Under the pieces are notes generated by a model. The model had not been told where the DNA came from. It did no database searches and saw nothing but the letters and a program-made list of their open reading frames with translations. Source: Acidobacteriota bacterium (GTDB taxonomy: Bacteria; Acidobacteriota; Thermoanaerobaculia; Gp7-AA8; JAHWKK01). From it: DNA of 64,000 nucleotides. Both the position numbers and the translations under genes were made by a program. The stretch's first letter is position 1. The number at the start of each line of letters is the position of its first letter. Positions 1 to 64,000 of the stretch are shown piece after piece. The stretch is taken from positions 1 to 64,000 of the forward strand of contig JAHWKK010000019.1 of the NCBI GenBank assembly GCA_019347945.1. The letters are read 5' to 3'.

Positions 1-148
1 AAGCTCTAGAGCTTTGCGAATTCAATCAAGTTAAGTTCCAAGTTCAGACCCGACCCCGTCTTGGCTCCTGTTTCGCACCCGGAGGATCTCGAATCACGAG
101 CCTCCTGCCAACCTCAAACCTCCGGGTGCGCTGCACTCCATAGGGCCT

Positions 149-186
149 GTCTCCTGAATCCTGGCTCCTGAACCCTGGCTCCGGTT
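149..186. repeat. degenerate TCCTGRN heptamer repeat in the left-edge spacer
   Basis: Bases 1-204 hold no convincing gene. The stretch has short tandem variants of TCCTGAA / TCCTGGC at roughly 7-bp spacing, the same family as at 40310-40372, and a short CAACCTC-type piece at 108-116. It looks like the right-hand edge of a repeat cluster that begins outside the window. Confidence 0.6.
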
Positions 187-204
187 TCGCACCGGGTCGC
201 GGCC

Positions 205-1626
205 GTGAGTGATCGTTCCGATCGTAAGAAGCTGGTCATCGTCGCCAATCGCCAGCCGTACGCGCACGAACGGACCGAGGAGGGGATCACCGTGTCGCGG
301 CCGGCGAGCGGGCTCGTCACCGGTCTCGAGCCGATGGTCGCGGACGTGGCGGGGACGTGGATCGCGCATGGAGGAGGATCGGCGGACCGTGAAGTGAGTC
401 CCGAAGGGGTCGTTCAGGTCCCTCCCGATGATCCGACGTACGAACTGTCCCGGATCTGGCTCTCGGACGAAGAGATCGAAGGCTACTATCAGGGTTTCGC
501 GAACGAAGCGCTATGGCCCCTCTGCCATCTCGTCTATGTGCGGCCTCGCTTTCGCGAGCGCGACTTCACGATCTACAGCGAGGTGAACGAGAAGTTTGCG
601 GAACGGGCTTCGGCAATCGCCGGCGACGATGGGATCGTGCTCGTCCAGGATTACCATTTCGCGCTCGTGCCCGCGGCGCTGCGCCAAAGAAACCCCGATG
701 TGACGATCTCGACGTTCTGGCACATCCCATGGCCTCCTCGGGAGATCTGGAGGATCTGTCCCTGGGCGCGGGAGCTGATCGAAGGGCTGATCGCATCCGA
801 CATCATCGGGTTCCACATCGACGAGTACGGCGAGGCGTTTCTCGACTGTGCGGATGATCTCGGTTTCGAGGTCGACCGGGAGGCGCGCGAGGTGCGCGCC
901 GGTGAGCATACGGCGGCGATTCGAACCTATCCGATCAGCGTCGAATGGAGCGAAGACCGCCCCTCGCGGCAGTCAGGGCGCGATCTCGCCGCGGAGCTCG
1001 GTCTCGACGGGATGCACATCGCGCTCGGGGTCGACAGGATCGATTACACCAAGGGACTTCCGGAGCGGATCGAGGCGATCGAGCTCTTTCTGGAGAACTA
1101 CCCCGACTGGCATGGCCGCTGGGTCCACGTGCAGCTAGGCTCGCCGAGCAGGACCGCCCTCGATGAGTACGCCACCGTGACCCGGCGCTTCCACGAAGCG
1201 GTCGATCGGGTCAACTCCCGATTTGCGTCGGATGAATGGCGACCGGTCGTTCTGGTCGAAGAAACGCTCTCCCGCGATCAGCTCGACCGTTACTTCGCAA
1301 TGGCCGACACTGCGATCGTGACGTCCCTTCACGACGGGATGAACCTCGTTGCAAAGGAGTACATCGTTTCCTGTGTCGATGATGCGGGGGCGCTCATTCT
1401 CAGCCAGTTCGCCGGCGCCGCCGAGGAGCTCGACGAGGCGATCCAGGTCAACCCGTGGGACACTGTGGAGGTTGCCGGTGCGATCCATGCCGCGGCCGTG
1501 ATGGGTGATGCCGAGCGCACGAAACGAATGACGGCGCTTCGCAACGTCGTGCGCAATCACACGATCCATGACTGGGCACGGCTTTTACTCCGCGATGCAC
1601 GCGAAGTTGCAGCGAGGCGCCAGTGA
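205..1626 (+). CDS. otsA: alpha,alpha-trehalose-phosphate synthase (OtsA, GT20)
   Basis: Cytosolic enzyme that transfers glucose from a nucleotide sugar to glucose-6-phosphate, giving trehalose-6-phosphate. The 473-residue protein has the usual GT20 length and landmarks: VQDYH at 147-151, HIPWPP at 173-178, GVDRIDYTKG at 275-284 with the phosphate-binding Arg/Lys, and DGMNLVAKEY at 377-386. The start is GTG; no TAnnnT box or strong Shine-Dalgarno is obvious before it. The stop overlaps the start of otsB by 4 bases, so the two pathway steps are translationally coupled. Trehalose made this way typically serves in osmotic and desiccation tolerance. Confidence 0.97.
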   Translation: MSDRSDRKKLVIVANRQPYAHERTEEGITVSRPASGLVTGLEPMVADVAGTWIAHGGGSADREVSPEGVVQVPPDDPTYELSRIWLSDEEIEGYYQGFANEALWPLCHLVYVRPRFRERDFTIYSEVNEKFAERASAIAGDDGIVLVQDYHFALVPAALRQRNPDVTISTFWHIPWPPREIWRICPWARELIEGLIASDIIGFHIDEYGEAFLDCADDLGFEVDREAREVRAGEHTAAIRTYPISVEWSEDRPSRQSGRDLAAELGLDGMHIALGVDRIDYTKGLPERIEAIELFLENYPDWHGRWVHVQLGSPSRTALDEYATVTRRFHEAVDRVNSRFASDEWRPVVLVEETLSRDQLDRYFAMADTAIVTSLHDGMNLVAKEYIVSCVDDAGALILSQFAGAAEELDEAIQVNPWDTVEVAGAIHAAAVMGDAERTKRMTALRNVVRNHTIHDWARLLLRDAREVAARRQ

Positions 1627-2354
1627 CGAAAGTCAGACTGCTGCTCGCAAGCGACTTCGACGGTACCCTCGCTCCCATCGTGCCGGTACCGGAGGATGCG
1701 GAGATCGACGAGGATGCGAAGGAGCTCCTGATCCGCGCGTCGCAGATTCCCGGCGTGGTCGTCGCACTTCTTTCGGGCCGCGACCTCGAAGATCTTTACA
1801 ATCGCTCGGGCGGAATCCGGGCGATTCGCAGCGGGTCGCACGGCCGGGAGATCTCGAGCGAGAAGGGGGAGATGATCCGCACCGAGAACGGGATCGAGTC
1901 CCGGCCTCCCGACGAGTGGGTGCGCGATCTGGAGGCGAAGGGATTCCGACTGGAGAAGAAGAAATACGGCGCCGCGCTTCACTGGCGAGGCGTCGAGGGA
2001 GCCAGCGAGGCGTCGCCGGAGGTCGAGGCGTTTCGGGAATGGGCCGCCGGCGAAGGCCTGACACTACAGTCCGGAAGGGCAGTGCTGGAGGCGGCGCGTG
2101 GAAAAAGATCGAAGCGTGACGTGATCGAAGAGCTGACCGACGCCACGGAAGCCGAGCGGGTCGTCTACGCAGGCGACGATCTCACCGACTTCGGCGCGAT
2201 CGAATGGGCGGCTGAACGGGGTGGCGGCTATTTCGTTCGGAGCAGCGAGCGAAATGAAACTCCGCGCAACGCGACCGTCGTAAATGGGATTGGCGAACTT
2301 CTGGAACACTTCGCGAATGAGCTGAGAGATCTCGAAAAGGAGAAAAGAGGATGA
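1623..2354 (+). CDS. otsB: trehalose-6-phosphate phosphatase (OtsB)
   Basis: HAD-superfamily phosphatase removing phosphate from trehalose-6-phosphate, the second step after OtsA. The 243-residue protein shows the HAD motif DFDGTLAP (residues 11-18, nucleophile Asp) and the C-terminal acidic metal motif GDDLTD. It starts with GTG inside the end of otsA and its end overlaps the next ORF start by 4 bases (ATGA). Length and motifs fit TIGR00685-type phosphatases. Confidence 0.95.
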   Translation: MTKVRLLLASDFDGTLAPIVPVPEDAEIDEDAKELLIRASQIPGVVVALLSGRDLEDLYNRSGGIRAIRSGSHGREISSEKGEMIRTENGIESRPPDEWVRDLEAKGFRLEKKKYGAALHWRGVEGASEASPEVEAFREWAAGEGLTLQSGRAVLEAARGKRSKRDVIEELTDATEAERVVYAGDDLTDFGAIEWAAERGGGYFVRSSERNETPRNATVVNGIGELLEHFANELRDLEKEKRG

Positions 2355-2776
2355 AACGAATGACGAGCATCGGGGCGCTGATCGCGGTTTCGCTGATCGT
2401 TGCCTCATGCGGAACCAGCTCGATGAATCCGTTCTCGCGTCCCGCTTCGCGAACGGGGACGTTCAGCGATTTCTTCATGCATGCACCGACCGGGGAGGTC
2501 ATCGGCGTGGAGCTCCGGATCGTCGAGACTTCGACCGGATATCAGGGAGCGCTGCAGATAGGAAGTGGAACGGCGGGAGGGCTCTCACCGCTGGTCATCG
2601 TCGACGTCTATTACGAGGATGAAGATTCACTGTCGTTCACCGTTCCGGCCGATCATGCGTGGGCCGGGCGTTTCGAGGGGAACGTCCGCCGCGACGGGCT
2701 GGTCGGCACCTTCACGCTCTCCTCGGGGGAGGATCGCTTCGTCGTCCTCGACCGCGGCAGGAGCTTCTGGGACTGA
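2351..2776 (+). CDS. putative lipoprotein of unknown function
   Basis: A 141-residue protein with a clear type II signal: a basic N-terminus, a hydrophobic stretch (residues 5-18) and the lipobox VASC with Cys at 20. The mature part is rich in beta-prone and acidic residues and has no motif I recognise. It is overlapped on the left by otsB and followed within 2 bases by the HAD hydrolase, so it sits inside the trehalose operon. A role at the envelope is likely; function unknown. Confidence 0.8.
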   Translation: MKRMTSIGALIAVSLIVASCGTSSMNPFSRPASRTGTFSDFFMHAPTGEVIGVELRIVETSTGYQGALQIGSGTAGGLSPLVIVDVYYEDEDSLSFTVPADHAWAGRFEGNVRRDGLVGTFTLSSGEDRFVVLDRGRSFWD

Positions 2777-2777
2777 C

Positions 2778-3437
2778 GTGCCGATTCGAGGGCTCGTTCT
2801 CGATCTCGACGGGACGCTGATCGACTCGAACGATCAGCACGCCGAGGCGTGGCAGAAGGCGTTCGCGCACTTCGGGCGGATCCATCCGGTCGATCTCGTC
2901 AGAATGCAGATCGGAAAGGGCGGCGATTATCTCGTCCCCGATCTCCTCTCGGCGAAGGAAGTGCGCGAGATCAGTGAGGAGCTGCGGGAGTATCGTTCGC
3001 GCCTCTTCCGGGACTCCTATCGCGAGAGCGTCCGTCCGTTTCCGAAAGTCCGGGAGGCGCTCGAGACGTTTCGTGATCACGGCCTCCGGATGGTGCTCGC
3101 CAGCTCTTCCAATGAGGAGGATCTCGACTGGTTCGTCGAGCTGCTCGGCATCGCCGATCTGCTCGACGGCCGGACTACCGCGGACGACGTCGACGACCCG
3201 AAGCCCGCGCCCGACGTCTTCGAAGCGGCGCTCCGGACGCTCGACATGCCCCCGGAAGAGGTGCTGGTGGTGGGGGATACTCCCTGGGATATCCTCGCCG
3301 CTCATCGGAACGGCCTGGCGATCGCCGCGGTGAGGTCGGGCGGCTTTCCCGACGAGACACTCGAAAAGGCGGAGATCATCGTCGACGACATTCACGAGCT
3401 CGCCACGCATTGGGAGGATTTGCATGCAACAGTCTGA
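2778..3437 (+). CDS. HAD-superfamily hydrolase (phosphoglycolate / beta-phosphoglucomutase-like)
   Basis: A 219-residue haloacid-dehalogenase phosphatase starting at GTG 2778, two bases after the lipoprotein stop; longer in-frame upstream sequence is just the lipoprotein gene read in another frame. Motif I is LDLDGTLIDS near the N-terminus, motif II is LASSSNEED, and motif IV is VVGDTPWDILAA. The helical cap between motifs I and II fits the subfamily I PGP/beta-PGM group. Substrate cannot be read from sequence. Given the trehalose genes beside it a sugar phosphate is possible (inference). Confidence 0.9.
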   Translation: MPIRGLVLDLDGTLIDSNDQHAEAWQKAFAHFGRIHPVDLVRMQIGKGGDYLVPDLLSAKEVREISEELREYRSRLFRDSYRESVRPFPKVREALETFRDHGLRMVLASSSNEEDLDWFVELLGIADLLDGRTTADDVDDPKPAPDVFEAALRTLDMPPEEVLVVGDTPWDILAAHRNGLAIAAVRSGGFPDETLEKAEIIVDDIHELATHWEDLHATV

Positions 3438-4554
3438 ACGCGCGGAATCAGCCAGAGACCTGCATCGGCGGCTTCTGCTCGTCGATGGTCACTGCGATGC
3501 TCCATACCGCCTTCACCGTCACCAGACGGATCTGGGAGAGCGCGACGCCACCGCCCAGGTGACTCTGGAGTCGCTCAGGGAGGGCAATGTCGGCGCGAGC
3601 TTCTTCGTCGTCTATGTACCGCCGGTCTATGCCGGGAACGGCGCAGCGCGATTCGCCCGACGACTCTTCGACATCGTCGACAGACAGGTCGACCGCTATG
3701 AGGAGGATCTCGCGTTTGCCGACTCGACCGCCGGGATCGAGAAGGCCCGGGCGACGGGACGGACCGCGATTCTGATCGGCGTCGAGGGGGGGCACGCCAT
3801 CGAGGACTCGCTCGAGGTCCTCGACGAGTTTCACGAACGGGGGGCGCGCTACATGACCCTCACCCACGTCAACAACAACAACTGGGCGGACTCCTCCGGC
3901 GAGCCGCCGCGTCACGGCGGGCTGACTTCGTTCGGGCGTGAAGTCGTCCGACGGATGAATCGGATCGGAATGATCGTCGACGTTTCCCACGTCTCCGACG
4001 ATACGTTCGATCACGTGCTGGAAGAGACCTCGGTTCCGGTCATCGCAAGCCACTCATCGTGTCGGGCTCTCGCCGCGCATCCTCGAAATCTCACCGATCG
4101 GATGCTCCGCGATCTCGCGAAGAACGGCGGCGTCTGCATGATCAACTTTTTTACGGGATTTCTCGTTCCGGAAGCCGCAGAGGCCCTGACGAGCTCGAAG
4201 AGGAACCGTTCGGGACCGGCCGATGGGGAGTTCGAAGAAGTGGCACGCGACCGGCGCGACTGGGAGGGATTCATCTCCTGGTGGAGAGCCCTCGGGGTGC
4301 CGCCTGGCGACGTCGATACGGTGGTCGACCACATCGTTCACGCCGCGTCGATCGCCGGTCTCGATCATGTGGGGATCGGAACCGATTTCGATGGCGTGCC
4401 GGGTCTGCCGGCCGGTCTCGAGACGCCCCACGGTCTGGTATCTCTGACCGAGCGCCTGCTCGCCCGCGACTTCCGGGAAGAGGAGATTCGCGCGATTTAC
4501 GGGAGCAATTTCATGCGGGTCTTCGGGCAGATCGAATCCGCCGCGCGTCCCTGA
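3424..4554 (+). CDS. membrane dipeptidase, peptidase family M19
   Basis: A 376-residue zinc dipeptidase of the renal dipeptidase family. Metal ligands are visible: DGHCDAPYR near residue 20 (HxD), the bridging Glu in GVEGGHAIED, His in VDVSHVSDD and IASHSSCRA, and the C-terminal Asp in GIGTDFDGV. There is no signal peptide, so it is probably cytosolic, cleaving dipeptides including some D-residue ones. The ATG lies within the last 14 bases of the HAD gene, making it the last member of the otsAB transcription unit. Confidence 0.95.
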   Translation: MQQSERAESARDLHRRLLLVDGHCDAPYRLHRHQTDLGERDATAQVTLESLREGNVGASFFVVYVPPVYAGNGAARFARRLFDIVDRQVDRYEEDLAFADSTAGIEKARATGRTAILIGVEGGHAIEDSLEVLDEFHERGARYMTLTHVNNNNWADSSGEPPRHGGLTSFGREVVRRMNRIGMIVDVSHVSDDTFDHVLEETSVPVIASHSSCRALAAHPRNLTDRMLRDLAKNGGVCMINFFTGFLVPEAAEALTSSKRNRSGPADGEFEEVARDRRDWEGFISWWRALGVPPGDVDTVVDHIVHAASIAGLDHVGIGTDFDGVPGLPAGLETPHGLVSLTERLLARDFREEEIRAIYGSNFMRVFGQIESAARP

Positions 4555-4597
4555 CACGGAGAGTCGGATCGCTTGCTCTCGCAACTTGCAAACACTC

Positions 4598-4790
4598 CTC
4601 AATCCTGAGCAATTGACCGGCGCGTTTCGACGGCGAAGCGGACATGACACCCGTGAGTGCAGAAACAACCGCACTCGCGTACTCAAACCGACGTCATCCT
4701 GAGCGGGCGGTCGGGCGGGCAGGCGAAGGACCTCGCAGGTTGGGACATCAGACCAAGCGAAGCGCTGCAAAGGGTCGACTCCTCGGCAGT
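4598..4790. repeat. ~190-bp dispersed repeat, copy 1
   Basis: The gene-free stretch 4555-5121 carries a repeat closely matching 6558-6745. Shared landmarks are a GACACCCGTGAGTGCAGAAA segment followed by a CGTCATCCTGAGCGGGCGGT segment and a CCTCGCAGGTTGGGACATCA segment. Shorter copies of the second half occur at 17133-17205 and 42848-42925. The rest of the gap (4800-5121) shows nothing I can name apart from the CHRD gene's ribosome site. Confidence 0.8.
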
Positions 4791-5121
4791 TCAGGATGAC
4801 CTCGGGTCTCGTTTCGGAGATCCTGTTGCTTCGGAGGCGGCGATTCGGTAATCCGAAGACCTCGTTCAGTCTGCTGGTGCCCGGGGTGGCGAGAGGGGGA
4901 TCAGTTGCCCGGATCTTCGGATTTTTGTTTTACGGAAACCCCACGTCTGGCAGGCGTCAATTTCGCACGTCGAATCGGTGTTGCCCGACCTTCGTCATCC
5001 TGACGACTGCAGAACTGGGGATCGATCCTGACGGTGTACGGCCTGCAGGTGACCCTTTTCAGCCAGAAGTCATCGAGCGCGAAGGCCGATTCAAAAAAAT
5101 CTGACCGATGCGAAAGGAAAG

Positions 5122-6240
5122 ATGATGAAGAGAATTTGCTTGATACTGATGGTTCTGGTGATGGCGGTTCCCGCCTTCGCTCAGGAGTTCACGGCGACCC
5201 TGACCGGTGCAGCGGAAGTCGGTGGTGGTGATCCGGACGGCTTCGGTAGGGCGAACATCGTGATTGAAGGTACAACGATTCATTTCGAGCTCTTCGTGCT
5301 GTACATCGAACCGCCGACGATGGCGCACATTCACGAGGGCCCAGCCGGGGTGAACGGACCGATCGTGGTCGACTTCATGCCGAACTTCGACGGATCGACT
5401 GCGACCGGCTCGGTGACGGCCAGCCAGAGCGTCATCGACAGGATCCTCGCAAATCCGTCCAGTTTCTACGTCAACGTTCACAATGTGCCCTTTCCGGGCG
5501 GCGCGATCAGGGGACAGCTCGAAGGCGGCGTCAGTGAGACGCTGATCTTCCCCATCGTCGGAAGCACCGAGGGTGTGAACAACACGCGGTTCGTCACGGA
5601 TCTCAGGATCGTCAACCCGACAGATTCACCGGTCGCTGTGACGATTGAAATGTTTGAAGCCAGCTCTGATGGAATCCCTGTCCCGACTGCCACGGAGAAC
5701 ATCACGATTCTGCCGAATGTGCAGGCTGCTTTCGACGATGTCACCGGAGATTTCCTCGGACAGCCCGGAAAAGCGGGAGCGCTCGTTCTCCACGCCGATG
5801 GCGACATCGCCGCCCACGTTCGCGTGATCAACGATCAGCGGGGGATCAACGAGGGAACCGCCGGCATCTCGCTTCGAGGCCAGGCTCCATCGGAAGCGAA
5901 GACCAGCGGAGTTCTGCCGCTTCTCTCGCAGGCTTCTGCGGCTGATCGCGGGTTGGGTCTCGGTTTCCGGACGAACATCGGCTTCTACAATCCGGCTGAT
6001 ACATCCGGGCAGATCAGATTCACGGCGCATGCGGCGAATGGCACGATGATCGGCACCGCAGTCGTCGAGGTCGGGCCCTACCAGCAGACGCAGAAAGGGG
6101 TGTTCGACATGATCGACACGGTGATGGAGGGCAACCGCGTCCAGGACGACTTCTACGTCATCTGGGAGGCCAGCACGCCGGTATTCGTGTACGGAACGAC
6201 CGTTGACAATACGACGGGCGATTCGGTTTTCGTAGACTGA
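5122..6240 (+). CDS. secreted CHRD-domain protein
   Basis: A 372-residue exported protein. Residues 1-20 form a Sec signal peptide ending in AFA. Residues about 22-135 match the CHRD (chordin) domain: the pattern of beta strands with MAHIHEGPAG and NVHNVPFPGGAIRGQL is typical. The remaining ~230 residues form a beta-rich region with repeated TDLRIVNPTD / TNIGFYNPAD-like segments, a feature of secreted proteins in several environmental phyla. An AAAGGAAAG ribosome site precedes the ATG. It stands alone between two repeat-filled spacers; function beyond extracellular or periplasmic location is unknown. Confidence 0.85.
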   Translation: MMKRICLILMVLVMAVPAFAQEFTATLTGAAEVGGGDPDGFGRANIVIEGTTIHFELFVLYIEPPTMAHIHEGPAGVNGPIVVDFMPNFDGSTATGSVTASQSVIDRILANPSSFYVNVHNVPFPGGAIRGQLEGGVSETLIFPIVGSTEGVNNTRFVTDLRIVNPTDSPVAVTIEMFEASSDGIPVPTATENITILPNVQAAFDDVTGDFLGQPGKAGALVLHADGDIAAHVRVINDQRGINEGTAGISLRGQAPSEAKTSGVLPLLSQASAADRGLGLGFRTNIGFYNPADTSGQIRFTAHAANGTMIGTAVVEVGPYQQTQKGVFDMIDTVMEGNRVQDDFYVIWEASTPVFVYGTTVDNTTGDSVFVD

Positions 6241-6279
6241 TCGCAATCTCGCGGCGGCGGCCGAGCCGGCCGTCGCCGC

Positions 6280-6980
6280 TTGCGGGTTGGAGGTTGGAGG
6301 TTTGAAGTTTGAGGTCAAAGCACGTGCTCGCGAGATCAATCATCACCGGGAGAGCGCGGCGCCTGCCGGGTCGGGACCACGCGACCTGGATCCTGTCCCC
6401 AGGTCCCAACCTTCTCCATCCGCCCCGGACGGTCACGTCGCTCAGTACCCGGGCCCCATCAGAAGAGTTCAGAAGGGCGAGTAGCTGAGACTCAGGCTCG
6501 ACTCCGGTGGCGGAGCGGCCGAGATTCCGGAGGTGGCTCTCGCGAACCCGAACATTCGTCATCCTGAGCAAGTGACCGGCGCCTTGCGACGGTGAATCGG
6601 ATATGACACCCGTGAGTGCAGAAACAACCGAACTCGCGTACTCAAACCAACGTCATCCTGAGCGGGCGGTCGGGCGGGCAGGCGAAGGACCTCGCAGGTT
6701 GGGACATCAGCCCAAGCGAAGCGCTGCAGGAGGGTCGAAGTCCAACAATTTCATGGCCGTTTCATCCTGAGCCGCCGAAGGACGGCGAAGGATCTGGTCG
6801 GGGGCTCGTGAACGCAGAGGCGCGCGAGGGCATCACGCGGATTCACGACCCGCCCCCAGATTCTTCGCCCGCGCTCCGCCGGGCTCAGAATGACGAGTGT
6901 TGTGTTTGCGCGAAGCGGCGAGTTTGTCGGGACTGGACCGGTTGTCGGACAGGTCGGACTCCTCGAACCTCCAACCTCCG
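6280..6980. repeat. repeat cluster bracketed by opposed GTTGGAG / CTCCAAC heptamers
   Basis: The 6241-6982 spacer opens with GTTGGAG-type heptamers (6280-6318) and closes with the reverse orientation CTCCAAC (6962-6980). Between them lie copy 2 of the ~190-bp repeat (6558-6745) and a REP-like pair in which a CATCCTGAGCCGCCGAAGGA segment near 6765 is followed, on the opposite strand, by the segment ending GGCTCAGAATGACGAG near 6897. No gene is supported here. Confidence 0.7.
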
Positions 6981-6982
6981 TC

Positions 6983-7035
6983 TTTACATCGAATTTACAT
7001 TGACCGACTTTCCCTTCACAGGCGCTTTCTAGAAT
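6983..7035 (+). promoter_or_regulatory. Pho-box-like direct repeat and -10 element before the phosphate regulon
   Basis: Two perfect TTTACAT heptamers (6983-6989 and 6994-7000) are separated by 4 bp, the 11-bp periodicity of PhoB/PhoP sites. A third, weaker unit TTCACAG lies at 7015-7021, about two helical turns downstream, and a TAGAAT -10 hexamer at 7030-7035 follows 8 bp later. This is the arrangement of an activator-dependent promoter with the box replacing the -35. Downstream lie the porin, pst and pho genes, including phoB itself. Confidence 0.6.
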
Positions 7036-7143
7036 CGGCGTGTGCTGAAGACAAACGAACCCGCAGGCGAGCGTGTCGAAGGAAGACGTTCGCCGGTCTC
7101 GGGACCGGGCAGGTCATTGAGCGGCGATATAGAATCCCGGCGC

Positions 7144-8094
7144 ATGCAGGGTTCGGCCAGGGCAATCAGACGGTTCGCGTTGCTGGCGGCATTCGTTTCC
7201 CTTCCCGCGTTTGCCCAGGACGACGACGCTGCGGTCGAGCGGCTGAAAAACGAGCTCGAGAAGCTGAAAATCTCCGGCTATCTGCAGTCGGAGTATCTGA
7301 CCAGAGACGAGGGGGTCGACGAATTCCGGGTTCGACGAGGACGCCTCAAGTTCACCTACCGGGCAAACGACTATGCGAGCTTCGTGATCCAGCCTGATTT
7401 TTCATCCGCAGGAGTCAGCGTGAAAGATGCGTATCTGGAGGTGACCGAGGACTGGACCGGCTGGGACAACACGCTGACTGCCGGGCAGTTCAAATGGCCG
7501 TTTGGCTTCGAGGTGCTCCAGTCCTCGAGCAATCGCGAGGTTCCGGAGCGCGCGCGGGTCATCCGGGAGCTGTTTCCCGGCGAGCGCGACCGGGGCATGA
7601 TGTTCTCCGGAGAGATTCCGGGGGGACGTTACGACTACCGGATCGGGGTCTTCAATGGAAACGGGACGTCCGATTCAGAGGAGGTAGACTCGGCAAAAGA
7701 CATCGTAGGGCGTTTTGGCGTCGGCTTCGGAGCGGTTCGCGGGGGAGTTTCCGGCTACCAGGGGGAAAGCAACGGCATGGACAAGACGCGCGCCGGTTTC
7801 GACGTTCAATGGGACACGCCGCTACCGGGTGTCGAGTTGAGGGCCGAGTGGATGACCGGTGAGGAAGAGGGAGCCGATGTCGACGGGTGGTACACCTATG
7901 CGATCTGGGATTTCACCGAACGGCAGACTCTCACCGTCCGAGTCGATGAGTACGACGACGAGATCGAGGCGATTACGACATTCGTAGGGGCGTACTCGTA
8001 CGAGGTGACTTCGAACACGAAACTGATGGTTGCGCTCGAGCATCCCGACGAGGGAGGCGATGTCGGGACGCTGAGGTTTCAATACAAGTTCTGA
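7144..8094 (+). CDS. phosphate-selective porin (OprO/OprP-like)
   Basis: A 316-residue outer-membrane beta-barrel. The start at ATG 7144 is chosen because it gives a clean signal peptide (hydrophobic core then AFAQ near residue 24); a GTG at 7042 in the same frame would add 34 unlikely residues. A short coiled segment (AVERLKNELEKLKISGYLQ) precedes the barrel, as in OprP-family porins, and the protein ends in an aromatic-containing strand, FQYKF. It is the first gene downstream of the Pho-box-like site and directly precedes pstS, which supports phosphate uptake across the outer membrane. A TAGAAT at 7130-7135 lies 8 bases before the ATG. Confidence 0.85.
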   Translation: MQGSARAIRRFALLAAFVSLPAFAQDDDAAVERLKNELEKLKISGYLQSEYLTRDEGVDEFRVRRGRLKFTYRANDYASFVIQPDFSSAGVSVKDAYLEVTEDWTGWDNTLTAGQFKWPFGFEVLQSSSNREVPERARVIRELFPGERDRGMMFSGEIPGGRYDYRIGVFNGNGTSDSEEVDSAKDIVGRFGVGFGAVRGGVSGYQGESNGMDKTRAGFDVQWDTPLPGVELRAEWMTGEEEGADVDGWYTYAIWDFTERQTLTVRVDEYDDEIEAITTFVGAYSYEVTSNTKLMVALEHPDEGGDVGTLRFQYKF

Positions 8095-8127
8095 TGAACG
8101 CGGCCAAAGGGCCGCGGAGGAGATCCG

Positions 8128-9210
8128 ATGAGACGGTTTCAGGGTATTTTTGCAGCGTTCTTCGCAGTCATTGCGTTGGCGGGTTGTGGAGGGGGCGAAT
8201 CCGCGACCGGCGACAGCGCCGCAGCGGGGGGCGCCTCGGGCGAGATCAGCCTCGACGGCTCGAGCACGGTTTTCCCGATCACCGAAGCGATCGCCGAGGA
8301 GTTCAGAAGGAACCATCCCGGAGCGCGGGTCTCGATCGGGGTGTCGGGTACGGGTGGTGGATTCAAGAAGTTCTGTGCCGGAGAGACCGACATCCAGAAC
8401 GCCTCGCGCATCATCAAGGAATCCGAGATCGCAGCATGCGCGGAGGCGGGGATCGAGTGGATCGAGCTTCCGGTGGCCTACGATGGGCTTGCCGTCGTTG
8501 TGAATCCGGAGAACGACTGGGTGAATATGATTACGGTCGAGGAGCTCAGGACGATATGGGAGCCGGCCGCGCAGGGAGAGATCATGCGGTGGAGCGACGT
8601 CCGTCCCGGCTGGCCGGACACGGAGCTTCATCTTTACGGTCCTGGAGTCGATTCGGGGACCTTCGATTACTTCACCCTGGCAATCAACGGAGAAGAGGGA
8701 GCGAGTCGCGGCGACTTCACGGCCAGCGAGGACGACAACGTGCTCGTCCAGGGGATCGCGAACGACCGGAACGCGCTCGGGTTCTTCGGATTCGCCTATT
8801 ACGATGAGAACAGGAGCCGGCTGAAGATCGTCCCCGTCGATGACGGCGATGCGAGCAACGGCGCTGGCGCGATCGTTCCCTCCATCGACACGGTGCGCAA
8901 CTCGACATACCAACCGCTTTCCCGGCCAATCTTCATTTATGTTCGAAAAGATGCGCTGGAAGAGCCGGTCGTTGCCGAGTTCATCGATTTCTATCTCGAA
9001 AATGCGGAGGATCTGGTAGGAGAGGTCGGCTACATACCGCTTCCGGCCAATGCATACAGGATGGCGCAGGCCAGGGTGGACGACCGGATAACCGGCTCGA
9101 TGTTCGAGGACGCTGGCTCGCAAGTGGGTGTCTCGATCGAAGACCTGCTCAACGTCGAATCCCGGTCCGCTGCGCCAGACCGGCCGGCCGAAACGACGAC
9201 GACCGAGTAG
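8128..9210 (+). CDS. pstS: phosphate ABC transporter substrate-binding protein PstS
   Basis: Periplasmic phosphate-binding component, 360 residues, with a lipobox LAGC (Cys about residue 20), so a lipoprotein. Phosphate-binding segments are visible: [10 protein letters not shown], the [10 protein letters not shown] loop and the DSGTFDYF segment. It lies 33 bases after the porin with a GGAGGAG ribosome site, and 11 bases before pstC. The length is typical. Confidence 0.97.
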
Positions 9211-9221
9211 ATCGTTCGCTG

Positions 9222-10136
9222 ATGGAGAGAAGCCAGTTCGAGACTTCACTGAGCGTGCCGCAGGCGCCCAGCGAGCGTGCCGCTCACGTCATTCTGTTCA
9301 TCTGCGGATTCGTTTCCGTTCTGACGACGATCGGGATCGTTTTGATTCTGGCCTGGGAGTCCTTCCAGTTTTTCCAGGTCGTGCCGCTTCGCGATTTTCT
9401 CTTCGATACGCAGTGGACGCCGCTGTTCAGCGAAAAGCACTTCGGGATCGCGGCGCTTCTTTCGGGGACGCTGCTGACGACGGTGATCGCGATCCTGGTC
9501 GCGCTTCCGCTCGGGCTGTCGGCGGCGGTGTTCCTGAGCGAGTTCGCGCACGAGAAGGTCCGACGGGTTCTGAAGCCTGCCCTCGAGGTCCTGGCGGGGA
9601 TCCCGACGGTCGTGTACGGCTACTTCGCCCTCACCTTCGTCACTCCGATTCTCCAGAAGATCGTGCCCAATCTCTCCGGATTCAATGCATTGAGCCCGGG
9701 GATCGTGATGGGAGTGATGATCGTGCCGATCATCGCTTCGCTGAGCGAGGATGCGATCTATTCAGTCCCCCGGAGCATTCGTGAAGGGGGATGGGCGCTC
9801 GGTTCGGCGAGGCTTGCGACGATCATCAGAGTGGTCATACCTTCTGCCTATTCGGGCATCGCGGCATCGGTGATTCTCGGCTTCTCGCGCGCGATCGGGG
9901 AGACGATGATCGTGACGATCGCCGCCGGCCTGCAGCCGCGGCTCACCTTCGATCCGAGGGTTCCGATCGAGACGATGACCGCTTACATCGTTCAGGTGTC
10001 GATGGGGGACACACCTTCCGGAACGCTCGAGTACAAGACGATCTTCGCGGTCGGGATGGCGCTTTTCCTCCTGACGCTCGTGCTGAATCTGATCTCGTTC
10101 GCGCTGAGGCGAAGGGTCATGAAGGGGAGCGGATGA
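9222..10136 (+). CDS. pstC: phosphate ABC transporter permease PstC
   Basis: Inner-membrane permease subunit, 304 residues, with about six hydrophobic helices and the EAA-type loop that contacts PstB (around [16 protein letters not shown]). The N-terminal helix, central helices including [16 protein letters not shown], and C-terminal helix are all present. The stop overlaps the ATG of pstA (ATGA), so the two permeases are coupled. Confidence 0.96.
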
Positions 10137-11053
10137 GCGAGCCGGTGATGACACCTCTGCTCGAAGACGACATCAACCTGATCGAGGATCCGGATCTGGT
10201 CGCGCGATCGCTCGACGAGCGCATCGAAACAGCGTTCAAGGCGATCTGTTTTCTCGCGCTCCTGCTCCCGCTGATGCTGCTCGCGGTCCTCTTCGGTGAC
10301 GTCATGCTCGACGCGATTCCACGGCTCAGCCTCGATTTCATTCGAAACTTCCCGTCGAGGCTTCCGATCCGCGCCGGAATTCTCCCCGCGCTCGTCGGGA
10401 GCGCCTGGCTCATGGTGCTGACCGCGGCGATCGCGATTCCTCTCGGAGTCGGCGCGGCACTCTATCTGGAGGAGTATGCCCGGCCGGGTACCCTGACCTC
10501 GATCATCGAGATCAACATCGGCAACCTCGCGGGCGTCCCCTCGATCATCTACGGTCTGCTGGGGCTCGAGCTGTTCGTTCGGGTCATGCAGATGGGGCGG
10601 AGTCTGCTCGCTGGTGCGGCGACGCTCGCTCTCCTGGTACTTCCGGTCGTGATCATGTCGTCCCGCGAGGCGTTGCGAACGGTTCCGAACCCGCTTCGGG
10701 AAGCCGCGTGGGGCCTCGGTGCCGACCGGTGGCAGACGCTTCGCCGGGTGATTCTTCCGATGTCGGTCCCGGGCATCCTGACGGGCATCATCCTCAGTCT
10801 CGCCAGGGCGATCGGGGAAACGGCGCCTCTGATTGCTCTCGGAGCGATCACCTACATCGATTACCTCCCCGACTCGGTACGAAGCAAGTTCACCGCATTG
10901 CCGATCCAGATCTTCAACTGGGTTTCACGACCCGACCCGGAGTTTCATCTGAATGCAGCCGCCGGCATCGTCGTGCTTCTCGCGTTGATGCTGTCGATGA
11001 ACGGAATCGCGATCTGGTTAAGGATCCGCCTCCAGAAACGAGCGAACTGGTGA
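10133..11053 (+). CDS. pstA: phosphate ABC transporter permease PstA
   Basis: Second permease subunit, 306 residues from the ATG at 10133. A longer in-frame reading from further left overlaps pstC and is not credible. An acidic N-terminal tail of about 35 residues precedes the first helix. The EAA loop [16 protein letters not shown] is conserved and about six helices can be seen. It pairs with PstC to form the channel. Confidence 0.96.
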
Positions 11054-11063
11054 GAGGAGCCCG

Positions 11064-11918
11064 ATGATCGAGACTTTGAGCGAAAACACGGCGCTCGCCG
11101 AGCCCGGAGATAGAATGGAAACGATGGACGGGACCGCGCAGGCTGAGGAGATCAGTCCACAAACCCCGATCAAGCTGAGAACCGAAGGTCTCCGCGCCTG
11201 GTATGGCGATACGGAGGCGGTCAGGGGAATCGACCTCGAATTCGAGCAGAACTCGGTGATGGCGATCATCGGACCATCGGGTTGTGGGAAGTCGACCTTC
11301 ATCCGCTGCCTCAACCGGATGCACGAGGTCGTGCCGGGGGCCCGAGTCGAGGGGAGGGTGCTGGTCGACGGGTACGACATCTACTCCCCGAAGGTGAACC
11401 CGGTGCGGGTGCGCCGGCACATCGGAATGGTGTTCCAGAAGCCGAATCCGTTTCCGACGATGTCGATTCGTGACAACGTGCTCGCGGGTCTGAAGCTCCA
11501 GGGAATCCGGGTATCCAACCCCGACGAGCTCGTCGAGGGGGCATTGTCGCGGGCGGCATTGTGGGACGAGGTGAAGGACGATCTTGACCGCTCGGGGATG
11601 AGCCTTTCGGGCGGCCAGCAGCAGCGTTTGTGCATTGCCCGGGCCCTGGCGCTCGAGCCGGAAATCATTCTGATGGACGAGCCGGCCTCGGCGCTCGACC
11701 CGATCGCCACGCAGAAGATCGAGGAGCTGATCTACGAGCTCAAAAACAACTACACGATCATCATCGTGACCCACAACATGCAGCAGGCAGCGCGGGTTTC
11801 GGACAGGACTGCGTTTCTTATGCTCGGCGAGCTGATCGAGTGTGACGAGACGCGCCAGATTTTCATGAAGCCTCGTAAGCGAATCACAGAGGATTACGTG
11901 ACCGGGAGATTCGGTTGA
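11064..11918 (+). CDS. pstB: phosphate ABC transporter ATPase PstB
   Basis: ATPase of the Pst system, 284 residues from ATG 11064. Walker A is GPSGCGKST, the signature is LSGGQQQR and Walker B is [12 protein letters not shown]. Most PstB proteins are 250-260 residues; the first 20 codons here look like an extra leader. A second in-frame ATG at 11124 preceded by TAGAAT at 11111-11116 would give a 264-residue protein of standard size, so both starts may be used. The 11064 start has a GAGGAGC ribosome site. Confidence 0.96.
11111..11124 (+). promoter_or_regulatory. possible internal leaderless promoter for pstB-phoU-phoB-phoR
   Basis: TAGAAT at 11111-11116 is followed by 7 bases and then an in-frame ATG at 11124, which begins a PstB of normal length. 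The same spacing occurs at other genes in this window. No convincing -35 hexamer is seen, so this is a suggestion. Confidence 0.4.
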
Positions 11919-11944
11919 TTTCTGACGAGAGGGAGGGGGAGAGG

Positions 11945-12616
11945 ATGAACAGGCATTTCGACCGTGACATACAGCGGCTGACGGAAAAGCTGCTCCGGCT
12001 GGGAGCGATGGTCGAGGATTCGATTCGTGACTCGATCACGGCACTGCTCGAAAGAGACAGCGACCTGGCGGAAGCGGTGATCAAGCGTGACAAGGAAATC
12101 GACGCTCTCGAGCTCGAGATCGACCAGGCGGTGCTGGAGCTCATCGCGACGATGCAGCCTGCCGCGGTCGACCTTCGATTCGTCGCCGCCATCATGAAGA
12201 TCACGCCGGATCTCGAGCGGATCGGCGATCTCGCGCAGGACGTTTGTGAACGGGCCATCGAGCTCAATCGTGAGCCTCCGCTCAAGCGGCTCAGCGAGCT
12301 GGAGACTCTGGCGAGAACGGCGCAGGAAATGGTCCGGCAGGCGCTCGACGCATTCGTCAACCGCGATGCGGTCATGGCGAGAGAAGTGATTGCGAGAGAC
12401 GACCTGGTGGATCACCTTACCGAGCAATCGTTCCGGGAGCTGCTCACTTACATGGCAGAGAGCTCCGACTACATCGGCCGGGCGATCCGGCTGACGTTCA
12501 TCGGAAAGTACTTCGAGCGAATGGCCGACGGTGCGACGAATCTGTGCGAGATGGTGGTCTATCTCGTCGAAGGGAACGTGATCAAGCACGCGAAGCTCGC
12601 CGAGGCGCGTCGCTGA
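11945..12616 (+). CDS. phoU: phosphate-signalling regulator PhoU
   Basis: An all-helical 223-residue cytosolic protein made of two PhoU repeats, each with the acidic metal-cluster pattern (around DLERIGDLAQD and FERMADGATN). It links the Pst transporter to PhoR and represses the Pho response when phosphate is ample. I chose ATG 11945 because a GAGGGAGGGGGAGAGG ribosome site sits directly before it; an in-frame TTG at 11915 would overlap the pstB stop. Confidence 0.95.
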   Translation: MNRHFDRDIQRLTEKLLRLGAMVEDSIRDSITALLERDSDLAEAVIKRDKEIDALELEIDQAVLELIATMQPAAVDLRFVAAIMKITPDLERIGDLAQDVCERAIELNREPPLKRLSELETLARTAQEMVRQALDAFVNRDAVMAREVIARDDLVDHLTEQSFRELLTYMAESSDYIGRAIRLTFIGKYFERMADGATNLCEMVVYLVEGNVIKHAKLAEARR

Positions 12617-12617
12617 G

Positions 12618-13307
12618 ATGCGCGTCGCTCTGATCGAGGACGATCGTGACATTGCGTACACGATCAGTCTCAATCTGGAGCGAGAAGGCTGGACGGTCGA
12701 TCATTACACTAACGGCCAGGAAGGACTGGTTGCAGTCGAGCGAGCGGGGTACGACTTTCTGATCCTCGATCTGAACCTTCCCGACCTGGACGGTTTCACG
12801 ATCTGCCGTGAGATTCGGCGTGGAGCCTCGACGCGCGATCTTCCCATTCTCATGCTGACCGCTCGAACCTCGGAGCGCGACCGGATCACGGGTCTGGAGC
12901 TCGGGGCCGACGACTATCTGATGAAGCCCTTCTCGCCGCGCGAGCTGATCGCCCGGGTGAAGGCGATCCGGCGCCGCAGCGACGGCTACGGGACCGAAGC
13001 GGCGGTCTACGAAGACAGAACCCTGCGGGTCGATCACGCTACGTTCCGGGTCAACGTCGAGGGGGAAGAGGTCCATCTGGCCCGCAAGGAGCTCGAGCTG
13101 CTCTGGTTGCTGATCCGGAACCGGCCGACGGTCGTTTCGAGGGATCGAATTCTGTCCGAGGTGTGGCAGATGGCGGACGACGTGGAGACGCGAACGGTCG
13201 ATGCCCATGTCCGGAATCTGAGGAAAAAGATCGGGAAGAATCGGATCGGAACCGTCATCGGTTTTGGATACCGGTTCGAGGCGGATCCTCCCGAGAAACG
13301 GCTCTGA
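12618..13307 (+). CDS. phoB: phosphate-regulon response regulator PhoB
   Basis: OmpR-family response regulator, 229 residues. Receiver domain: acidic pocket EDD at 7-9, phosphoacceptor Asp51 in LILDLNLPDLDG, and Lys in the MKPFSPREL loop. The C-terminal winged helix follows (KELELLWLLIRN, then the VETRTVDAHVRNLRKK recognition region). Its place between phoU and phoR identifies it as the Pho regulator, and the likely target is the TTTACAT repeat at 6983-7000. Confidence 0.93.
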   Translation: MRVALIEDDRDIAYTISLNLEREGWTVDHYTNGQEGLVAVERAGYDFLILDLNLPDLDGFTICREIRRGASTRDLPILMLTARTSERDRITGLELGADDYLMKPFSPRELIARVKAIRRRSDGYGTEAAVYEDRTLRVDHATFRVNVEGEEVHLARKELELLWLLIRNRPTVVSRDRILSEVWQMADDVETRTVDAHVRNLRKKIGKNRIGTVIGFGYRFEADPPEKRL

Positions 13308-13314
13308 GCGCCCG

Positions 13315-14643
13315 TTGAGAGAGCTCGTCGTCGCCCTTCTGATCGCGGTTGCAGCAACGATCGTCGTCTGCGTTCCGGTCTTCGCTATGATCCGAATGGA
13401 AGATCGCGGCGCGGCGTTCCTCCTCGTATCGTCGGGGATGCTATTTGCGACTCTCTCCGCGCTTGCGATTGAGCGACGGCGCGCGACAGGGGCGAAGAGA
13501 AAAGTCGAGGATGAAGTGCGGGAAGTGCACGATCTTCTCCTCGACGATGCGTCCAACCCGACGGCAGTCTGGCCCTCGCTGACCGATCCGGCCGTCAGCG
13601 AGCTGGCCGAGCTCGTCGTGGAACGCCAGCTCGAGCTGACGGCGAGAAAGGACACGCTCGCCGGGATACTCGATGGGTTTGGCGAAGGAATTCTGGCAAT
13701 CGATTCGAATGAGACGATCACGCTGGCGAATCAGCGATTGTTCGAGCTGTTCGACATCCGGACGGAGATCGTCGGACGCAAATACTACGAAGCAGTTCGC
13801 GACGTCCGGGTCAGAGACGTCGTGAAACAGGCGCTCGGAGGCTCCCCGGCGAGCGCGCGAATCCCGGTCATGTTCGGCTCGGAGCAGAGGACGTTGCAGT
13901 TGCGAGGGGCGCCGACGAGACGGGGAGACGCGGTTGCGCTCTTCGTCGACATCACCGAGCTCGAACGTCTCTCGAGAATCCGGCGGGACTTCATCGCCGA
14001 CTTCTCGCACGAGGTCCGGACTCCGCTGACTGCGCTTCGGTCGTCGATGGAGACACTAGAGGAGGGGGGCCTCGAGCCCTCGCAGGAAAGCGAGTTGCGC
14101 CAGATCATGCTGAGGCAGCTCGCGCGTCTCGAGAAGCTCGTCTCGGGTCTGTCCGAGCTCAGGACCCTCGAGTCGGGAGAGGTGAAGCTGAAGCGCGAAG
14201 AGGTGGACATGGTCGCTCTTCTCGAGGGTCTCCGCAGGGATTTCGATACACGGGCGATCGAGGCGGGCGTGAAAATCAATCTCGACAGCATCGGCGAGAC
14301 CGTCGTTCTGGGAGATCGGATCCGGCTCGAGCAGGTCTTCTCGAACCTGATCGACAACGCTCTTCGCCATGCGACCGACACCGAAACACTCCAACTGAAT
14401 GTCGCGAACGAAGGGGATTTTGTCGTCGTCCGGGTGATCGATCAGGGTCCCGGCATTTCGCCCGCGGACCGCGAACGGATCTTCAATCGCTTCTATCGGA
14501 TCGACAAGAGCCGCGAGAGTGGAGGTACCGGGCTCGGACTCGCCATCGTCAGGCATCTGGTGCTGTTACACGGCGGCTCGATCCGGGTCGAACCGGGCGA
14601 GCCGGACGGCTCCATCTTCGTCGTCTCCCTCCCTTCGGCCTGA
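13315..14643 (+). CDS. phoR: phosphate-regulon sensor histidine kinase PhoR
   Basis: Membrane-anchored kinase of 442 residues from a TTG at 13315, eight bases after the phoB stop; a TTG at 13264 in the same frame overlaps phoB and is an alternative. One or two N-terminal membrane helices are followed by a PAS domain (GEGILAIDSNETITLANQ), HisKA with His232 in DFSHEVRTPL, and HATPase motifs NLIDNALRHA, DQGPGIS and GTGLGLAIVRH. The lack of a large periplasmic domain fits PhoR, which senses phosphate through Pst and PhoU. Confidence 0.93.
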   Translation: MRELVVALLIAVAATIVVCVPVFAMIRMEDRGAAFLLVSSGMLFATLSALAIERRRATGAKRKVEDEVREVHDLLLDDASNPTAVWPSLTDPAVSELAELVVERQLELTARKDTLAGILDGFGEGILAIDSNETITLANQRLFELFDIRTEIVGRKYYEAVRDVRVRDVVKQALGGSPASARIPVMFGSEQRTLQLRGAPTRRGDAVALFVDITELERLSRIRRDFIADFSHEVRTPLTALRSSMETLEEGGLEPSQESELRQIMLRQLARLEKLVSGLSELRTLESGEVKLKREEVDMVALLEGLRRDFDTRAIEAGVKINLDSIGETVVLGDRIRLEQVFSNLIDNALRHATDTETLQLNVANEGDFVVVRVIDQGPGISPADRERIFNRFYRIDKSRESGGTGLGLAIVRHLVLLHGGSIRVEPGEPDGSIFVVSLPSA

Positions 14644-14646
14644 TGG

Positions 14647-14700
14647 CCGGTTGCCGGTCGCCGGTTGCCGGTTGCCGGTGTGCCAGTTGTCGGTTGCCCA
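14647..14700. repeat. GTTGCCR heptamer tandem repeat
   Basis: Directly after phoR, imperfect 7-bp units of GGTTGCC type run for about 50 bases and lead into the inverted-arm element at 14703. The same family appears at 16812-16840, 48778-48975 and 50003-50030. Confidence 0.7.
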
Positions 14701-14702
14701 CC

Positions 14703-14956
14703 GCCACGAGCTTGCGTGATGTCCAGCATCACCGGGAGGGCGAAGCTCCTGCTGAGCCGCCCCGTCGCGTGCCACCGAAATGTCACCTGAGGACCATTCT
14801 GTCTCGGCCCGCTCTCGATCTTTGCAATTGAACGAACTTTCCGCCATTCCATGACGGTGCGGCTCGGCAGGAGCCTCGCCCTCCCGGGGGTGATGTTTGA
14901 TCCTGCGAGGTCGCGGCTCCCTGCACGATCCCCCGCGGCGACTCGCAACTGTTGAT
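14703..14956. repeat. ~250-bp element with 29-bp inverted arms, copy 1
   Basis: Left arm 14732-14760 and right arm 14859-14887 are complementary at 27 of 29 positions, enclosing about 98 bases. The whole 254-bp block matches 16834-17084 nearly end to end. It encodes no plausible protein. It could be a MITE-like element or a transcribed structured RNA. It fills the 14644-15033 gap together with the heptamers before it. Confidence 0.75.
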
Positions 14957-15033
14957 TGGAGCGCCAACACACAGCCGGACACCCCGCCGAAAACTGCTGG
15001 ACACGATGGTTTCGACCTCCGTATCTGAACGAG

Positions 15034-16545
15034 ATGGAGCAGCCTGCCGCGCAGAATCCGGACGAGTCGCGAGCTCATCGGACGATCCTCCTCGCGCTGA
15101 GCCTCGCACTGCTGCTCGGCTACTTCTTCTATCTCTATACGAAGTCGTCCTACGCTGCGGGTGGCGCCGATTCGTCGGGCTACATGAATGTGGCTCTTCA
15201 GATGATGCGAGGGGATCCTGTTCGCGACCGGCAGCCCGAGATCGCCGGGATCCCGACGTCCTCCGAAGCATATCGACCTCTCGGATTCATCGAAGGCCCG
15301 CGGGCCGGAACGCTCGCCCCGTACTATCCGACGGGCCTTCCCCTCGCCATCGTCGCGCTCGTCGGTGTCACTGGCGAGTGGTCGGCCGCCGCGCTGGTCA
15401 ACCCGATGTTTGCGACTCTCTCGCTGGCGGTGATGTTTCTTCTCGGCCGGGAGCTCGGCCTGTCTCGCGCACTCGCAGCAGCGGGCTCCGCGATCCTCGG
15501 ACTCTTTCCCGCCTGGATCTTTCATTCGGTCCAGCTCATGAGCGACGTCGCCGCCGCGTTCTGGGTGATGCTCACGATTCTCGCCGTACTGAAGTCGACC
15601 AGACACGCCGCCTGGGCGGCTCTCGGGGGTTTCGCGTTTTCAATGGCCATCGCCACGAGGCCTACGAATGCACTCGCCATACTGGCGATCGCGGTGATCT
15701 TCCCGCTTTCGGGCAAAGCCGTCCTGGCATTCCTCGCGGGCGGAACACCGGTCGGCCTCTTCGTCGGATGGTGGAACGTCAGGGCTTACGGGCGCGCGAT
15801 CACGACGGGATACGCGGGATTCGAGAATGACTTTGCGCTTCATTACTTCGAGGATCGCTTCACTCACTTCCTGCAGTGGATATCCCGCCCGGCAAGCCCC
15901 CTTCTCATCGGAGGATGGGCCCTCGTGCCTCTGCTCAGAGACGTCGGGCTCAGGCGCCGGATCCTCCTGATTGTCTGGTTTGGAAGCTACTTTCTCTTTT
16001 ACTGCTTCTACCTCTTCTACGACGCCTGGTGGTACACGCGATTTCTTCTTCCCGGGATGCCGGCCCTGATCGTCGGGATGCTGCTCGTGATTCAGCGGGC
16101 TCTCGATTCGATACGCGATCGCTCGCTTGACGCGCGAGTGGTACGGGCGCTCGTGACCATGATTCTCGCCGGGATCGTCGTGAACGAGATCGACTGGAGC
16201 TCGGAACTGCACGCGCGAGAGATCGGGAGAAACGAGAACGCTTACCCTGAGGCGATTTCGCGATTTCGATCGAGTCTGCCTGACGACGCGGTGGTTCTTT
16301 CGATGCAGACCAGCGGAGCGTTCGCCTTCTACGGAGGCCGCACGCTTCGATGGGATCTTCTCTACGACCAGGACCTCGAGCGCCTCCACGCAGCCAGCCG
16401 GCGCGGAGATCTCCGCCTGTACGCGGTGCTCTTCGAGCACGAGATCGAGCCTGCCCGCGAGAAGATCGGCGGTCACTGGATGCGTCTCGGAAATCATCGT
16501 CACATCTCGTTGTGGCGAATCCTTTCGACGAGCGGGGAGTGGTGA
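15034..16545 (+). CDS. membrane glycosyltransferase, ArnT/PMT-like (GT-C fold)
   Basis: A 503-residue polytopic membrane protein, starting at ATG 15034 (a longer reading runs into the repeat element). About ten hydrophobic helices start near residue 15. The first loop holds GGADSSGYMNVALQ, typical of the acidic catalytic loop in dolichyl- or undecaprenyl-phosphate-sugar transferases, and YYPTGLPLA follows. The C-terminal ~100 residues are soluble. Donor and acceptor cannot be deduced; envelope glycan or lipid modification is likely. Confidence 0.75.
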   Translation: MEQPAAQNPDESRAHRTILLALSLALLLGYFFYLYTKSSYAAGGADSSGYMNVALQMMRGDPVRDRQPEIAGIPTSSEAYRPLGFIEGPRAGTLAPYYPTGLPLAIVALVGVTGEWSAAALVNPMFATLSLAVMFLLGRELGLSRALAAAGSAILGLFPAWIFHSVQLMSDVAAAFWVMLTILAVLKSTRHAAWAALGGFAFSMAIATRPTNALAILAIAVIFPLSGKAVLAFLAGGTPVGLFVGWWNVRAYGRAITTGYAGFENDFALHYFEDRFTHFLQWISRPASPLLIGGWALVPLLRDVGLRRRILLIVWFGSYFLFYCFYLFYDAWWYTRFLLPGMPALIVGMLLVIQRALDSIRDRSLDARVVRALVTMILAGIVVNEIDWSSELHAREIGRNENAYPEAISRFRSSLPDDAVVLSMQTSGAFAFYGGRTLRWDLLYDQDLERLHAASRRGDLRLYAVLFEHEIEPAREKIGGHWMRLGNHRHISLWRILSTSGEW

Positions 16546-16604
16546 GGGTCATTCGCAGGCGGTGGTGAACTGGTTTTGCTGCACGCACTCGAGGCGGGCA
16601 GGAT

Positions 16605-16730
16605 ATGGGGCGCAAGGGTGCGCCGCCATGGGACAGATTCGAGGAAGTCGACGCCATGGACTGCGGCGCACCTCTGCGCCGCCTTCAACGCAACGCCCCG
16701 GAGTGCGGCGCACCCTGCGCCGCATTTCTT
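16605..16730. terminator. three tandem GGCGCA/TGCGCC hairpins, the last terminator-like
   Basis: Within the 16546-17297 gap, perfect hairpins built on GCGGCGCA and TGCGCCGC recur near 16607, 16663-16682 and 16704-16724. The last has a 9-bp stem, a 3-base loop and then TTTCTT, as in an intrinsic terminator on the plus strand downstream of the glycosyltransferase. The stems being copies of one another also fits a REP-like cluster. Confidence 0.5.
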
Positions 16731-16833
16731 CATCCCTCTTCATCCGTCAGATCATCGAGAGTCGGTTCGTAAAGGTCACCTGCGTTCAAACGGCCGATGC
16801 GAGTGACCAGTCGCCAGTGGCCGGTTGCCAGCT

Positions 16834-17084
16834 GCCACGAGCTTGCGTGATGTCCAGCATCACCGGGAGGGCGAGGCGCCTGCCGAGCCGCCCCGTCGCG
16901 TTCCACCGAAATGTCACCTGAGAACCATTCTGTCTCGGCCCGATCTCGATCCTTTCACTGAACGAACTTTCCGCCATCCATGACGGTGCGGCTCGGCAGG
17001 AGCCTCGCCCTCCCGGTCGGTGATGTTTGATCCCGCGAGGTCGCGGTTCGCCGAACATTCCCGCGGCGATTCGCAACTGTTGAT
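16834..17084. repeat. ~250-bp element with 29-bp inverted arms, copy 2
   Basis: Arms 16863-16891 and 16988-17016 pair at 28 of 29 positions. The sequence is almost the same as 14703-14956 including the central region. It is preceded by GTTGCC heptamers (16812-16840) and followed by a CATCCTGAGC repeat (17133-17205) and opposed CCGGCAACC units (17226-17250). Confidence 0.75.
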
Positions 17085-17297
17085 ACGCGAAGCAACACGA
17101 GCGAATGTCGACTCTCGCGAGATTCAAACCGACGTCATCCTGAGCGGGCGGCCGGGCGGGCAGGCGAAGGACCTCGCAGGTTGGTACAGTCAGACCCAGC
17201 GAAGCGCCGACCCAACATCCCCCTACTCACCGGCAACCGGCCACCGACCACCGGCAAACTCCGCCTTTCCGATAAGCTTCATGGAGGAGGTGCTCGC

Positions 17298-18560
17298 TTG
17301 AAGACGATCTGGAAAGTCCTGCCGCTTCTCTTGTTCGCTGCAACCGCTCTCGCGCAGCCGCTCACCATCGTCCGGGCCGATCGCTACGTCGACGTCGAGC
17401 GCGGGCGATACGTCTCCCCCGCCGTGATCGTCGTGCTCGACGGAAAGATCGAGTCGGTCAATCCCCGATCTGTTCCGGCGGGAGCGACCGAGCTCGATCT
17501 TTCGGGAAAAACGCTCCTTCCCGGCCTCATCGATTCGCACACGCATCTGACCTACGACATCGGTGGCGACTGGCTTACTCGTGCGGTGAAGGAGACGGCT
17601 GCCGATGAGGCGATTCGAGGCGTGCGCAACGCGAAGGTCACACTCGACTCCGGATTCACCACCGTCCGGAATGTCGGGTCCGGGGGTTTCGCCGACATTG
17701 CGCTGATGCGGGGGATCGAACGAGGATTGGTCGAGGGACCGCGAATCATCGCGGCAGGTCACTCGATCAGCATCACGGGAGGCCATTGCGACGCGACCGG
17801 CTGGGCGCCCGGGATCCTCGAGGGCGGACCGGAGAGCGGCATCGCCGACGGAGCCGACGAAGCTCTTGCCGCCGCGAGGTATCAGATCAAGCACGGCGCT
17901 AAGGTGATCAAGATCTGCGCGACTGCGGGCGTGCTCTCGTTCGAGGAGAGCGTTGGCGCTCAGCAGATGACGGACGAAGAGATGCGGGCCGTGGTCGAAG
18001 AGGCCGCGCGACACGAGCTGAAGGTCGCGGCGCACGCCCACGGGACCGAAGGAATCAAGGCGGCGATCCGCGCGGGGGTCGCATCGATCGAGCACGGTTC
18101 ACTTATCGACGACGAAGCGATGCGGATGATGAAGGAACGACGGGTGTTCCTCGTCCCCACGACTTACCTCGTGGATGCGCTCGAGCTCGATGCGCTGCCG
18201 CCGCTGCTCCGTCGCAAGGCGGAATTCGTTCTTCCCGAGGCGCGAAAGCGGCTGCGCGAGGCGATTGCGGCGGAGGTGCCGATCGCCTTCGGTACCGACT
18301 CGGCCGTCTATCCCCACGGTGATAACGCGAAAGAACTGGGCGTTCTCGTCGATCTCGGGATGACGCCCGCGCAGGCGCTGCGAACCGCGACTCTGAACGC
18401 TGCGGAGCTCCTCGGTGTGGACGACCGCGCCACGATCGCGCCGGGGAAGCTCGCGGACATGATCGCGGTCGATGGCGATCCTCTCCGCGACGTTAGCGTG
18501 CTCGAGGATGTGGACTGGGTGATGAAGGGCGGCACGGTCTATTTCGACGAACGTGAGTGA
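17298..18560 (+). CDS. exported metal-dependent amidohydrolase
   Basis: A 420-residue amidohydrolase of the imidazolonepropionase / Xaa-Pro dipeptidase type. The start is TTG 17298 because GGAGGAGG lies 7 bases upstream and it gives a signal peptide ending ALAQ. Metal and catalytic residues are present: DSHTHLTYD (HxH), the Lys in VIKICATAG, VAAHAHG, IEHGSLID and the Asp in FGTDSAVYPHG. Probably periplasmic, hydrolysing cyclic amides or proline dipeptides. Its end overlaps recX by 8 bases. Confidence 0.88.
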   Translation: MKTIWKVLPLLLFAATALAQPLTIVRADRYVDVERGRYVSPAVIVVLDGKIESVNPRSVPAGATELDLSGKTLLPGLIDSHTHLTYDIGGDWLTRAVKETAADEAIRGVRNAKVTLDSGFTTVRNVGSGGFADIALMRGIERGLVEGPRIIAAGHSISITGGHCDATGWAPGILEGGPESGIADGADEALAAARYQIKHGAKVIKICATAGVLSFEESVGAQQMTDEEMRAVVEEAARHELKVAAHAHGTEGIKAAIRAGVASIEHGSLIDDEAMRMMKERRVFLVPTTYLVDALELDALPPLLRRKAEFVLPEARKRLREAIAAEVPIAFGTDSAVYPHGDNAKELGVLVDLGMTPAQALRTATLNAAELLGVDDRATIAPGKLADMIAVDGDPLRDVSVLEDVDWVMKGGTVYFDERE

Positions 18561-19065
18561 TGGCGGAGACGAAATTGCGGCGGCGAAGGCGGCGGCAATG
18601 CATGCTCTCAACTACCGGTTCCGCAGCGAGACGGAACTGCGGCGGCGACTCCTCAAGAAGGGGCATTCGAAGGGCGCCGTCGAACGGGTGATCGACGAGC
18701 TGCGAGCGGAAGGGTGGCTCGACGATCAGCGATTCGCGGACGAGATGGTCCGCTCGGCCGGCAGGCGGTGGGGACCGCGCCGGCTTCAGCGCAAGCTCGG
18801 CGAGCTCGGCGTCGACCGGGAGACGATCGCGCGCGCGATCGACGAGGTTCCCGACGAGGAGAAAAACGCCCTGCTCGAAGCGATGATCGAGAAGAAGCTC
18901 GACGAGATGGAACGGCGCAACCTCGACGCGGAGTCGGCAAAACGGCGGCTCGCATCGTTCCTCGAACGGCGGGGGTTCGAGGCGTCCGTCATACGCGATC
19001 GGATCTTTTCGATCGACTGGGCGGGGCGATTCGGGGGAAATGACCCTCCCGACGAGCCGGTTTGA
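18553..19065 (+). CDS. recX: regulatory protein RecX
   Basis: A 170-residue RecA modulator composed of helical repeats: YRFRSETELRRRLLKKGHS, then DELRAEGWLDDQRFADE (the most conserved RecX segment), then RWGPRRLQRKLGELGV. It binds the RecA filament and limits its activity. RecX is commonly next to recA or alaS; here alaS follows after 46 bases. The start is GTG within the end of the amidohydrolase gene. Confidence 0.9.
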   Translation: MSDGGDEIAAAKAAAMHALNYRFRSETELRRRLLKKGHSKGAVERVIDELRAEGWLDDQRFADEMVRSAGRRWGPRRLQRKLGELGVDRETIARAIDEVPDEEKNALLEAMIEKKLDEMERRNLDAESAKRRLASFLERRGFEASVIRDRIFSIDWAGRFGGNDPPDEPV

Positions 19066-19073
19066 TCCGTAAA

Positions 19074-19094
19074 CATCCCGATTCAGGCGGGATG
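19074..19094 (+). terminator. small hairpin between recX and alaS
   Basis: A perfect 7-bp stem CATCCCG / CGGGATG with a 7-base loop ends 17 bases before the alaS ATG. A run of A, not T, follows on the plus strand, so it is not a standard intrinsic terminator. It may shield the alaS leader or act as a weak attenuator. Confidence 0.35.
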
Positions 19095-19111
19095 CTGAAA
19101 AAAGGGAGCCG

Positions 19112-21783
<2,672 letters not shown>

Positions 21784-21787
<4 letters not shown>

Positions 21788-22545
21788 GCCCGGCTTCAGA
21801 GACGCACACCCATGAATGGGGGACGCAGCCCGAGATGTTCGGACCGCGCCATGAAACACGGCTCGGGATGTTTCTGCGTCGCACCGCACGGCTCGAGCGC
21901 GGCTCTCGCATCCTCGACGCTGCGGTCGGGCTCGGTCAGCTCGCCGGTCGAATGACCTCGCAGGGGCATCGCGTCTTCGGGATCGACTACTCGTTTCAGG
22001 CGGCGCTCTTCGCGAAACGAGCGGGGCGCGCGTCGACGGTCGTCGGCGATCTCGCCCGCATGCCGTTCCGCGACGGCTCGTTCGACGCGGTCACCTCCGG
22101 GGAGACGCTCGAACATCTCGACGACGACGAGCCGGCGGTCTTCGAGATTGCGAGGGTGCTCCGGGAACGGGGGCGCTGCTTCGTCACCGTCCCGGCGCTC
22201 GAAATGCTGAGAACGTCCTCGGACGATTACTACGAGCATCGCCGGCGCTACGAAAAACAGGAGATGCGAGAGCTCTTCGAATCCGCCGGCCTCGAGATCG
22301 AGGATCTCAGCTACTGGGGCTTTCCGATCGTGCTGCTGTACGACACGGTGTTTCTCATTCCGATGAACAAACGGCGCGCGAAGAGTGACGTTGCCGATGA
22401 TTCAGCCCTGCGCGCGATCGCGGCGACGGGGAAGAAGCGCTGGCTCGTCCGCGCGGTTCAGGCGGTGTTCTCGATCGACCGCCTCTTCTCATGGGTGCCG
22501 TTCGGCCCGGGCCTGGTGCTGTCTGCCGAGAAGAAGAGCTCATAG
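21784..22545 (+). CDS. SAM-dependent methyltransferase, class I
   Basis: A 253-residue Rossmann-fold methyltransferase. Motif I is ILDAAVGLGQLAGRM, followed by VFGIDYSFQA, the motif II region FRDGSFDAVTSGETLEHL, and VLRERGRCFVTVPAL. The region is typical of the methyltransf_11 family. The acceptor is not evident. It starts within the alaS stop (ATGA), which suggests cotranscription and not necessarily related function. Confidence 0.85.
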
Positions 22546-22552
22546 CGCCGGT

Positions 22553-22612
22553 TATCAACCGGACGGCCCGCCGCTTTCCAAGCGGCGTCCGTCAGCTGCA
22601 CCGTCAGGCGAG
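22553..22612. repeat. paired palindromes (CCGGTT..AACCGG and GCCGCTT..AAGCGGC type)
   Basis: Two adjacent inverted repeats follow the methyltransferase stop. The same two stems occur at 37205-37256 after hicA, and a related stem near 36605. This marks the left edge of the accessory island; the rest of 22613-22790 shows nothing I can identify. Confidence 0.55.
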
Positions 22613-22790
22613 AGCAGATCAGCCGCGCGCCTCTGACTGGTCGGTCCTTTCCCGATGCAGGAACCGAATCCCCGGCCATTGCGAGCGCCCTCGCCCGAAT
22701 GAGAGAAACGAATTTGCCCGGCGATCTCCGAACGGAGAGACGAAAAGGGGCGCAACCGTGCGGGGCAATCGAGTTGCGGTAAACTCCGGG

Positions 22791-22910
22791 ATGAGGCCTC
22801 CCGAATTACTGAACAAGAATGTGTCTGGTTTCCCAATTTCGATTCGGTCCACATACAAAGTCAGTCGGGGAGTGAACTCTCTCGCTCGCGCTGAGATGAG
22901 GACAGGTTAG
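22791..22910 (+). CDS. possible 39-residue peptide before the HNH gene
   Basis: A short ORF beginning MRPPELLNKN and ending 3 bases before the HNH start. TAAACT at 22780-22785 lies 5 bases before its ATG, resembling the leaderless pattern seen elsewhere. No family is recognised. It may be an untranslated leader. Confidence 0.25.
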   Translation: MRPPELLNKNVSGFPISIRSTYKVSRGVNSLARAEMRTG

Positions 22911-22913
22911 TCC

Positions 22914-23696
22914 ATGGCGAAGCTGAAGAGGCGAAAGCAGTACGGCGTATGCACCTTCTGCGGCAAGGAAGGTGAGGTCACTGACGAACACATTTTTCCG
23001 GAGAGCTGGTATCCCGACGACACCCCTAAAAACGAGCCGAAGTGGATCGCCCCCTCGTGCTACGAGTGCAACCATGTGAAGTACGCCCCTAAGGAGGCGC
23101 GCATCTTCCCGTTCCTTGCGATGACAGCTGAACCAGATCATCCCGGAGCGAAAGGAATCGGCCAGCGAGGCTTTCGCGCGGCCGACGAGACTCAAGGAAA
23201 AAATGATAGAGACAAGGCTGCACGCGCGCGGGTGCGTGAGTTGATGCGGGAGCGGATGCAAATCGTCAAGCCGCATGAAGTAGCCGAGGGTGCTGACTAT
23301 CTCGGTTGGCGCCATCAGAACAATGAACTCTTGACGACATACGTGAAGGAGGAAGACATTCTTCCTGTGATTGGGAAGATTGCGCGGGGCGTGATGTATC
23401 TAGTGGCGGGAAAACGCGTTGATGAGCGGTACAGTGTTCACCCGTTTCGCGAGTTGTCGAAGGTGCCCTCCAAGTTCAAGGATCGGAAATCAGACTACTC
23501 AACCTCGTGTGGCCCGGGAATAGTCGTGGACATCGCCTTCTTCCAGCCACATCTCGAGCCGCCGGCGGGGTTCTTACAGATGAAGGTTTGGGATACGCAT
23601 ATTTGGTATGTCGCCATCATTCCGAAGCCCGAGCTTCGAGAGGAGCTCTTGAAGCCCTCTTTTACGGAGTCGTTGAAGAGCGAATCGGGCGAATAG
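22914..23696 (+). CDS. HNH-endonuclease-like protein
   Basis: A 260-residue protein with a split zinc-HNH signature in its first 60 residues: CTFCGKEG, then VTDEHIFP with the central His, then CYECNHVK. Spacing and motifs fit the HNH superfamily that cuts DNA. The C-terminal ~180 residues have no motif I know. It has lower GC and different codon use from its left neighbours and opens the accessory island. A GAGGACAGG ribosome site lies upstream. Likely part of a defence or mobile-element module (inference). Confidence 0.65.
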   Translation: MAKLKRRKQYGVCTFCGKEGEVTDEHIFPESWYPDDTPKNEPKWIAPSCYECNHVKYAPKEARIFPFLAMTAEPDHPGAKGIGQRGFRAADETQGKNDRDKAARARVRELMRERMQIVKPHEVAEGADYLGWRHQNNELLTTYVKEEDILPVIGKIARGVMYLVAGKRVDERYSVHPFRELSKVPSKFKDRKSDYSTSCGPGIVVDIAFFQPHLEPPAGFLQMKVWDTHIWYVAIIPKPELREELLKPSFTESLKSESGE

Positions 23697-23738
23697 CCGA
23701 CGTCTTACTCAGCGCGACAGCGAGCGGGAAACACGACA

Positions 23739-24572
23739 TTGTTCGACTACCTATTAAGCGGGAATCATTCGGAGATAGCGAAATTCGAAGAGCGCAATAG
23801 GAAACTCATCAGAGTCCTGCCCGACCTTCAGAACGCGGTCGAAAGGGCCTATCGCGACCTGCCGTCTGGCGAGAATCCCTCCGATCTTGTAATTTTCGCT
23901 CTAGGAAGACGGTGCGCTATCGACTTCGACGACATCCTGCTCCTCTGCACTGCGGGCCGGCGGTTCAACGCGAGAGGAGTGATCCGTGGAATGTTCGAAC
24001 GGATTGTCACGGCGTGGCATCTTCATCTCCATCCTGAACAAACAATGGACTTTGTCGACTATGACTTCATTCAGAGGCGGAAGGTGGCTAGAAAGATCGA
24101 GGACGTCTGGGGCGTAAAGGCTGAGAATGAGAAGGCCTACGGCGCTCTCCTTCAAAGCGCCGCCGAAGTGGAGTCGCGTTTTCGGAAGACTAAATGTAAG
24201 AAGTGCGAGACGACGGAGCTCAACCACAGTTGGTCGAAAATGGACATGGTGAGCATGGCAGCCAGCGTAGGTGAGCGCCTCGAGCAGCTCACGATCATGG
24301 CTTACTATGAGACTCTCGGCCATTCCCATGCGACATTCAGGTCGATGTCCGAGCAGTACCACGAAGTGGATGGAGCGATCCATCCGGCACCAGTCGATTA
24401 CGGAGCTGTCGACAAAATCATGGAACTCGCACATTTGATGCTACTCGAGTCATTGCTCCTGCAGCATGAACACTTTGAAAACGAAGAGCTGCTCCACCTC
24501 TGGAGGGGATGTATGGCTGACTTCCGAGAGATATGGCAAGCCAGTAGAGAGGTGAGGCCTTGTGATATTTGA
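23739..24572 (+). CDS. DUF5677-like protein
   Basis: A 277-residue, mostly helical cytosolic protein starting at TTG 23739 with GAGCGGGA upstream. The segments FNARGVIRGMFERIVTAWHL, MAYYETLGHSHAT and YDFIQRRKVARK resemble the DUF5677 family, often found in accessory regions. A CKKCETTELNHS cluster may bind a metal ion. The function is unknown. It is followed, with an 11-base overlap, by a short ORF that is probably its partner. Confidence 0.55.
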   Translation: MFDYLLSGNHSEIAKFEERNRKLIRVLPDLQNAVERAYRDLPSGENPSDLVIFALGRRCAIDFDDILLLCTAGRRFNARGVIRGMFERIVTAWHLHLHPEQTMDFVDYDFIQRRKVARKIEDVWGVKAENEKAYGALLQSAAEVESRFRKTKCKKCETTELNHSWSKMDMVSMAASVGERLEQLTIMAYYETLGHSHATFRSMSEQYHEVDGAIHPAPVDYGAVDKIMELAHLMLLESLLLQHEHFENEELLHLWRGCMADFREIWQASREVRPCDI

Positions 24573-24834
24573 CGCCCGGTATTGGAAAAAAGACCTTCGA
24601 CGCAGTGCGTCGGCGCTGGTTCGTCGTTCCACGCAGATTCGATGGAGCTCAGCCTCGTATTCGCTACTCGAACGATCAGTCATGATCGGTTTCTTCGCGG
24701 TTCGGCGTCTGATCGAGAGTCGCCGGTTGAAAGAGGACTTTGACGTCATTTCGGTGGATGTGGTCTCTTTTCCAACTCTAGGAAAAAACACTGGATATTC
24801 GGGGAAGCGGCAGGATAGCTCAGGCCCGTTGTGA
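24562..24834 (+). CDS. short hypothetical protein coupled to the DUF5677-like gene
   Basis: A 90-residue ORF starting at GTG inside the end of the upstream gene, so translation is probably coupled. The N-terminal part (ARYWKKDLRR, then ERSVMIGFFAVRRLIES) reads like the start of a larger helical protein, and the C-terminus is abrupt, so truncation is possible. I do not recognise a named family. It meets the minus-strand small ORF tail to tail with a 15-base overlap. Confidence 0.45.
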   Translation: MIFDARYWKKDLRRSASALVRRSTQIRWSSASYSLLERSVMIGFFAVRRLIESRRLKEDFDVISVDVVSFPTLGKNTGYSGKRQDSSGPL

Positions 24835-24999
24835 GGAACTTTTGGAGGGCCGTTTGCTCGTTTGTCTGGTGGAATCTCGGCGAGGCCGACCGAGATCCCG
24901 AGGCAGGGCAGCACGGGTCGGGGTCTCGCCAAACGTTCCCTTTGGAGAGGTATCGTTATCTTCCGCCATGGTCGCGATCGAGTTGCCTTTCTTGGTCAC
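24820..24999 (-). CDS. tiny basic ORF 3 of the membrane-protein cassette
   Basis: A 59-residue Ser/Thr/Arg-rich ORF starting with GTG that overlaps the stop of the previous tiny ORF by one base (TAGTG). Its composition is like the two upstream small proteins: hydrophilic, cationic, proline-bearing and predicted disordered. An internal ATG at codon 11 is an alternative start. Support comes from the coupling and composition only. Confidence 0.4.
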   Translation of the reverse strand: MTKKGNSIATMAEDNDTSPKGTFGETPTRAALPRDLGRPRRDSTRQTSKRPSKSSSQRA

Positions 25000-25166
25000 T
25001 AGGTTGTTCCTTTCTTCTGAGAGTTTGGCGCCTTCGAAGCGGTGGGCCGGGTGCCTGAGCCAGACTTGCTGGTTTTTTCTTTGGGGAGCTTAGCCCCGTC
25101 GGTAGCGTAGCCCTTCTCAAGCTTTTCCCAGCCTGAGGAATCGTTCTTCTTTCGTCGGTCGTTCAT
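24999..25166 (-). CDS. tiny basic ORF 2 of the membrane-protein cassette
   Basis: A 55-residue Lys/Ser/Thr-rich protein (start MNDRRKKNDSSGWEKL, a KGYATDGAKLP segment, end KKGTT). Its ATG overlaps the TGA of the preceding small ORF (TGATG) and its stop overlaps the next GTG. An AGGGAGAAAAAG ribosome site lies just before the start. No hydrophobic segment and no known domain. Confidence 0.55.
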   Translation of the reverse strand: MNDRRKKNDSSGWEKLEKGYATDGAKLPKEKTSKSGSGTRPTASKAPNSQKKGTT

Positions 25167-25321
25167 CACTTTTTCTCCCTAGGTTTTGTTGGTTTCGGAT
25201 GCGGGATGCGGTCTAGAGGCAACTTAGCTGGATCTGGAGTATGCCCGCCCTGATGTCTCCTACGGCCCGGATCCGAAGTTTGTTTCGCTTTGCCGTCCAT
25301 CCCCCTGTTCTTGTCGGACAT
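25166..25321 (-). CDS. tiny basic ORF 1 of the membrane-protein cassette
   Basis: A 51-residue protein starting MSDKNRGMDGKAK and ending PTKPREKK, rich in Lys, Arg and Pro and with no hydrophobic stretch. An AAAGGAAAG ribosome site 5 bases before the ATG supports this start. Its first 62 bases overlap the 3' end of the membrane-protein gene in another frame, so the pair is probably translated from one message. Confidence 0.6.
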   Translation of the reverse strand: MSDKNRGMDGKAKQTSDPGRRRHQGGHTPDPAKLPLDRIPHPKPTKPREKK

Positions 25322-25907
25322 CGTGCTTTCCTTTCGTTGAGTTGATGCTTGCAAAAAGGCCGAATAAAAACACTGCGATAAAGAATGCGATCGCGGCGCC
25401 AAAGTTCAGCCAGCGTGTGTACTGCGTATACATATTGCGATCCTGATCATTCGGATGAATCCAGTCGTGGTACCAGACATCGAGGTAGGAGATTTCGACT
25501 TCGGTAGCCTTCTGGCTGGAGAGAAGCGAAAACAGGATGAACAGGATTGCGATTGCGAAGAGCAGCCATGCCGAGTTGAGGTACGCGAGTGAGTCCGCCG
25601 CAGGTGTTGTAAACTGAAGAAAAGTTACCGACAGCGCGATCGCACCCGACGAGAGCGTCAACACGGCGCGATCGAAACTTCCTGAAGTCTGACGCTTGGA
25701 ATCGATGAGCCGGTTGCGCTCCGCAATGTAGAGAGGGTAGATGTCAGGCTCACTCTGGTCGGGTATCGCAGGCCCTGGATCCGAAACTGCGCGGCCGCGT
25801 CCTAGACCCTCCTCGCAGTTGCTTGTTGCTTGACGCCGCGTATCAGGCTTTTCGCAGTGAGTCGGCGTTTCAGGGGTGTCGATAATTCTGCCCGGCTGTT
25901 CGTTCAT
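25260..25907 (-). CDS. three-helix membrane protein of unknown function (SLATT-like layout)
   Basis: A 215-residue protein from ATG 25907. Residues 1-50 are hydrophilic. A short amphipathic YIAERNRLIDSKRQ helix leads into three membrane helices: about 70-90 (LTLSSGAIALSVTFLQF), 98-120 (LLFAIAILFILFSLLSS) and 156-178 (FGAAIAFFIAVFLFGLF). A hydrophilic tail follows. The helix-pair-plus-coil layout resembles SLATT-type membrane effectors of defence systems, but I cannot confirm family membership. Three tiny cationic ORFs follow in overlapping order. Confidence 0.65.
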   Translation of the reverse strand: MNEQPGRIIDTPETPTHCEKPDTRRQATSNCEEGLGRGRAVSDPGPAIPDQSEPDIYPLYIAERNRLIDSKRQTSGSFDRAVLTLSSGAIALSVTFLQFTTPAADSLAYLNSAWLLFAIAILFILFSLLSSQKATEVEISYLDVWYHDWIHPNDQDRNMYTQYTRWLNFGAAIAFFIAVFLFGLFASINSTKGKHDVRQEQGDGRQSETNFGSGP

Positions 25908-26101
25908 CGATTCGTCCAATTCGTGCGGTGCTCTCCAGCTGTGATGGCTCGCTCTGACTCGTTGGTATACCACCGAATGCAAAGATTGTCAGATATCTTA
26001 TCGTTGATCTTCAGGGCGCTCCTAACCCTTCTCCTGCGCGCGTGGTCGGCGCCGTATTATTGAGGGGTCAGGAAAACCGCTAGAGTATTAGGGACTCTTA
26101 G

Positions 26102-26398
26102 TCACGTCCTGGTGTGACCCCATGCCCAGTCTCCTCCGACCGAGACGAAAATTTCCGACGTAAATCCTCTTCTTAGAAAGGCTCTCTTTACTTGCTCTTG
26201 GACATCATTCCGGACGGCCGCCGCACTCTGGCCATTGAATTTTCCTGCTGTCGTCGTGGTCGGCAGCCGAACCGAGTTGCCGCTGTCGCTTGTGAGGGTT
26301 GAGGAGAGTCCCATGGCTTCCAGGTCCTGGTAGGCGTTGAGATAGTCCTCTCGGGAGGCGTCTTCAAGGTCGAAGGTGCAGACGACGAAGTAGCTCAT
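26102..26398 (-). CDS. 98-residue hypothetical protein paired with the YegP-like gene
   Basis: Starts at ATG 26398 with GGAGCC upstream. The protein begins SYFVVCTFDLEDAS and ends with VGGDWAWGHTRT; the alternation of beta strands and helices suggests a small compact domain. No named family comes to mind. It lies 57 bases after the YegP-like gene on the same strand, so the two are probably cotranscribed. Confidence 0.6.
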   Translation of the reverse strand: MSYFVVCTFDLEDASREDYLNAYQDLEAMGLSSTLTSDSGNSVRLPTTTTAGKFNGQSAAAVRNDVQEQVKRAFLRRGFTSEIFVSVGGDWAWGHTRT

Positions 26399-26455
26399 TC
26401 CAGTGGCTCCTATATTTTTCTGGGGCTGCCTCGGCACCAGCCCCAGTTGACGTTG

Positions 26456-26617
26456 TTACCTGACAGGTGCGTTACTGGACTGCTTGACGAGGCTGATTGC
26501 GTGCTGACAGTCGGAGCGGTTTCGATAGCCTTCGCCCTGCGCGACGATCTCGTGGTTTCCCGCCTTGAGGCGCCATCGGTAGTGGCCCTGCGTGTCCGTA
26601 TAGATCTCGAAGTACAT
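26456..26617 (-). CDS. YegP-family (DUF1508) protein
   Basis: A 53-residue single-repeat protein with the DUF1508 pattern: FEIYTD, YRWRLKAGNHEIVAQGEGY and a following helix. The ATG at 26617 is preceded by AAAGGAGAAG. Longer in-frame upstream sequence has no ribosome site and runs into the regulator's operator. The family is short and of unknown role, often adjacent to accessory genes. Confidence 0.75.
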   Translation of the reverse strand: MYFEIYTDTQGHYRWRLKAGNHEIVAQGEGYRNRSDCQHAISLVKQSSNAPVR

Positions 26618-26696
26618 CGGCTTCTCCTTTCCGACACCGTCTCTGCCCCGCTTGCCGATGGAGAAAGGAGCCTTCAGGACGGCATCTGTGAATTCT

Positions 26697-26750
26697 GTTC
26701 GCAAACACGAACATTTGTGAACCGCGCTATATTTCCTGTTGTTCACGAAA
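26697..26750. promoter_or_regulatory. likely operator for the XRE regulator
   Basis: Four related half-sites of GTTCRYRAA type lie between the divergent genes: plus at 26697-26705, minus at 26704-26712, minus at 26714-26722 and plus at 26741-26749. The first two form a GTTCG/CGAAC palindrome, and the last two form an inverted pair around a TATATT -10-like hexamer (26729-26734). The XRE gene starts 33 bases downstream, as expected for autoregulation. Confidence 0.5.
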
Positions 26751-26782
26751 ACTGGTAGGATTTCACTCAGGGGGTCCCGGAG

Positions 26783-27199
26783 ATGGCTACGATGGGTGAG
26801 CGGATACGTGAACTACGAGATCGGGAGGCCCTCACGATCGAGGAACTGGCGGCGCGGAGTGGAATGAGCAAAGGCTTCATCAGCGAGATCGAGAACGACA
26901 AGCGAAAGCCTGGGGCGGATTACCTATTACGTCTTGCCAACACGCTCGGTGCCTCGCTTGATTACTTGATGCGCGGCGAAGCGGAAGAGACTGCCGTCAC
27001 GAGGCCCGTGATGATTCCACACGAGCTCTCGGTCTTGGCGGAGGAACTCGATCTTTCTTACCCCGAAACTCTGGAAGTCTTGGCAGCACACAATTCTGTG
27101 GTGGCGAGGCGCAGCAGGCGCGGTGTGAGGAAGTTCACCGTGGAGGACTGGCGGCGACTCCATGATGCGATTCGACAGGTGTATGACGGTGGGGACTGA
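26783..27199 (+). CDS. XRE-family transcriptional regulator
   Basis: A 138-residue DNA-binding protein. Residues 6-60 are a Cro/C1-type helix-turn-helix (IRELRDREALTIEELAARSG then MSKGFISEIENDKRKP). The C-terminal ~70 residues are helical and may bind its partner. A CCGGAG ribosome site precedes the ATG. It overlaps the metallopeptidase gene by 17 bases, the usual arrangement of ImmR-ImmA / PezA-like pairs in which the protease cleaves the repressor. Confidence 0.88.
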   Translation: MATMGERIRELRDREALTIEELAARSGMSKGFISEIENDKRKPGADYLLRLANTLGASLDYLMRGEAEETAVTRPVMIPHELSVLAEELDLSYPETLEVLAAHNSVVARRSRRGVRKFTVEDWRRLHDAIRQVYDGGD

Positions 27200-28178
27200 T
27201 GTTGAATTTTACGCTGATGCTTTGGCGCGAGACCTAGGCATCAAGCCAAGTGATCTCTCGTCAACTGAGGCAATTCTCGAGCACGTGCGACAGAAAGTTC
27301 TCAGATTTCTCGACGAGGTGCCGTGCGAGAATCTTGAAGGTCTGCTCCAACTCGTCGCGAACAAGGTCGGCACGCGCTTCGAGAGAGTTGTCACAACCGG
27401 CGACTTGAACCGTATCAAAGCAAAATATGTTGATCGTGGTGAACTGGGATTCGTTCAACTCGACAGCTTACTCGAAGACGATTCCTTTGGCGTCACGATT
27501 CGACTACGCCACCCGCGTCCGGGTGACTTGCCATTCGTATCGGTGATCGACTGCAGGGGCGAAAAAGCATACCGCGAGTACTTCACTCAGTGGCACGAGG
27601 TCGGACACCTCCTGATCCTCACACGCCAACAACGACTGATGTTTCGCAGAACCCACGAAGCCCGAAAACATCCTGAGGAACGACTCGTGGACGCGATCGC
27701 AGGCAGGATCGGGTTCCTCGCTCCGATGGTTCGACCACACCTCAGCCTGCCGCTGACGCTGCAGGAGATAGACGACTTTCACGAGAGATGTTGCCCACAG
27801 GCAAGCCGCGATGCCACCATCATCGGAGTGATCAACGCCGTCAATCAATCGCTCGTTTACCTCCAAGCTCGACCAGGACTCAAGAAGAAACACCAGCGAC
27901 AAAAAAACTTCTTTCCGGAGCCGCCTCAACTCCGAGTACGAAACATCCGAACAAACCAAACCGCGAAGGACCAGAACCTGATCATCTACGAAAACATGCG
28001 AGTACCTGAACGATCTATCATCAGCCGGATACACGAAGGCCTACTCCAAGCAGGCAACGCTACGGAGAACCTTGACTGGTGGGAAACATCGAGCGGCGGA
28101 AGCCAACAGTCAAGGCCTGTTCAGGTAGATGCACGAAGACGAGGAAACATCGTAGAAGCCATCATTATCGGGCTCTGA
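27183..28178 (+). CDS. ImmA/IrrE-type zinc metallopeptidase
   Basis: A 331-residue protein starting at ATG 27183 within the end of the XRE gene. It carries the zincin motif HEVGH at 138-142, followed by an acidic pair in HPEERLVDAIA about 25 residues later as the likely third ligand. The rest is specific to this protein. Proteases of this family inactivate their paired XRE regulator on DNA damage or other stress. This one may control the adjacent restriction system or the divergent YegP-like genes (inference). Confidence 0.78.
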   Translation: MTVGTDVEFYADALARDLGIKPSDLSSTEAILEHVRQKVLRFLDEVPCENLEGLLQLVANKVGTRFERVVTTGDLNRIKAKYVDRGELGFVQLDSLLEDDSFGVTIRLRHPRPGDLPFVSVIDCRGEKAYREYFTQWHEVGHLLILTRQQRLMFRRTHEARKHPEERLVDAIAGRIGFLAPMVRPHLSLPLTLQEIDDFHERCCPQASRDATIIGVINAVNQSLVYLQARPGLKKKHQRQKNFFPEPPQLRVRNIRTNQTAKDQNLIIYENMRVPERSIISRIHEGLLQAGNATENLDWWETSSGGSQQSRPVQVDARRRGNIVEAIIIGL

Positions 28179-28293
28179 CCTTAAACGCGCCTCGACCGAT
28201 GACCCGGACTCGAGGCGTTGAGCTAAAATTGTTGCCTCTGATCCTGACTCTCACGGGTGGGTACACCTCCGGGAACCGGATGGATGGACATCA

Positions 28294-29778
28294 ATGATCA
28301 CTGGCGAGCTCAAATCCAAAATCGATCGCATCTGGGACACCATGTGGTCCGGTGGTATCTCCAACCCGCTTTCCGTCATCGAGCAGCTTACCTACCTGCT
28401 TTTCATCAAGCGCCTCGACGAGCTCCAGACACTCAAGGAAAACAAGGCCGCGCGCACCGGCAAGCCGGTCGAAGACCCGATCTTCGAAAAGGGCGAGGAT
28501 GCGCTCCGCTGGTCCCGATTCAAAGAGACTGCACCCGAGCAGATGTTCGAGACGGTCAAAGACGAGGTCTTCCCGTTCATCAAGTCGCTCGGCTCGAACG
28601 GCCACGACGACCCCGAGCGCGCCAGCACCTACACGCATCACATGAAGGATGCGATCTTCATGATGCCGACGCCGCGCGTGCTCGCCAACGTCGTCGATCA
28701 GCTTGATGCCATCGACATGGCCGACCGCGACACCAAGGGCGACCTCTACGAGTACATGCTCGGCAAGATCGCCTCGGCGGGGCAGAACGGCCAGTTCCGC
28801 ACGCCGCGTCACATCATCAGGCTCATGATCGAGATGACCGCTCCGACGCCGAAGGACGTCATCTGCGACCCGGCGTGCGGCACGGCCGGGTTTCTGATCG
28901 CCGCGTCCGAGCACCTCGTCGATCACTACAGCGACGTGATCTACAAGTCCGAGAATTCCCGCAGAAAGTTCAATTCGGGCACGTTCCACGGTTATGACTT
29001 CGATTCGACCATGCTCCGGATCGGGTCGATGAACATGCTGCTGCACGGCGTGGAGAATCCCGACATCCGCTACCGCGACTCGCTGGCGCAGGCCGACCAG
29101 CTCGAGGAAGACAAGTACACCCTCGTCCTGGCCAATCCTCCGTTCGCGGGCAGCCTCGACTACGAATCGACGGCGAAAGATCTCCTGCAGGTGGTGAAGA
29201 CGAAAAAGACCGAGCTGCTCTTTGTCGCGCTGTTCCTCCGTCTGCTGCAGACCGGCGGCCGTGCGGCGGTCATCGTGCCCAACGGCGTGCTCTTCGGCTC
29301 GTCCAAAGCCCACAAGGCGCTGCGCAGGATGCTGGTCGAGGAGCAGAAGCTCGACGCCATCATCTCGATGCCGTCCGGCGTGTTCAAACCGTACGCCGGC
29401 GTTTCCACCGCTATTCTGTTCTTCACGAAGACCAACTCCGGCGGCACGGACGAGGTCTGGTTCTACGACATGCAATCCGACGGGTTCTCGCTCGACGACA
29501 AGCGTACCCCGCAGCCCGGTAAGTCCGACCTACCCGACATCCTCGATCGGTGGAACAACCTCGCGGGAGAAGCGGACCGGGAGCGTACCGACCAGAGCTT
29601 CCTCGTCCAGAAATCGGAGATCGCCGACAACGACTACGATCTTTCCATCAACCGATACAAGGAAGTGGAGTACGAAGCCGTGGAATACGATCCGCCGCAG
29701 GTGATTCTCGAGCGGCTCGCGAAGCTGGAAGCGGAGATCGAGACCGGGCGGAGGGAGCTCGAGGAGATGCTGCGGTGA
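28294..29778 (+). CDS. hsdM: type I restriction-modification methyltransferase HsdM
   Basis: N6-adenine DNA methyltransferase subunit, 494 residues. The helical N-terminal domain (IDRIWDTMWSGGISNPLSVI) is followed by SAM motif I DPACGTAGFLI and catalytic motif IV NPPF. Methylates the host recognition site with HsdS and protects the genome from HsdR. A TAAAAT hexamer at 28223 may belong to its promoter. The stop overlaps hsdS by 4 bases. Confidence 0.97.
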   Translation: MITGELKSKIDRIWDTMWSGGISNPLSVIEQLTYLLFIKRLDELQTLKENKAARTGKPVEDPIFEKGEDALRWSRFKETAPEQMFETVKDEVFPFIKSLGSNGHDDPERASTYTHHMKDAIFMMPTPRVLANVVDQLDAIDMADRDTKGDLYEYMLGKIASAGQNGQFRTPRHIIRLMIEMTAPTPKDVICDPACGTAGFLIAASEHLVDHYSDVIYKSENSRRKFNSGTFHGYDFDSTMLRIGSMNMLLHGVENPDIRYRDSLAQADQLEEDKYTLVLANPPFAGSLDYESTAKDLLQVVKTKKTELLFVALFLRLLQTGGRAAVIVPNGVLFGSSKAHKALRRMLVEEQKLDAIISMPSGVFKPYAGVSTAILFFTKTNSGGTDEVWFYDMQSDGFSLDDKRTPQPGKSDLPDILDRWNNLAGEADRERTDQSFLVQKSEIADNDYDLSINRYKEVEYEAVEYDPPQVILERLAKLEAEIETGRRELEEMLR

Positions 29779-30953
29779 AGTGGGAGCAGGTTCCAATTGG
29801 CAAGGTTTGTCACGTTGTCGCTGGTGGGACACCCAAGCGCTCGAAGGCTGAATTCTGGGGCGGCAACGTTCCTTGGGTGAAGATTTCGGACATGCTCCAA
29901 GGAACAATCCAGTGTACTGACGAGTGCATCACCGATCAGGGCCTGAAGGAGAGTGCGGCAAAGCTTCTGCCGGTCGGTACGATATTGATCTCAATCTTCG
30001 CAACGATCGGCCGGACTGCAACTCTCGGAATCGAAGCCGCTACGAACCAGGCGATCGCCGGTGTGCTGCCGAAAGAGGCAGGGATGCTTCATCCGCCGTT
30101 CCTTCGCTACTGTCTTGAAGATCGAGCTGCACATCTCCAAAATCTCTCGCGGGGAGTAGCGCAAGCGAATATCAACGGATCGGTCTTGAAGCAGACCCCG
30201 ATCCCCCTCCCGCCACTGCCGGAGCAGAAGCGGATTGCAGCGATCCTCGATGCGGCGGATTCGTTGCGCGCCAAACGCCGCGAAGCACTTGCCCAACTCG
30301 ACACACTCCTCCAGGCCACCTTCCTCGACCTTTTCGGCGATCCGGTCACTAACCCGAAGGGATGGAAGGTCGTTGAACTCGGACAGCACACGAGCAAAGT
30401 TGGAAGCGGAGCCACGCCACGTGGCGGCGAGGACTCGTACAAAGACGAGGGAGTTGCGCTCATCCGCAGCATGAATGTCCGCGACGGCTCGTTCCTTTGG
30501 GACGATCTTGCAAGGATCGACGACGCGCAGGCACAGAAGCTCGACAATGTAGTCGTCCAGGGTGACGACGTCCTCCTTAATATCACCGGTGCGTCGGTCG
30601 CTCGGGTTTGCTCTGTTCCGCTTGAGGTTCTTCCCGCGCGTGTAAATCAGCACGTTTGTATCATTCGACCCTCCGGCACGATCAACGCCAGATTTCTAGA
30701 GAAACTGTTGCTGTCGGGATCGATGAAGCACAAGCTCCTCGCCATAGCGGAGAGCGGGGCGACTCGCCAGGCAATAACTAAGTCACAGGTCTTATCGCTG
30801 ACGATTCCGCTTCCGCCGATGTCCGAGCAGCAGCGGTTTGCCCGCATCGTCTCCTCTACAGAGCAAGAAGTGGTCGGCCAGAACCGGCATCTCGCCGAGC
30901 TCGACAACCTCTTCGTCTCACTCCAGTCACGGGCGTTCCGGGGAGAACTCTAG
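29775..30953 (+). CDS. hsdS: type I restriction-modification specificity subunit HsdS
   Basis: A 392-residue specificity subunit starting with GTG in the end of hsdM. It has two target-recognition domains, each closed by a conserved helical segment: PLPPLPEQKRIAAILDAADS in the middle and PLPPMSEQQRFARIV near the C-terminus. The two half-specificities define a bipartite DNA site. Longer upstream readings overlap hsdM and are not credible. Confidence 0.95.
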   Translation: MKWEQVPIGKVCHVVAGGTPKRSKAEFWGGNVPWVKISDMLQGTIQCTDECITDQGLKESAAKLLPVGTILISIFATIGRTATLGIEAATNQAIAGVLPKEAGMLHPPFLRYCLEDRAAHLQNLSRGVAQANINGSVLKQTPIPLPPLPEQKRIAAILDAADSLRAKRREALAQLDTLLQATFLDLFGDPVTNPKGWKVVELGQHTSKVGSGATPRGGEDSYKDEGVALIRSMNVRDGSFLWDDLARIDDAQAQKLDNVVVQGDDVLLNITGASVARVCSVPLEVLPARVNQHVCIIRPSGTINARFLEKLLLSGSMKHKLLAIAESGATRQAITKSQVLSLTIPLPPMSEQQRFARIVSSTEQEVVGQNRHLAELDNLFVSLQSRAFRGEL

Positions 30954-30962
30954 GGCAGCGCG

Positions 30963-33900
30963 ATGGCCGTGGACGTCTCCCCCAACTTCGCGTTCCTGGC
31001 CCAGGAGTTTTTCCACGTGGCCGAGTCGGCGACAATGGCCGAGCGGAGCATCTACGGGGATCCGCGGGCGTCATGCTTCCACGCCCGCCACACCCTCGAA
31101 CAGCTCGTCAAGCGCATCTTCAAACTCGATGAGCGGCTCACACCGCCGCGCGTGACGAACCTCGACGGGTATCTGAACGAGCCGCCGTTTCGAGAGATCG
31201 TGGGCGAGACGATCTGGCAGAAGGCCGAATACGTCCGCAAAGCCGGCAACGACGCCGTCCACGGCAACAAGACCCCCGAGCCGGCAGCGGCGCTCGACGT
31301 CATGCGCGAGCTCTATCACCTCCTCTACTGGGCCGGCCGCACCTATCTGCGCAAGGGAGCGGAGAAGCTCGAGGGGGTGACGTACGACGAATCGATCATC
31401 CCTCCGGCGCTGGCCGGTGCGCCCGTGTCGATCGAGAAGCTCGAAGCGATCACGAAAGAGCGGGATGCCGCCGAGGAGAAGCGCCGCGAACTGGAGACGC
31501 AGGTCGAGGAGCTCCGGCAGCGCGTAGCAGCGATCCGTGCGGAAAACGAGAAAGTCCCCGACAGGCACGACTACGACGAAGCGGCGACGCGCAAGCGGAT
31601 CATCGACCTGGAGCTCGCCCGGGCGGGCTGGGCGCTCGATCAGCCGCGCGACCGCGAGTACGAAGTGACCGGAATGCCGAAACGCTCGGGCGAGCCGGCC
31701 GAGGCGGGCGGCAGGGGATACGCCGACTACGTCCTCTGGGGCGACGATGGCAGGCCGCTGGCCGTGGTCGAGGCGAAGCGGACGATCGTCGACTCCCGCC
31801 GCGGCCAGGAGCAGGCGCGGCTGTACGCAAACTGCCTGGAGACGATGCACGGGCAGCGGCCGCTCATCTACTTCACCAACGGGTACAAGACCTGGCTCTG
31901 GGACGACCTGATGTATCCGCCACGCGAGGTGGCAGGATTCTGCAAAAAGGACGAGCTGGAGACGCTGATCCGCCGCCGGGAGCAGCGAAAACCGTTGGAC
32001 GTGGCGCAGGTGAAGGACGAGATCGCCGGGCGGTACTACCAGAAGCGCGCGATTGGAAGCATCGCGCAGCACTTCGCGTCGGGGCATCGCAGGGCGCTGC
32101 TGGTCATGGCGACCGGTACCGGCAAGACCCGCACAGCGGTGGCGCTCGTCGACCTGCTGCAGCGGGCCGGCTGGGTGAAGCGGGCGCTCTTCCTCGCCGA
32201 CCGGAAGGCGCTGGTCCGGCAAGCGGTCAATGCGTTCAAGGCGCATCTACCCGAATCGAGTCCGGTCAATCTCGTGACGGAAAAGGACAAGTCCGGGCGG
32301 GTTTACGTCTGTACGTATCCGACGATGATGGGGCTGATCGACGAAACACGACCCGGTGCCGCCGGCAGCGAGACACGCTTCGGAGTCGGGCACTTCGACC
32401 TAGTCATCATCGACGAGGCGCACCGGTCGGTGTATCAGAAGTACGGTGCGATCTTCCGCTACTTCGATTCGCTGCTCGTTGGGCTGACCGCGACGCCGCG
32501 CGATCAGGTCGACCGCAATACCTACACGCTCTTCGGCCTCGAGCCGGGCATGCCGACCGACGCCTATGAGCTGGAGACGGCGGTGGCCGACGGCTTTCTC
32601 GTGCCGCCGCGGGTCGAGCAGGTGAACCTGAGATTCCCGCGTGAGGGGATCAGCTACGACGACCTCACCGAGGAGGAGCAGGATGAGTGGGAGTCGACCG
32701 ACTGGGGTGACGATGGAGAAACCCCTGCGATGCCCGACCGCGTTGAGCCGCAGGCGATCAACAACTGGCTCTTCAACGCCGACACGGTGGACAAGGCGCT
32801 CCAGCACCTGATGGAGCACGGACACAAGGTCGACGGCGGTGACCGGCTGGCCAAGACGATCATCTTCGCCCGCAGACACGAGCATGCGCTTTTCATCGAG
32901 CAGCGGTTCAACCACCACTACCCGCATCACGCCGGTAAGTTCGCGCGGGTGATCGACAACTACGAGACGTATGCCCTGAGCCTGATCGACGACTTTTCGC
33001 GGAAGGAGAAGGACCCGCACATCGCGATCTCGGTGGACATGCTCGACACGGGGATCGACATACCGGAGGTCGCGAATCTCGTCTTCTTCAAGCCGGTGTA
33101 CTCGAAGATCAAGTTCTGGCAGATGATCGGCCGCGGCACGCGCCTGGCGCCCGACCTCTTCGGTCCTGGGATGGACAAGGAAGACTTCCGCATCTTCGAC
33201 TTCTGCTACAACTTCGACTTCTTCAGGGTGAACCCGGACGGGATCGAGCGGACGGGCGGGATGCCGCTGGGTGCCCGCCTGTTCCGCTCGCGCGTGCAAC
33301 TTCTCGGACACCTGCAACGAGTGCTCGACCTCGATGCGGACGACAGGGTGCGCACGCGCGTGGCCGACGCTCTGCACGCCGAGGTGGCGGCGATGAATCC
33401 CGATAACTTCGTGGTGCGGATGCATCTGGAGCCGGTGCAGCGGTTTCAGGAGCGGGCGGCGTGGAACGCGTTGAGCGAAGAGGATCGTCAGGCGCTGGAG
33501 GAACGGATTGCGGGGCTCCCGAGCGAGATCGAGACGGACGCGATCGAGTCGCGTCTCTTCGACATGATGGCGGTGCGGATGCAGCTCGCGCTCATCGAGA
33601 ACGATGTAAGCACGTTCGAGACGGCCCGCAACCGGGCGGTGGCCCTCGCGATGCTGCTCGAGGAAAAGAGCTCGATCCCCGCGGTACGGGATCAGCTCGG
33701 TTACCTCGCTTCGATGCAGGAGACCGAGTTCTGGACCGGCATCGGGGTGGCTGACCTCGAGGAGATGCGGCTGCGGCTGCGTGGGCTGGTGCCACTCCTC
33801 GACAGGAAACAGCGACACATCGTCTACACCGACTTCGAGGATCAGATCACGGACGTCGTTTACGACGGCGCGGTCGGGATCCCGCGGATGACCGGAGCTC

Positions 33901-34388
33901 AGTACCAGAAGAAGGTCGAGCAGTTCCTGCTGAACAATCTGAACGACATCGTGATCCATCGGCTGAGGACGAATCAGCCGCTTTCGGAGTCGGATCTGGA
34001 GGAGCTGGAGAGGATGCTCGTGGAGATCGGCGAGGAGGACGGCGAACAATTGCTCTCGGGTCTGCTGGCGCGAACCGAGACGCCGTCGCTCGTCTATTTC
34101 GTCCGCCGCCTCGTCGGCATGGACCGGAGCGCTGCGCAGGCAGCATTCGCGGACCTGTTGAGCGACCGGAGCCTGACGCCTCCGCAGATTCGATTCGTCG
34201 AGATGATCATCGAGCAACTGACCGCCCGCGGCGTAATGGAGCCCGGCGCGCTCTACGAAGCGCCGTTCACAAGCCTGCATGCGGGCGGGCCCGACGAGCT
34301 GTTCGCCGGGAAGGAAGAAGTGATCCGGGGAATGTTCGACGCGATCATCGCCACCCAGCCACCGCGGGCGGCGGGCGAAGTGGGGTAA
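30963..34388 (+). CDS. hsdR: type I restriction-modification endonuclease HsdR
   Basis: Motor and nuclease subunit, 1141 residues. Order: an N-terminal helical DUF4145-like domain (about 1-130), a coiled region (155-200), the PD-(D/E)xK nuclease with the VVEAK motif near 267, then a superfamily 2 helicase with MATGTGKT near 382 and IIDEAHRS near 481, GLTATP, and GRGTRLAP of motif VI. The C-terminal ~300 residues are helical, as in EcoEI-type HsdR. It lies 9 bases after hsdS. The extra DUF4145-like start is not in every HsdR. Confidence 0.95.
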   Translation: MAVDVSPNFAFLAQEFFHVAESATMAERSIYGDPRASCFHARHTLEQLVKRIFKLDERLTPPRVTNLDGYLNEPPFREIVGETIWQKAEYVRKAGNDAVHGNKTPEPAAALDVMRELYHLLYWAGRTYLRKGAEKLEGVTYDESIIPPALAGAPVSIEKLEAITKERDAAEEKRRELETQVEELRQRVAAIRAENEKVPDRHDYDEAATRKRIIDLELARAGWALDQPRDREYEVTGMPKRSGEPAEAGGRGYADYVLWGDDGRPLAVVEAKRTIVDSRRGQEQARLYANCLETMHGQRPLIYFTNGYKTWLWDDLMYPPREVAGFCKKDELETLIRRREQRKPLDVAQVKDEIAGRYYQKRAIGSIAQHFASGHRRALLVMATGTGKTRTAVALVDLLQRAGWVKRALFLADRKALVRQAVNAFKAHLPESSPVNLVTEKDKSGRVYVCTYPTMMGLIDETRPGAAGSETRFGVGHFDLVIIDEAHRSVYQKYGAIFRYFDSLLVGLTATPRDQVDRNTYTLFGLEPGMPTDAYELETAVADGFLVPPRVEQVNLRFPREGISYDDLTEEEQDEWESTDWGDDGETPAMPDRVEPQAINNWLFNADTVDKALQHLMEHGHKVDGGDRLAKTIIFARRHEHALFIEQRFNHHYPHHAGKFARVIDNYETYALSLIDDFSRKEKDPHIAISVDMLDTGIDIPEVANLVFFKPVYSKIKFWQMIGRGTRLAPDLFGPGMDKEDFRIFDFCYNFDFFRVNPDGIERTGGMPLGARLFRSRVQLLGHLQRVLDLDADDRVRTRVADALHAEVAAMNPDNFVVRMHLEPVQRFQERAAWNALSEEDRQALEERIAGLPSEIETDAIESRLFDMMAVRMQLALIENDVSTFETARNRAVALAMLLEEKSSIPAVRDQLGYLASMQETEFWTGIGVADLEEMRLRLRGLVPLLDRKQRHIVYTDFEDQITDVVYDGAVGIPRMTGAQYQKKVEQFLLNNLNDIVIHRLRTNQPLSESDLEELERMLVEIGEEDGEQLLSGLLARTETPSLVYFVRRLVGMDRSAAQAAFADLLSDRSLTPPQIRFVEMIIEQLTARGVMEPGALYEAPFTSLHAGGPDELFAGKEEVIRGMFDAIIATQPPRAAGEVG

Positions 34389-34562
34389 AGGCTTACGCGG
34401 TAGAGGGTCTACGAGTAGTGGAGTCTCGAGCCCGAGACCGAGTGAGCCGGCCGTAACGTTGATACGGACGCGGCAGGCTGCGATACTGGTCGCAATCGAA
34501 GATCGGAGCGGCCTGCGCGCTGCTGAGCGCGGAGTCTTTAATGCATTCGAAGCGGAGAGCGT

Positions 34563-34946
34563 ATGGAATACCAGTCAGGAGACCTCGTCAGACACCCAAA
34601 GCGGCCTGAATGGGGAGTTGGCCGCGTCATCATGGTCGACGCGGATGGAAAGCTGTCCATCAGTTTCTCAAAGGGGGGATCCAAGAAGCTAGTTCCTCAA
34701 CCGCTAGAGAAACTCAGTCGAACAACAGATTCCGTACGCATCTATCACCGAGAGTTCCTGGAGAATCAGGGTAAGGCCTATAAAGGAACGAGATCCGCCG
34801 GAAAAAACCGCCACCGAATTACGCATTGCTACAGCTGCAAATCTCGTCTCGACAATTCCGTGGATCTCGAATGCATAAGTTGTAGCTGGATTATCTGCTG
34901 GTGTGGTGCATGCGGTTGCGGCTACGGGACGCCAGAAAATGCCTGA
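34563..34946 (+). CDS. DUF3553 / zinc-ribbon protein
   Basis: A 127-residue protein in two parts. Residues 1-45 match DUF3553 (GDLVRHPKRPEWGVGRVI), an SH3-like fold often on DNA-repair helicases. The C-terminus is Cys-rich (CYSCKSRL, CISCSWIICWCGACGCG) and probably binds one or two zinc ions. Such proteins are seen beside restriction systems. ATG 34563 is chosen; the 175-base gap after hsdR holds no clear terminator. Confidence 0.7.
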   Translation: MEYQSGDLVRHPKRPEWGVGRVIMVDADGKLSISFSKGGSKKLVPQPLEKLSRTTDSVRIYHREFLENQGKAYKGTRSAGKNRHRITHCYSCKSRLDNSVDLECISCSWIICWCGACGCGYGTPENA

Positions 34947-35287
34947 CAAAGCCATTCATCCCGGGGTTGCGGCCGTCCCCGCCCGGCGGGGCCGGCCATC
35001 ACCCCGCTCCGCGGGGCTACTTTCTGACCGCCCCTGCCGGGGCGGATCGATCTCTTTGGTTGGGCGACGCTATTGGCGTCGGAGCCTAACGAGCAGTTCA
35101 CGAGGAGTAGAATGAGATCTCGCGAAGATGATCGCAGACACCGAATACCGAAGGTCTGACCCTTTACCCCGCTCGGGGAAGGGACGTTGGCGGACGCTCG
35201 CGGGCCTCGGCGGGTCCTCGCGAGCATCGCCCGCTGGGTTTTGGCAACAGCTCGCGAAGCGGCGCAATGATGGAGACATCATTTGCC
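34947..35287. other. gene-free spacer with GC palindromes
   Basis: The 341-base gap holds several GC-rich hairpins: CCCCGCCCGGCGGGG-like, CCCCGCTCCGCGGGG and CCGCCCCTGCCGGGGCGG near 34980-35045, and a TAGAAT at 35106 with no gene behind it. No ORF is convincing. It marks the right edge of the accessory island. Confidence 0.5.
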
Positions 35288-36538
35288 CTACTCTCCGAGG
35301 CGCGTCACGAGCCGGCGATCGATGAAACGCCCGGTGAGATAGACCGCGATCGTCACGACGATCGCGGGGAGGGTGCCGCCGGTCGATGCCGCCATGAAAT
35401 AGGTCGCCGTTCCCGCGGCCCATGCCGCAAGAGCCGCCGGCGAAAATCCGAATCTTCGTCCGTACGGTCCGTCGGCGCGATAGAGATCGTCGACAGTGAC
35501 CGGAATCCGGAGCAGGAAGAAATGTGCGAACAGCAGAGCGCCGACCGGGACGAGAGACGCGCCGAGAAGAACCATGAAGTCGGCGTACCGGTCGAGCCAC
35601 TGCCCCGAGAACGCGCCGAGAGTCGTGCCGATGATGCCGATCGACCAGATCGAAAACTGCTGATTGATTCGCGGGAAGAGACTCCGGAGCGCGAGCGCTG
35701 ACAGATAGATGTTGACGAAGTTGGTCGTGATCGTGGCGACCGTGTGCAGGACCGGGCCGAGCGCGCCGAGCCCGAGCGCGGCGGTCATCGCTCCCGGGTC
35801 GTGAGATCCCGCGACCCGCGCCGCGACCAGACCGAGCGGCATGAACCAGAGGCTCGTCAGGGCGAGCGCGCCGAAGACGGCAACGGCGCTTCCCCGCTCG
35901 GACCGGGTGTAACGGGTGTAGTCGGCGAACATCAGGATCCACGAGACCTGGTAGGCGATCACGATGTCGAGTGCGTTGAACCATCGCCCGTCTGCCGCTT
36001 CGGATAGCGGCACCGGGGGGAGCCGAGAGAGCGCGATGGTGAATGCGAGACCTGCGAGGATCATGAGAGGAACGGAGAATCGCGCCGCGATGGCGACCGC
36101 GCGCGGTCCCGCGGCGACGACCGCGGTGGCGGCGAGCCCGAGACCGATCGACCAGACCCGCCCGCTTCCTCCCGCCACCTGTGTGGCTGCCGACGCGGCG
36201 ATTACGTTGTTCAGCGCGATCCATGCGAAATTCATCAGATAGAGGGCCACGGCGACGATCGCGGAACCTCGTATTCCCAGTACGGCGCGGGTGGCGATGA
36301 TCGACGGAACACCGAGCCGCGGACCGATCGGTGCTAGCGACGCGACGATCGCGGAGCCGGCGACCACTCCGCCGACGATCGTGAAGACGGCCGTGTAGAA
36401 GGTGAAGCCCGACGCGAGACTGGCACCGACCTGAAGCGTCGTCGCAACGATGTTCGCGGCCGCAAAAATCAAGAAGACGTCGAGCGGCCGCTGAGTGCGC
36501 TCGTGTATAGGGACGGGGCCGATCTCGACCGGTTGCAT
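35288..36538 (-). CDS. NCS1-family purine/cytosine permease
   Basis: A 416-residue polytopic transporter with about twelve hydrophobic helices. The N-terminal region reads PVPIHERTQRPLDVFLIFAA and the third-helix region includes AIVASLAPIGPRLGVPS, both usual for NCS1 transporters of nucleobases and allantoin or hydantoins. It runs on the minus strand alone, and the substrate cannot be fixed from sequence. Confidence 0.85.
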   Translation of the reverse strand: MQPVEIGPVPIHERTQRPLDVFLIFAAANIVATTLQVGASLASGFTFYTAVFTIVGGVVAGSAIVASLAPIGPRLGVPSIIATRAVLGIRGSAIVAVALYLMNFAWIALNNVIAASAATQVAGGSGRVWSIGLGLAATAVVAAGPRAVAIAARFSVPLMILAGLAFTIALSRLPPVPLSEAADGRWFNALDIVIAYQVSWILMFADYTRYTRSERGSAVAVFGALALTSLWFMPLGLVAARVAGSHDPGAMTAALGLGALGPVLHTVATITTNFVNIYLSALALRSLFPRINQQFSIWSIGIIGTTLGAFSGQWLDRYADFMVLLGASLVPVGALLFAHFFLLRIPVTVDDLYRADGPYGRRFGFSPAALAAWAAGTATYFMAASTGGTLPAIVVTIAVYLTGRFIDRRLVTRLGE

Positions 36539-36727
36539 CGGAAGAGTGTAGGAGCGTGAAATGAAAATGAAAATGGGTGGTCGGTCATGCGCGACATAGG
36601 CTGATCCGGCGTTGCAGCCGGACGTGGCGGGCCGCCATACCGAGTCGCGAGCTCGAACGTTGAGGTGGCCGGTGGTGCGCCCTGGACTGAACGCCCCAGC
36701 CGTTAGACGACCATGCAGGCAGGGCGC

Positions 36728-36740
36728 TAGAATGAGGTCA
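36728..36740 (+). promoter_or_regulatory. leaderless-type -10 for hicBA
   Basis: TAGAAT at 36728-36733 is followed by 6 bases and the hicB ATG at 36740, so the transcript would begin at or next to the start codon. No strong -35 is seen; TTAGAC lies 19 bases upstream. Confidence 0.45.
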
Positions 36741-36949
36741 TGAGCAGAGAATTCGATGTAGTGGTGGAACAGGATTCAGAAGGCTTTTATGTTGCTTCGG
36801 TCCCCGCTCTGCCCGGCTGTCATACTCAGGCCAGGTCATTGGACGAGCTCATCACTCGTATCCGAGAGGCCATCGCACTTTACCTCGAAGTAGAAGCGGT
36901 AGAGACGGAGAAGCTGAACTTCGTGGGTGTCCAGCGCGTTTCGCTGTGA
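36740..36949 (+). CDS. hicB: HicB-family antitoxin (short form)
   Basis: A 69-residue protein with the partial RNase H-like fold of HicB (FDVVVEQDSEGFYVASVPALPGCHTQ, described here by its segments). It lacks the C-terminal DNA-binding domain that longer HicB proteins carry, so it probably acts mainly by binding the toxin. Unlike classical hicAB, the antitoxin gene comes first. The stop overlaps hicA by 4 bases (GTGA). Confidence 0.85.
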   Translation: MSREFDVVVEQDSEGFYVASVPALPGCHTQARSLDELITRIREAIALYLEVEAVETEKLNFVGVQRVSL

Positions 36950-37170
36950 GCACCTTTCCCGCCCTCACGGGTAAACAGCTGATCAACGCACTAGAGAAGC
37001 TTGGTTTCGAGGTCACGCGAACCAAGGGCAGCCACCATTTCCTGCGGCACGCGGATGGCCGCGTTACCGTCGTGCCTGTGCACTCTGGTGAGGACATCGG
37101 GCCAGGACTCCTCAGTAAGATTCTCCGAGATGCCAAGATTTCTCGCGCGATTCTCCGTGATCACCTCTAA
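36946..37170 (+). CDS. hicA: HicA mRNA interferase toxin
   Basis: A 74-residue dsRBD-like toxin of the YcfA family. GKQLINALEKLGFEV is the typical N-terminal helix, and the catalytic His lies in TKGSHHF at about 30-31. It cleaves mRNA when freed from HicB. The start is GTG within the hicB stop. Confidence 0.88.
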   Translation: MSTFPALTGKQLINALEKLGFEVTRTKGSHHFLRHADGRVTVVPVHSGEDIGPGLLSKILRDAKISRAILRDHL

Positions 37171-37204
37171 GTCGCATAACCCGATGTAGTGATTTCGGAT
37201 GGAG

Positions 37205-37256
37205 ACCGCCGGTTGGAAACCGGCGGGCCGGCCGCTTGCGAAGCGGCGCTACCGAG
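37205..37256. repeat. paired palindromes after hicA
   Basis: Two stems, GCCGGTT..AACCGGC and GCCGCTT..AAGCGGC, follow the toxin gene and match those at 22553-22612. They lie between the convergent hicA and mutS2 genes and may also help stop transcription. Confidence 0.55.
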
Positions 37257-37263
37257 AGCGGCG

Positions 37264-39663
<2,400 letters not shown>

Positions 39664-39689
39664 AAAGAAAAGGCTCGCGATTGCGAGCC
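39664..39689 (-). terminator. intrinsic terminator of rpsU
   Basis: On the minus strand a perfect GGCTCGC / GCGAGCC stem with a 4-base loop is followed by TTTTCTTT. The T-run abuts the mutS2 ATG. Confidence 0.85.
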
Positions 39690-39718
39690 TCGTCGGTACT
39701 CAGTTTTCATTTTCGGGA

Positions 39719-39928
39719 TCAATAGCCCGAAGAGCGGCGCTCCTCGGCGAGCTTGCGAAGCACTTTCTTGCGGGCGGCCATGGCCTTGCGCTTGCGTTTC
39801 TCGCTCGGCTTTTCGTAATGCTGGCGCTTCTTGACTTCGGAGAGGAGACCGGATTTCTCGCACTTTCGCTTGAAGCGGCGCAGTGCGTTCTCGAAACTTT
39901 CGTCTTCTTTGACGGTGACTACTGGCAT
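39719..39928 (-). CDS. rpsU: 30S ribosomal protein S21
   Basis: A 69-residue basic protein with the S21 signature [20 protein letters not shown] and a Lys/Arg-rich tail ending RRSSGY. It binds the 30S platform near the anti-Shine-Dalgarno region. A GGAGAGGGGG ribosome site precedes the ATG. Confidence 0.97.
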
Positions 39929-40026
39929 GTCTGGTTCACCCCCTCTCCGGCTTTTTCGAGCCCGATCGCTGAGGATCCGGCCCTTCGTTTTGACGGAACG
40001 GGACGAGGCGCGCCTCTATTTCAAGA

Positions 40027-40372
40027 GACAGGGGTCAGGAGACAGGAGCCAGGATCCAGGAGTCAGGAGGCAGGGTTGAAGAGCGAAGCGCTCGTCATTC
40101 TGAGCCCGGCGGAGCACGGGCGAAGAATCTGGGCGGGGGATCGTGAACCACCGTTGACGCTCACTCGTCACTTTCTTTCACGAGCCGCCCCCAGATCCTT
40201 CGCCGTCCTTCGGCGGCTCAGGATGACAAGCCGTCAGGATTTAGGGAGTCGGTATCGAAGGACGCCCGTCCGCCTCTCCTTAAATCCTTAAATCCTCATA
40301 TCCTCATATCCTGGCTCCTGCTTCCTGGATCCTGATTCCTGAATCCTGGCTCCTGGCTACCTGGATCCTGCT
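40027..40372. repeat. repeat island bracketed by CAGGAGN / NCTCCTG heptamers
   Basis: The 39929-40372 gap opens with CAGGAG-type 7-bp units (40027-40077) and ends with the same family in reverse (40310-40372). A REP-like inverted pair fills the middle (CATTCTGAGCCCGGCGGAGC near 40097; GGCGGCTCAGGATGAC near 40212). No gene is supported. Confidence 0.75.
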
Positions 40373-42049
40373 TCACTCCCACTTCCGGTCGGCCTTCTTC
40401 CGGTCGGCCCGGTCGGAGGCGAAGGTCGTGATCATCAGCCAGGAGGCGGCGACGACGGCGATCGAGAAGCCGATCACAGAGAGGCCGTTGTAACCGGCGA
40501 TCACGAAGCCACCCCCGATCCGCATGGCGAGAGCGGAGGCGACGAGAAGCGCCGCGATCACGAGACCGACGGTGATCCGGTTCGCGATCTTGTGAACACC
40601 CTTGAGAAGGTCCTCGATCTGCGAGAGCCGGACATTGACGCCCATCTGGCCCGTGGCGATCCTGTCGAGGATGTCCCTCGACCTTTGCGGGAGCTCGGTG
40701 AGAAGGCGATCGGCATCGAGCAGCGCCGTGTAGAAGTTTCGTGGCCTGATCCTCTGGCGAAGCTTCAGCACAGTCAGCTCCTGGGCGTAATCGTGGATGG
40801 CGGTGCGGGGGTTGTAGTCGGGGTCGAGCGATCGTGTGACCGTATCGAGATGGAGCAGAGTTTTCGCGAGCATCGAAAGCTCGCTCGGGAGCTTGACCTT
40901 GTTGGATGTCGCGACGCGGATCACGCGGAAAAGCATCTGACCGGTGTTGAACCGTCGAGGATCGATTCCCTGACACTCGGTGACGATCGAGGAGACGTCC
41001 CGGACGAGATCGTTTCGGTTGAAACCCTCCTGGGGCTCTCCCATTCGAAGGCACGTTTCGGCGACCTCGTCACCCCGGTTGTTGCCCAGCGCCAGAAGCA
41101 GCCGCATGACGTAGTCCTGAAAGACGCTGCTGATCTGGCTCACCATGCCAAAGTCGAGGAGGACGACCTTCCCCTCCGAGAGGAAGACGTTGCCCGGATG
41201 CGGATCGCTGTGCCAGAAGCCGTCGATGCAGATCTGCTTCATCCAGGCCCTGGTCACGACGTCCGCGAGCGCGGTGTAATCGTGCTCGGTCATGGCGAGC
41301 TTCGACATCGAGGAGATCTTCCGGCCTTCGACCATTTCCATGACGAGGACGCGGCGGGTCGTCAGGTCGTCGATCACGGTCGGTATGTAAATCTCCTCGA
41401 AGTCGGCCAGGTTGGCCCGCAGGGCGTGAGCATTGGTCGCTTCCTGACGGTAGTCCAACTCGTGGCTGAGAACCCGTCTGAACTCCTCGACGGCCGCCTC
41501 GATGTTCATGAGACGCCCCAGTTCCGAGTGGCGCTCCAGTTCCTCGGCGAGATCGTGAAGCGCCTCGAGATCCTCCCTGATCCCGTCTTCGATGTCGGGC
41601 CGCTGAACCTTGACGACGACTTCGCGCCCGTCGCGCAATACGGCGCTGTGAACCTGACCGAGCGATGCCGCGGCGATCGGGACGTTGTCGAAGGTGGGAA
41701 AGAGCTTCGACAGCCGCACCCCGAGCTCCTCTTCGATGATCTTTTCGACCTCGGCGAATGAAAATGGCTCGAGGTCGTCCTGGAACTCCTCGAGCGCGGC
41801 AATGTACTCCGGAGGAACCACGTCGCGCCGGGTGGAGAGGATCTGGCCGAACTTGATGTACGCCGGGCCCATCTCCTTGAGCTGCTTCGCGAAGGACTCG
41901 GCCCGGGCCTTTACATCGGGCTCCAGCCGTTCCTCGTCATCGTCGGGCACGATCGTGGTCTGGTCGACTTCGATGGTGAAGTCCTTCCGCCCGTATCGTG
42001 TGAAGAGGGACAAAAGACGGGTGTAGCGCCCCGCATGCTTCAGTTTCAT
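40373..42049 (-). CDS. UbiB/ABC1-family atypical kinase
   Basis: A 558-residue member of the ABC1/ADCK/UbiB family. The invariant KFGQ motif (YIKFGQILSTR), the Ala-rich loop AAASLGQVHSA, HSDPHPGNVFL and LLDFGMV are all present; two membrane helices end the protein. It supports isoprenoid quinone synthesis through ATPase activity. I start at ATG 42049, because upstream in-frame sequence translates the GTTGGAG repeats; GTG 42100 is an alternative. Confidence 0.9.
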   Translation of the reverse strand: MKLKHAGRYTRLLSLFTRYGRKDFTIEVDQTTIVPDDDEERLEPDVKARAESFAKQLKEMGPAYIKFGQILSTRRDVVPPEYIAALEEFQDDLEPFSFAEVEKIIEEELGVRLSKLFPTFDNVPIAAASLGQVHSAVLRDGREVVVKVQRPDIEDGIREDLEALHDLAEELERHSELGRLMNIEAAVEEFRRVLSHELDYRQEATNAHALRANLADFEEIYIPTVIDDLTTRRVLVMEMVEGRKISSMSKLAMTEHDYTALADVVTRAWMKQICIDGFWHSDPHPGNVFLSEGKVVLLDFGMVSQISSVFQDYVMRLLLALGNNRGDEVAETCLRMGEPQEGFNRNDLVRDVSSIVTECQGIDPRRFNTGQMLFRVIRVATSNKVKLPSELSMLAKTLLHLDTVTRSLDPDYNPRTAIHDYAQELTVLKLRQRIRPRNFYTALLDADRLLTELPQRSRDILDRIATGQMGVNVRLSQIEDLLKGVHKIANRITVGLVIAALLVASALAMRIGGGFVIAGYNGLSVIGFSIAVVAASWLMITTFASDRADRKKADRKWE

Positions 42050-42114
42050 GAAGTGCGCGATTCTGCAAGAAAGAAGCCCCTGTTTCAGGCGGCGTTTCAC
42101 GCCCGGGAGAAGGT

Positions 42115-42170
42115 TGGAAGTTGGAGGTTGGAGGTTGGAGGTTGGAAGTCGGAAGTCGGAGGTTGGAGCA
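42115..42170. repeat. GTTGGAG heptamer tandem repeat
   Basis: About eight imperfect 7-bp units (GTTGGAG, GTTGGAA, GTCGGAA) lie just before the UbiB-like gene. Further copies lie at 42363-42392, and the reverse CTCCAAC units at 43107-43137. Confidence 0.75.
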
Positions 42171-42270
42171 GCTCGAGCCGCAAACGAGCTTGTGCTCACA
42201 TCCCGGGAGAGGGTCGGGCCTCCGGCCGGAATTTCCCCCGGGGGAGAATCATTCTGGGTCCACGCAGCGT

Positions 42271-42346
42271 GGGGCTGTAGCTCAGCTGGGAGAGCGCCTG
42301 AATCGCACTCAGGAGGTCGTCGGTTCGATCCCGATCAGCTCCACCA
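42271..42346 (+). tRNA. tRNA-Ala (anticodon CGC)
   Basis: A 76-base tRNA with all arms: acceptor GGGGCTG pairs with CAGCTCC (one G-T), the D-arm contains GTAGCTCAG, the anticodon stem is CCTGA/TCAGG with loop ATCGCAC (anticodon CGC), and the T-arm carries GGTTCGATCCC. Discriminator A and an encoded CCA follow. G1 to G4 and the acceptor end suit alanine. Confidence 0.95.
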
Positions 42347-43188
42347 ACCTCCCTTCGAAAGACGGTTGGAAGTTGGAGGTTTGAGGTTGGAGGTCAGCGT
42401 TAGTGCCTCCTCGTGAGCCTCCGTGGCAAGTTGATGCACGGTAACTCACGATCCCTCGCCCAGATTCTTCGCCCGCGCTCCGCCGGGCTCAGAATGACGA
42501 GTGTTGTGTCTGCGCGAAGCGACGATCATGGACGAATGTTTGCTCTCGCGTACCCCACTCCCTCGCCATCTAAGCAAATGATCGACGCTACGCGCCGGTG
42601 AAGCGGAAATGAACGTGAAAGTCGGCGCTTCGCTGGGCCTGAATGTACGCATCCTGGAGGTCCCTCGCTTGCCCGCCCGCAGGTACGCCGAATCGAAACA
42701 ATTCGCAAGCTCGCCGCCCCTCGGGACGACGGGGCGGGTTGAGGGTTTTTTCGAGGTTTCAATCCGGCGTGTGGTCGGTCGTAACCTGCGGCATTCGAAG
42801 CCAGACGCCGCGACGATGCAGTCACGTCACAGATCTCCCCGCCCCGTCGTCCCGAGCGGGCGGTCGGGTGGGCAAGCGAGGGACCTTGCAGGGTGGGACA
42901 TCAGGCCAAGCGAAGCGCTGCAAGTGGGTCGAAGTCCAACAAATTTCGTGGTCGTTTCATTAGGAGCCGCAGGCTCGTGATCAGACGTTTTGCGCCCGAA
43001 GGACCTCGAATCACGATTCACCGGGGTTCATCGAAACGATCCGGGGACGAAATCCGTATCAAGAGAGACAAGTTGGAGGCTCGGGGTGGAGGAAAGTGAA
43101 TTGAATCCTCCAACCTCAAACCTCCAACCTCAAACCCCGAGAAATCGGTTTGGTAAATATTTTGCTCCATGAGAACCCGACCTGGCGT
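42347..43188. repeat. repeat-filled spacer between tRNA-Ala and the glutaredoxin-like gene
   Basis: The region holds GTTGGAG units (42363-42392), a GGCTCAGAATGACGAGTGTT segment near 42487, an inverted copy of the CATCCTGAGC family (about 42628-42680) facing a direct copy (42848-42925), and CTCCAAC units in reverse (43107-43137). Short ORFs here only translate repeats. Confidence 0.65.
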
Positions 43189-43217
43189 TTGACGGCCCCG
43201 GCGGGAACGCGTATTCT
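43189..43217 (+). promoter_or_regulatory. sigma70-type promoter
   Basis: TTGACG (43189-43194), a 17-base spacer and TATTCT (43212-43217) match housekeeping promoter geometry. The start codon at 43276 lies about 50 bases after the predicted transcription start. Confidence 0.6.
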
Positions 43218-43275
43218 GCAGTCACTGTTATTGGGACTGCTTGTCCCTGGGGGCGGAGCGGAGGAAGAAGGAAAA

Positions 43276-43494
43276 ATGAAAGTCAATTATTACCCCGATT
43301 CAAAGGGTGCCAAGGGGCGGGGAATCGTCGCATTTCTCGAGGCACACAAAGTACGGCATCAGCTCGTCGAGCCGACGCCGGCTCTTCGCAGGAGAATCTG
43401 TGGCGGGGTTGACCTGCCGGCGATCGAGGTGGATGGACGCTTTTTCGTCAACCCGAACAGAGACGCCCTTCGAAAGATCCTCAGAAAGGGTTGA
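43276..43494 (+). CDS. glutaredoxin-like miniprotein without the CxxC motif
   Basis: A 72-residue protein with the strand-helix-strand order of glutaredoxins: VNYYPDSKGAKGRGIVAFL at the start, then HQLVEPTP and a DLPAIEVDGRFFVNP end. The position of the redox CxxC reads DSKG, so thiol chemistry at that site is absent; one Cys remains at residue 43. A strong GGAGGAAGAAGG ribosome site and the promoter at 43189 suggest good expression. The 3' end overlaps the convergent GGDEF-EAL gene by 14 bases. Confidence 0.6.
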   Translation: MKVNYYPDSKGAKGRGIVAFLEAHKVRHQLVEPTPALRRRICGGVDLPAIEVDGRFFVNPNRDALRKILRKG

Positions 43495-46042
43495 GACCCG
43501 ATTCTGCGAGTGACGTCATCATGGCCGGAATCGATCTGGCCGGTGCCGGTTTCGACATCAGGTAACCCTGGAGCAGATCACACCCCGCAAGGACGAGGGC
43601 CTCGCGCTGCTGCTCGGTCTCGACCCCCTCGGCAACGATCCCGAGCCCGAGCCGGTGTCCCATCGCGATGATAGCCTGAACGATCTCGTTGGCGTCCGCG
43701 TTGGTCACCATGTCCTGGATGAAGCTCTGGTCGATCTTGAGCCGGTCGATCGGCAATTTCTGCAGATAGGCCAGCGACGAGTAGCCGGTCCCGAAATCGT
43801 CGACTGAAATCTTGACGCCGAGATTGCGCACTGCCGTCAGGGTTGCGATCGACGCGGCCGGATCCTGCATGGCGGTGCTCTCGGTGATCTCGATCTCGAG
43901 TCGGGACGGATCGATGCCGGTCTCGGCGATGAGCTCCTCGATCGACTCGGCAAAATCGGAGCGCTGGAGCTGGGACATCGAGACGTTCACCGAGATGCAG
44001 AGCTCGGAGAGCGGACCCTCCGACCATTCCACGAGTTGCAGCGCCGCCTTTCGAATGACCCACTGTCCGATCGGAAACATCAGACCGAGATCCTCCGCCA
44101 CCGTGAGAAACGTCATTGGCGGAATGAGTCCGAGGTCTGGATGATCCCATCGAAGCAGGGCCTCGAAGCCGCGGACTTTGCCCGATGAGGCCTCGTGGAT
44201 CGTCTGATAGTGGAGAGTCAGCTCTCCCTGCGACACGGCGCGGCGGAGTCCGGTCTCCATCGCGAGTCGCTCCAGGGTCCGGGCGCTGACGCTCGCGTTG
44301 AAAGCCTGGATGTTGTTCCGTCCGTTCTCCTTCGCCTGGTACATGGCGGTGTCGGCGTTCTTGAGCAGAAGGTCGGCGTGAGCGCCATCGTCGGGATAGA
44401 CGGCGACTCCGATGCTCGTGGTCACCGATATCTCGCGGTTCGCAACACTGAATGGATGGCGGATCGCCTCGAGAATTTTCCTCGCGATCCGGATCGCATG
44501 CGATGAGGACCCGATCTCGGTGAGAAGAATCGTGAACTCGTCACCACTCAGCCGCGCCACGGTGTCGGTCTCCCGCACGGAAGCGACGAGCCTGCGCGCC
44601 ACGGCCTGGAGCAGCGCATCGCCGATGTTGTGGCCGAGCGAGTCGTTGATGACCTTGAAGCGATCGAGATCGAGAAAGAGAACCGCGAGATGCGAAGGGG
44701 AGCGCTGGGCCTGCGAGAGCGCGACATTGAGCCGGTCTCGGAAGAGGAGACGGTTCGGAAGCTCGGTCAGCGGGTCGTGGTAGGCGAGGTGGCGGATCTG
44801 TTCTTCGGCCTGTGCGCGCTCGGTGATGTCGCGGACGATGACGACCATCGAGCCGGTATCCAGCTTCGTGATCGAGACCTCCTGCGTCAGGACGACCCCG
44901 CCGACGTTGACGGCGGGCACCTCGCCGCTCCACTGGCTGCTTTCCTCCAGTCTCGGAACGATTTCCCGGGCGAACCGTCGACCCTCGTCACCGGAATAGA
45001 GGTCCATCCAGCGCCGTCCCTGAATCTGCTGAGGCGTCTGACCGTACATTCTCGCCAGCGCTGGGTTGGCATACTCGACCCGCCCCAGGACGTCGATGAT
45101 CGCGATTCCGTCCATCGATGACTCGATCGCGGCCGACTGCATCTCCAGCAGCTCCTCCGCGCGCCGCTTTTCGGTCACGTCGCTGATGATCGAGTAGAGC
45201 AGCGTTCGACCCCCGGTCTCGAAGGGTCCCGAGAACACCTCGACGTCCCGAATCTCGCCCGACGCCAGACGGTGTCTGAATGAAAAGAAGCTCCGCTGTC
45301 GTTGCGAAGCGCGCTCGAGCTCCTGCCGGATCTCGTCCCGGGTGAGCGTATTGATCTCGTGAATCGTCATTTTTCGCATCGATTCGAGGTCGTAGCCATA
45401 AAAATCGAGCGCCGATTCGTTCGCATCCACAATCGCGCCATCCCTCGGATCGAGCACGAGCTGGACTGCCTTGTTGTTCTGGAACATCTGCCGGTAACGG
45501 AGCTCGCTGCGGCGCAGAGCTTCCTCGGAGCGTTTCTGCTCGATCGCGATGGCGAGGTGACGCGAAACGAAAACGAGAATGTCCCGGTCCCGCTCGGTGT
45601 AGCGAACCTCCTCGTCGTAGCTCTGCAGCCCGATGACACCGATCGTCTCTCCCTCGATCTGAAGTGGGGCTCCGAGCCAGTCGATGCTCGCAGCGCCGAC
45701 GTCCTCGATCTCATCCTCCTCGACCAGCTGGCGAAAGACTTCCGGTGTGGCGAGGATCGCCTTGCCCGTCCTGAGCACGTAGGCGGTCAGTCCATGGCCG
45801 CGCCGGATGACTGGAGGATTCGGGTCGCGCTCGTCCACGAAATAGGGGAAGCGGATCATCCCGTCCGGCTCGCAGAGTGCGATGTAGAGGTTCGCCGCCG
45901 GCATCAGCTCCCCCACGATTCCGTGAATCCGCGGGAAAAGCTCGTCGAGCGAGGGTGCCGAACGGGTGACTTCCGAGATCTTGAGCAGACTCGGGAGAAG
46001 CGACTCGTCGGAGCGAGTCCGGACCGGCAGGCTCTTGCTCAT
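43481..46042 (-). CDS. GAF-PAS-PAS-GGDEF-EAL cyclic-di-GMP protein
   Basis: A soluble 853-residue signalling protein. A GAF domain (about 25-165) and two PAS domains (about 185-430) precede a GGDEF domain with the degenerate but possibly active RLSGDEF site, and an EAL domain with GFEALLRW, DDFGTGYSSL and KIDQSFI intact. It may make, break or sense c-di-GMP; the EAL side looks fully equipped. ATG 46042 is preferred, since TAAAAT lies 7 bases before it and upstream readings overlap the M50 gene. Confidence 0.93.
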   Translation of the reverse strand: MSKSLPVRTRSDESLLPSLLKISEVTRSAPSLDELFPRIHGIVGELMPAANLYIALCEPDGMIRFPYFVDERDPNPPVIRRGHGLTAYVLRTGKAILATPEVFRQLVEEDEIEDVGAASIDWLGAPLQIEGETIGVIGLQSYDEEVRYTERDRDILVFVSRHLAIAIEQKRSEEALRRSELRYRQMFQNNKAVQLVLDPRDGAIVDANESALDFYGYDLESMRKMTIHEINTLTRDEIRQELERASQRQRSFFSFRHRLASGEIRDVEVFSGPFETGGRTLLYSIISDVTEKRRAEELLEMQSAAIESSMDGIAIIDVLGRVEYANPALARMYGQTPQQIQGRRWMDLYSGDEGRRFAREIVPRLEESSQWSGEVPAVNVGGVVLTQEVSITKLDTGSMVVIVRDITERAQAEEQIRHLAYHDPLTELPNRLLFRDRLNVALSQAQRSPSHLAVLFLDLDRFKVINDSLGHNIGDALLQAVARRLVASVRETDTVARLSGDEFTILLTEIGSSSHAIRIARKILEAIRHPFSVANREISVTTSIGVAVYPDDGAHADLLLKNADTAMYQAKENGRNNIQAFNASVSARTLERLAMETGLRRAVSQGELTLHYQTIHEASSGKVRGFEALLRWDHPDLGLIPPMTFLTVAEDLGLMFPIGQWVIRKAALQLVEWSEGPLSELCISVNVSMSQLQRSDFAESIEELIAETGIDPSRLEIEITESTAMQDPAASIATLTAVRNLGVKISVDDFGTGYSSLAYLQKLPIDRLKIDQSFIQDMVTNADANEIVQAIIAMGHRLGLGIVAEGVETEQQREALVLAGCDLLQGYLMSKPAPARSIPAMMTSLAESGLNPF

Positions 46043-46055
46043 TACGATGATTTTA
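46043..46055 (-). promoter_or_regulatory. leaderless-type -10 for the GGDEF-EAL gene
   Basis: On the minus strand, TAAAAT (46055-46050) lies 7 bases before the ATG at 46042, in the short gap after the M50 gene. Confidence 0.4.
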
Positions 46056-46736
46056 CCGCGGTTCGTCCTCGGACTCGTGCCCGTCACTCTTTCCGATTGC
46101 TCGCATCCGTCGCCAGTTCTCCATCAGGAAAAGACCGGCAATGATCATCAGGAGGAACTGGCTCAGAAGAAGACCGGCGACGAACAGAGCCGCCGAGATC
46201 ACGATGGAAGTCCATGTCGAGATCCGGAATGCATTGATCGGCGTCGTCACGTAATGGAGTCCGGCGTGAACCGCCTGACCGCCATCCATCGGGTGTGCGG
46301 GAATCAGATTGAGGATTCCCCAGTAGACGTTTGCCGCGATCAGATAAGGGAAGAGCACGGCGAGCATCGGATCGGAGGCGAGCGCCGGCGTGAACATCCA
46401 GATGAGATAACAGAGACCGGCGAGGACGAAGCCGGCGAGCGGTCCCGCGAGCGAGATGACCAGCTGCTGCCACGGTTTGCGGGGTTGATCATTGTAAGTC
46501 GCTCCCCCGAATCCCCCGAGGGTCACGAGACTCGAACCGAGTCCGAGCATCCCGATCGTCGCCGCGTGCCCGAGCTCGTGGACCAGCACCGAGACGAACA
46601 GGATCGGAATCCAGAGGAGCGCTTCATGAAGCGGAGCGCCCCCTTCCAGATACATCAGCACGAAGAAGGCCACGAGTATGAGGAAACTGATTTCGAGGCG
46701 GATTCGGGTACCGCGGATCGAGCCGAGATCGATCAT
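46053..46736 (-). CDS. M50 site-2-protease-type membrane metallopeptidase
   Basis: A 227-residue membrane protein from ATG 46736. It has the zinc motif HELGH within a membrane helix (VSVLVHELGHAATIG) and the second ligand motif in NLIPAHPMDGGQ. Five to six hydrophobic helices are visible and no PDZ or CBS domain is attached, so it is a minimal member. Substrate unknown. It is the fifth gene of the lipA operon, 7 bases after the HesB-like gene. Confidence 0.9.
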   Translation of the reverse strand: MIDLGSIRGTRIRLEISFLILVAFFVLMYLEGGAPLHEALLWIPILFVSVLVHELGHAATIGMLGLGSSLVTLGGFGGATYNDQPRKPWQQLVISLAGPLAGFVLAGLCYLIWMFTPALASDPMLAVLFPYLIAANVYWGILNLIPAHPMDGGQAVHAGLHYVTTPINAFRISTWTSIVISAALFVAGLLLSQFLLMIIAGLFLMENWRRMRAIGKSDGHESEDEPR

Positions 46737-46743
46737 CGGCGCG

Positions 46744-47031
46744 TCAGCCGCACCATACGGCGAGAGCCGCGGCCGGGTGGTCGAGTGAATAGCCGTCCCC
46801 GTCGGAGACGATTCTGGCCCCGTCGAGCTCCTTCGCGGCCATGTCGTCGAGGGCAACGGTCAGACCATCGATCTCGATCGTGACGTCCCCCTCCACGGGA
46901 GCGTCGGCGGATGCGAGCCGGTAACCACTTCCGCCGCAACCGGTCGTGAACGCGATCCGGAGAATGCGCGAATCCAGCTCTTCCCTGAGCTGATCGACCG
47001 TCTCGCGATCGGCCTGGATCGAAGGCGTCAC
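46744..47031 (-). CDS. HesB/IscA-like protein
   Basis: A 95-residue A-type carrier-like protein from GTG 47031, overlapping the ferritin-like gene stop (GTGA). It keeps the first conserved Cys region (TTGCGGSGYRL), but the C-terminus reads AVWCG and not the usual CGCG pair. Iron-sulfur cluster delivery is plausible, given the neighbouring ferredoxin and LipA, but cluster binding with fewer Cys is uncertain. Confidence 0.72.
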   Translation of the reverse strand: MTPSIQADRETVDQLREELDSRILRIAFTTGCGGSGYRLASADAPVEGDVTIEIDGLTVALDDMAAKELDGARIVSDGDGYSLDHPAAALAVWCG

Positions 47032-47534
47032 GCGCCTCCCTTCACCAGAACGTTCAGCGCGTCCTCGCGCCGGAACCAGTCGGGGTAATGATGGAGCATC
47101 TCCCTTTCGCGTTCCAGAAGAGTTGCATGCGAGCGTTTCGTGTGCGCGAGATAACGGTAGAGAACCGGAATCGGGGAGCGGTCGTTGCCGGCGTGCTCGC
47201 GAAGCCGGCTCTCGATCGTTCGCTCCCGGCTGATCAGCCACTCGAGCTGTTCCGGGTCGGAGAGCTCTTCCTTCAGGATCTCCTCGAACCGGAGATCCGA
47301 TCCGAGAGTCACCTTCATCCGTTCGACGTTCTCCTCGAGGTAGTGGATCTCCAGAATGTCGCGAATCGCCCGTTCGTCCTCGGCGAATGATTTGAACAGC
47401 CTCGCAAGAATCGGATTGTTGATGTGCTCGGCGAGCTTCTGGAAGGTCTTGTATGCCTCGATCGTGTACTGGAAGTAGAGAGGGAAGAACCGGGCGGTGT
47501 CGGCCGGGGGTGCTTCGGTGGCTGTTGCGCTCAT
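47028..47534 (-). CDS. ferritin/rubrerythrin-like four-helix protein
   Basis: A 168-residue helical protein with ferritin-like carboxylate patterns: YTIEAYKTFQKLAE in helix 1, FAEDERAIRDILEIHYLEE in helix 2, a SRERTIESRLREH helix, then HTKRSHATLLERERE. It may bind a di-iron site and store iron or handle oxidants. Placed between the ferredoxin and the HesB-like gene, it fits an iron-sulfur or redox function. Confidence 0.65.
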   Translation of the reverse strand: MSATATEAPPADTARFFPLYFQYTIEAYKTFQKLAEHINNPILARLFKSFAEDERAIRDILEIHYLEENVERMKVTLGSDLRFEEILKEELSDPEQLEWLISRERTIESRLREHAGNDRSPIPVLYRYLAHTKRSHATLLEREREMLHHYPDWFRREDALNVLVKGGA

Positions 47535-47547
47535 TTCGGAAATCCTT

Positions 47548-47829
47548 TCAATCGATCTCGACTGCGGAAACGACGACGTCGCCTCTCGCGTAGCTCTGAC
47601 ACGCGAGACGGTACGGCCTGCTCATCTCACGACTCTCCTCGACCGGCGACATCGGCGTCAGATTCTCCCATCCTTCGGCGACGTTGAGAAGGCAGGTGCC
47701 ACATGCCCCGTCGCCACCGCAGATGTGTGTGATCCTGACGCCCGCCCCCAGAGCGGAATCGAGCAACGTTCCGCTCGCACGACATGAAATCGACGTCGTG
47801 CCGTCGACGAAGGTGACCGTCGCTGCCAT
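47548..47829 (-). CDS. 2Fe-2S ferredoxin
   Basis: A 93-residue plant-type ferredoxin. Cluster ligands are Cys37, 43, 46 and 77 (ICGGDGACGTC then LACQ, spacing C-x5-C-x2-C). ATG 47829 lies one base after the lipA stop. It is a likely electron or cluster donor to neighbouring enzymes such as LipA. Confidence 0.92.
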   Translation of the reverse strand: MAATVTFVDGTTSISCRASGTLLDSALGAGVRITHICGGDGACGTCLLNVAEGWENLTPMSPVEESREMSRPYRLACQSYARGDVVVSAVEID

Positions 47830-47830
47830 T

Positions 47831-48718
47831 CTAACCCGCTGATCCCGATTCGACGGCGCGGTGCGCCATGTAGGAGCTGCGAACGAGCGGTCCGGATTCG
47901 ACGTGATGGAATCCGAGTGCCCGGGCGGCCTCGCCGAGCCGATCGAACTCGTCGGGAGTGTAATAGCGGCGGACGGGATGATTCCTTTCGGAGGGAGCGA
48001 GGTACTGGCCCATCGTGAAGATGTCGACTCCCGCTTCGCGGCAGTGCCGCGCAACCTCGAGGATTTCATCCTCGTTCTCTCCCAGGCCGAGCATGATCGA
48101 CGACTTGGTGAGCATCGGTTCGGATGCCCGGTCCTTCGCCGCGCGAAGGAGATTGAGCGATCGCTGGTACTTCGCGACGGGACGGACCTGACGGTAGAGC
48201 CGCGGAACCGTCTCCAGATTGTGGGCGAGGATCGCCGGGCGCGCGGCGATCACGACGTCGAGGGCATCGAGATTCCCTTCCAGGTCCGAGATCAGGACCT
48301 CGATCGTCGCACCGGTGCGGCTGCGGACAGCCGAGATCGTGCGCGCGAAATGAGCAGCTCCTCCGTCGGGAAGATCGTCGCGGTTGACCATCGTGATCAC
48401 GCAGTGCTTCACGCCCATCGCCTCGCACGCCTGTGCCACCCGTTCCGGCTCGTCGTCCTCGACCGCGCGCGGGGTTCCTCGCCCGACCGCGCAGAACGTA
48501 CAGCGCCGCGTGCAGATGTCGCCCAGAATCATGAAGGTAGCCGTTCCGGCAGACCAGCACTCGTGAATGTTGGGGCAGCGCGCCTCCTGGCAGACGGTGT
48601 TGAGGGAGAGATCGTTGATGAGTCCCGCCACGGGAAGCTCGGCCAGGTTGCCGGGAATCCTGATCCGGAGCCAAGGTGGCCGGGTACCGGCCCGTTTGTT
48701 CAGAGGTGTCGAGCTCAT
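47831..48718 (-). CDS. lipA: lipoyl synthase
   Basis: Radical-SAM enzyme of 295 residues that inserts two sulfurs into octanoyl groups on lipoyl proteins. The auxiliary cluster motif CQEARCPNIHEC (C-x4-C-x5-C) and the radical-SAM motif CTRRCTFC are present, and GQYLAPS occurs near the C-terminus. The ATG at 48718 gives the usual length; the reading frame stays open upstream only because the GTTGCC repeats lack stops in that frame. Confidence 0.96.
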   Translation of the reverse strand: MSSTPLNKRAGTRPPWLRIRIPGNLAELPVAGLINDLSLNTVCQEARCPNIHECWSAGTATFMILGDICTRRCTFCAVGRGTPRAVEDDEPERVAQACEAMGVKHCVITMVNRDDLPDGGAAHFARTISAVRSRTGATIEVLISDLEGNLDALDVVIAARPAILAHNLETVPRLYRQVRPVAKYQRSLNLLRAAKDRASEPMLTKSSIMLGLGENEDEILEVARHCREAGVDIFTMGQYLAPSERNHPVRRYYTPDEFDRLGEAARALGFHHVESGPLVRSSYMAHRAVESGSAG

Positions 48719-48769
48719 CGCGTCCGGAAACCGGTAACCGGGGAGCCGGGGGGAGTGTTCCGGGGAGGA

Positions 48770-48975
48770 AGGTTGGAGGTTGGAGGTTGCCAGTTGCCCG
48801 TTGCCGGTTGCCAGTTGCCGGTGCCAGTTGCCGGTTGCGGGTTGCCGGTTGCCGGTTGCCGGTTGCCAGTTGCCAGTTGCCGGTTGCCGGTTGCGGGTTG
48901 CCGGTTGCCAGTTGCCAGTTGCCAGTTGCCGGTTGCCGGTTGCCGGTTGCGGGTTGCCGGTTGTCGGCGTGCAAC
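48770..48975. repeat. long GTTGGAG then GTTGCCR heptamer array
   Basis: Two GTTGGAG units lead into about 27 imperfect 7-bp units of GTTGCCG / GTTGCCA / GTTGCGG. It is the largest heptamer array in the window and lies directly upstream of lipA. Confidence 0.9.
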
Positions 48976-49081
48976 TAGGTTGATGGTTGCCACTCTTGTC
49001 CAGGTTGATTGTTACCACCCTCAGATGGCGGCAGGAGCAGTGGGAACGTGGAAAAGGACTGCGGGTGCTCGTCTCTCCGGT

Positions 49082-49188
49082 CAGCCCGCGCGAGCGGGCA
49101 ACAGATCTTAGCCCCCGGCTTCAGCCGGGGGACAGAATCTTTCCCAAATTTAGTGTCGAGCCCGCTTCAGCGGGCGACAGAGTGGTAA
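49082..49188. repeat. REP-like double palindrome, copy 1
   Basis: Stems GCCCGC..GCGGGC and CCCCCGGC..GCCGGGGG are joined by short linkers. A close copy lies at 50145-50245 and a reverse copy at 50436-50536. With the 48770 array and a CCGGCAACC piece near 49295 it fills the 48719-49327 gap. Confidence 0.8.
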
Positions 49189-49314
49189 CCATCAACCTAT
49201 ACATATCTGGCCCGGCGGAGCGCGGGCGAAGAATACGGGCGCGGGATCGTGAATCACCGCTCCACGCACTCCGCAATGCGATTCCGGAAACCGGCACCGG
49301 CAACCGGTTCGACG

Positions 49315-49328
49315 TAGAATTCCGCGCA
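49315..49328 (+). promoter_or_regulatory. leaderless-type -10 for the methyltransferase
   Basis: TAGAAT at 49315-49320, then 7 bases, then ATG 49328. No Shine-Dalgarno is visible between them. Confidence 0.5.
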
Positions 49329-49996
49329 TGCTTCGGAAGATCGCACGGAGAGCACGCAATGAGCTGAGACGGCTCTGGAATCGCCCGAAACTGGAAGGGG
49401 ATCGGATCCACGTCGGCTGTGGGACTGCCGTATTCGAAGGGTGGGTGAACCTCGATCTCCGCCCTCTTCCGGGCGTGATTCCGCACGATGTGCGGGACGG
49501 GATTCCGCTCGATCAGCTCGAATTCATCTATGCCGAGCACTTTCTCGAGCACCTCACATGGAACGAAGGGGCTCGATTTCTCAGCGATTGCCGCCGGGCG
49601 CTCCGCGACGATGGCGTCCTACGGATCTCGACACCGAACCTCGACTGGGTCTGGGCGATGCAGTATCACCCCTACGAGTGGGAGTCGGCTGATGAACAGA
49701 TTCGCGATTGCTTCTGGATGAACAAGTCGTTTCGCGGCTGGGGCCATCAGTTCATCTACAATCGTGCGACGCTCGAAGCAGCACTGCGGAAGGCCGGGTT
49801 CGCCGAGATCACCCACCATCGCTACGGGGAATCGAATCACGAGCAGTTGCGCGGACGGGAATCCCACGAAACCTACAGGGACACCCCGGAGATCCCGCAC
49901 GTGATCGTCATGGAGGCGACAGGCCGCGCACAACCGGGGCGAGAAGAGCAGCTCGAGCAGAGCGAAGCGGATTTTCTGGAGGCTGTCGAGGCCTGA
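49328..49996 (+). CDS. SAM-dependent methyltransferase-like protein
   Basis: A 222-residue class I methyltransferase-like protein. Motif I reads HVGCGTAVFEGWVNLDL, followed by YAEHFLEHLTW and CRRALRDDGVLRISTPNLDW. This pattern matches the small predicted methyltransferases often found with surface-polysaccharide genes. It is alone, between two sets of palindromic repeats. The acceptor is unknown. Confidence 0.8.
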   Translation: MLRKIARRARNELRRLWNRPKLEGDRIHVGCGTAVFEGWVNLDLRPLPGVIPHDVRDGIPLDQLEFIYAEHFLEHLTWNEGARFLSDCRRALRDDGVLRISTPNLDWVWAMQYHPYEWESADEQIRDCFWMNKSFRGWGHQFIYNRATLEAALRKAGFAEITHHRYGESNHEQLRGRESHETYRDTPEIPHVIVMEATGRAQPGREEQLEQSEADFLEAVEA

Positions 49997-50002
49997 AGGA
50001 TC

Positions 50003-50536
50003 GGTTGCCGGTTGCCGGTGGTTGGTGCTCAGGGTACGACCCAGGTAAATTTTGACCAGATATGTCTAGGTTGATGGTCACCACCCAGGTGGCGGCAGGA
50101 TCTGACGGAAATCGAAAACGACGCGAGGATGAGCTCCTTTCCGGCAGCCCGCGCCAGCGGGCGTCAGATCTTAGCCCCCGGCTTCAGCCGGGGGACAGGC
50201 TGCGTCCTTAATGGACTGTCGAGCCCGCTTCAGCGGGCGACAGAATGGCCCGAGTCGCGCCTTCAGAAGATCCAGTTCGTGAACCGGTCTACGAATGGGT
50301 AGAGGAGAAAGAGCAACGCTCCCATCGCGAGCCCCACGCAGTCCAGGCTGGAAATGATCGTGTCGTCAGCTGAAAGACGCGCAAGTCCCCTCCGACGGTT
50401 TCGCTTCACGGGAAATTGCAAAGGAAATTCGGTTCTGTCGCCCGCTGAAGCGGGCTCGACACTAAATTTGGGAAAGCTCCTGTCCCCCGGCTGAAGCCGG
50501 GGGCTAAGATCTGTCGCCCGCTGGCGCGGGCTGACC
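50003..50536. repeat. repeat cluster downstream of the methyltransferase
   Basis: GTTGCCG units (50003-50030), a direct REP-like palindrome (50145-50245) and an inverted one (50436-50536) occupy most of the 49997-50679 gap; CTCCAAC units in reverse follow at 50645-50675. Confidence 0.75.
50263..50409 (-). CDS. possible 48-residue small membrane protein
   Basis: Between two palindromic repeats a GTG-started ORF encodes a basic start (KRNRRRGLARLS), then a single hydrophobic helix (VGLAMGALLFLLYPFV) and the end DRFTNWIF. The composition looks protein-like, unlike the repeat-derived sequence upstream in the same frame. No ribosome site is evident. Confidence 0.3.
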   Translation of the reverse strand: MKRNRRRGLARLSADDTIISSLDCVGLAMGALLFLLYPFVDRFTNWIF

Positions 50537-50679
50537 GGAGAGATGAGCCAGTGCCCGCACCCGCTTACCGCGTTCCGACTCGCAGCGCGCGGAGCGCGCC
50601 GCGAACGACCAGGCAGGAGCCTGGCGGTCCAAGCTCGAATCGAACACTCCAATCTCCAACCTCCAACCTCAAACCTTCC

Positions 50680-51381
50680 TCAAACGACGGCCGGGGAGAA
50701 GCTCGCGATGATCGATTCGAAGACGCGGAAGCCGTCTGCGCTTCCGAGAATCTTCTCCGAGCGCCGTTCCGGATGCGGCATCAGTCCGAGAACGTTGCGG
50801 CCCTCGTTGCAGATCCCCGCAATGTTTCGAGCCGAGCCGTTGGGATTGGCGCTCGCCGTGATCCGCGCTTCCTCGTCGCAGTAGCGGAAGATCACCCGGT
50901 CGTTCGCTTCGAGCATGTCGAGCGTCGCTTCGTCGGCGTAGTAGTTTCCCTCGCCGTGAGCCACGACGAGATTCAGAATCGTCCCAGGGGAGATCTGGCT
51001 GGTGAACGGCGTGTCGTCGGATTCCGTTCTGACTCTGACGTCTCTGCAGACGAACCGCAGATGCTCGTTTCTCATCAGGGTTCCGGGAAGCAGGCCGGTC
51101 TCGGTGAGGATCTGAAATCCATTGCAGATTCCGATCACCAGCCCTCCGCCCGCGGCGTGGCGGTTGACCGCATTCATGACGGGAGCGAGCTTGGCGAGAG
51201 CTCCGGCCCGGAGATAGTCGCCGTATGAGAAGCCGCCCGGGATGACGACACAGTCGACGTCGGAGACGTCATCGCGGCGATGCCAGAGCATCTCGACCTC
51301 GTGCCCCGCGACCGCGGATGCAACGTGCTCGGCGTCGTGATCACAGTTCGATCCCGGAAGAACGACGATGCCGAACTTCAT
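50680..51381 (-). CDS. purQ: phosphoribosylformylglycinamidine synthase subunit PurQ
   Basis: Glutaminase subunit, 233 residues, feeding ammonia to PurL in purine synthesis. Nucleophile Cys86 lies in GICNGFQIL, with the oxyanion-loop region [13 protein letters not shown] before it. ATG 51381 gives the standard length. It is separated from purS by a beta-propeller gene, which is unusual. Confidence 0.95.
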
Positions 51382-51394
51382 ACGGTGGCCTCCT

Positions 51395-52558
51395 TCAGCG
51401 TGATCCGGGCGCGCGATAGAGAGCGAGCTCGCCCTCGGGATTCGTCGCGAAGACGCCATTGCGTTGTACGTCCCAGACCACCGCCCATGCCTTCACATTG
51501 TAAAGGGAGAGCGGCTCGACGTGGCGAACCGAACCGGTGAACGAGCCCGATTCGCCGCAACGATGCTCGGCGAAGACGACCTCACGATCGGTCCTCCCCG
51601 GTGCGAGAACCTGAGGTCCCGAAGGATCCGCGAGGCAGATCTTCTGGCTGCTCGTCAGTTGACCGAAAGCGAGCGACACACGCGGCATCTCGCCCGTCGT
51701 GTCGAGCGAGCTGGCAGACGGTTCGGCCAGCGGAACCTGCGCGAGCCAGTCGTCTGCTGTGACCACGAGCGATGCGTCGCCGGCGGCGAAGAGAGCCGCC
51801 GTGATCTTCCGGTCGGTCTGCAGAGGGACTCGGCGAATCTCGCGAAGCGGGCTGGTCGACCAGAGCGCCGCCACCGTCGCCTCTCCGGACGGAAACTGTT
51901 CGGCTCCGATGACGGCGAACATCGCCCCGTCGGCGGAAACGGCGATGGCCATCGGCTCCGGCTCGGCGATCGCGCGGACTGCGACGCCTCCTTCGCCGTC
52001 GAAGACGTGAACGTCCCGCCCGAGGATGTAGATGAAGCGGCCGGCGGGATCGGGAATCGCGTCCCGGATCATTTCTCCTTCGAGCGTGATCTCCCGTTCG
52101 ATCGCCAGTCTCGGAATCGAAACGATCGTCACGCTCTCGTCGGATCCGTTGGCGATGATCAACCGGGATCGGGGCTCGTCGATCCGTACCGAGACGAGAT
52201 CCTTCGTCGCGGCGATGTCGGGGTCGTCGAGGACGAGCTCGCTCAGAATCTCGCCACGGTCCGGATCGATTCTGACGACCGACTGCCGCGCCGCCAGACC
52301 CGCGTAGAGCGTTCCGTCGGAGGCGAGCGCGAGACCTCGCGGGCTCCCGGGAAGCGCCCACCGTTTGACGACGCTCTTCGAGCGGCTTCGAAGAAGCTCC
52401 AGCGGGGTGGATGCGAAAGCCGGGAAGGATACAGCGAGAAAAATCGAGCAGCTCAGAGCGGCGAGAAGGCGCTCAATCCTCGATCTCCCATTTGTAGTCT
52501 TCGACGACCGTGTTCGCGAGCAGACGGCTGCACATCGCTTCGACGGCCTTCTCGGCAT
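51395..52558 (-). CDS. exported beta-propeller-like protein
   Basis: About 387 residues. A signal-like hydrophobic stretch ([16 protein letters not shown]) precedes repeated four-strand blades of the YVTN/NHL kind (e.g. [58 protein letters not shown]). Probably periplasmic. The start is uncertain: the nearest in-frame ATG (52558) lies inside purS, and an ATT codon coincides with the purS stop. Function unknown. Confidence 0.7.
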
Positions 52559-52718
52559 CTTCCCTTTTCGTTCCATCTTCGAGTGTGATTCGAAACACCT
52601 TGCCTGCGCGGACATCTTCCACCGAATCGAAACCGAGGGTTTCCAGCGAGTGCTGGATGGCCTTCCCCTGGGGGTCGAGAACGGATGGCTTGAGCTCTAC
52701 GGTGACGGTGGCTTTCAT
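52473..52718 (-). CDS. purS: phosphoribosylformylglycinamidine synthase subunit PurS
   Basis: An 81-residue small subunit bridging PurQ and PurL. MKATVTVELKPSVLDPQG and GKVFRITLE are characteristic. It starts 7 bases after the metallo-hydrolase gene and is followed by the propeller and then purQ. purL is not in this window. Confidence 0.95.
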   Translation of the reverse strand: MKATVTVELKPSVLDPQGKAIQHSLETLGFDSVEDVRAGKVFRITLEDGTKREDAEKAVEAMCSRLLANTVVEDYKWEIED

Positions 52719-52725
52719 GGCAGTT

Positions 52726-53553
52726 TCAGAAGAGCGACAGCTGGGTCGGGCGGATCGGTCGCGGTGGCGGCGCGACGCCGCCGATCTCGAAGAGCTCGGT
52801 CGCACCGGCCTGATTCGAGATCGCCAGCCGGGGGTTGATGCCGATGTCGAGGAGCGCGCTGCTCACGAGCGACTCCACGAGCTCCGGCGTATTGTTCTGT
52901 TTCGACAGATGAATCATCACGAGCGTGTCGAGGTATTCGCTCGCGAGCGAATATGCGGCACTGACGGCGTCATCATTCGAGAGATGCCCCACCGAGGAGA
53001 GAATTCTCCTCTTGAGGAACCACGGGTAGGTGCCTCTCCGCAAAGTATCGACGTCATGGTTGGCTTCGAAAAAGACCGCGTGACAGTTGGCGAGGTGGAG
53101 CTTGATCGCGGGGCTGAACCATCCGAGATCCGTGGCCAGCCCGACCCGGATGCCGGCGCGTGACTCGATGACGAACGAGGAAGGATCGAACGCATCGTGA
53201 GGAGTCTTTCGCGCGTGGACCATCAGCTCGCCGATCCGGAACGAGGAATCGTTCTGGTACTCGACGATCTCTACGCCTTCATCGTCCCGCAGAAACCAGC
53301 CGGCCTTCGTTCCACGGGTGACGTAGACGGGAATCCCGAATTTCCTGGAGATTTTCTCGGCTCCCCGGATATGATCGCTGTGTTCGTGAGTGAGGACGAT
53401 CGCGTCGATCTGGTCGAGGGAGCGGCCGATCATTCCGAGGCGCTTCGCCATCTGCCGGGGCCCGAATCCCGCGTCGACGAGAATGCTGGTACCGTCGCAC
53501 TCGAAAAAGTGCGAGTTTCCTTCACTGCCTGAACCGAGGGATGCGGTCTTCAT
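52726..53553 (-). CDS. MBL-fold metallo-hydrolase (YycJ/WalJ-like)
   Basis: A 275-residue metallo-beta-lactamase-fold protein. Metal motif THEHSDHIRG and the earlier GSGSEGNSHFF start are typical of the YycJ group, with further His/Asp ligands in ATDLGW and GHLSNDD. The family is linked to DNA repair or exonuclease activity. ATG 53553 is chosen; upstream in-frame sequence crosses the divergent murA promoter region. Confidence 0.88.
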   Translation of the reverse strand: MKTASLGSGSEGNSHFFECDGTSILVDAGFGPRQMAKRLGMIGRSLDQIDAIVLTHEHSDHIRGAEKISRKFGIPVYVTRGTKAGWFLRDDEGVEIVEYQNDSSFRIGELMVHARKTPHDAFDPSSFVIESRAGIRVGLATDLGWFSPAIKLHLANCHAVFFEANHDVDTLRRGTYPWFLKRRILSSVGHLSNDDAVSAAYSLASEYLDTLVMIHLSKQNNTPELVESLVSSALLDIGINPRLAISNQAGATELFEIGGVAPPPRPIRPTQLSLF

Positions 53554-53665
53554 TGGATCGAGGGATCGGTGGTCAGAAACCAGCCCGCTCTTCAAGATAA
53601 CGCATCCGCCCGAAAACCGGTAGTGCGTTTGCACGAGGCGAGCACCGGAAAAGAAAGCGGGAGGA

Positions 53666-54955
53666 ATGATGGAGAGATTTGTGGTGGAGGGTGGGCGCAG
53701 GCTGTCGGGCTCGATTCGTCCGGGAGGTAACAAGAACGCGGCGCTGCCGATTCTGGCCGCGTGTCTGCTGACCGAGGAGCCTGTGACGCTGCGGAACCTT
53801 CCGGACATCCGTGATGTTCGCATCATGCTCGAGATCATCGAGGGGCTCGGGGCGAGTGTCGAGCGTCTCGATCGGAACGTCGTCCGGATCCACGCGAAGG
53901 GGGAGTGCGACTCGGTGCCGGACCTTCAGCTTTCGAAGAAGGTGAGGGGCTCGATTCTGTTCGCTGGTCCTCTTCTGGCGAGATGCGGACGGGCGGTGAT
54001 CAGCAAACCGGGAGGTGACGCGATCGGGCGGCGGCGTGTCGACACGCATCTGATTGCGCTCGAGGCGCTCGGTGCCCAGATTGTCGTCGACGAGACCTCG
54101 TACATGATGAGCTGCAGGGGCCTGACGGGGTCGAAGATGTTTCTGGACGAGGCCTCGGTCACCGCCACGGAAAATGCGGTCTCGGCGGCGGTTCTCGCGA
54201 AGGGCGAAACAGTCATCTACAACGCGGCCTCGGAGCCCCACGTCCAGGACCTGTGCAAATTTCTCAACGGTATGGGGGCGAAGATCGAAGGGATCGCAAC
54301 GAACCAGCTCATCATCCATGGGGTCGACAGGCTCAGTGGCGGAGAGTTCACGATTCCGAGCGATCACATCGAGGTCGGCTCCTACATCGGTCTCGCCGCG
54401 GTGACTCGAAGCGAGCTGCTCATCGAGCAGGCGGTTCCGCACCACATGTACGCGGTGCGGATGATGCTCGAGAAGCTCGGGGTGAAGATTCTGGTGGAGG
54501 GAGACGATATCCGGGTGCCGCGGAATCAGGAGCTCCGGGTCCGCTACGATCTCGGCTCTGCGGTGCCGAAGATCGACGACGGCACCTGGCCTCAGTTTCC
54601 GGCGGACCTTCTTTCGATCATGCTGGTCATTGCAACGCAGTCGGATGGCACCGTGATGATTTTCGAGAAGATGTTCGAGTCCCGGCTGTTCTTCGTCGAC
54701 AGTCTGATCGGAATGGGAGCGAGAATCATCCTGTGCGATCCGCATCGGGCGATCGTCGTCGGTGCTTCGACGCTCCACGGTTCGGACATCACGAGCCCGG
54801 ACATCCGTGCCGGTATGGCGCTTCTTCTGGCTGCGCTTTGCGCGAAGGGAACCAGCGTGATTCACAACGTTCATCAGATCGACCGCGGCTACGAAAGGAT
54901 CGACGAGAGGCTCGTGGCACTCGGTGCATCGATCCGGCGCGAGGAGGATCGTTGA
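53666..54955 (+). CDS. murA: UDP-N-acetylglucosamine 1-carboxyvinyltransferase (MurA)
   Basis: First committed enzyme of peptidoglycan synthesis, 429 residues, transferring enolpyruvate from PEP to UDP-GlcNAc. The NKNAALPILAA start and the inside-out repeats match the EPSP-synthase fold. The catalytic-loop position that is Cys115 in E. coli is Asp118 here (KPGGDAIG, codon GAC 54017-54019). This natural variant makes MurA insensitive to fosfomycin. A GGGAGGA ribosome site precedes the ATG pair at 53666 and 53669. Confidence 0.97.
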   Translation: MMERFVVEGGRRLSGSIRPGGNKNAALPILAACLLTEEPVTLRNLPDIRDVRIMLEIIEGLGASVERLDRNVVRIHAKGECDSVPDLQLSKKVRGSILFAGPLLARCGRAVISKPGGDAIGRRRVDTHLIALEALGAQIVVDETSYMMSCRGLTGSKMFLDEASVTATENAVSAAVLAKGETVIYNAASEPHVQDLCKFLNGMGAKIEGIATNQLIIHGVDRLSGGEFTIPSDHIEVGSYIGLAAVTRSELLIEQAVPHHMYAVRMMLEKLGVKILVEGDDIRVPRNQELRVRYDLGSAVPKIDDGTWPQFPADLLSIMLVIATQSDGTVMIFEKMFESRLFFVDSLIGMGARIILCDPHRAIVVGASTLHGSDITSPDIRAGMALLLAALCAKGTSVIHNVHQIDRGYERIDERLVALGASIRREEDR

Positions 54956-55827
54956 GCACTGCCCCGACCGGGATGCAACTGGTTCAGGCCATCGATCTCG
55001 CCCGGGGAAGAACGATTACGTTCGGGAGAATTCCACTCGTGATGGGGATCGTGAACGTGACTCCCGACTCGTTCTCGGACGGAGGAGTTCACTATCGGTC
55101 GGATGTCGCCATCGATGCGGCGATCCGGATGGCCGAAGAGGGGGCGGCAATCGTCGATGTCGGAGGCGAATCCACCAGACCGGGGGCGCTCCCCGCGAGC
55201 CTCGAGGAAGAGCTCGAGCGAGTAATGCCGGTGATCGAGGGGATTCGCCAGCGGTCGGAGATCGCGATCTCGATCGATACCATGAAAGCGGAAGTGGCGC
55301 GCAGGGCGCTCGATTCGGGCGCCGACATCGTGAACGACGTCACGGCGATGAGGCACGACGCTGAAATGGCGGGGGTCGTCGCTTCGTCGGGCGCTCCGGT
55401 GATTCTGATGCACATGCGCGGAGAGCCGCGCACCATGCAGAGCAACATTCACTACGACGACCTCATGGGAGAGATCGCGGCGGAGCTGGCCGAGCGTGTC
55501 GAGGCAGCCGGGGCTGCCGGAATCGATCGGTCCCGGATCCTGGTCGATCCGGGAATCGGATTCGGGAAGACGTTCGAGCACAACGCGGAGATCCTTCGGG
55601 ATTTCTCCACTCTCGAGGCTCTGGGCCCGGTGGTGATCGGCGCTTCCCGCAAGGCTTTCATCGGTCATGTGACGGGTCGCGCAGCCGGTCCGGATCGGGT
55701 CGCCGGCTCGCTCGCGGCAGTCGCGGCGGCGGCCGCGGGCGGGGCCGCCATCGTCCGCGTTCACGACGTCGGTTCGACGATTGATTTTCTGAGGGTGTAC
55801 GATGCCATCCGCGGCGGGGGTGAATGA
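54952..55827 (+). CDS. folP: dihydropteroate synthase
   Basis: Folate-pathway TIM barrel, 291 residues from TTG 54952 (overlapping the murA stop, with GAGGAGG upstream); ATG 54973 is an alternative. The PPi/pterin motif GIVNVTPDSFSDGG is conserved, as are DVGGESTRPGA and the end GASRKAF. Target of sulfonamides. Its stop overlaps the cdaA start (ATGA). Confidence 0.95.
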   Translation: MSTAPTGMQLVQAIDLARGRTITFGRIPLVMGIVNVTPDSFSDGGVHYRSDVAIDAAIRMAEEGAAIVDVGGESTRPGALPASLEEELERVMPVIEGIRQRSEIAISIDTMKAEVARRALDSGADIVNDVTAMRHDAEMAGVVASSGAPVILMHMRGEPRTMQSNIHYDDLMGEIAAELAERVEAAGAAGIDRSRILVDPGIGFGKTFEHNAEILRDFSTLEALGPVVIGASRKAFIGHVTGRAAGPDRVAGSLAAVAAAAAGGAAIVRVHDVGSTIDFLRVYDAIRGGGE

Positions 55828-56612
55828 GCGAGTTTTTTCAGAAAATCGCCTCGATCGAATTCGGGTGGCGGGACTTCATCGACATACTGGTCGTGGCGAT
55901 CATTCTGTACAACATCCTCGTTCTCATCAGGGGAACCAGGGCGATGCAGATGCTCCTCGGGCTCCTCGTCCTGTTCGCGACGAACTTCGTCGCGGAGCTG
56001 ATGAACTTCGCTGCGCTCGACCAGCTCTCCGGCGCACTTCTGCTCTACATTCCGTTCGCCATCATCGTTCTGTTTCAGCACGAGATCCGGAGGGCGCTGG
56101 CATCGTTCGGCCGGACGCCGCTCGTGTCGCTGCTCCAGGAAAATCGAACGCGGGGGGAGGACTATTCGCCGATCGTCCGGACCGCAGAACGACTGGCGAG
56201 CGAAAAGACCGGCGCGCTGATCGTGCTCGAACGGACGCAGAGTCTCAAGCTCTACACCGACAGCGGCAAGCGGCTCGATGCGATCGTCTCCTCGGAGTTG
56301 CTGATCAGTCTGTTTCAGCACACGACTCCGCTTCACGATGGCGCCGTGGTGATTCAGGGGAGTCGCGTCATCGCAGCGGGGGTCTTTCTGCCGCTGAGCA
56401 GCTCGACGAAAATCTCCAAGCAGTACGGTACCAGGCATCGTGCGGCTCTCGGCCTCAGCGAAGAGACGGATGCATTCATCGTGGTGGTTTCGGAGGAGAA
56501 CGGCTCGATGGGAGTCGCTCTCGACGGCGTCCTTTACGAGAATCTGAGTCCCGAGACACTGGCTGAAATGACGAAGATACACGTGATCAACGACAGGTTG
56601 GGGAGGCGCTGA
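55824..56612 (+). CDS. cdaA: diadenylate cyclase CdaA
   Basis: Membrane c-di-AMP synthase, 262 residues. Three N-terminal helices (about 18-95) precede the DisA_N domain with the DGA motif (PLHDGAVVI) and RHR motif (GTRHRAALGLSEE). c-di-AMP controls osmolyte and potassium handling and cell-wall balance. Gene order cdaA-cdaR-glmM is conserved in many bacteria. Confidence 0.96.
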   Translation: MSEFFQKIASIEFGWRDFIDILVVAIILYNILVLIRGTRAMQMLLGLLVLFATNFVAELMNFAALDQLSGALLLYIPFAIIVLFQHEIRRALASFGRTPLVSLLQENRTRGEDYSPIVRTAERLASEKTGALIVLERTQSLKLYTDSGKRLDAIVSSELLISLFQHTTPLHDGAVVIQGSRVIAAGVFLPLSSSTKISKQYGTRHRAALGLSEETDAFIVVVSEENGSMGVALDGVLYENLSPETLAEMTKIHVINDRLGRR

Positions 56613-57325
56613 TGATCACGGCACTGTCGAACAACCTCGTCCTGAAGCTGATCGCGTTGGGTCTTTCGCTCGGGTTGTGGCTGATCGTCACGGCGCAGCG
56701 ACGCGAGCAGTTGTCGGAGCAGGCCTTCCGACTTCCTCTGATCTTCACCGGCATACCGGAGAGCCTGATCGTCACCTCGAGCACCGAGGAGCTCCCCGAG
56801 GCGGTCAATGTGCGGTTGCGAGGCCCGGAATCGAGACTCGAAGCATTCTTCGCGCGCAATCGAGCGGTCCAGCTCAATCTGAGCGACGCGCAGCCGGGGG
56901 AGGTCGACAAGCCGGTGAGAGCGAGTGACATCGAAGTGCCGCGCGGCGTCAGAATCATCTCGATCGATCCTCCCCGCGTACACCTCCACCTCGAGCGGAG
57001 ACAGGAGCGGCAGGTCGCGGTCCGCCCCTTCCTCGCCGGCGATCTCCCTGCCGGCTTTCTTCTCGGCGACACCACCGTCAATCCCGACAGGGTCAGGATC
57101 TCCGGACCCGAAAGCGTCGTCGCAGACGTCACCGAAACGGCGACCGAGCGGATCATTCTCACCGGACGGAGGACCTCGTTCTCGCAACGGGTCGGCCTCG
57201 TGGTCGATCACCCGCAGGTCCAGATCGTGGAGCCCGCCAACGTCGTGGTCACGGTCGTCGTCGTCCCGGTCGAGCCGCCGCTGGATTTGCCGCCCGTCGA
57301 GCTGGAGCGGGAAGCCGCGGAATGA
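56612..57325 (+). CDS. cdaR: CdaA regulator CdaR (YbbR domains)
   Basis: A 237-residue protein with one N-terminal membrane helix (LVLKLIALGLSLGLWLIV) and two or three external YbbR repeats. It modulates CdaA from the envelope side. The ATG overlaps the cdaA stop by one base and the end overlaps glmM by 4. Confidence 0.9.
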   Translation: MITALSNNLVLKLIALGLSLGLWLIVTAQRREQLSEQAFRLPLIFTGIPESLIVTSSTEELPEAVNVRLRGPESRLEAFFARNRAVQLNLSDAQPGEVDKPVRASDIEVPRGVRIISIDPPRVHLHLERRQERQVAVRPFLAGDLPAGFLLGDTTVNPDRVRISGPESVVADVTETATERIILTGRRTSFSQRVGLVVDHPQVQIVEPANVVVTVVVVPVEPPLDLPPVELEREAAE

Positions 57326-58674
57326 GTCGAAAGCTCTTCGGAACCGATGGGATCAGGGCGAAGGCCTCCGAGTACCCGCTCGACGATCCGACGATCTTCG
57401 CGCTCGGCCGGGCTCTCGTGAGGGAGCTCCGTGAATCGGAGCAATCGCTGACGGTTCTTCTCGGAAGGGATACGCGCGAATCGGGTCCGAAAATCGCGCA
57501 GGCGCTCGCTTCCGGGATTCACGCAGAGGGGGGGAGAGCCGAGGACGGTGGCGTGATGCCGACCCCTGCGGTCGCCTGGATCGCGAACGAGCTCGACTTC
57601 GGCGCGGGCATTTCGATCTCGGCGTCCCACAATCCGTGGGAGGACAACGGGATCAAGATTTTCGGTCACAACGGAATGAAGTTCCCCGACGAGTTCGAGG
57701 CTGCTCTCGAAACCGACCTGACCGAGTTGCGCAGCGACGCTGTTCCTCCAGCCGTTTATGACGTCGCGGACGCCAGCAACCTGGTGGAGATGTACGAAGA
57801 TTTTCTCGTTCGCTGCGTCGGCGAGCGGTCACTCGAGGGTCTTCGAATCGGTCTCGATCCGGGGCATGGCGCAGCCTTCCGAATCGCTCCCGACGTCTTC
57901 GAGCGGGCTGGCGCCGAGGTCGTTCTGATCCACGCGGAGCCGAACGGAAAGAACATCAATCTCGATTCGGGAGCTCTTCATCCGGAGGAGCTCGGCGAGT
58001 TGGTCGCCCGAGAGGGTCTCGATCTCGGAGCTGCATTCGATGGGGATGCGGATCGCGCGATCTTCGTCGACGACTCCGGGCGAATTCGGGACGGAGACGA
58101 AGTACTTTACCTCTGGGGCCGTTGGCTCGCCGACCGCAAACGGCTGGACAAATCGACGATCGTCTCAACCGTGATGTCGAATCTCGGTTTCGAGCGGAAG
58201 CTCGATTCGCACGGGATCCGGCTCGTTCGCGCGCAGGTCGGCGACAAGTATGTGCTCGAAAAGATGATCGAGCTCGGCGCCGTTCTCGGAGGCGAGCAGT
58301 CGGGACACGTGATCGACCTGGCCCATCACACGACCGGAGACGGAATCATGACCGCTCTGTTTCTCAGCAGAATCATCGCTTCGACGGGTGAGAAATTCTC
58401 CCGGATCGAGACGTTCGAGCCGGTCCCGCAGATTCTGATCAATCGCAATGTCCTGGCGAAGCCACCTCTCGAAGAGCTCGAAGAATTTTCGCGGGAGCTC
58501 GAGGTCGTCGAACGGTCGCTTGCCGGCCGTGGGCGGGTGCTCGTCCGATACTCGGGAACCGAGGCGAAAGTGCGCGTGATGCTGGAAGGTGACGACCGCG
58601 AAGAGATCGAGGGGATTGCCGCCAGGCTGGCCGACCTCATCGAGGCCGACATCGAGCGCAGACAGACGCGCTGA
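57322..58674 (+). CDS. glmM: phosphoglucosamine mutase GlmM
   Basis: A 450-residue enzyme converting glucosamine-6-phosphate to glucosamine-1-phosphate for UDP-GlcNAc. The active Ser lies in ISASHNPWEDNGIK, the metal loop is DGDADRA, the sugar loop is GGEQSGHV, and the phosphate site is RYSGTEAKVR. It closes the murA-folP-cdaA-cdaR-glmM operon. GlmM can also bind and restrain CdaA in other species. Confidence 0.97.
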   Translation: MSRKLFGTDGIRAKASEYPLDDPTIFALGRALVRELRESEQSLTVLLGRDTRESGPKIAQALASGIHAEGGRAEDGGVMPTPAVAWIANELDFGAGISISASHNPWEDNGIKIFGHNGMKFPDEFEAALETDLTELRSDAVPPAVYDVADASNLVEMYEDFLVRCVGERSLEGLRIGLDPGHGAAFRIAPDVFERAGAEVVLIHAEPNGKNINLDSGALHPEELGELVAREGLDLGAAFDGDADRAIFVDDSGRIRDGDEVLYLWGRWLADRKRLDKSTIVSTVMSNLGFERKLDSHGIRLVRAQVGDKYVLEKMIELGAVLGGEQSGHVIDLAHHTTGDGIMTALFLSRIIASTGEKFSRIETFEPVPQILINRNVLAKPPLEELEEFSRELEVVERSLAGRGRVLVRYSGTEAKVRVMLEGDDREEIEGIAARLADLIEADIERRQTR

Positions 58675-58678
58675 CGGC

Positions 58679-60694
58679 TCAATGGATCAGTCGCGGCAGG
58701 CGAATCGTGAATCGGGACCCTTTTCCTTCCTCGCTCTCGATGTCGATCCTGCCGTCGTGCGCGACGACGATCGCTTTCGAAATGTAGAGACCGAGGCCGA
58801 GTCCTCCATAGTTTCGCTGAGTGCCGAGAGCGCCGCGCTGGAAGCGTTCGAACAGACGTTTCATTTCCTCGCGGGGAATGCCGATCCCACGATCGATGAT
58901 GCTGGTAGTGATCCATGAATCGTCCTCGGTGACCTCGATCGAGATCGGGGAATCGGGATCGGAGTAGCGGACGGCGTTCGACAGCAGGTTATCGATGGCC
59001 TGCTGGATCCTGGTCGCGTCAACTGCGATGATGACTCCCTCCTGAGCGGTGACCTCGATTTCGCGATCGTTCAGCAAGCGGAACGTCGCGGCTCGTTGTT
59101 CGAGGAAGGGTTTCCACTCGATCGGTGCCTTTCGCACCTGCACGCCGCTTCGCTCGATCTTCGAAAGATCGAGCAGCTCCGCAATCATGGTCACCATCCG
59201 GTTGATCTCGCTCAGCGCGCTGTCGAGATATTTGTCGCGCTCGTCCTCGGACAGATCGGGGACGGATCGGAGCAGCTGGGTGTATCCCTTGATGGAGGTC
59301 AGCGGCGTCCGGAGCTCGTGCGACACGATCGAGAGAAATTCGTCCTTGCGGCGATGCAGATCGAGAATCTCCCCGATGTCGCGGATGACGATGACGACAC
59401 CCGGACGGTCGCCCTGGCCTCGCATCGGTCCGGCGACGATCGAAACGTCGCGATAGCTGTCGGAGGGGAGAAGCGCGCGACCCCAGAAAGTCCCCGGGTT
59501 CTCGCCCCGCGAGAGGGGGCCGGTCAGCGTATCGCACGGATCGATCTTTTCCCCGGCGCTGTTTTCGAGCCGCAGAATCTGACCGAGCTGGAGGCCGAGG
59601 GTCTCGTGGGTCGAATCGAGACCGAGCAGCTCGAGAGCCCTCTCATTGAGATCCCGAACCGTTCCGTCATCCGCGGCGATGACGATGCCATCGGTAATCG
59701 CGGCGAATATCGATTCGTAACGGAGCCTGGCATCCTGCTCGCGTCGGAATGCCTGCTCGGCCGCGGCGAGTGCGTTCTCCCGCTCCCGCCCCCGTTCGTC
59801 CGCGGCGAGGGCCACCCCCAGCCGGTCTGCGATGCCCTCGAGCAGGATCACGTCGGAGTCGTCGAGGGTGCCGGGTCGGACTCGGATCGCGATGATGACC
59901 GCGCATACGTCCTCCGCTTTCCAGACGGGGACCGAGACGACACTGCAAGAAGGGAGATCCCGCAGCAGCGCGGCTTCCTCTCGGGTGCGCGCGAACTGCG
60001 AGAGGTGTCCCGCTCGGAGATCGAGATATGCCACCGATTTCCTGAGCTGAAGGGTCAGTCCGGGAAGGCCGTCCCTGGGCATCGAGGGTTGACTGCGCAG
60101 GTAATCGCGGAGCGCGCGCTCGGGCTCGCTGAAACAGGCGACGCCGCGAAGTACGAAACCTTCCTCCTCCCGGAAGTGAATCCAGATGGAGGACTCGAGC
60201 AGATCCGCGATCATCGCGGCGATGCCGTCGAGGCTCTCTCCGGCGGCAAGCCGCCGAAGCATTTCGACTCCGAAGCTCCTGGTGACCTGGATTCTCGGGT
60301 CGCTCGAGACCTTTCTGGCCCTGGAGGCGAGCGAGGCGTGCAGCATCGCCCGGGTTGCCCACGATTCGAGCATCTCGAACTGCACGAGCTCCTCTTCGTC
60401 GAGCGGTTTCTCCCGGTCGAGTACGATCCGGCGCTCGCCGTTCGGCGTGACCTCGAGAGTCATCGACGGAGCCGACGTTGCAGCAGGAGTGAGGTCGAGG
60501 GAAGTCGCCCAGGAGCTCGTCCAGCGGGATCCGTCGAACGACTCCACCCGGTCGGTCGTTACGATCAGAACTTTCCTGCAGCCGAAGATCTCGAACAGCG
60601 CTTCGGCGATCATCCTCGGACGCCGCTCGGCCGGAGTCTCCTCGGAGCTCCACTTCAGAACTCGTGCAAAAATGGGCGGTGCAAACGTAGTCAC
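58679..60694 (-). CDS. soluble GAF/PAS sensor histidine kinase
   Basis: A 671-residue kinase with no membrane helix. An N-terminal region with sensor-like folds and a GAF domain (about 160-310) leads to a PAS domain (YESIFAAITDGIVIAADDG), HisKA with FLSIVSHELRTPLTSIKG, and an HATPase domain (NLLSNAVRYSD, IDRGIGIPREE, GLGLGLYISKAIV). The start at GTG 60694 is preferred, with TAGAAT at 60705-60710 ten bases upstream. No response regulator is adjacent. It converges on glmM with only 4 bases between. Confidence 0.9.
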   Translation of the reverse strand: MTTFAPPIFARVLKWSSEETPAERRPRMIAEALFEIFGCRKVLIVTTDRVESFDGSRWTSSWATSLDLTPAATSAPSMTLEVTPNGERRIVLDREKPLDEEELVQFEMLESWATRAMLHASLASRARKVSSDPRIQVTRSFGVEMLRRLAAGESLDGIAAMIADLLESSIWIHFREEEGFVLRGVACFSEPERALRDYLRSQPSMPRDGLPGLTLQLRKSVAYLDLRAGHLSQFARTREEAALLRDLPSCSVVSVPVWKAEDVCAVIIAIRVRPGTLDDSDVILLEGIADRLGVALAADERGRERENALAAAEQAFRREQDARLRYESIFAAITDGIVIAADDGTVRDLNERALELLGLDSTHETLGLQLGQILRLENSAGEKIDPCDTLTGPLSRGENPGTFWGRALLPSDSYRDVSIVAGPMRGQGDRPGVVIVIRDIGEILDLHRRKDEFLSIVSHELRTPLTSIKGYTQLLRSVPDLSEDERDKYLDSALSEINRMVTMIAELLDLSKIERSGVQVRKAPIEWKPFLEQRAATFRLLNDREIEVTAQEGVIIAVDATRIQQAIDNLLSNAVRYSDPDSPISIEVTEDDSWITTSIIDRGIGIPREEMKRLFERFQRGALGTQRNYGGLGLGLYISKAIVVAHDGRIDIESEEGKGSRFTIRLPRLIH

Positions 60695-60867
60695 CGGACC
60701 GATGATTCTATATCCTCCGGGCCCGGATGGACAAAAACGACGACGACGCCAATCCCACCTTGCAAACGATGGCCTATCATGAAGACTGTTGATGCCGGGC
60801 GGGCCCGGCATCCGGATGGAACGTTGAGCGACGAAGGCGCAGATGGGGACCAGCCAGGGCAGGTGAG

Positions 60868-62172
60868 ATGCTCATCGTAACGCTGGTCATCACATTCTTC
60901 ATCGTGCTGACGGCGCTGTACGTCGCGGCCGAGTTCGGCGCCGTGGCAGCCCGGCGATCCCGACTGAAAGCTCTTGCCCGGGACGGCAACGCGCTCGCGC
61001 GGCAGATGCTGCCGATCGTGGCGGACACGCGGAGCCTCGATCGCTACATCGCCGCCTGCCAGATCGGAATCACGATCGCCAGTCTGGTGCTCGGGGCCTA
61101 TGGTCAGGCCCGGCTCGAACCCTACCTCAGCCCGCTGTTCAGGCGATTCGGTGGCTTCGAGGAGGTTGCCTCCCAAACGGCCAGCATCGTCGTGATCCTG
61201 ACCGTGCTCACCGTTCTGCAGATGGTGATCGGCGAGCTCGTCCCGAAGTCGATCGCGCTCCGGTATCCGACCAGAACGGCGATGTACACGGTGGTTCCAC
61301 TTCGGTGGTCGATGTCGCTCTTCTCCTGGTTCATCTCGATCCTCAACGGCAGCGGGATTCTGCTGCTCCGACTCATGGGCGTGCCGTATCAGGAGGGGCA
61401 CGCGCACATTCACAGCGCCGAGGACATCGAAACGATGATCGGGGAGCTGGGGGAGCTCAAGCCGGGCCACGAGACGCGGCTGAAGCGCGCGATGCGTCTG
61501 AGCGCGCGCCCGGCGAGACAGCTGATGATTCCACGCCGTCACGTCTCCGGAATCGACGTGACCACTCCGTTCGACGAGGTTCTGACGATTCTGGCGGACA
61601 GTCCATACACCCGGCTTCCCGTGTACCGCGGTTCGATGGATGACGTCGTGGGGATTCTCCACACGAAGGACGTCGTCAATCATTACGCCCGGCACGGTCC
61701 GACCGGAACCGTGGAAGATCTCCAGCGCGAGGTTCTGCATGTTCCGGAGTCGACCACCGGCGATGATCTCCTCGACAACTTCCGCGAGAACCGGACGCAC
61801 CAGGCGATGGTCGTCGACGAGTTCGGCGGCGTCGACGGACTCGTCACTCTCGAGGATCTCGTCACCGACATGCTCGGGGAGCTGACCGACGAGTTCAAAA
61901 GCGGGGATGCCCAGCCGGAGCTCCTGCCGGACGGCCGGTATCGGGTCGCGGGGCAGATGCGTCTCTACGAGGTCGAACCACTGATCGGATTCCACTGGGA
62001 AGCGGAGTCAGAAACCATCGGCGGGTTCGTCTCGGAAAAACTCGGACACATCGCGGAGGAGGGAGAGCTCCTCGAAGTCGACGGTGTCACGATCCAGGTC
62101 GAAAAAGTCGAGGAACGCGCGATCGACAGCGTGATCATCACGCCATTCGACGGTGAGGAGCCTGGCTCATGA
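60868..62172 (+). CDS. CNNM/CorC-family membrane protein 1
   Basis: A 434-residue protein: an N-terminal CNNM (DUF21) transmembrane domain with four helices, a tandem CBS pair (QLMIPRRHVSGIDVT, DVVGILHTKDV, then FGGVDGLVTLEDLV) and a C-terminal CorC_HlyC domain. Such proteins are linked to magnesium or cobalt export. It overlaps the next paralogue by 4 bases. Confidence 0.93.
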   Translation: MLIVTLVITFFIVLTALYVAAEFGAVAARRSRLKALARDGNALARQMLPIVADTRSLDRYIAACQIGITIASLVLGAYGQARLEPYLSPLFRRFGGFEEVASQTASIVVILTVLTVLQMVIGELVPKSIALRYPTRTAMYTVVPLRWSMSLFSWFISILNGSGILLLRLMGVPYQEGHAHIHSAEDIETMIGELGELKPGHETRLKRAMRLSARPARQLMIPRRHVSGIDVTTPFDEVLTILADSPYTRLPVYRGSMDDVVGILHTKDVVNHYARHGPTGTVEDLQREVLHVPESTTGDDLLDNFRENRTHQAMVVDEFGGVDGLVTLEDLVTDMLGELTDEFKSGDAQPELLPDGRYRVAGQMRLYEVEPLIGFHWEAESETIGGFVSEKLGHIAEEGELLEVDGVTIQVEKVEERAIDSVIITPFDGEEPGS

Positions 62173-63467
62173 CGACGGTGATCATCGTCGTTGCGATTCT
62201 CATCGTCATTAATGCCCTGTTCGTGGCGGCCGAGTTTGCGATCATCAGCGCACCGAGGGCGACGCTGATACGAATGGCGAGCGGCGGCAGCGTCAAGGCG
62301 ACGAGACTTCTTCACATCATCGACGATCCGATTGCGCGGGATCGATTCATCGCCACCGCCCAGCTCGGAATCACGATCGCAAGCCTCGGGCTCGGAATGT
62401 ACGGCGAGCACTCGCTCGCTGAATTCTTCGAGCATCGCCTGCACGGCTCCGCCATCGAACCGTGGGTTGCAGCCTCTACTCTCGCGAGCGTTCTGGCGAT
62501 CGGTCTGCTCACCTACCTTCACGTCGTGGTCGGGGAGATGGTGCCGAAGAGCTTCGCGCTTCAGTACGCGTCGCGAACCGCACTCGTCGTGGCGACGCCA
62601 ATGAGGTTTTTCGGACGATTGATGTATCCACTCGTCGTCCTCCTGAACGGGATGGGCAACGGCATCCTTCGCATGCTGGGGATCGAGCCGCAGGGGGCGG
62701 GCGTCGTCCACACCGTCGAGGAGTTCCAGTACGTCGTGCGCGAGAGCATGAAGGGAGGAGCCCTCGACGAGACCGGCGCCGTTCTCGAGGAGCTTCTCGA
62801 GTTCAGCGAGCTGACGGCCGGAGAGGTGATGGTTCCGCGCGTCCGGGTGACCGGGATCGAGCTGGGCTCGACGCCGGATCAGTTGCGCGAGCTCATCGCG
62901 CGAGCCACGCATACGCGCTATCCCGTCTTCGAGAACGACCTCGACCATATCGTCGGGGTCGTCCACATCAAGGACGTGCTGAGAGCACTCCTTCGTGACA
63001 TCCCGCTCGACCGCACCTACGTTCACGAGCCGCGATTCGTGCCGGAGACCGCGGGGCTCGATCAGGTACTCAAGGCGATCATCGGCGCGAGGACCCAGAT
63101 GATTCTGGTGATGGACGAGCATGGCGGCACCGCGGGCATTCTCACCCTGGATGATCTGATCGAGGAGATCGTCGGTGAGGTCGACGAATCGATCGTTCGA
63201 AGGCCGCCGATGGCGGTCGACGGGATCGGGCGGCTCGTGGTGGCCGGCACGGTCCGGCTCGAAGAGCTCGGTGAGGAGCTCGGACTCGACCTCGATCACG
63301 AGGAGATCGACACGGTCAGCGGGATCATCCTCTCGATTCTCGGCCGGCCCGTCAGGGTTGGCGACGTCGTCGAGTACCGTGGACTGGAGCTTCAGGTGAG
63401 GAAGGCGCGAGGGCGAGGCGTCGAAGAGTGCGTCGTCATCCCGAAAAAGGAGAGCCAGCCGGAGTAG
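62169..63467 (+). CDS. CNNM/CorC-family membrane protein 2
   Basis: A 432-residue paralogue of the upstream gene with the same order: CNNM helices (FVAAEFAIISAPRATLI), CBS pair (GEVMVPRVRVTGIEL, HIVGVVHIKDVL, EHGGTAGILTLDDLI) and CorC_HlyC domain. The pair probably forms a heteromer or has divided roles in cation transport. Its 3' end overlaps the convergent proline-rich gene by about 30 bases. Confidence 0.93.
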   Translation: MTTVIIVVAILIVINALFVAAEFAIISAPRATLIRMASGGSVKATRLLHIIDDPIARDRFIATAQLGITIASLGLGMYGEHSLAEFFEHRLHGSAIEPWVAASTLASVLAIGLLTYLHVVVGEMVPKSFALQYASRTALVVATPMRFFGRLMYPLVVLLNGMGNGILRMLGIEPQGAGVVHTVEEFQYVVRESMKGGALDETGAVLEELLEFSELTAGEVMVPRVRVTGIELGSTPDQLRELIARATHTRYPVFENDLDHIVGVVHIKDVLRALLRDIPLDRTYVHEPRFVPETAGLDQVLKAIIGARTQMILVMDEHGGTAGILTLDDLIEEIVGEVDESIVRRPPMAVDGIGRLVVAGTVRLEELGEELGLDLDHEEIDTVSGIILSILGRPVRVGDVVEYRGLELQVRKARGRGVEECVVIPKKESQPE

Positions 63468-64000
63468 CCCCGGGGGATCTCGGAGGTTCTGGCTCCGTCG
63501 AGGTGTCCGTCTCGGGTGTCGGATCGACCCCTTCGGTCGAGGTCCCGGGCGTCGGCTCCGTCTGCTCCGCAGGCCTCGCGGGCGGACGGCGCACTGCGGG
63601 TTGCTGCGGGGTCGCCGGTCGAATGTCCTGCGCGGGGGTGGGCTGCTCTTCGACCGCTGGCGCTGGGGTCGGCGGGGAAGTCTGACGAGCGGCCTGCGCG
63701 CCGGTCCGCTGCTCTTCGGGCGGCGGCGCGACGGCCCCCTCTTCCTCGAGCCATTGTTCGAACCGCGCCGGGTCCCCGTCGAAGTGATACGGCAGCTCCG
63801 GCATCGGAAGGGATTCGTCGGGCTGGGCCGCAGGACCGGGAGCGAAGACCTCGGGGAGCGGCACCGCATCGGTAGCCGATACGTCGTTCGAGCTTCCTCC
63901 GGTCACGGTTACCGTAGCGAGCCAGAGTGCGCCTCCGACCACGATGGTCAGGCCGAGAAGTGCCAGTCCCTGCCGCTCGCGGAGCGTCGAGATCAGTCTG
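63436..64000 (-). CDS. proline-rich membrane protein, 5' end outside the window
   Basis: A partial gene open to the right edge. A membrane helix (LALLGLTIVVGGALWLATV) at the visible N-terminal side is followed by about 150 residues rich in Pro, Thr, Glu and Ala, with a short conserved-looking LPYHFDGDPARFEQWLEEE segment. A periplasm-spanning linker is possible, but no domain is recognised. Antisense translations on the other strand are less protein-like. Confidence 0.55.
   Translation of the reverse strand, partial: RLISTLRERQGLALLGLTIVVGGALWLATVTVTGGSSNDVSATDAVPLPEVFAPGPAAQPDESLPMPELPYHFDGDPARFEQWLEEEGAVAPPPEEQRTGAQAARQTSPPTPAPAVEEQPTPAQDIRPATPQQPAVRRPPARPAEQTEPTPGTSTEGVDPTPETDTSTEPEPPRSPGATPAGSPFSG

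Follow-up and report, generated by a model that had tools for sequence, protein, structure and literature searches.

A putative CapH/CapP-type repressor-protease pair beside a divergent operon of yegP and a GhoS-fold gene

Two adjacent genes in the 64,000-nucleotide stretch of DNA analysed here (hereafter, the window) encode an XRE-family regulator and a HExxH metallopeptidase. They probably constitute a CapH/CapP-type switch that acts mainly on the divergently transcribed operon, this operon being turned on by proteolytic cleavage of the repressor. The observations that support such a switch are the gene order, the protease motif, the predicted fold, the conservation of half-sites and the presence of divergent immune genes in related loci; what we infer is DNA binding, repressor cleavage, a damage signal and a role of the cargo in defence or stress. 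The XRE protein would bind half-sites of the GTTCG type between the two divergent transcription units, silence the promoter of the operon made of yegP and a GhoS-fold gene, and probably repress its own promoter too. A stress signal would then activate the CapP/IrrE-fold protease through its C-terminal sensor-type domain, and the activated protease would cleave the repressor and thereby switch the divergent operon on. For CapP and PprI, the activating signal is single-stranded DNA according to three reports (PMC13373217, PMC10904395, PMC10233336).

The gene pair and the divergent operon

The pair and the operon facing it comprise the following genes:

26783-27199, plus strand: XRE-family repressor, CapH/DdrO-like, 138 aa (Pfam HTH_19/HTH_3)
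27183-28178, plus strand: HExxH metallopeptidase with a C-terminal sensor-type domain and a predicted CapP/IrrE fold (ATG at 27183 preceded by AGGTG)
26456-26617, minus strand: yegP-like DUF1508 protein, 53 aa, first gene of the divergent operon (PF07411, E 8.8e-16)
26102-26398, minus strand: predicted GhoS/Cas2-fold protein, 98 aa, second gene of the divergent operon (AF2 pLDDT 92)
25260-25907, minus strand: predicted membrane-type protein (an ORF, its membrane nature judged by eye), possible third gene of the operon after a gap of ~195 nt

The overlap between the regulator and metallopeptidase genes reported by the initial annotation is present (ORFs 26783-27199 and 27162-28178); the longest protease ORF of the ORF list begins at 27162, and the overlap amounts to 17-38 nt depending on the protease start chosen. 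The same order, with the XRE gene immediately 5' of the metallopeptidase gene, was found in the window and in 24 of 25 related loci, which belong mostly to Acidobacteriota and deltaproteobacterial lineages. These 25 loci consist of 23 from a scan of genome contigs, two of which repeat finds made in a sample of the phylum, plus L007 and L008; L009 and L010 duplicate L024 and L032. In L029 the XRE gene is cut by the contig end, and the exception to the order is L034, where the protease is frameshifted and the XRE gene was not found; this broken protease gene (L034:8248-9326) resembles a decaying copy. In L032 (the same locus as L005/L006), an insertion with istA/istB-type ORFs, recognised by eye, splits the protease gene, and an HsdM gene lies beyond it. 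Relatives of the protease are rare: they were found in none of the 147 other genomes of its own class and in 4 of the 395 other genomes of the phylum sample, and sequence searches returned none from the plasmids, viral contigs and phages covered.

The best PADLOC match of the repressor was capH (E 7.2e-13, residues 3-83), a match that rests on the HTH and is shared with other XRE models. A profile built from 23 XRE proteins matched 7t5u_A, which we take to be the CapH DNA-binding domain, as well as DdrOC (6rnx, 6rmq; positions 5-134). A DdrO-like C-terminal domain is suggested by this full-length profile, which matches DdrOC over 5-134, but the C-terminal half alone gave chance-level matches only in the PDB, with no DdrO among them.

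The window protease had no match in Pfam, NCBIfam, PADLOC or PHROGs, and Peptidase_M78 (PF06114) matched neither this protein, nor any of the 22 family members, nor any protein of its own genome. In an alignment of 22 proteases, the W, H, E and H of the HExxH motif did not vary, nor did a Glu further downstream (22/22). The AlphaFold (AF2) model of the protease, obtained with a pLDDT of 90.5, found its best PDB match with both programs in Thauera CapP, 7t5t (Foldseek: E 1.6e-9, TMq 0.44, rmsd 10.8; VIA: Z 15.7, 243 aligned residues, rmsd 5.8, 12% identity), and the next VIA matches were four PprI/IrrE entries (Z 14.5-15.3), tied with CapP within ~1 Z. The structural match to CapP extends to the last residue of the protease. 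Segment 188-331 of the model is similar, in addition, to many PAS-type sensor domains (VIA, Z 6-8), which would fit a sensor part of the protease. By contrast, a profile of the 22 proteases recovered no PDB chain at E values up to 10, though the PDB includes CapP, and a search with the single protease gave two chance-level matches only. Because the family reaches no PDB chain by sequence, we liken it to CapP in function and claim no membership by sequence. The window protein sits on a long branch (1.92) in a tree of 23 proteases. The analogy with ImmR/ImmA and DdrO/IrrE drawn by the initial annotation finds support in the fold and the gene order, but the best match, CapH/CapP, was absent from it.

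On the divergent side, yegP is the sole copy in the genome and is preceded by a good ribosome site. The 98-aa protein matched phrog_22820, a family of unknown function. With its model, Foldseek placed GhoS (2llz) at rank 1 with an E value of only 1.7e-3, and VIA aligned 83 residues of GhoS (Z 9.1, rmsd 2.8), followed by Cas2 (Z ~8) and VapD (Z 7.5); the predicted structure is thus a ferredoxin-like fold nearest GhoS. The four sequences compared all carry an Asp where strand 1 ends (4/4; Asp10), a position that we take to be the catalytic place of Cas2 and VapD. The protein shares 50% identity with a protein of L012, and 57 and 53% identity with proteins in two viral contigs; none of the other genomes in a phylum sample of 396 yielded it. 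The viral relatives lie at L037:3452-3745 and L038:5001-5297, the latter among genes that are, by eye, of phage structural type. No family matched the 25260-25907 protein above cut-off. Profile searches and hallmark queries detected no recognised immune gene in this operon, and a limited literature search found no account of a yegP plus GhoS-fold operon.

Half-sites and candidate promoters

The gap that separates the XRE gene from the yegP-like gene measures 165 bp and holds a cluster of half-sites together with a candidate promoter:

26697-26705, plus strand: putative operator half-site GTTCGCAAA, exact match to GTTCRYRAA
26704-26712, minus strand: degenerate half-site GTTCGTGTT, 7/9 match to GTTCRYRAA, ~10 bp from the first half-site
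26714-26722, minus strand: putative operator half-site GTTCACAAA, exact match to GTTCRYRAA
26741-26749, plus strand: putative operator half-site GTTCACGAA, exact match to GTTCRYRAA
26692-26721, minus strand: candidate promoter of the divergent operon, TTCACA-N18-CAGAAT, reading toward yegP and overlapping three half-sites

The initial annotation had described four half-sites surrounding a -10-like hexamer. Three of them are exact, whereas the fourth, on the minus strand at 26704-26712, is degenerate; likewise, the hexamer TATATT is present at 26728-26733, but a promoter scan gave it no partner -35. The sole promoter-like match in the gap was the one running from 26721 to 26692 on the minus strand (9/12); one such match is no more than shuffled sequences give (1.0 on average), and its placement agrees with several relatives. 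Throughout the 64-kb window, GTTCRYRAA occurs 10 times (4.05 expected). Nowhere else in it are three exact matches packed into 60 bp, and none of 20,000 Markov-1 simulations of the 165-bp gap reached three. The proposed genome scan for the half-site pair was run: the pattern occurs at one place and a reversed-pattern control also at one, and the scan consequently says nothing on a wider regulon.

In the relatives, GCGAAC/GTTCGC is present in 20 of 22 upstream regions, where random 200-bp stretches drawn from these loci would give 3.27 (the motif counts exclude L008, a near-duplicate of L007, and L029 and L034 lack an upstream region that could be used). A de novo search seeded with words of the upstream regions only yielded TATAGCGAACTT with a total score of 357.7, compared to 234-252 for four control sets, for which fewer seeds were used. 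The half-sites of the window share only the core of the relatives' motif, and all but one score poorly against it (7.79 bits for the half-site at 26697-26705, rank 10 in 64 kb). In seven loci (L012, L014, L018, L020, L021, L032 and L033), a half-site abuts the -10 of the candidate divergent-operon promoter, a position that would suit a repressor well; at the half-sites of L007, L008, L015, L016, L022 and others there is no clear promoter. Half-site spacings cluster near 10-11, 30-31 and 40 bp, i.e., approximately whole helical turns, and 16 of 5000 random sets were equally coherent, a figure obtained with related, non-independent loci and a pattern set picked post hoc; we take the spacing as supportive only of an operator.

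Related loci and the target of the pair

In the 22 loci whose divergent side could be counted (L029, L030 and L034 were excluded because of contig ends, or of a broken protease without an XRE gene found), we looked for hallmark genes of CBASS, Pycsar and E1/E2 systems. Such a gene is present on the divergent side in 20 of the 22, a raw count, not set against a background rate, from queries drawn from divergent sides; downstream of the protease, none was found in these loci. The divergent gene is (i) a CD-NTase in nine loci (L013, L015, L016, L017, L018, L022, L024, L026 and L027), (ii) a Pycsar cyclase in two (L007 and L008), or (iii) an E1/ThiF protein in eight (L014, L019, L020, L021, L023, L028, L031 and L033), the E1 gene of L023 being 2.2 kb off and not adjacent. 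In L025, where genes are poorly called, a patatin-like CapV match stands alone and no CD-NTase was found. No hallmark gene was found on the divergent side of L012, L032 or the window. The domains of the hallmark genes were confirmed for a sample of loci. The first divergent gene often encodes a small protein: yegP heads a CBASS-type operon in L026, DUF3892 is found in L016 and L022, and DUF2188 in L032. A conserved 57-aa family without a Pfam match heads the divergent operons of L012, L014, L019 and L020, all but one of which carry E1-type cargo. The idea that regulator clade and cargo go together was rejected (15 label changes in the tree of 23 proteases, against a shuffled mean of 14.5); the closely related L012 and L014 differ in their cargo. 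As the protease tree does not track operon type, these sequences suggest that the trigger has been exchanged between immune systems.

Because the immune genes of the relatives are divergent and none was found downstream, we read the pair as a repressor of the divergent promoter and its stress-activated protease. The initial annotation had counted the YegP-like pair among the possible targets, and the relatives support the divergent operon as the main one. The initial annotation had also named hsdMSR as a perhaps additional target; the relevant features are as follows:

28187-28218, plus strand: stable hairpin without a T tract, between the protease gene and hsdM (-20.5 kcal/mol for a 67-nt stretch, z -3.18)
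28294-34388, plus strand: hsdM, hsdS and hsdR, type I restriction-modification system (PADLOC MTase_I 1.6e-196, REase_I 1.1e-179; hsdS called from its position and its similarity to the hsdS of L022)

It is unlikely that the pair mainly controls this restriction-modification (R-M) system, delaying or inducing its expression. The hsdMSR genes do lie behind the protease gene in the same orientation, and in 3 of the 25 loci R-M genes likewise adjoin the protease gene in the same direction, making co-transcription plausible there: hsdM starts 4-5 nt past the protease in L016 and L022, and vsr and dcm follow in L019 (R-M genes are convergent in L032). However, these three loci stand against the 20 of 22 with a divergent immune hallmark, and in the window no GTTCRYRAA half-site lies near hsdM, which is separated from the protease by a 115-nt gap containing the hairpin. 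A scan found no canonical terminator in this gap, and we therefore do not call the hairpin a terminator. The suggestion of the initial annotation is thus weakly supported, and hsdMSR, which read-through might still reach, is at best an indirect target.

Even less probable is an ImmR/ImmA-type switch that would serve an integrated mobile element instead of an immune system. The two-gene layout and the HExxH motif are those described in PMC10233336, and the local G+C content (0.54-0.60 over 23000-31000, compared to 0.62-0.66 on the flanks) suggests an acquired segment. The window's only tRNA is at 42271, and the segment has none at its edge. Beyond the divergent operon, at 22914-24572, lie an HNH-type gene with weak PADLOC PDC-M01B matches and a DUF5677 gene, possibly a further part of a defence island. 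A mobile-element switch is difficult to reconcile with protease relatives that are absent from the plasmids, viral contigs and phages searched and that adjoin immune genes. The lowest probability of all goes to a toxin-antitoxin pair, with the XRE protein as the antitoxin of the protein encoded behind it: the genes overlap, the HTH gene comes first and weak matches to HipB/HigA-type antitoxins exist, but these matches span the HTH alone, and the product of the second gene carries the metallopeptidase motif intact and, in its model, a CapP/IrrE fold. A HipBA/HigBA-type identity was rejected, as the matches are below cut-off.

Under the preferred reading of a cleavable repressor acting on the divergent promoter, the protease belongs to a putative repressor-cleaving family that goes unrecognised by the models tried from Pfam, NCBIfam, PADLOC and PHROGs, and that profile-based defence annotation would therefore miss. 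Its presence marks out the divergent operon as a candidate for an immune role and so offers an experimental way into YegP (DUF1508), which is widespread and of unknown function, and into the GhoS/Cas2-fold protein, present in viral contigs too. More speculatively, the yegP and GhoS/Cas2-fold operon might be an undescribed damage-induced defence or growth-arrest module, in which a ribonuclease-fold effector and its DUF1508 partner would be silenced by a cleavable repressor and backed by the adjacent type I R-M system; the protease family might then be a portable trigger, swapped among immune operons and often first releasing a small protein of the DUF1508/DUF2188/DUF3892 type.

Comparison with known switches

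The pair is probably a new, sequence-divergent form of a known switch type, with an unusual cargo. Its closest counterpart is CapH/CapP of Thauera sp. K11, a CBASS-associated repressor and its ssDNA-activated protease: the gene order is the same, CapP is the top structural match over most of the protease chain, capH is the top PADLOC match of the repressor, and immune genes adjoin the pair in relatives, as in the known system. In contrast, the structural alignment with CapP has 12% identity with no detectable sequence match, and the divergent operon of the window consists of yegP and a GhoS-fold gene, which is no known immune system, with only R-M genes downstream. With DdrO/IrrE (PprI) of Deinococcus, the window pair shares the protease fold (Z 14.5-15.3), a repressor profile matching DdrOC and, presumably, the cleavage logic; however, its genes overlap and its probable target is local and divergent. 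The genome scan, with a single place for the half-site pair and a single one for the control, gives no evidence of a wider regulon. ImmR/ImmA of ICEBs1 and TnSmu1 also place an XRE repressor next to a HExxH protease, but the window protease has no Pfam Peptidase_M78 match and its relatives flank immune genes. Finally, CapK/CapS (EMBO J 2026, PMC13373217) is a local regulator found beside immune operons, yegP (57 neighbour cases) and R-M systems (88 of 443), as here; it is described there as a kinase with a phosphorylated repressor, whereas the window pair would combine a protease with a cleaved repressor.
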